Below are positions 1-22,897 of a stretch of DNA of 22,897 bases, one piece after another; the stretch's first letter is position 1, and every line of letters begins with the position of its first letter. The translations under genes were made by a program, and so were the position numbers. Below the pieces are notes generated by a model. It made no database searches. It worked only from the letters and a program-made list of their open reading frames with translations, and had not been told where the DNA came from. The DNA is taken from the IMG/VR virus record IMGVR_UViG_3300010354_000705, positions 1-22,897 of that record; one strand, written 5' to 3'. Source of the DNA: a virus.

Positions 1-3000
1 CAACATTGCACCGGCTGTGTCCGCTATCCATTGACGCGGTGCAGTCTGGTTGATGATTACACCACCATCAAAGAAGTATTTCCGATCTAGGCACCATTGC
101 GCAGCAGCCTGGAAGTTAGGCAGATTGATCAGATCATCCGTGATGTTTCCGGGCCCATACTTCGCATTGGTTAGACGGTCTAGCGCTAGGTCTGGCAGAA
201 GATGCGATGGCCCCTCGGCAAGGCTGTTAAGCAACCGGCGCACTACCGTTCCACCAGTTACATAGCCTGATAGCTGACTGAATTGCCGCCACTCAAACGC
301 TGATAAAGCATTGACACCAAACAACGCGATTCCGTTATACGTTGGCGCTGTAGCATTCTGCACGATCTCATTCACATACACGATCTCATGCTCTGGGGCA
401 TCGGTGCTAGCTTGAATTTCGTCGTAGACAAAAAACTCAGCTAGTTTGCCCCATGCGTCGGCGTAGTTGTTGTTTGAGTCAACATGCGGCAACCCCATAT
501 TGCCGCGTCGGGTTTGCTGCAGCCTGAACGTAGCTTCGCTCCGCGAAACCGCCCGGCCGTTAAAGGTAGCTTTTACTGTGCGGCCACCGGTTGTAGTCGT
601 AACCGTTTGCACGGTGCTCATACGGCTATCAATTACATACACAGTTCCATCGGTGATGACGTTCCTCACCTCCCAGCCGGTAAGTGGTTCAATTGTCCAT
701 TCCCATGAATCAAACGCAGGCCACTCGATCCGTAGATAGTTGAACATTGACTGCTGCTCAACACCCACAAAACCAAACACCTGTGTAAGCGGTGTAAATG
801 ACGCCTCTTGCTGCTTTTTATACAGCACCCGCACAAAAGAGTATCGCTCGCTAGTGCCCACCAGCTGACCGCTCTGGTAGTTATCGACCTTGACTGTATT
901 GCCGCGACGGATTACATCGCCTTCCTTATTCAGGCACGCCCGCCCATCAGCCTGGCTGAAAGTGAGTGTGCCACGAAAGCGAAGAATCCCATTGAACCGA
1001 ATCCCCATGCTTGAGCGAATGCCCAGCTCTACGATCCTGCACTCTCGGGTGGTGGCACCATGCGCCATTGCCACACGCATGATATGCGGGCCGTTGGTGG
1101 CTGTCTGCCGTGTTGGGCTTACCGTCAGACCGTCTTGATTGAGGATTGCATCTGTTGCCCTAGCTGCAGCACCAGCTCGAACCACTCTGAATGTGGCCTC
1201 GATTGACTGGCCACTGTTTGCTTCCTCAAGGTCTACATCAGAGCGGAAAACCTCATCCGTTGGTGAACGCCCAGTACAAACGGCTAAAGCTGATCCGATT
1301 TTGTAAAGCTCACCAACAATAATTGCATCGTCCCATGCTCGCTGCCTATTGGCGATGGATGATGCCGCATCGTCGGCGGTTTCGCTATATTCGTCTGAGT
1401 CGTTATACTTAAACACCATAGTGGCCCGCAACCGTGGCGGGCCTGTAAGCGCTGTAACCGGCCCTGAGCCATCAGCTACAGCTAGGTCATAATCGCGCTG
1501 TGTGAATTGCGACAGGCTAAGAGCCGTGGTAACGGTGATGCTGCGATTGCCAGATTCGTCTAGCGTCACATCTGTAACAAGCCCGTCCCCGTTCTTTGTT
1601 TGACTGAGGCTGTAATCAAGACTTGGCCCGGATCCACTGCTGCTAGCAAGATAGCTATCAACACTGCGCGTCGTGATTGTTAAGCTGTACCGGCGCCTAA
1701 TCTCTAGGTCACGGTCTTCGTTCTTGGCTACAATCCAATACCGGATGCTGATAACGCCATCGTCTGTATTGGTGATGACATCTTCAATGTCAGACAGATC
1801 AACGGTAACCTGTGCCGAAACCGTGCGATTTACTGCGTCAACAGTGGTTGAGCCAAACGACAACGCATTAAGCAGCTGGCTCAATGTGACTGATAGCTTG
1901 GGGCCGAAATTTGACGCGCCGCCTTCAACCACTCCGCGAGGATAGATATTGTCATAATCTCTCACCTCTGCGGTAATGATCCAATTGTCATCGTTAGCGA
2001 CAGTGCCCGTAAACTCAGTCTCGAAATCACTACCGCGCAGCAGCTTGTAAGTAATTAGATCACCAACTGCATAGCTTACCGCTCCAGAGCTGGCGCCTAC
2101 AATTCCCGATCGTGTAGAAAAAAATGCAGTCAGCTTGGCACGCTGCGCCTGCACAACCTCATCCAAGTCGCAAGCTATAATCCCGTCGCCCTCATCGCCT
2201 GTAGGCTTCAGACGTGCTGTAACACCAGGCCTTACAGTCGGATTCAGCTTGAATCCAAGGTTGTTTCCTATCGGGCTGTAAACACCAAACGTCGTAGAAG
2301 TAGACGGCTTGACCGCTGCGCTGAAATCTGATGCCCATGCATTATTAACTGACTGCAGCTGGAATACATCAGCGCCGCCAGCGTTCGCAGCATTGCCAGG
2401 ATCTGCATTTGCAGCACGCCCAACAATTCGATTCACGCCAGTAATCCGCCCGCCATTATCGCGGTAGTAAATCGTGATCCTGCTGCCGATCTCATTCGCC
2501 TGGCTGGCGCCAAGGTCATACACCCCGATGCTGTTATCACCAATCGCAAAGCCTTGCGGGTCAATGCTTGCTACCCTGCCTTCTGCCAGCATGAAGACAG
2601 CGCGGAGCATTTGGCTGCCGCCTAAACTCCATATCTGTGACCACAGCAACGTAGCGTTTACGCGCACGCCGCCATAGGTGACACCGTTAATCGTTTCCCG
2701 ATTGGCATATACAACAGGGATCGGCTCACCCAGGCTTGCGACCTGTTGAACTGCATCGAAGCCAACACGCGGCGCAAACGCCTGCAGGCTGGTCTGTGAT
2801 TCACCAACACGGTTACGAGTGCGCAGCTGAGCCGGCCTAGCCTGGCTGGCTGACGGAGCGAGCAGCGCACCAATCAGCTGGAGGCCAATCGCAATGACAA
2901 TCTGAATAGCAATGGATACCGGATCAATGCCAGCAACCACCGCAGGCCTAGGCGCTGCGGCAGCACGCTTACGCACCTCATCGCGCCAAAACTCAAACTG

Positions 3001-3051
3001 CTCATCAGTAAGACCTAGCAGCTCGGCTAGGTACCGATCAGATGGCAGCAT
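1..3051 (-). CDS. J-like tail tip / host-specificity protein, C-terminus beyond window
   Basis: The frame is open for 1017 codons from ATG at 3051 to base 1, so this is the N-terminal part of a larger protein. In the lambda group, J forms the central tail tip, closes the tube and contacts the receptor. Residues about 43-66 (PVSIAIQIVIAIGLQLIGAL) are strongly hydrophobic, as is common near the N-terminus of J-type proteins. The stretch GEPIPVVYANRETINGV at about residue 110 matches the usual hub motif. Near residue 960, LPDLALDRLTNAKYG followed by AAQWCLDRKYFFDGG looks like the J hub core. The start overlaps the NlpC-like gene by 14 nt, matching the lambda order K-I-J, although I see no separate gpI. 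The receptor-binding C-terminus cannot be judged here. J-like identity rests on size, position and motifs. Confidence 0.8.
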   Translation of the reverse strand, partial: MLPSDRYLAELLGLTDEQFEFWRDEVRKRAAAAPRPAVVAGIDPVSIAIQIVIAIGLQLIGALLAPSASQARPAQLRTRNRVGESQTSLQAFAPRVGFDAVQQVASLGEPIPVVYANRETINGVTYGGVRVNATLLWSQIWSLGGSQMLRAVFMLAEGRVASIDPQGFAIGDNSIGVYDLGASQANEIGSRITIYYRDNGGRITGVNRIVGRAANADPGNAANAGGADVFQLQSVNNAWASDFSAAVKPSTSTTFGVYSPIGNNLGFKLNPTVRPGVTARLKPTGDEGDGIIACDLDEVVQAQRAKLTAFFSTRSGIVGASSGAVSYAVGDLITYKLLRGSDFETEFTGTVANDDNWIITAEVRDYDNIYPRGVVEGGASNFGPKLSVTLSQLLNALSFGSTTVDAVNRTVSAQVTVDLSDIEDVITNTDDGVISIRYWIVAKNEDRDLEIRRRYSLTITTRSVDSYLASSSGSGPSLDYSLSQTKNGDGLVTDVTLDESGNRSITVTTALSLSQFTQRDYDLAVADGSGPVTALTGPPRLRATMVFKYNDSDEYSETADDAASSIANRQRAWDDAIIVGELYKIGSALAVCTGRSPTDEVFRSDVDLEEANSGQSIEATFRVVRAGAAARATDAILNQDGLTVSPTRQTATNGPHIMRVAMAHGATTRECRIVELGIRSSMGIRFNGILRFRGTLTFSQADGRACLNKEGDVIRRGNTVKVDNYQSGQLVGTSERYSFVRVLYKKQQEASFTPLTQVFGFVGVEQQSMFNYLRIEWPAFDSWEWTIEPLTGWEVRNVITDGTVYVIDSRMSTVQTVTTTTGGRTVKATFNGRAVSRSEATFRLQQTRRGNMGLPHVDSNNNYADAWGKLAEFFVYDEIQASTDAPEHEIVYVNEIVQNATAPTYNGIALFGVNALSAFEWRQFSQLSGYVTGGTVVRRLLNSLAEGPSHLLPDLALDRLTNAKYGPGNITDDLINLPNFQAAAQWCLDRKYFFDGGVIINQTAPRQWIADTAGAML

Positions 3052-3442
3052 CCCTAGGCCTCCAATACTGCAGCGGGCCCATCAATCGCTCGGTAGTGTC
3101 CATCGGCAGCCACTGCGCACCCCGCCGATGGTGAACAATCAACACGCCGTCATCAACCACCACACCAACACCTAAACCTGATGGCTGGTTGTGAATTACC
3201 AGCGCGTATGGTTCCAGTCTGCAGGGAACCATCAAACGATTCCATTCCATCAGCAGCTGATCCCACTCACCAGCAGCTGCCATGGTGAACCACTCTGGCC
3301 TTAGTGCAGGCATTGCCAGGCCTGCAGACTGGCGCACCTTCGCCGCCATCACTAGGCAGTCGATCCCTGCTCCATCATCTGGATCGGCGCCGATGATATG
3401 CGGGAGCTTGGCATTGACCCAGCGGAGCCAGTTAGCCATCAC
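3038..3442 (-). CDS. NlpC/P60-like tail tip protein (gpK-like), probably degenerate
   Basis: This 134-residue protein sits between an L-like minor tail gene (4-nt ATGA overlap) and the J-like gene, the slot of lambda gpK. GIDCLVMAAKV places a Cys at residue 29, where the NlpC/P60 nucleophile lies. GVGVVVDDGVLIVHH at about 91-105 matches the second core motif (usually HVGxYxxDGxxxHA). In that motif the residue expected to be the catalytic His is Gly91; the nearby pair H104-H105 corresponds to the later non-catalytic position. The protein is short and lacks the Mov34/JAB half found in full-length gpK. It may be a structural remnant of the peptidase or use another His (for example H84 in VIHNQ). 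The alternative ATG at codon 2 would make no practical difference. The family call is from motif reading only. Confidence 0.55.
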   Translation of the reverse strand: MMANWLRWVNAKLPHIIGADPDDGAGIDCLVMAAKVRQSAGLAMPALRPEWFTMAAAGEWDQLLMEWNRLMVPCRLEPYALVIHNQPSGLGVGVVVDDGVLIVHHRRGAQWLPMDTTERLMGPLQYWRPRDAAI

Positions 3443-3906
3443 TGCAACGTTAGGTTGCCACTGGTTGGCAATGCACCAACCAACGACTGACTCAGCGCAC
3501 GCCCTCCAGGTCTACGCACCGCATCAAGTGGGCTCGCTAACTGCAGCGTCACAAATGACTGGCTGGTGTCATGCTGCACCTGTCGTGATGACCAATACTC
3601 GACCAACAGCAGTGGGCCTAGGGATAGGTCCGAGCGATTGACCTTCACTGAGCGGACTTCCATCAGCCACTCATTGGCAGATGCCTCGGCAAATACATTC
3701 AGGGTCAGTTCGGACACGGGGGCGCCGATTGCAGCCTCTGATCGATCGCCGCCACGGGTGCTGCTATTGGTCGCTACAGCAACTGGCCTGTATGGATACT
3801 CCACGCCGTTGTGAGTGATCGTCTCACCGATAAAGAAGTTCTGGCCCAGCCAGTTGGTGTACGTGCCATTACGACGTTTGAAGCGTATGAAGCTACAGAT
3901 CTCCAT
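3439..3906 (-). CDS. Minor tail protein, gpL/DUF2163-like position
   Basis: This 155-residue protein is encoded directly after the tape measure gene with a 1-nt overlap, and before the NlpC-like gene with a 4-nt overlap. In lambda-type tails this slot holds gpM and gpL, which build the tail tip around the tape measure C-terminus. The phrases VEYPYRPVAVATN and VSELTLNVFAE, and a central LLLVEYWSSRQ region, suggest a beta-rich baseplate-hub-like fold. The end, LDAVRRPGGRALSQSL, resembles the stretch in L/DUF2163 proteins that normally leads into conserved cysteines. Here no cysteine follows, and the only Cys is residue 4, so a metal cluster like that proposed for lambda gpL is unlikely. The function is inferred mainly from position. 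Confidence 0.5.
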   Translation of the reverse strand: MEICSFIRFKRRNGTYTNWLGQNFFIGETITHNGVEYPYRPVAVATNSSTRGGDRSEAAIGAPVSELTLNVFAEASANEWLMEVRSVKVNRSDLSLGPLLLVEYWSSRQVQHDTSQSFVTLQLASPLDAVRRPGGRALSQSLVGALPTSGNLTLQ

Positions 3907-6851
3907 CAGCTGAGGCCTATGGCGCGGCGTGCGGTTGGGTTGTTTTTCAGTCTGCGTTGCGCGAGCTCAGCGCCACGGCTGGCGGATTCACGGCCAATCC
4001 GCTCGGCTTCGTCACGGGTCACAAAATCCATCTCGCCGATGCGGACGGTTTCAAACTTCACGTCGATAACGGCAGAACCACCACCACCACCAGCAGCGGA
4101 GCCAGCATCGCCACCACGCTTGAATGGCACTGCTAGGCCTTCCATTCCACGCTGGAACGGCACTGATAGATTGCCGCCGCTCGTGCTGGTGTTGCCACGA
4201 TCAAACGGCACGCTTAGGCCGCGCAGGCTAGCGTTATTGAGCGCCTCAATTGCAGCGGTGGCCTCAGCAGGGATGATCCGCCCGGCTTGATACGGCACAA
4301 ACAATTCAGGCCCATTCTCGCCAACTGGGTAGGGTTGTCCGGCGGCGACCGGTCCGCCAAGAGCGCGGCCAAAGAAACCACTAACGTCAGGGTTGATTGG
4401 ACCAATGCTGGGCAGCGAATCAACCGGCGTGAAATTTGCGCCAGGTGTGTTACCTAAGGCAAATGCCTTTGCAATACCGATTGCTATGTACTGCGCGATC
4501 ATCCGTTGCGCAGTTTCAAGCAACGCATCAGCAACGCTATTTAGGAACTCTACAAAGACTTCCTCGGCCGACTTCGTACCAGCCACCATCTCTGCCACGC
4601 CCCTAGTGGCCAGGGTTGCGGCAGCATCAGCAGCAGCACCAATCGCTGGGTACTTATCCAGCACCGCTTGCAATGCTGCTTCCTGCTCCTCCAGCTCGTT
4701 ATACACCGTAGGCATAGCTGCCTGTTTGGTAATCTCCATCATCAACCTGGCGCGTTCTTCGTAGATCGCGTTTAGGTCGCGTTCACGCTCAACCAGAGCA
4801 ATACGACTTGCTAGCGTTTCATTTGCGTTAATGAGCGTAATCTCGTCAGCGCTCTTGGCATTCTCTTTCAACTCGGCATACTGCCTAGTGATTTCGGCCT
4901 GTTCCTTCTCGTACTCAAGGATTCGTTTCTTAGCCGGATCGGTCTCCTGCAGAATCGCCAGCTGATCTTTAAGAGCAGCGTTCTGCGCGTCGGCAGCCTT
5001 GAGCTGCTGCTGTATTTGCTCTGTGGCCTGCTGTTGAGCCTGCAGCCCCTCCACCTGCAGCTCGGCCAAACCTTCACCACCACCAGCAAACTGCTGGTAT
5101 CTAGCCAGAACACGGCCGGGATACTCCCTCGATTCTCGGCTGTTGCCGCCAGGTGTCCGCATCTGGGCGCCGGGGCCTTGGTTGTAGGCACGCAGACCGC
5201 CCTCAAGGCCGAACCGGCTGATCTGCTGCCGCAGATACCGCGCTCCACCCATCAGGTTCTGCATGGGGTCGTATGGGTTGACGCCAAGCTCTCGTGCAGT
5301 ACCAGGCATCAGCTGGGCCAGGCCGATAGCGCCAGAACGGCTGACCGCTCGCTGGTTGAAATTCGACTCCTGCGCAACCAGCGCGGCGAACAATGCCGGG
5401 TCGAGGCCGTTAGCCCGTGCTGCAGCGATAATTTGCCGGCCAAAAGGGCGCGAGGCGATCCGATCCTCTGCTGATACCTGACGGGTGCTACCGGTACTCC
5501 CAGCTGTCGCAGCTGCAGCGCCAACAGCACGTCGCCGTGCAGCCTCTCGCTCACCAGCGGCAGCATCTCGCGCCTGTTGCTGAATGGCCGATACACCACT
5601 AGGCGCGGTGGTCCGCTGCTGTTGAAATTGACGAAACAGCTGCTCTTCACGCTGACGGAAAAATGTCTGCCGACCACCAAAATCAAGGAATCCAAAAGGC
5701 CTAGCATTCGTATCTCGTTCGGCCTGTTGACGAGCCCTCAAACGATCTTGAATCGCCTGCTGGGACCCTTGATTTCCACTGAACGCACTAAATGTTTGAT
5801 TGGCAGACTGCAGAGCTGCTGTTACAGCGTTAATTGCCGTGACGGTTGCAGGTCCGAATACACGCGCAAGAGTAATGCCTAGGTTTTCACCTGCAACTCT
5901 TAAATCAACAAGCGCCTGCCTTCCCGTTTTGAATTGATCGTTTAGCTTGCCTAACTGAGTATCATTTAGGCGATTGAGCGCACTTAATACAATGTCTGTC
6001 GTGATTTTGCCTTCTGCACCAAGATTCTTTAGCTCGCCAATCGTTACGCCCATCTCCTGAGCAATAGCTTGTGCCACCAGCGGAGCTTGCTCCCTGATAG
6101 ATCGCAATTCTTCGCCTTGCAGAACGCCAGACGACAACGCCTGTTTAAGCTGCACCAATGCAGCACTTGTTTCTTGTGCTGTTGCACCGCTATTCCTTGC
6201 GGCAGCCGAAAAACCAATAAATGCTTTCTCAATCTCTTCTAGCGTTACCCCAGTTGGGCGCAATGAGGCAAACAAACCAGCAAAGCTTTCTTGAGCTTCA
6301 ATATTGCTAATTCGCAGCGTCCTAGCGATTCGCTCCGTAGCGGCTTGCGCTTCGTTGTACTCTCCAAACTCATTTGTTAGTGCTCTCAACCTTACCTGAG
6401 CACTTTCAGCGTTAAGGCCAACTTGAAATGCTCCAGCTGCTACCGTTCCGGCTTGGGCGGTAAGTGCCCCAGCAATGCCGCCTGCAGCCCCTGCCAGTAA
6501 GGCATTACGGGCAGAAAGCCCGCCGCCTGATCGAGCGGTGCTGTCAAGCCCTTTTAGACGTGCCTCCAGCCGTTGAATCTCAGCCCCATACCGCTGAAAC
6601 TCCCTGCTGCCGATCTTCGCCTGTTCCTGCAGCCCACGAAACGCCGCAACGCTGCTACGAATCCCAGCAATCGTGCTGTCATTAGCTCGGGCAAACTGAA
6701 CCGTTGCAGATCGCAGCGCTCCAATCTCTTTTGCAGAGGTCTGACTACCCTTAGCCAGATCTTGCAAAGACCGCTTCACACGGTCGATATTCCCGCCGCC
6801 CTTCACCTCAGCCGATAGCCGGATTGCGGTATCCAGGCTCATCCGGGCCAT
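3906..6851 (-). CDS. Tail tape measure protein with lytic transglycosylase (SLT) domain
   Basis: This 981-residue protein sets tail length and travels through the tail at DNA entry. Residues 1-110 are helical and charged, typical of a tape measure start. Residues 112-140 are Gly/Ala-rich and membrane-like. Residues about 140-330 match the lambda-type tape measure N-terminal domain ([32 protein letters not shown]). Residues about 455-590 form a Slt domain with catalytic Glu495 in VAQESNFN, then [10 protein letters not shown] at 510-519 and AYNQGP at 555-560. This domain should cut peptidoglycan glycan strands during entry. Residues 595-710 are coiled coil. [12 protein letters not shown] (about 842-853) is the common C-terminal tape measure motif, followed by three VPFxRG repeats. 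The gene starts 29 nt after the GT frame ends. ATG 6851 has only a weak Shine-Dalgarno (GATAAG), and codon 4 is another ATG. Confidence 0.94.
4113..4217 (-). repeat. Three L[SA]VPFxRG peptide repeats in the tape measure C-terminus
   Basis: Residues 879-886 (LSVPFDRG), 895-902 (LSVPFQRG) and 906-913 (LAVPFKRG) repeat one octapeptide at spacings of 16 and 11 residues, just before a poly-Gly stretch. Only the variable position changes (Asp, Gln, Lys). The part of the tape measure nearest the tail tip is usually bound by tip proteins, so these could be docking points. That role is inference. Confidence 0.75.
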
Positions 6852-6880
6852 GCTTATCTGATCAACAGTCCTATCTCAGA

Positions 6881-7222
6881 CTACCCACGCATACCCTGCA
6901 GAAATTCACTCTCCATCAACCTCAGATCCTCCAGAATCCACACCCGATCACCACGCTTCACACCCTCATCCTTTGCACACTCAATGAACACACCATAATC
7001 TAAACCTATCGGCCCGTTCATACCCGTCCGCCACTGCGTCTGCAGCTTCAGGAACCACACCACAGGCTGTAGGTTCTCCGGCAGGATCCCGAACGTCGCC
7101 GGCTTGGCCTCTACCTCAGGCACCGCCAAACCGAACACTGCCGCAGCATCTGCAGCGTCCTTGCCGTCGTCAGGCCTCTCATTCTTTGCGGCAGCGGCTA
7201 TAAACCGCGCCGCATCGATCAG
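6881..7222 (-). CDS. Tail assembly chaperone T domain (DUF1799-like), expressed as G-T frameshift fusion
   Basis: This frame carries the T part of the tail assembly chaperone. Residues such as FLKLQTQWRTG and GPIGLDYGVFIE match DUF1799, the family found in the gpT position. The frame is open without a stop upstream of its first possible start (GTG 7138), back to the slippery heptamer at 7222-7228 in gene G. Ribosomes slipping -1 there would add 113 residues to the 148 of G, giving a 261-residue GT protein encoded by 7665-6881. In lambda, G and GT coat the tape measure and recruit tube subunits, and their ratio matters. The 28 residues between the slip site and the GTG are Ala/Asp/Lys-rich, a plausible linker. 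Initiation at GTG 7138 would give a free 85-residue T but has no evident ribosome site. Confidence 0.88.
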   Translation of the reverse strand: MIDAARFIAAAAKNERPDDGKDAADAAAVFGLAVPEVEAKPATFGILPENLQPVVWFLKLQTQWRTGMNGPIGLDYGVFIECAKDEGVKRGDRVWILEDLRLMESEFLQGMRG

Positions 7223-7228
7223 TTTTTT
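7188..7228 (-). promoter_or_regulatory. Programmed -1 ribosomal frameshift signal (slippery A AAA AAC plus hairpin)
   Basis: Read on the minus strand, the end of gene G is GCA AAA AAC TGA, which places the canonical heptamer A AAA AAC at 7228-7222 in the zero frame, one codon before the stop. An 8-nt spacer (7221-7214) is followed by a hairpin at 7213-7188. Its 5' arm GCGGCGCGG pairs with CCGC-T-GCCGC through nine G-C pairs with one bulged T and a 7-nt loop. After a -1 slip the frame continues straight into the DUF1799-like T domain. Heptamer, spacer and stem all fit the standard -1 signal. Confidence 0.92.
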
Positions 7229-7665
7229 GCCCGGAATCCTCCAGCCTTCGCTGCAGACTTCTCACTCGGCTGGCCCAGGCTGTCAAACCACGCATTCAGA
7301 ATCGCAGCAGCAGCACCCTGCACACGGTACATCTGCCGCTTACTGGCATCATTAAACTCCACCTCCCCACCCTTGGCATCAGCGACCTTCGCCCAGCCAC
7401 ACAGCACCGCATCGCACAGCTCACGGGTTTCATCACCCATCTCGCTAATACCATCGGCCTCATCATCGCCAAACCCATCCACTGCAGCCAAAACCCGCCG
7501 CATCTTTACCACGTTGTTGATATGCCGCTGCCTCAACTCCTCAACCTCCTCCTGCGGAAGCCGCAGAAACTCAGCATCAAACGTAAACGTTTTCTTGCTC
7601 CCATTAGCCGGCAGCTCAATGCTTACCGGCCACAGATACGAATCAGACTGATCGAGTACAAACAT
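7219..7665 (-). CDS. Tail assembly chaperone G
   Basis: This 148-residue protein follows the tail tube gene and precedes the tape measure gene, the position of lambda gpG. The N-terminal part (SDSYLWPVSIELPANGSKK, then FTFDAEFLRLP) has the mixed beta start seen in such chaperones and is followed by a charged helical region (QEEVEELRQRHINNV) and a helical C-terminal half. It should bind the tape measure in the cytoplasm and help polymerise the tube. The gene ends in the frameshift site, so a fraction of product would carry the T extension. It starts 6 nt after the tube gene stop with no clear Shine-Dalgarno, suggesting translational coupling. Identity rests on position, size and the downstream frameshift architecture more than on sequence motifs. 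Confidence 0.85.
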   Translation of the reverse strand: MFVLDQSDSYLWPVSIELPANGSKKTFTFDAEFLRLPQEEVEELRQRHINNVVKMRRVLAAVDGFGDDEADGISEMGDETRELCDAVLCGWAKVADAKGGEVEFNDASKRQMYRVQGAAAAILNAWFDSLGQPSEKSAAKAGGFRAKN

Positions 7666-7671
7666 GATTGA

Positions 7672-8859
7672 TCAGAAGAAAATCAGGCGGGTTTCGTCGT
7701 TCTGAGTCTTGGGCAGTGCCGTAAACGGAATCTGCAGCATATCGATACCATCCGAGTCGCTGAAACTCAGATCACCACTGATTGCACACTTCGGTGCAAA
7801 GAAAATCGAACTTTCCGCAGCTACAGTGCCTTGCTGCACAACAAACGGGCCATCGCTGGCACCGCTGTTATCAGCCGCAGCGGTAAAGTAGTTCTTTGTT
7901 CCAACCGGCGGGTTTTCGATCGTCAGCGTGCCATTCGGGTTTGGGCGATCGGTGATCCGTGCAGTAGGGCTGCAGCCGATCAAACTACGGAACGTCGTAG
8001 TCAGACCCCAATCAAACGTAAAACCTTCACTGCAGGGACCATAACCCTGGAATCGCAGCGCACGGGTATGGCGCGGCGTAACAGGCAACGGCTCAGACTG
8101 TCCGCCATACGTAAAGCTTTCAGAACCCCTAGCAGTCGGCGGCACATAACGACCGACACCCGTGATCGTAATCGTCCCGTACTGATTCAACGGCCCATTA
8201 AGCGCTGGGCTGCCACGGAATCCCTCAATACGATGCACGTTCTGATCTTTCACTGCAACCAACGTGCAGCTAGAACCATTCCCAAACGTGCTAATCGGCT
8301 GATACAGCGACAGCGCGGGGATTTTGTAAACACTGGTCTGATCAGCCGTAAAACCATCGGTGCTAGGCACCACGGTTACCTCTCGCGTGGTGCCGTTGTG
8401 CGCCACAATCACGCCCTTATTACCCGAACCCGTACCACTGGTGATCTCAATAGGAAATCCTAGATACGCATCACTAGCGGGATTGCTGCCGCCCAGATCA
8501 GCCAGTGTCACCGTATTGGTCCCACCAGCCGTAGCAGTGCCAGTGATCTCAGCAGCCGTGGTCAAATTCATCCCGGCCGCCAGCAGCAACGGCGAAAACC
8601 GTGGCGCAGTACCTGCTACGCCACTGCCACCCCACTCAAATGTAACTGTGACGGCAACGTGCTCATTCGTCAGTGGCTGACGATCCGCGCCAAGAAACCC
8701 CTTAATAATGTTCCGTTGAACACGGTCGCCCGTAATTGGGTTCACCTCCAGCGATGTGATCCTTACCGCATCGCTTGCACCGATACTCCCTACCGGCGTG
8801 CCATAGGCTCCCTCAGCTTTGGCCAGCAGGAAGCTGTTACGAATCAAAAGTGCAGTCAT
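7672..8859 (-). CDS. Major tail tube protein with inserted beta domain
   Basis: This 395-residue protein sits between the tail terminator region and the G/GT chaperones, the slot of lambda gpV. The beginning (RNSFLLAKAEGAYGTPV, then DAVRITSLEVNPI) and the end (FSDSDGIDMLQIPFTALP) are typical of siphophage tube proteins, which stack as hexamer rings forming the DNA conduit. Residues about 104-180 look like a separate beta module (GTNTVTLADLG, AYLGFPIEITSGTGSGNKG, TTREVTVVP). This resembles the ITSGTGAGQ-type modules I recall from other phage structural proteins; here it would plausibly decorate the tube surface. The ATG overlaps the stop of the 51-residue upstream gene by 1 nt (TGATG), indicating coupled translation. 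Confidence 0.83.
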   Translation of the reverse strand: MTALLIRNSFLLAKAEGAYGTPVGSIGASDAVRITSLEVNPITGDRVQRNIIKGFLGADRQPLTNEHVAVTVTFEWGGSGVAGTAPRFSPLLLAAGMNLTTAAEITGTATAGGTNTVTLADLGGSNPASDAYLGFPIEITSGTGSGNKGVIVAHNGTTREVTVVPSTDGFTADQTSVYKIPALSLYQPISTFGNGSSCTLVAVKDQNVHRIEGFRGSPALNGPLNQYGTITITGVGRYVPPTARGSESFTYGGQSEPLPVTPRHTRALRFQGYGPCSEGFTFDWGLTTTFRSLIGCSPTARITDRPNPNGTLTIENPPVGTKNYFTAAADNSGASDGPFVVQQGTVAAESSIFFAPKCAISGDLSFSDSDGIDMLQIPFTALPKTQNDETRLIFF

Positions 8860-9014
8860 CAGCCCTTGGCCTTGGCGACAGATTCAGCGGGCTCAGCCTT
8901 CGCTGGCTTGACAGCCGGCTTAGCTGCTTCACCAGCAGGCACCATCTCTCCAGATGGCAACATCACAAATTCGCCACTCAGGCCGTGATGCTCAAATTGT
9001 GGCTCCGATGCCAT
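8859..9014 (-). CDS. Small 51-residue Ala/Lys/Pro-rich protein, function unknown
   Basis: This short reading frame fills the space between the tail terminator and tail tube genes. It runs from ATG 9014 to TGA 8861-8859, whose last A is also the first base of the tube start, giving a TGATG junction. The product begins MASEPQFEHHGLSGEFVMLP and then turns into a low-complexity tail of Ala, Lys, Pro and Glu ending in AKAKG. The exact stop-start overlap with the tube gene and the lack of any other gene here argue that it is translated. The layout (short folded head, charged disordered tail) resembles the 71-residue protein at 15908-16123. I do not recognise a family. Confidence 0.6.
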   Translation of the reverse strand: MASEPQFEHHGLSGEFVMLPSGEMVPAGEAAKPAVKPAKAEPAESVAKAKG

Positions 9015-9051
9015 AGTGACTGTTGAGCTTCCGCATCTTCAGGCTATGGAG

Positions 9052-9507
9052 TCACGGCAGTTCGTTAATCGCATCATCTTTGGTGCGATACCGCACTAGG
9101 AACCGATGGCCAATCCATCCGGCAGTGGCATCAGCCGGCTCATACTGCGGCGCCCAGCCGTCAGGCTGCACATCATGCGCTAGACCGCCCATGGTGCGAT
9201 CCGCCATCATTCGGGCGTGAATGTCAACGCCGATCGGATCCGCCAGCTGATCAGGCACGTCACCACGAACATAAATCTCGATCAATACCGGCAGCGCCTG
9301 ATCTAGTTTGCCAAGACTGGCGCCAATTGTGCGTGGCGCGTTGACCGGATTATCCTCGCCAGGGCTCACCGTAATCGCTGGCGCTTCAGACCGTGAATAC
9401 GCCTGCGCCCTGCTACGGTAAATCCTGCTGCCAACCTGAACCGTGCCCGGCAACGTCACCGTAGCAATACGGTTCAAAATCTGCTCTCTGATGCTTGGAT
9501 TTGGCAT
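9052..9507 (-). CDS. Tail terminator protein (gpU-like)
   Basis: This 151-residue protein has the pattern of siphophage tail terminators, which cap the finished tube and form the interface to the head. It begins with a helical REQILNRIATV segment. A central beta region (LPVLIEIYVRGD) precedes a helix containing HARMMADRTMGGLAHDV. The end, HRFLVRYRTKDD, is the conserved closing strand of the family. Its position upstream of the tube gene is that of lambda gpU. It starts 6 nt after the preceding stop. The upstream bases give only a weak GATAAG-like ribosome site, similar to that before the tape measure gene. A 37-nt gap separates it from the 51-residue gene. Confidence 0.75.
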   Translation of the reverse strand: MPNPSIREQILNRIATVTLPGTVQVGSRIYRSRAQAYSRSEAPAITVSPGEDNPVNAPRTIGASLGKLDQALPVLIEIYVRGDVPDQLADPIGVDIHARMMADRTMGGLAHDVQPDGWAPQYEPADATAGWIGHRFLVRYRTKDDAINELP

Positions 9508-9513
9508 CGCTTA

Positions 9514-10074
9514 TCACTCACCAGCAGGTGCCAATGCTGCAATGAAATCCATTGGCAGATTGTACTGAATAGCAAATACAGCCATCTCTTCAATTATCGA
9601 AGTAGAGATAACACCCGCTGCCAAAACACGCTGCCATAATTGCAGGAATATCCTTGTATCTCCCTTGCTAGCCTCCGACAACCCAATACTCAGGCCATTA
9701 GCCACGCCTGCAGGAAGCATGTCTAGAAATGAGCTAATACTAGAGCTAGAAATCAGTTCTACGGCAAACGCTAGCCAGTCAGGCTGCGGAGCATGAAGCG
9801 CGTCAAATTCTGCCAACTCCTCTGCTGTAGCCTCTCGCATATCCCATACTTGCGTCCATACACCATCAATCAGCTGCGGTTCAAGTTCAACAGCCCTCAT
9901 CTCACGAGTATCCTCAGGCTTTAGCGATTCAGCCAAAATGTAAACCCCAAACGGCTCTAGATCCTCTGCTGTAAGATTGAAAGGAAAACTTACATTAGGA
10001 TGTGCCGCTAGTAAATCCGATCTTGTGAACGGATACTGCACAATCATTTCGTTCTCAGCAAGGATGTAGGCCAT
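9514..10074 (-). CDS. Two-part accessory protein after the beta-propeller (tail fibre chaperone-like)
   Basis: This 186-residue product has two parts. Residues 1-95 (IVQYPFTRSDLLAAHPNVSF, then DLEPFGVYIL, DGVWTQVWDMREATAEE) follow a pattern seen in small phage proteins encoded next to tail fibres, some annotated as tail assembly chaperones. Residues 97-186 are helical and hydrophobic without charge clusters, with a Ser run (ISSSSISS at 108-115), and could be a small helical bundle; I do not recognise it. The ATG overlaps the beta-propeller stop by one base (TAATG), so the two proteins are translationally coupled and may act together, for example as fibre component and folding partner. This is inference from context; no catalytic motif is visible. 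Confidence 0.55.
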   Translation of the reverse strand: MAYILAENEMIVQYPFTRSDLLAAHPNVSFPFNLTAEDLEPFGVYILAESLKPEDTREMRAVELEPQLIDGVWTQVWDMREATAEELAEFDALHAPQPDWLAFAVELISSSSISSFLDMLPAGVANGLSIGLSEASKGDTRIFLQLWQRVLAAGVISTSIIEEMAVFAIQYNLPMDFIAALAPAGE

Positions 10075-11126
10075 TAGATCAATGCGGAAATCTTGTAGGC
10101 AACAATGAATGGACTAGCCTGCGAACAGACCACCATCGCATTGCCAGACGGTGAAAAAGCGATACCACGTCCGCTAATCACAGCGCCTGATGGCAGCGTA
10201 ATGGGATTGGCTAGTTGATCACCAATCCCATTCCCTAGCCACCGATAAACCCTCAGCGGGATACTACTACTGTTGGCACCAATCGCAAGCAAGTTGCCTA
10301 GTGGTGAGAATGCAATAGAATTAACACCGTTAATCAGCGACGATACACTAGGCGACGGCAAAAAAGAACCAAATCCCGAATTAGACCATGCCGCAATCCT
10401 CAATATCTCTCCTCCAGGTCCACCCCACGCAATAGCATTCCCGCTAGGCGTAAAATCTACAGTTGTTGTCCCGCCAGCACCGGAAGCAAACGGAGTCCCA
10501 AGTACACCAGCAGAAAATGGGTACACATTGATGCCTAAATTTACACCAACAACAGCAACAAAGTTACCATCAGGACTGAAGGTAGTAGTTCTAGTATCTG
10601 AAGTGGTTGAGCTAAAATACGTAGGCGTACCAAATGCAGATCCAGTCCATGGCACTATGCTTATAGGTTTTAACGTTGGAAGGTCAACACCCGTAACAGC
10701 AATATGATTGCCGGATGGCGACACCTTAAGCCCTCGGACATTAGCCAGACCACTTAAAGCAACCGTCTGCCGAGAGCCAAATCCTGTGCTAGATGACCAG
10801 CTATAAGCAAATAACGATGAGTTGCCGCCAACAAATTGAGTCCCTACAATATGCGAACCGTTAGGCGTAAAGTCTATCTGACCTGGGGCCGCACTCGGCA
10901 AAACAGCTGGATTAGCATATCTTGCACCAAAGCCATTGGCAAATGACCACTGATATGCACTGATAAACGGAGAATTGGCGTGTGAAAATACAATCGCATC
11001 ACCAGCAGGAGAAAACGTGATGCTCGTTGGCACACCGCCAGGCAATGGGCTAGGTGGCGCGTAGTTTTCGCCAAAAATCAACCCGTTACCAATCGCTCCA
11101 AATAATGTCTTATGACGATTGATCAC
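10074..11126 (-). CDS. Seven-repeat beta-propeller tail protein (putative receptor-binding)
   Basis: The chosen GTG start at 11126 gives 350 residues. It lies 2 nt after the fibre stop and 8 nt after an AAGGGGAG ribosome site. A longer TTG start at 11177 would overlap the fibre by 50 nt and has no better support. The protein has seven WD40-like repeats, each opening with [FV][ST]PxGN/D: F38, F86, V135, F183, F225, F273 and F324, spaced 42-51 residues apart. Most repeats continue to an aromatic-rich strand and a GFG-type turn. The N-terminal GNGLIFGENYAPPSPLP matches the strand missing from the last repeat, as in velcro ring closure. There is no signal peptide. Next to the long fibre it is probably a distal tail or adhesin component. 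The fold is a confident inference; the ligand is unknown. Confidence 0.8.
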   Translation of the reverse strand: MINRHKTLFGAIGNGLIFGENYAPPSPLPGGVPTSITFSPAGDAIVFSHANSPFISAYQWSFANGFGARYANPAVLPSAAPGQIDFTPNGSHIVGTQFVGGNSSLFAYSWSSSTGFGSRQTVALSGLANVRGLKVSPSGNHIAVTGVDLPTLKPISIVPWTGSAFGTPTYFSSTTSDTRTTTFSPDGNFVAVVGVNLGINVYPFSAGVLGTPFASGAGGTTTVDFTPSGNAIAWGGPGGEILRIAAWSNSGFGSFLPSPSVSSLINGVNSIAFSPLGNLLAIGANSSSIPLRVYRWLGNGIGDQLANPITLPSGAVISGRGIAFSPSGNAMVVCSQASPFIVAYKISALI

Positions 11127-11127
11127 G

Positions 11128-14100
11128 TTACGATCTCCCCTTAGCCGGTATAATCTCGATTGTGTTGCCGCCACCAATCACGCTAATCACTACAGTCTCA
11201 ACCTGTCCAGCTGTTGGCACAAGTGCTGTATTGTCATCCCATTTCACTGTATAACCTGTGTTTCCGCTAAACCACGTAATCACGCCGCTGGTATATGCAA
11301 ATCTAAATGTAGCCTCCCATTCGTAGCCAACCGGGATTGTATTCAGATTAGACAGGTTGATTGTCGTTGCACCGTTAATTGCAGCAGCGGTTACAAACCC
11401 ATTCCCTGTCTGCACATCTAACGTGTAAACACCGCTAACCGCTGTGACAGTTGGTCTAAACTGGCATGTTCCACCATTAGCCACAATCTCCCAACCGGTA
11501 ACAGGTGCGACACCAACGCCTAAACTCGCAAGCTGCACAGCCTCGACGTCAGGCATCAGAGATGCCGGCAGCACCCCAGAGTTATTTAGTCGCGCCAGGC
11601 CGTTCGGTGCATTAACAACCAGATCCAGACGCCTTGAACGGGTCCAAAATCCTTGACTATTGACTGTGCTAGTGTCAACTACTGACAACGGCAGTCCAGC
11701 CGTAACAGTGACATCCGTCAGGAATCGATTGTCACTATAACTCTTAACCGCAAACTGTGTAGGTACAGTATTACCATCGGCTGCGCCCGTAGACGCAATC
11801 AATGACGTATTATTGCTTACCTCTCTAAGCTGCTCACCAACTGTTGAAATGCCACCATTGCGGCTAAACGGACCAATAAAATTCAGTCCAGACAGATTAA
11901 ACTGATCCGTATTGATAGTTACGCTGCCTGTCGTCCCATCAACGCTAAATTGCGTGCCAACCTTAAAATCTCCCTTCTCGTTGGTATTGCTACTGTAAAC
12001 CCTGCCGTTGTTTGTCTCTACAATCGCATTCGCTTCTACCGGTACCCCGCCATTCCAAGGCAGCGCATCATAATTAGTGCCGCTCCCCACAAACTCAAAG
12101 GTGTGGCTAGGAGCGCTAACCTGCGATCGGTTCCTAAAATCTAATCGCTGGCCTTGAGTGATAGGATCTTTAAGGCCTCCATTCAAACCAGAGAAAAATA
12201 CAACTCGATACCCTGCACGGTTGGCCGCATCATTGGCTACAGGTGTACCATTGCTATCAATCGGCACACTGCTAGTAACAATATATGCGCTTGTAGGGCA
12301 TATAAACCTCAGTCCTTCAACAGTTACGCTCCCATTCCCTGCCGGCAGCTGTACCCTCGTTGTAAGCGTTACAACGCCCGTTTCCTTGTTATAAACCGCA
12401 TTGGCTACACCATAATCAGTACCACCAATGACGGCACTGCCGCCACTAACGTATTCGTGCTCAGGGCCAGCAGGAGCAGAGGTTTCCGTATAAGTGAGCG
12501 TAAAATTTCCGGTCCTTGTGTAAGAAAAACTCTTTGCTTCTGCTAACTCAGTGCTAGCATTCCTGGGGAATATCAGCTGTGGGAACATCAGCTGACCGGC
12601 GTTAGGCCGCGATGACGAATCGCAAATAAAACTTAATCCTGACAGCGTTACGCTATCTCCAACCGTTGGTGCATACCCTGTAGCCGTTAAAACAGTTACA
12701 CCTGTTGTTTTGGTGTAAACAGCACTTAGAATAGGATAGCTAACGCCATTTACAGTTACACTTCCCCCGCCTACATATTCATGGCCTATGCTGCTAGTCG
12801 CTAACGTCACCGTAAATGTGCTGCCGGCAGCGCTACCGCCTCTCGCACTAACCTGAACAGGATTTCCGGCACTCCCTACACTTCCAGCCGTAGGATATTT
12901 AATCTGACGGCCTAAACGATTGGCACTAAACCCGATAACATCAAGCTCAGTAACACCCTGCCGCACAAATTCATAAGTTCCTGTAGCACTACCGCCAATA
13001 TCTAAAGCCGCGCCACCAGCAGATGTGCTAACCTTGAATGCATCAGCTGTCAATCCACTGCTAATGACATAATAAACCGTATTAGCGGCTAAGTTTGTAG
13101 GCAGATCGCCTTCGGTAGCCTTAAACGTAATCTGATCGCCTACGCTCAGTGTGTGCGCAACGCAGCTAAACGTATCTGTAGAAACGTTAATCGTTACACT
13201 ACGCTGCACCCTCGGCGCGCCATAAGCCGCAACACGCGCACTGCCAGTAAACAGAGGGCTGCGGCTGTAGCCATCGGCCATAAGACCGTAAACACCAAAA
13301 TCGGTAGTTCCACCACCACTTAGGTTTACTTGGCCGCCGGTCTCAGTGCGGACGTGATAGGTGCAAAATGTCCCAAAGAACGACACCAGCTGTGCATAGC
13401 CGTCGTTCAACACTAGGCAGCCAGGCCCGCCTAGATTCACCTGCGTATAACTGTCCACCACCATTGAGCGGATTGGGCTATTGGCAGCACACTTGCTACC
13501 ATCAACCCGAATACCACCACCTGTATTACCAGTAGACTGCGAACCCGCTAGACCGCCATCATCCTCAGCCGTAATGCTTGTGCAATTCTGGATATAAGGT
13601 GACTTGAGGATAAAAGCACCCAACCCAATAGCGCCGCGTGCTGTATTATCAGCCAGCTCATCAAAATCTATCGCCCATGATTGCCGAGTCTCATCAGCTT
13701 GATGCCCAGCAAACGATAATCCCCAACACCAGAAACCAGAATCTAACTTGAAAATGTCCTTAAACTCCTGACCCGCTGCAGGCTGGACAATAGTGCTCCG
13801 CAACCCGCTACCAAACACCGTAACATCATATTTCCAACGAATCGGCAGCAGCGCTTCTACATAAGTGCCAGGAGAAACCAGCACCACATCTCCAGGCTGT
13901 GCAGCTAATGCAGCAGCGCCTAACGTACGCAATGGCTCGGCTAGACTCGTTCCATTGTTGCCATCATTCCCGGTAAGCGATACATAGATTTTTCGCGCAT
14001 CACGTATCTGTGTTATCAGCCCCGCAATAGCCGCCGCCGCTGCACCGGCATTCTCCTTGCCATCAAGCGCTTCAATTAGTCCACTAATTGTGCTAATCGC

Positions 14101-14370
14101 TTGCTCGCCAGTATGATTCGCTCGGTTTCTTAAGAATGAATCACTGGCATTTGCTGTCGCATTAGCTGCTATGCCAGCTAGCTTCAGCACCTGCGCAACT
14201 GTCATTGCGCCACGATTACTATTTGTTGCGTCCGGCAGCGTTTGCGCAATCTGTTGCGCGCTACAATCCTTGGTCAGACCAGCGTCAAGATCATCAATCG
14301 CTACCCGCTCGGCTCCACTGAGCGGACCAGCCGCATCAGCCAAACCGGAAATAGTGGTTGTTTCATCCAT
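11128..14370 (-). CDS. Large tail fibre protein with beta-helix-like and repeat domains
   Basis: This 1080-residue protein reads as a mosaic fibre. Residues 1-100 form an attachment region ending in NRANHTGEQA, a motif common near the N-terminus of tail fibres. Residues about 125-385 (KIYVSLTGNDGNNGTS, PGDVVLVSPGTYVEALLPI) resemble the pectate-lyase-like right-handed beta-helix start found in tailspikes. Residues 391-468 form a TVYYVISSGLTADAFKVSTS module. Two tandem repeats, about 515-583 and 617-691, share HEYV-GG and end in GLxFIC. Residues 757-840 (NGRVYSSNTNEKGDFKVGTQ) recall cyanomyovirus structural proteins. The C-terminal 130 residues form a separate beta-rich unit. No catalytic residues can be assigned, so polysaccharide depolymerase activity is possible but not shown. 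The ATG 14370 start lacks a clear ribosome site. Confidence 0.85.
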   Translation of the reverse strand: MDETTTISGLADAAGPLSGAERVAIDDLDAGLTKDCSAQQIAQTLPDATNSNRGAMTVAQVLKLAGIAANATANASDSFLRNRANHTGEQAISTISGLIEALDGKENAGAAAAAIAGLITQIRDARKIYVSLTGNDGNNGTSLAEPLRTLGAAALAAQPGDVVLVSPGTYVEALLPIRWKYDVTVFGSGLRSTIVQPAAGQEFKDIFKLDSGFWCWGLSFAGHQADETRQSWAIDFDELADNTARGAIGLGAFILKSPYIQNCTSITAEDDGGLAGSQSTGNTGGGIRVDGSKCAANSPIRSMVVDSYTQVNLGGPGCLVLNDGYAQLVSFFGTFCTYHVRTETGGQVNLSGGGTTDFGVYGLMADGYSRSPLFTGSARVAAYGAPRVQRSVTINVSTDTFSCVAHTLSVGDQITFKATEGDLPTNLAANTVYYVISSGLTADAFKVSTSAGGAALDIGGSATGTYEFVRQGVTELDVIGFSANRLGRQIKYPTAGSVGSAGNPVQVSARGGSAAGSTFTVTLATSSIGHEYVGGGSVTVNGVSYPILSAVYTKTTGVTVLTATGYAPTVGDSVTLSGLSFICDSSSRPNAGQLMFPQLIFPRNASTELAEAKSFSYTRTGNFTLTYTETSAPAGPEHEYVSGGSAVIGGTDYGVANAVYNKETGVVTLTTRVQLPAGNGSVTVEGLRFICPTSAYIVTSSVPIDSNGTPVANDAANRAGYRVVFFSGLNGGLKDPITQGQRLDFRNRSQVSAPSHTFEFVGSGTNYDALPWNGGVPVEANAIVETNNGRVYSSNTNEKGDFKVGTQFSVDGTTGSVTINTDQFNLSGLNFIGPFSRNGGISTVGEQLREVSNNTSLIASTGAADGNTVPTQFAVKSYSDNRFLTDVTVTAGLPLSVVDTSTVNSQGFWTRSRRLDLVVNAPNGLARLNNSGVLPASLMPDVEAVQLASLGVGVAPVTGWEIVANGGTCQFRPTVTAVSGVYTLDVQTGNGFVTAAAINGATTINLSNLNTIPVGYEWEATFRFAYTSGVITWFSGNTGYTVKWDDNTALVPTAGQVETVVISVIGGGNTIEIIPAKGRS
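11135..11142 (-). promoter_or_regulatory. Ribosome binding site of the beta-propeller gene
   Basis: AAGGGGAG on the minus strand lies 8 nt before GTG 11126, inside the last codons of the fibre gene. It is one of the strongest Shine-Dalgarno sequences in the window and decides the start in favour of GTG 11126 over TTG 11177. Confidence 0.8.
12298..12522 (-). repeat. Fibre internal repeat, second copy
   Basis: This encodes fibre residues about 617-691. Shared landmarks with the copy at 12622-12828 are HEYVSGGS against HEYVGGGS, AVYNKETGVVTLT against AVYTKTTGVTVLT, and the closing GLRFIC against GLSFIC. DNA identity between the copies is clearly lower than protein similarity, so the duplication is old or was acquired in parts. 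Confidence 0.75.
12622..12828 (-). repeat. Fibre internal repeat, first copy
   Basis: This encodes fibre residues about 515-583, the first of two tandem beta domains, from SAAGSTFTVTLA-type strands to GLSFIC. I recall the same kind of module from T4-like cyanophage structural proteins, but no search was possible here. Confidence 0.75.
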
Positions 14371-14420
14371 ACCGGCAGTGTATGGATGGCAGCCCGATTA
14401 ACAGGCCTGACCCTTGCCAG

Positions 14421-15182
14421 TTACTTCGCCCTCATCACCTCCAGATCGTCAAAGTCCACCACGTACTGATGCTGGGGGTTGTTGGATTTGTAGATCCCGA
14501 ATTTGATCCGCCAGCTCTCTGAGTTGCGAGGCGACTGGCACCGCGCTTTATCGCTGCCATAGGGCCCTCGATACTGCCCGACCTGCTTCCCGTCGAGCTT
14601 GACCACCAAAGAGCCGCTGGAGTCCCTTGCCGGCTGCAGAGCCAGCTCTACGCGATGCCACCGGCCGGGTATAAGCTTCTGCTGGGCAATAACAGGTGTC
14701 TTGCTGTTCTCTGAGCGCACGATCCAATCCACCTCATGGCTTGTTCCTTGGACAACGCGCATCCCAGCGATCGGGCTCAGCGGAGAACACTGCCAGATCT
14801 GCAGGGGATAGAACATCTGGCCTTTGGCGTGGACCGGCGCCCGCTGGGGAATCCTGATGCGGTAGCTGATGGTGTAGGACTGCCCGAACCGCAGCATCGG
14901 GGTGTAGGCCAGTTCAGTGCGATCGTTGCCGCCACCCTTCGATTGTTTGGTGGTGAACCGGATGTATGGGTCGCCGTTGTGTTTCAGGATCTGAGGGGCA
15001 AAGCCTCCATGCTCACACTTTCCGGCTAAACGTTCACGGTTTTCGACATAGTTCGCGCCGGCACCGATCTTCGCTGAACAATACTCGGAATTGATTAACC
15101 GGCCGTCGCCCGTCATCTGCACCACCGGTGCAGCCATGGCCGGCGTTGCAGCAAGGATCGCGGCTAGAATCAGAGGCCTCAT
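14421..15182 (-). CDS. Secreted polysaccharide-lyase-like jelly-roll protein
   Basis: This 253-residue protein begins with a Sec signal peptide (MRPLILAAILAATPAMA, likely cleaved near residue 17-18). That is unusual inside a phage structural operon. The mature part has the landmarks of the heparin-lyase-I-like/PL7/PL20 jelly-roll group (Polysacc_lyase): GGNDRTEL at 84-91 with Arg88, YPLQIWQCSP at 125-134, and KFGIYKSN at 227-234 leading to VDFDDLEV at 242-249. These enzymes cleave uronic-acid-containing glycans by beta-elimination. Four Cys at 35, 56, 132 and 215 would allow two disulfides in an exported protein. A strong ribosome site precedes ATG 15182. The gene lies between the head-tail joining and fibre genes with about 50-nt gaps on both sides, as expected for an inserted moron. 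Substrate and activity are unproven. Confidence 0.8.
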   Translation of the reverse strand: MRPLILAAILAATPAMAAPVVQMTGDGRLINSEYCSAKIGAGANYVENRERLAGKCEHGGFAPQILKHNGDPYIRFTTKQSKGGGNDRTELAYTPMLRFGQSYTISYRIRIPQRAPVHAKGQMFYPLQIWQCSPLSPIAGMRVVQGTSHEVDWIVRSENSKTPVIAQQKLIPGRWHRVELALQPARDSSGSLVVKLDGKQVGQYRGPYGSDKARCQSPRNSESWRIKFGIYKSNNPQHQYVVDFDDLEVMRAK

Positions 15183-15189
15183 GGCTCAA

Positions 15190-15194
15190 CCTCC
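15190..15194 (-). promoter_or_regulatory. Ribosome binding site of the lyase-like gene
   Basis: GGAGG on the minus strand with 7-nt spacing to ATG 15182. This strong, independent site contrasts with the coupled, weakly marked starts of many neighbours and supports the lyase-like gene being a translated unit of its own. Confidence 0.8.
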
Positions 15195-15233
15195 ACCCAT
15201 GCCTCAGATCGCCTCAGTCTATGAAGTCTCCCA

Positions 15234-15515
15234 TTACAACTTCTCCAGCACCATCACACAGAAACGCCCATCAGCCAGCCTCAACGGCTCATGCTGCAGC
15301 TTGTAAGTCTGACCCTCATGCTGCACCTGGTCGCCATACTGCAACCCGCCAAACTGGTCTGTACGTACCGTCAACGCATAGTCAACCGTAACCACCTGAT
15401 CATTCATAATGATCTGGCTGGCACGATCCATAAACCCCAAACCAACAACGGCCCCAGCAGTTACGCTGGAGCCGAAGTCAGCTAGCAGGAAATCATCGGG
15501 GATCTCCTGGATCAT
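15234..15515 (-). CDS. Head-tail joining protein (FII-like)
   Basis: This 93-residue protein contains FGSSVTAGAVVGLGF, then a central VDYALTVRTDQFGGLQYGDQV and a closing strand GRFCVMVLEKL. This is the small beta-barrel pattern of lambda FII-type head-tail joining (phage attachment) proteins, which sit under the portal and accept the tail. The GDQVQHEGQTYKL turn is especially typical. It starts 2 nt after the preceding gene's stop. It is the last conserved head gene before the accessory cassette. Assignment rests on size, position and these turns. Confidence 0.65.
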   Translation of the reverse strand: MIQEIPDDFLLADFGSSVTAGAVVGLGFMDRASQIIMNDQVVTVDYALTVRTDQFGGLQYGDQVQHEGQTYKLQHEPLRLADGRFCVMVLEKL

Positions 15516-15517
15516 CG

Positions 15518-15904
15518 TCAGACCGCGTAACGAGCGCCGCCTACAGCCAAACAGGTAACAGTGGCGGAATAGCTCCCGGTTTCATCCGTGAACGCTAGCC
15601 GTACAAACTTACCCACCTGATCGCGGGGGATCGACAGCTTCTGCAGTGCAGCAGTGCTACCAAGATCGGCAAACGCGCCACTAGGCACATCAGCGGCGTC
15701 GCTTCCGTCCGAAGCGTTGCCAGACTGCACTTTGACCTTGATTCCGGTGTTAGACGCGCTAGCGGCTGCATACAGCAGCAGCAGCAGGTCACCATCAACA
15801 CCACTCACATCCACTGCAGTCGTGTTGCCTACGGCGTCGCGGGTAGCCGGGGCCAAAATGGTAAACGGCTGGAGTTGCTCCAGGCCGCGGGGCTGAATAG
15901 CCAT
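15518..15904 (-). CDS. Probable capsid decoration / head structural protein
   Basis: This 128-residue, beta-rich, Ala/Ser/Gly-rich protein has few aromatics. The pattern DVSGVDGDLLLLLYAAASAS, IKVKVQSGNASDGSDAADV and QKLSIPRDQVGKFVRLAFT is one I recall from small phage head proteins encoded just after the major capsid gene. In lambda-type clusters that role belongs to capsid-stabilising proteins such as gpD, so cementing the shell is a reasonable but unproven function. The five-Leu run is encoded partly by CTG repeats. Translation is supported by GGAGGA 7 nt before ATG 15904, inside the end of the upstream gene. It could instead be a connector component. Confidence 0.55.
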   Translation of the reverse strand: MAIQPRGLEQLQPFTILAPATRDAVGNTTAVDVSGVDGDLLLLLYAAASASNTGIKVKVQSGNASDGSDAADVPSGAFADLGSTAALQKLSIPRDQVGKFVRLAFTDETGSYSATVTCLAVGGARYAV

Positions 15905-15907
15905 TGA

Positions 15908-16123
15908 TCAATCCTCCAGTGTGGGAATACGGTCAGGTGTGGAAGTCTTGGCAGAGCGCCGAGGCTTCGGCTCGCATGCAGCCGCAGGTTCAGGTTCCGG
16001 TGCAATTTCCGCTAGGCCTAGTGCCAATAGTTCGTTGGCGACACCTTGCGGAAGCTCCGCCACCTCACCAATAGCAAGATGGCGGCCGTCTCCCCTGCAG
16101 TTCGCAAGAATCTGCAGTCTCAT
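15908..16123 (-). CDS. Small FI/DUF7210-like head-associated protein
   Basis: This 71-residue product starts 2 nt after the capsid fusion stop. The N-terminal half (MRLQILANCRGDGRHLAIGE, VAELPQGVANELLALGLAEI) matches a small family common in phage head clusters, where a GDVxELP turn is followed by a helix ending in ALGLAE. The C-terminal half is a Pro/Glu/Ala then Lys/Arg-rich tail that looks disordered. The role is not established. The position recalls lambda FI, which helps DNA packaging, but the sequence does not prove that. Confidence 0.65.
   Translation of the reverse strand: MRLQILANCRGDGRHLAIGEVAELPQGVANELLALGLAEIAPEPEPAAACEPKPRRSAKTSTPDRIPTLED
15912..15917 (-). promoter_or_regulatory. 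Ribosome binding site of the decoration-protein gene
   Basis: GGAGGA on the minus strand lies 7 nt before ATG 15904 and within the last codons (LED, stop) of the 71-residue gene. It fits the strong expression needed for a capsid decoration protein. Confidence 0.7.
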
Positions 16124-16125
16124 GA

Positions 16126-18108
16126 TCAGCTACCCAGAGCAAACGACTGAGCACGCCGCACCGCCACATCAAAGTCCTGATGCACGGTCAGAATCACCTG
16201 GCCGGATGCCGATTGCGTGAGTGAATCCACGATCAGATCTAGGCCGCTCCACATCCCGACGACGCAATCGGAGAAGTTTCCGAACAGCACATCGTTGGTC
16301 TGCATCTGGTTGCTGATCACCGTCGGGTAACCGTTGATGGTGCCAGCATCAGTGAAGATGTACCCGGCACCAGCATCACCAGAGACTTTCAGCGTCTGCT
16401 TCAGCGCACCACGTACTGCGCTGTTCATGAGATACCGCATCGAACCGGCATCCAGGTTGTTCACCGCCAGCGCAGTCTCCAGGTCCACGTAGTCTTCCCA
16501 GTCGCCGCAGTTGTGGCTACCACCACCCAGGCTGGCAGGGAACGTCTTGCTCACGCCACCACCCAGCGTCACAGAACCAATGCCGGTGGTGTTGATAATC
16601 CCCAGCGGTTGACCATTGCTGCCGGTGCCGTAGCCGATGTTGTAATCCATACCCAGCGCCACAGATTCAGCCATGTCAAGCCGCACTAGGTTCTCGATAT
16701 CAGGCGAGCCCTGAATCATCATCCGGCGGCTGATCGGCACACGCACGCCAATCGTGCGCGGGATCATGTTCACCAGCCCGAAGGTCAGCTTGCTGTTGGC
16801 AACATCAACGTTTTCACCAACAAAGTAGTACTGGGAGCTGGTGAGCTTCCGAGGAATCTCGATATTGCCCTCCAGACCGGAGAGCATCGTGAGACCGCTG
16901 TTCAGAAACGCCGAACGGTTCCGAATCAGATCAATGAACTGTGCATCGAGCCGATCGGTGCTCACCAGTGCGCCGCCATCACCGAAGGTGCCGACGGTCT
17001 GGCCGGGGGTCTCAGCAGCACGGTTGGCGCCCAGTACCTCCCAGGGGATCAGATGGCCGCGAGGGCTTTTGTTGAGCGTCCTGGACTGCAGATCAGCAGC
17101 TGCCCGAGTCACCTCCAGCTCAAAGCCTGCCTGATCAGCAGTCCTGACACTGGGATCAATGACGTGATTCAGCAGTCGGCACAGGCTGAAGCGCTTAACC
17201 TCACGCTTGCTAAGGCCCAGTTCAGCGCCGCCGGCATCATGCACGCGGCCCTGAAATTCGACCTTGCGCATCCCAATTTGCTCCATCACCACCGCACGGG
17301 CGGCGTCAATAGAAGCATCATCATTGATGAGTTTTTCGGCCAGCTCAGGCAGCTGAAATTGCTCGCACATACCACGGATGGTGGCAACACGCTCGCGCTC
17401 GGCGCGCCGAGCGTCCTGCTGCACCTCCGCCACGTTGACTTCAGTAGTCATGGAAGTTGTATCAGGGGAATCAGTCCGCTCGGCGGTCTGCAATTCCAGA
17501 CTATGGAGCGGCTCATTAACAGCTGATTTGATCGTCTCAGGGTCAACCGTTACGATCACTTCTTGAGGTTTGACAGGTTCTTGCTCCACAGGATTAGGAT
17601 CTGCTGCAGGCTCATCCATGGCGCGTCCCAAACCAACGGTCTGATCAGCTGGAACGCTCACGCTGGAAACTTCCAGCACTGGCCAGCTGGTCACGTAGAA
17701 ACCATCTTCACGTTCCTCCAGCTCTTTAACTTCGTAAGCGAACGAGACGTTACGGGTAATCCCTGCTTCAATATCTTGGCGGCGCTTGTATTCCTCCGTG
17801 CCGCGCTCCGTAGTATTCGGGCTCCAACGGACAGTGGAATAGAGCCGCCGATCGTCGCCCAGCCAGGCTTTCTCGACAACGCCAAGAATTACATCACGAT
17901 CATGATTCCAGAGCCACGGGGCGCCGTCATTCATACGGCTCAGATCCATCGCGCCTGGTTCATGCACCAAGATTTCACGCCCGAACCAGCGTTCGACAGG
18001 CGCCTCGGAGCTGAACGAAAACGTAAGCGTTTCGTCGGTCTTTTCTTCGACCTGCATCCCCATCTGCAGCTCGCGCCGCTGGGGCCCCTTCAACTTGGAC
18101 AGGTCCAT
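16126..18108 (-). CDS. Prohead protease (S78) fused to HK97-type major capsid protein
   Basis: This 660-residue protein combines two functions usually encoded separately. Residues 1-165 form an S78-type prohead protease with His69 in LWNHD, Ser122 in ITRNVSFAYEV and the VLEVSSVSVPAD strand at 144-155. Residues about 166-235 are an acidic, Pro/Thr-rich linker. Residues 225-300 are helical and charged, like a capsid scaffold (delta) domain. Residues about 365-660 form the HK97-fold capsid: GGALVSTDRLDAQFIDLI near 378, the E-loop and P-domain region, LGMDYNIGYGTGSNGQPLGI at 485-504 and the closing HQDFDVAVRRAQSF. The protease would cut away itself and the scaffold as heads mature. Met220 has no ribosome site upstream, so independent capsid translation is not supported. 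AGGTGG sits almost directly against ATG 18108, an unusually short spacing. Confidence 0.93.
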   Translation of the reverse strand: MDLSKLKGPQRRELQMGMQVEEKTDETLTFSFSSEAPVERWFGREILVHEPGAMDLSRMNDGAPWLWNHDRDVILGVVEKAWLGDDRRLYSTVRWSPNTTERGTEEYKRRQDIEAGITRNVSFAYEVKELEEREDGFYVTSWPVLEVSSVSVPADQTVGLGRAMDEPAADPNPVEQEPVKPQEVIVTVDPETIKSAVNEPLHSLELQTAERTDSPDTTSMTTEVNVAEVQQDARRAERERVATIRGMCEQFQLPELAEKLINDDASIDAARAVVMEQIGMRKVEFQGRVHDAGGAELGLSKREVKRFSLCRLLNHVIDPSVRTADQAGFELEVTRAAADLQSRTLNKSPRGHLIPWEVLGANRAAETPGQTVGTFGDGGALVSTDRLDAQFIDLIRNRSAFLNSGLTMLSGLEGNIEIPRKLTSSQYYFVGENVDVANSKLTFGLVNMIPRTIGVRVPISRRMMIQGSPDIENLVRLDMAESVALGMDYNIGYGTGSNGQPLGIINTTGIGSVTLGGGVSKTFPASLGGGSHNCGDWEDYVDLETALAVNNLDAGSMRYLMNSAVRGALKQTLKVSGDAGAGYIFTDAGTINGYPTVISNQMQTNDVLFGNFSDCVVGMWSGLDLIVDSLTQSASGQVILTVHQDFDVAVRRAQSFALGS

Positions 18109-18127
18109 TCCACCTGATTCGTTTCTA

Positions 18128-19660
18128 TCAGGCTATGGGCTGTGTTTCCGCATCAGCACCCGCATCTGAAACAGGGTCGATCGCAGGCTCCGGCAGCTGC
18201 TCAACCGTTGGCATCAGGCCCAGTGATTCTTTTAGTTCGTTCTCCCTAGCGATCTGAGCGAGCACCATTTCCAGCTGTTCGCCCGTGTATTCAGCTATCT
18301 GCTCACTATGTGATTGCAGCATCAGCTGTCGAGACATTTCTAACGCCTTCATCTCCTTCTGAGGATCGACCCAGCTATAGCTCCTTGCTTGCCACCTTGG
18401 CGCATTGTAACGCTCAGGCCTAGTCCAAAAATCGTCAAAGGCCGGCGACGGCAACTCACCCACCAGCATCGCCGCACGTAGCCACTCTTCAAATACCCGT
18501 TGATGAAAGTGCTGAATCAGCACGCTCTGGACAACCCGCCAATGATCCCGATCCTCAAGAATTGAAAGCCGACTACTGCTGTAATTCGTCTGGCTAAAAT
18601 CTCTACTCAGCGTTTCATACGAACACCCAAACCCCGCCGCAAACCGCCGCGTCAGATTCCGAACTACGTTGTCATACTGTCCATCGTCAGGCCCAAAATT
18701 CGGAGGCACCGGCTCTTGGCCTGGGTCAAGAATGTTCCAGCTGCCGGGTTCTGTATTAAACAACAACTGACCGTTTTCAACGGCATCACCCTGTAAATCT
18801 CCATCTGGAGTGCGAATCCAACCCAGCGACGCTGATTGTACTCTTTTACGTGTCCAATGAGCTTCCTCATACTTGCCTAGGTTGTGAACCGTCGTGATTA
18901 CACTTGCCAGCCACGGCACCCCACGGTTCTGCCCAATCCGCTCAGGCAGGAACACATGAATCATGTCCGCCGCCGGCACTAAAATATGTTTGCGCTCCAC
19001 ACCACGGCGGTTTAACCCCAGCTCTACATCACCCGGATGCCGCACTAGGACCGCGTACCGTGTCGGCCGGCCCCATTCGTTAATCTCCACACCTAAACGC
19101 CATTCGTGACCAGGCCGGTCACTCACACCGCTTTTATCCTCATCCAACTGGTGCGCCTCGATCAGCTCCAGCGCTAGCGGCACACGGCCCTGACCCATCG
19201 GCTGCCGCACGATCCTGATCAGCACTTCGCCCGATTCCGGCAAACTGCCGGCAATCATCATCTCAAAGCCGTGAAAACTCAGCCGGCCCGCTACATCACA
19301 CGTGTCCGGCCGACACCAGCGCCGCCACCCATCCTCCATAATCCGGTTACGCCGCACGTCCTTTTCAGTGCCGCCAACCTTCATAATCTGACCCTGCATT
19401 TGGATCCCACGCGGACCCACCACATTGATCTGAGTGGTCCGCTTCGCCTGCCTGGCATAAGGGTTATCCCTTACAAGCTGGTGGCAGCGGTCGCGCAGCA
19501 CCCGCAAACTGACCCGCAGCTCAGCATCGGCTGATGTAGTCGGCGCCACCAGATCGTGCAGCAACCGGTTACGCCGGGCGCCTTCAAACATTCGCCGGCC
19601 TTCTGCCCTGCCATGCCGAGTGGTCAGGATCTGCCTTTGAAACCAGCTACGAACACCCAT
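18128..19660 (-). CDS. Portal protein, lambda gpB type
   Basis: This 510-residue protein matches the lambda-type portal family (Phage_portal_2). A positively charged N-terminus (WFQRQILTTRHGRAEGRRMF) is followed by LRVLRDRCHQLVRDNPYARQ at 51-70 and INVVGPRGIQ, the most recognisable stretch of this family. The body contains LELIEAHQLDEDKSG and RRGVERKHILVPAADMIHVF, as expected of the portal core. The portal is a dodecamer at one capsid vertex; it is the channel for DNA, docks the terminase and carries the head-tail connector. Its start overlaps the preceding gene's stop by one base, and a 19-nt gap separates it from the protease-capsid fusion. The order terminase, gpW-like, portal, protease/capsid is that of lambda. 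Confidence 0.93.
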   Translation of the reverse strand: MGVRSWFQRQILTTRHGRAEGRRMFEGARRNRLLHDLVAPTTSADAELRVSLRVLRDRCHQLVRDNPYARQAKRTTQINVVGPRGIQMQGQIMKVGGTEKDVRRNRIMEDGWRRWCRPDTCDVAGRLSFHGFEMMIAGSLPESGEVLIRIVRQPMGQGRVPLALELIEAHQLDEDKSGVSDRPGHEWRLGVEINEWGRPTRYAVLVRHPGDVELGLNRRGVERKHILVPAADMIHVFLPERIGQNRGVPWLASVITTVHNLGKYEEAHWTRKRVQSASLGWIRTPDGDLQGDAVENGQLLFNTEPGSWNILDPGQEPVPPNFGPDDGQYDNVVRNLTRRFAAGFGCSYETLSRDFSQTNYSSSRLSILEDRDHWRVVQSVLIQHFHQRVFEEWLRAAMLVGELPSPAFDDFWTRPERYNAPRWQARSYSWVDPQKEMKALEMSRQLMLQSHSEQIAEYTGEQLEMVLAQIARENELKESLGLMPTVEQLPEPAIDPVSDAGADAETQPIA

Positions 19661-20226
19661 CAGCTCACCCCCGTAAACCGCACATACAGCTTGCGAGGAT
19701 CACCTAAACCCTGCGCAATCATCTCTGCACGCTTCTCTCTCATCACCTCAGCTTTTAACCTATCCCGCCATTTGATCAGCTCAGCAAGATCAGCTCGCCT
19801 AACTTTCCGGCCACCGTTACCCAAACTGCCGATCTGATATTCCTGTGCCCCGGTAGTCAGCGCACGTATCGCCTCTTCAACCGCTACCAGATCTTTCTCA
19901 GCCTGACTGCGATCGTCAAACGCACCAGCAGTACCGCTAAACGCCAGGCTCTTCCGAACCGTCAGACTGCCGCGTCGCACCGTACGCGGAACCCCATTAA
20001 CAGTGGCGACAACCTGCAGAGTCCAATCACCAGCCGCCATAGCGGCAGTCACTGCAGCGCTCAGCGTGACCTGCCAACCTTCACCAGTAAGCACCCCTGG
20101 TGCTTCCACTCCAGCGCCAGCACCGCTACCACGCAGCCATACAATCACCCCACTCGCATCAGCAGGGGCAAGGGTCTCGATCCAAGAAACCGCGTCAGAT
20201 TGGTAGAGCTCAGCGGGTTGAGTCAT
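19660..20226 (-). CDS. Ig-like domain fused to gpW-like head-tail joining domain
   Basis: Between terminase and portal, where lambda has the 68-residue gpW, this gene encodes 188 residues. Residues about 1-95 form an Ig-like beta domain (VSWIETLAPADASGVIVWLR, QVTLSAAVTAAMAAGDWTLQ). Residues about 105-165 look gpW-like: AEKDLVAVEEAIRALTTGAQ, then YQIGSLGNGGRKVRRADLAEL, where a short beta hairpin separates two helices. The last 25 residues are basic. gpW plugs the portal before the tail joins, and Ig-like modules on phage particles often bind weakly to surfaces. The start overlaps the large terminase stop by 4 nt. The two-part architecture is visible in sequence; the functions are inferred. Confidence 0.72.
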   Translation of the reverse strand: MTQPAELYQSDAVSWIETLAPADASGVIVWLRGSGAGAGVEAPGVLTGEGWQVTLSAAVTAAMAAGDWTLQVVATVNGVPRTVRRGSLTVRKSLAFSGTAGAFDDRSQAEKDLVAVEEAIRALTTGAQEYQIGSLGNGGRKVRRADLAELIKWRDRLKAEVMREKRAEMIAQGLGDPRKLYVRFTGVS

Positions 20227-22145
20227 TTCAGCACCGTAAAGCTCCTGGCCTTTCGTGGCTCGGCCTTCTCTTTAGAGCCTACCGACGCCTTAAGTTGTGA
20301 CTCCAACTGATCCCACATGGTGGCGCGGTTGTATCTACGGCTCACCAGCTGCAACGCTGCGTAGGCCATTCGGGTACAGTCGCCGCCCTCGTCCCGGCTG
20401 CCAGTCGGCTTGTCCCACTTGTAATCCTGCCTGCCAGCACCCTTTTTAGGCATCTTCTTCCACGGGAACAGCTCAGCTAAAAACTGGTCGGTAGAAGCCT
20501 CTCCAAAGTGCAGATACCCAGGGCCGGGCTTTTCCTGCCGCAACCGACCCTGCAGGTGCTGAATGCTTGTCTCGTACCCCACTGGATACATCAACACGCC
20601 CTTTTTGATCACGCTCTGATTTTTTCGGTTGATATTTACCGGAACGCCTTTGCCAATTAGCGGCTTGCCTTTGCTTTCCGATCCTTTCATGGGCGCCCAT
20701 TTGCCCACCCTTGCACGGCACCAGTCGCGCACTTCATGCGTGGCATAGCCGCCGTCATCAATGCCGCCTAGCGCAATCTGAAGCTCTGCACCATCCTCCC
20801 GATTCCATTTTGTTTCTTGCACCGCATCTAGCTGATTCAGAGTTTCCATCTGCTGTGGGTCGCCATCAATCTCAAAATGCCCCAAATGCCACCCTTCCTC
20901 GCCACGGCCCCATCCCCATATCGTCACAACCAGTCTTTCTGCTATTGCGCCACCACCACCCTGAACGTCAACGCCAGCGGTCAGCACCAGCACGCCATTA
21001 GGCACAATTCCTGCTGGGTATCCATTGCCAGCTGTTGTATCCTGCCGTCGCTGTGACAACCCTTCTACATTCAGCTTTCCGGTAATCGTGTCTTCCCAAG
21101 GGATCCCTAGCACGGTGTTATGAAAAGTCTGCATTAAGTCGTTATCACCACGGCGCATTGCTTCTAGCGCTTCTTGGTATTCACTTATTAAATTGCTCCA
21201 TTCCGCTCCAGCGTGGTAGCTATACGCCGCCCAGATATGCCGACTCCTAACACGAGGGTATCCGTCCTTAAGGATTTGCTGGCTACGATCAAGCCCTAAC
21301 GGACAGGCCCAGCCCCCGCGCTCATCCATCCATCGCAGGCTGGCGTAGCCGATCAGCTCGTGACAGTTTTCGCATTCATACTTTCCAGCATCGTCGCCAT
21401 CCTTTCGCATCTGCTCCCATCTCAGCACTTGATATTCGCCGCAATGTGGGCACGGCAAATAGCGGTACTGCTGATCGCCTTTTTTGAACCATTGATGCGT
21501 TTTGTCGTCAGGATAGATTGGCGTGCCGCCGATGATTGCTTTACGGTTCCAAGTGGTGGCGGAACGATTCATCCCCAGCTTGATTTGATCGCCTTCATCA
21601 ATCGCGTCATACGCTGACGGCTCCTCAAAGATCACAACCGTTCGTTCTTTGCGCCTAAAGCCCTTGCCACTTGCGGCGCTGACAATATCAATCAGCCCGC
21701 CATTAGTTAGCTTCTTCAACAGGATTGTATTGGTTGCCGTGCCCCTAGCTTTTGACTCAGCAAGCAAGCCTTCCAAGCACGGCGAATCTCTGAACAAATC
21801 TGAAATATCCTCCTTGCTATACTCTTCCGCGTCGTTCTGAACCGGCTGCACAATCATTATCTTGCTTGGTTTCCAGTGCGAGTAGTACTGCACTGCGCCG
21901 ATTTTTACGCATTCTGACCAGCCAACGCGGGCAGACTTCATGCAAACTTCAATTTCTACATAGGGACTGGTAAACCCGTAAAACCAATCGCGCTGGTATG
22001 GCCTAGTTATCCATTTACCTTTACTTGCTGCATTGCCTGTAACATAACCGTATGTATCCGCATACTCAACGCCACTGAGTATTGGTCGCGGCCTGAAGCA
22101 CTCCGCTAGGCTCCGCGCCATGCCAATCCGATCGCGGCAAATCAT
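20223..22145 (-). CDS. terL: Terminase large subunit, lambda gpA type
   Basis: This 640-residue packaging motor and nuclease is of the GpA family. Residues 47-60 (TRPYQRDWFYGFTS) match the entry to the ATPase. The variant Walker A is KSARVGWSE at 70-78. ERTVVIFEEPSAYD at 167-180 is the Walker B and catalytic Glu region. Two Cys pairs, C232-C235 and C258-C261, form the zinc-binding insertion typical of this family. The nuclease half has Asp393 in TAGVDVQ, Asp463-464 in GGIDDGG and Asp589 in GGDCTRMAYAAL. It cuts concatemers at the packaging site and drives ATP-powered translocation into the prohead. It overlaps the small terminase by 4 nt (ATGA) and is coupled to it. All expected motifs are intact. 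Confidence 0.96.
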   Translation of the reverse strand: MICRDRIGMARSLAECFRPRPILSGVEYADTYGYVTGNAASKGKWITRPYQRDWFYGFTSPYVEIEVCMKSARVGWSECVKIGAVQYYSHWKPSKIMIVQPVQNDAEEYSKEDISDLFRDSPCLEGLLAESKARGTATNTILLKKLTNGGLIDIVSAASGKGFRRKERTVVIFEEPSAYDAIDEGDQIKLGMNRSATTWNRKAIIGGTPIYPDDKTHQWFKKGDQQYRYLPCPHCGEYQVLRWEQMRKDGDDAGKYECENCHELIGYASLRWMDERGGWACPLGLDRSQQILKDGYPRVRSRHIWAAYSYHAGAEWSNLISEYQEALEAMRRGDNDLMQTFHNTVLGIPWEDTITGKLNVEGLSQRRQDTTAGNGYPAGIVPNGVLVLTAGVDVQGGGGAIAERLVVTIWGWGRGEEGWHLGHFEIDGDPQQMETLNQLDAVQETKWNREDGAELQIALGGIDDGGYATHEVRDWCRARVGKWAPMKGSESKGKPLIGKGVPVNINRKNQSVIKKGVLMYPVGYETSIQHLQGRLRQEKPGPGYLHFGEASTDQFLAELFPWKKMPKKGAGRQDYKWDKPTGSRDEGGDCTRMAYAALQLVSRRYNRATMWDQLESQLKASVGSKEKAEPRKARSFTVLK

Positions 22146-22741
22146 AACGACACCTCTTCATCGGTAAATTGCCAATCTGCCACGTTCTGTAAAAACTGAT
22201 TTACAAGCCTGGAAATAATATCTTGCTCTTCTACTGTAAGGTGAGGAATCTGGTTTTTAATCTGCTGCGGCAAACTTGACGCTTGATCTTGCAACGTTAA
22301 TGCCACCGCTTTCTGTGCCTGTTCTATGTCTTCGCGATAAACCAGCTTTCCCTCTAGCAGCTCACGCTCTACTTGCAGCTTTAGTTTCTTTTCGTATTCG
22401 GTCCAGGCCCTTTCGGTGTTGAAATCTGGAGTGTCGTCGTCTGAGTCAACAGGCCGTCTTTCTGATTGAGCCACGGGCGTCTTTGCTGACATCCGTTCCT
22501 TTGCCGGCCGCAGCGGCTTTTGCGCTGCCTCCACAGATTGATTCCGGCTGCCATGCTTGCTCTTTGTCTTGGGCACTTTCGCCCACGCCTCATGCAGGCC
22601 CTCTCGCCTCACGTGGCGCACGCCGTTGACTAAGACCTCTTTAAGAAAGCCGTTTTCTATCGCTCGATAGACCTGATTTCTGCTTGACAGCCCCAGCACT
22701 GCAGCAGCGTCACGGATTGTCAGCAGCTCGCTGTTCGCCAC
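22142..22741 (-). CDS. terS: Terminase small subunit, Nu1-like
   Basis: This 199-residue protein has three parts. Residues 6-55 form a winged helix-turn-helix like Nu1 and excisionases (LLTIRDAAAVLGLSSRNQVY, then GVRHVRREGLHEA). Residues 56-105 are a basic, disordered linker. Residues 108-199 are helical, with a coiled coil around EYEKKLKLQVERELLEGKLV that should mediate oligomerisation and contact TerL. It recognises the packaging site and hands DNA to TerL. The start is GTG 22741. An in-frame TGA lies two codons upstream, so no longer form exists. I see no Shine-Dalgarno. Instead, the first of several TGTCACA repeats abuts the start, so the protein may bind there and control its own expression as well as packaging. 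Confidence 0.9.
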   Translation of the reverse strand: MANSELLTIRDAAAVLGLSSRNQVYRAIENGFLKEVLVNGVRHVRREGLHEAWAKVPKTKSKHGSRNQSVEAAQKPLRPAKERMSAKTPVAQSERRPVDSDDDTPDFNTERAWTEYEKKLKLQVERELLEGKLVYREDIEQAQKAVALTLQDQASSLPQQIKNQIPHLTVEEQDIISRLVNQFLQNVADWQFTDEEVSL

Positions 22742-22742
22742 G

Positions 22743-22790
22743 TGTCACATACGCTTGTCACAATCTACCTGTGACAGAATCTATGTGACA
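22743..22790 (-). repeat. Nested TGTCACA/TGTGACA repeat cluster, candidate terminase-binding (cos/pac) site
   Basis: Plus-strand copies are TGTCACA at 22743-22749 and 22756-22762, and the inverted TGTGACA at 22770-22776 and 22784-22790. The steps are 13-14 nt and the dyad centre is at about 22766. The outer pair extends to 8 bp (TGTCACAT/ATGTGACA). The inner pair could form a 7-bp stem with a 7-nt loop. A fifth, imperfect copy (AGTCACA) is at 22844-22850. The cluster lies within 50 bp upstream of the small terminase start, where lambda-type phages keep the Nu1-binding part of cos. No cohesive-end nick site could be identified. Confidence 0.6.
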
Positions 22791-22897
22791 GGCCATGCTA
22801 GAGCGTGGTGCTGGGGTGGGGGCCTTAATGCGATTGCGGCAACAGTCACATGATCGCCAGCCATTCTCAAGAGAAAAAACGGGGCGTCGGAACTAAC

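Follow-up and report, generated by a model that had tools for sequence, protein, structure and literature searches.

A fixed site for exchangeable adhesin genes between the head-completion and tail terminator genes of probable freshwater cyanosiphophages

Why should a phage encode a fibre, a beta-propeller and a chaperone-like protein between its head-completion and tail terminator genes? The question is raised by a viral record of 22,897 bases, classed as linear and analysed here in full (the window), whose minus strand displays a lambda-like head-tail gene order from the small terminase to a truncated J. Small terminase, large terminase, adaptor-like protein, portal, protease-capsid fusion protein and two small proteins precede the FII-like gene; the block under study follows, and then come tail terminator, major tail protein, tape measure and truncated J. 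The initial annotation had interpreted the block as an exchangeable host-surface module, with its own enzyme and chaperone, inserted into the lambda-like order. All of the open reading frames that it named were recovered on the minus strand at the coordinates given below.

15234..15515, minus strand: FII-like head-completion (stopper) protein, 93 aa (PF05354; alignment with the solved R4C stopper and relatives)
14421..15182, minus strand: polysaccharide lyase-like protein with Sec signal, 253 aa (PF14099, E 8e-13)
11128..14370, minus strand: fibre, 1080 aa (PHROG tail fibre matches)
10074..11177, minus strand: seven-bladed WD40-like beta-propeller (Pfam WD40)
9514..10074, minus strand: two-domain fibre-assembly-chaperone-like protein, 186 aa (phrog_4998)
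9052..9507, minus strand: tail terminator, conserved right flank (phrog_4204, E 9.2e-29)

Both proposed flanks were confirmed, the right by the phrog_4204 match and the left by a match to Pfam Phage_attach (PF05354) of 28.8 bits, above the curated cut-off of 26 (E 1.9e-6). No Z-like gene was recognised between them. Genes of the block had been described as mostly coupled. This holds for the fibre, propeller, 186-aa and terminator genes, which are separated by overlaps or a 6-nt gap, but not for the lyase gene, which has spacers of 51 nt upstream and 50 nt downstream. Promoters and terminators within the block showed no excess over chance. GC3 is 0.42 in the fibre gene and 0.38 in both the propeller and 186-aa genes, versus mostly 0.5-0.65 in the flanks. 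Given this shared low GC3, the three genes constitute, by composition, one block that was exchanged together.

Scans with the capsid protein and the tail terminator yielded 72 loci (nearly all at 72-85% identity) and 80 loci, respectively. Pooled, they gave 71 complete FII-to-terminator intervals, 39 of them distinct, including those of the window and of the isolates S-LBS1, S-CBS1 and S-CBS3. None of the 71 was empty, and the three isolates have the site occupied likewise. Metagenomic relatives have intervals of 2.2-5.9 kb; that of S-LBS1 measures 4.0 kb, and those of S-CBS1 and S-CBS3 0.6 kb each. The tail terminator of relatives is mostly 75-91% identical to that of the window, while interval contents differ: alternative cassettes encode other fibres, LamG lectin-like proteins, members of the widespread unclassified family phrog_17104 or, in L036, a long repeat-rich protein. 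Because the site is never without a cassette and cassettes are swapped, the locus is a fixed adhesin position with variable contents rather than an insertion. The gene-order comparison called for by the initial annotation thus revealed the expected swapping of contents but no block-free relatives, and insertion into a lambda-like order must be given up, as every complete relative carries a cassette at this site. Exchangeability itself is upheld by the conserved flanks, the swapped contents and the presence of a dedicated assembly factor, and we regard an exchangeable adhesin locus as very likely. Adhesin genes at this position are already visible in the S-CBS and S-LBS1 genomes. Relatives with longer contigs (L158 and L159) also have large fibre genes after J, indicating that the usual fibre locus is used as well; the window stops inside J, before any post-J fibre position.

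Several other features were observed among the relatives. By eye, a cassette protein of L050 and L073 looks like a C-type-lectin adhesin. A DGR-like or reverse-transcriptase system serving these proteins was considered and rejected, as the genes past the L050 copy are T4-like capsid genes. In L050 and L051, head genes of the lineage and a fibre cassette are joined to T4-like capsid genes (gp21 protease, scaffold and gp23); these contigs are either assembly chimaeras formed at a shared adhesin gene or a sign that cyanomyophages and siphophages share adhesins. Extra inserts of 1-1.8 kb, possibly homing-endonuclease-like, lie amid core head genes, between portal and capsid in L013, L022 and L039 and between TerL and adaptor in L049 and L065.

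Taken as a whole, the locus is probably best explained as an adhesin locus, with exchangeable contents, of probable freshwater cyanosiphophages. The FII hexamer ring would carry a short C-terminal repeat peptide as the docking site for the fibre N-terminus, and docked fibres would thereby project from the neck. The propeller would serve as a second adhesin binding sugar or receptor, and the 186-aa protein as the cognate fibre-assembly chaperone. In the window, a Sec-exported polysaccharide lyase would have been inserted at the FII-fibre junction, replacing the peptide.

Residues ~1-42 of the fibre form a shared N-terminal anchor, here termed type b, and residues ~946-1080 form a C-terminal domain that has a gene of its own in L071. 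The window fibre is 79-81% identical to those of the nearest cassettes and has partial matches to fibres in 159 phage records, of which 119 bear the name Synechococcus phage; by these matches the fibre resembles those of cyanophages. No T4gp10-like docking domain was found among its Pfam or PHROGs matches.

Evidence for docking comes from the FII C-terminus. Alignment with the R4C stopper showed that the window FII stops at the core (CVMVLEKL, then stop), the same end point as in R4C, and that FII of relatives with a cassette has 13-45 extra C-terminal residues. In these relatives the FII gene extends to a few bases short of the fibre start, the junction that the lyase fills in the window. Four tail types were distinguished. 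Type a (ending TTLSGLRITTLDNRQLRIL) is paired with fibre N-terminus MAETTITGLPNATTPLDGTERVPMDQ, type b (ending PIQTLSQQPIVTL) with MTQPTTISGLPDATGPLTGAERVPIDD, the fibre type of the window, type c (ending GVFEAGVFV) with MTLNLTRRLVKGTPLTAAEHDGN, and type d (ending VVLDGDWL) with a fibre N-terminus containing NPVLLEGE. The alignment places the left seam of exchange inside FII, with the core belonging to the backbone and the C-terminal tail travelling with the fibre; by the same comparison, the window has lost its tail. In an 11-locus group the tail is truncated by a nonsense change that leaves SPQPTPI, and both the tail-less FII of the window and the truncated FII of this group (that of L040-L042) go with the fibre-propeller type of cassette. 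In L040-L042, L063 and L094 the change is CAG to TAG and the coding sequence beyond it is still conserved in several contigs, reflecting either recent loss or readthrough. L361 encodes an FII homologue (3543-3989) with a long tandem-repeat tail containing GDRLTTLSGDRLVILEGDYLATISGDRLTTVSGDYL, which suggests that type-a tails lengthen through repeats.

Tail and fibre types are closely matched. Over 43 distinct combinations, fibre N-terminal similarity correlated with tail similarity at r = 0.88 and with FII-core similarity at r = 0.06, and none of 2000 permutations reached the observed partial tail-fibre correlation. In a census of all ORFs of the collected loci, type a was represented by 15 distinct tails and types b and d by 4 apiece, all of which stood only ahead of the corresponding fibre type; for type c, with 28 distinct tails, automatic matching succeeded for 26, and the remaining pair (L290 and L291) precede type-c fibres as judged by eye. 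No mismatched pair occurred in this census, and since the loci were collected partly via the fibre N-terminus, which biases the counts, this lack of crossed pairs is the informative part. Fibres of types a (L317, L341 and L368), b (L313, L314 and L316) and c (L280, L281, L284 and L273) also occur without a visible tail-bearing neighbour. Among isolate phages, type-a fibres gave two distant matches only, and the genes upstream of these lack a clear type-a tail.

Linkage by itself can make sequences on either side of a recombination seam co-vary: recombination would break in the conserved FII core, and a functionless FII end would travel with the downstream genes. Mosaic phages often recombine within the conserved ends of genes, and two fibre-propeller groups live without a full tail. 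Four observations nonetheless make linkage alone rather unlikely. First, the same tail motifs occur on unrelated carriers ahead of the same fibre type. A type-c tail ends a protein with a polysaccharide-lyase-14 (PL14) domain that follows a tape-measure-like gene in L293 (2754-4004, in a contig where core genes of the lineage were undetected) and adjoins the fibre gene; in L290 and L291, type-c tails sit on mini-proteins of ~40 aa after tail proteins. The next gene in all three encodes a type-c fibre, and none of the three carriers matches FII. A type-a tail similarly ends an unrelated 166-aa protein in L329. Second, type-c tails keep the protein motif V-F-x-x-G-V-F while drawing on all four valine codons and several glycine codons, such freedom at synonymous sites implying that constraint acts on the protein. 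Third, R4C, which has no cassette at this position, has no tail, which we count in support of a docking peptide. Fourth, the distant S-LBS1 retains a matched pair (type c) although its FII is only 43% identical to that of the window.

On this evidence we lean towards the FII tail being a docking peptide within the lineage, which suggests that the fibres of this locus are located at the neck. Since the window FII lacks a tail and that of the 11-locus group is truncated, we can only infer docking for the window itself, and whether it still operates there is doubtful; the tail may be dispensable for this fibre type. More broadly, the chances are about even that a portable docking code exists, in which C-terminal repeat peptides of virion proteins would specify the class of fibre N-terminus that attaches, and peptide-plus-fibre modules would be exchangeable and movable between virion sites. 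Under such a code, these cyanosiphophages would use a neck protein, the FII-like stopper, as the carrier, and different phages would use different virion proteins. Each element has precedent (PMC6872550, PMC10966104): receptor-binding loci that vary, anchors at the N-terminus, fibres on the neck, and receptor-binding proteins docked through peptides. We found no description of matched tail-fibre pairs with the stopper as carrier in the literature searched, most subscription journals being outside its scope. If the tail is a docking peptide, the attachment site of a fibre, now guesswork in uncultured phages, could be read from sequence; the jumping of receptor-binding modules between unrelated phages, and between neck and tail, would be explained; and an abundant freshwater virus group would be predicted to bear neck fibres.

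The lyase is distinct from the rest of the block. As initially described, it is a signal-bearing, lyase-like protein: PF14099 matched residues 68-242 at 49.2 bits (cut-off 29.9), and a Sec signal, MRPLILAAILAATPAMA-A, is visible at the N-terminus. The family was detected in one of 50 records searched, the window itself, and was absent from the 49 related records. Searches of viral contigs, phages, plasmids and, by exact-peptide scans, GTDB genomes found no relatives, and PDB yielded no sequence match. A single-sequence AF2 model, made as a check for a jelly-roll fold, had a pLDDT of 38.6. The gene occupies the place of the relatives' FII tail at the FII-fibre junction, and its GC3 (0.71, versus 0.38-0.42 in the fibre, propeller and 186-aa genes) indicates that it arrived separately, as a singleton insertion between FII and fibre. 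An enzyme as an integral part of the module is thus not borne out, the lyase being confined to the window, of its own composition and interrupting the junction. It is probably an exported accessory enzyme, and the balance tilts towards it being off the particle, most likely as a soluble enzyme acting in the periplasm or envelope, or after lysis, rather than as part of the virion. A virion-bound depolymerase that clears host glycan for the fibre would fit its position directly before the fibre gene, and L293, an unrelated phage contig, places its tailed PL14-domain protein in just that position. This role is nevertheless unlikely for a protein that has a clear Sec signal, lacks any fibre-like or docking segment, and is a singleton of its own composition.

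The combination of lyase and tail-less FII could also be an assembly artefact of a single metagenome contig, as it occurs in no other record and possibly chimaeric contigs (L050 and L051) lie nearby in the lineage. We judge this improbable, because reading frames are open on both sides, the lyase lies on the same strand, and no direct repeat of at least 7 nt was found at its junctions. That the block encodes fixed structural proteins of neck or tail with no role in adsorption would account for its constant position beside connector genes, but is highly improbable and already contradicted by the swapping of contents, LamG lectin-like proteins and cyanophage-fibre homologues included, between close relatives.

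The propeller matched Pfam WD40 at 27.7 bits (cut-off 27), with seven repeats counted by eye on the translation. The TTG at 11177 falls within the fibre gene. In relatives the propeller begins at the codon that stops the fibre gene, and a position near 11127 is probably the true start in the window. The family is widespread (about 380 candidate stretches in one scan), and its genes often precede one for a coiled-coil-like 88-aa protein, followed by a chaperone N-domain. Relatives carry propellers with near-identical blades, to which the diverged window copy is 38-39% identical. Examples are the seven-blade propellers of L042 (8712-9752) and L072 (5133-6170), built of blades of 46-47 aa. The L042 gene is overlapped in another register by an open frame of 351 aa (8731-9786), which arises from the DNA repeats and could mislead gene callers. 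Within a propeller of a relative, the 46-residue blades are near-identical save at positions 16, 18, 34 and 35; at these, 65-84% of blade pairs differ, compared to 48% for four-fold third positions. Variability above the level of four-fold sites suggests diversifying selection on ligand-facing blade loops. Binding of the propeller to the cell surface is fairly likely, and lyase and hypervariable propellers together point to surface glycans as the contested target.

A chaperone within the block, as originally proposed, is supported by fold and domain structure. The 186-aa protein has an alpha/beta N-domain (1-95) and a helical C-domain (96-181). Its AF2 model (pLDDT 94.6) had as best BFVD match a phage tail assembly chaperone (E 1.3e-9); nothing significant emerged when the model was compared with PDB folds, the helical domain scoring only weak, middling Z values. 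The protein has no Pfam match, and its C-domain differs from the C-terminal PF16778 domain. Profile searches detected the N-domain in L237, which has PF16778 at 96-151. By sequence, then, the N-domain is that of tail-fibre assembly chaperones, with a different helical domain in place of the usual PF16778, and domain swaps among relatives support the two-domain make-up. Given the shared N-domain and fold, we expect it to work in chaperone-like fashion outside PF16778 membership, and consider a fibre chaperone likely.

TerL is 61% identical to that of the Lake Bourget phage S-LBS1. Because of this and the predominance of Synechococcus phages among fibre relatives, the host is probably a freshwater picocyanobacterium and the lineage probably one of freshwater cyanosiphophages. 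A prophage-based assignment was discarded: the sole genome match was a short capsid fragment on a 3.8-kb contig of an Actinomycetota MAG, probably misbinned. S-LBS1 (PMC6157547), S-CBS1 and S-CBS3 share with the window homologous head and tail genes and a lambda-like order in which fibre genes separate head completion from terminator. They differ in that their capsid proteins are 35-37% identical to that of the window, and their FII-terminator intervals showed no recognisable lyase or propeller. Roseophage vB_DshS-R4C (PMC10276861; stopper PDB 8GTF) has a related protease-capsid fusion protein (37%), adaptor and stopper; its major tail protein gene, however, directly follows the stopper gene, and its fibres are at the baseplate.

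Three further systems bear resemblance to parts of the locus. In A-1(L), a phage of cyanobacteria, a fibre N-terminal domain docks on a neck protein (PMC10966104). A-1(L) is a myophage with a dedicated 15-mer neck ring, its neck-fibre genes (gp80-82) are numbered far from its neck genes (gp5 and gp7), and the sugar-binding module of its neck fibre failed to bind its host (PMC10966104). Klebsiella phage anchor-branch systems (PMC6872550) similarly use short conserved peptides for modular attachment of exchangeable receptor-binding proteins, but in those phages the second receptor-binding protein carries the peptide at its N-terminus, with a T4gp10-like domain as the presumed binding partner, while in the present lineage the peptide is at the C-terminus of the upstream protein. 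The near-identical blades of the window's relatives resemble repetitive WD40-like propellers amplified from single blades (PMC9218822), the best PDB match being 2ymu, a WD-40 repeat protein, with the difference that those of the lineage lie in a phage adhesin block and show blade-loop hypervariability, and that the window copy has diverged. Elsewhere in the window, residues ~417-740 of the tape measure protein (3906-6851) have endolysin/transglycosylase-like PHROG matches.
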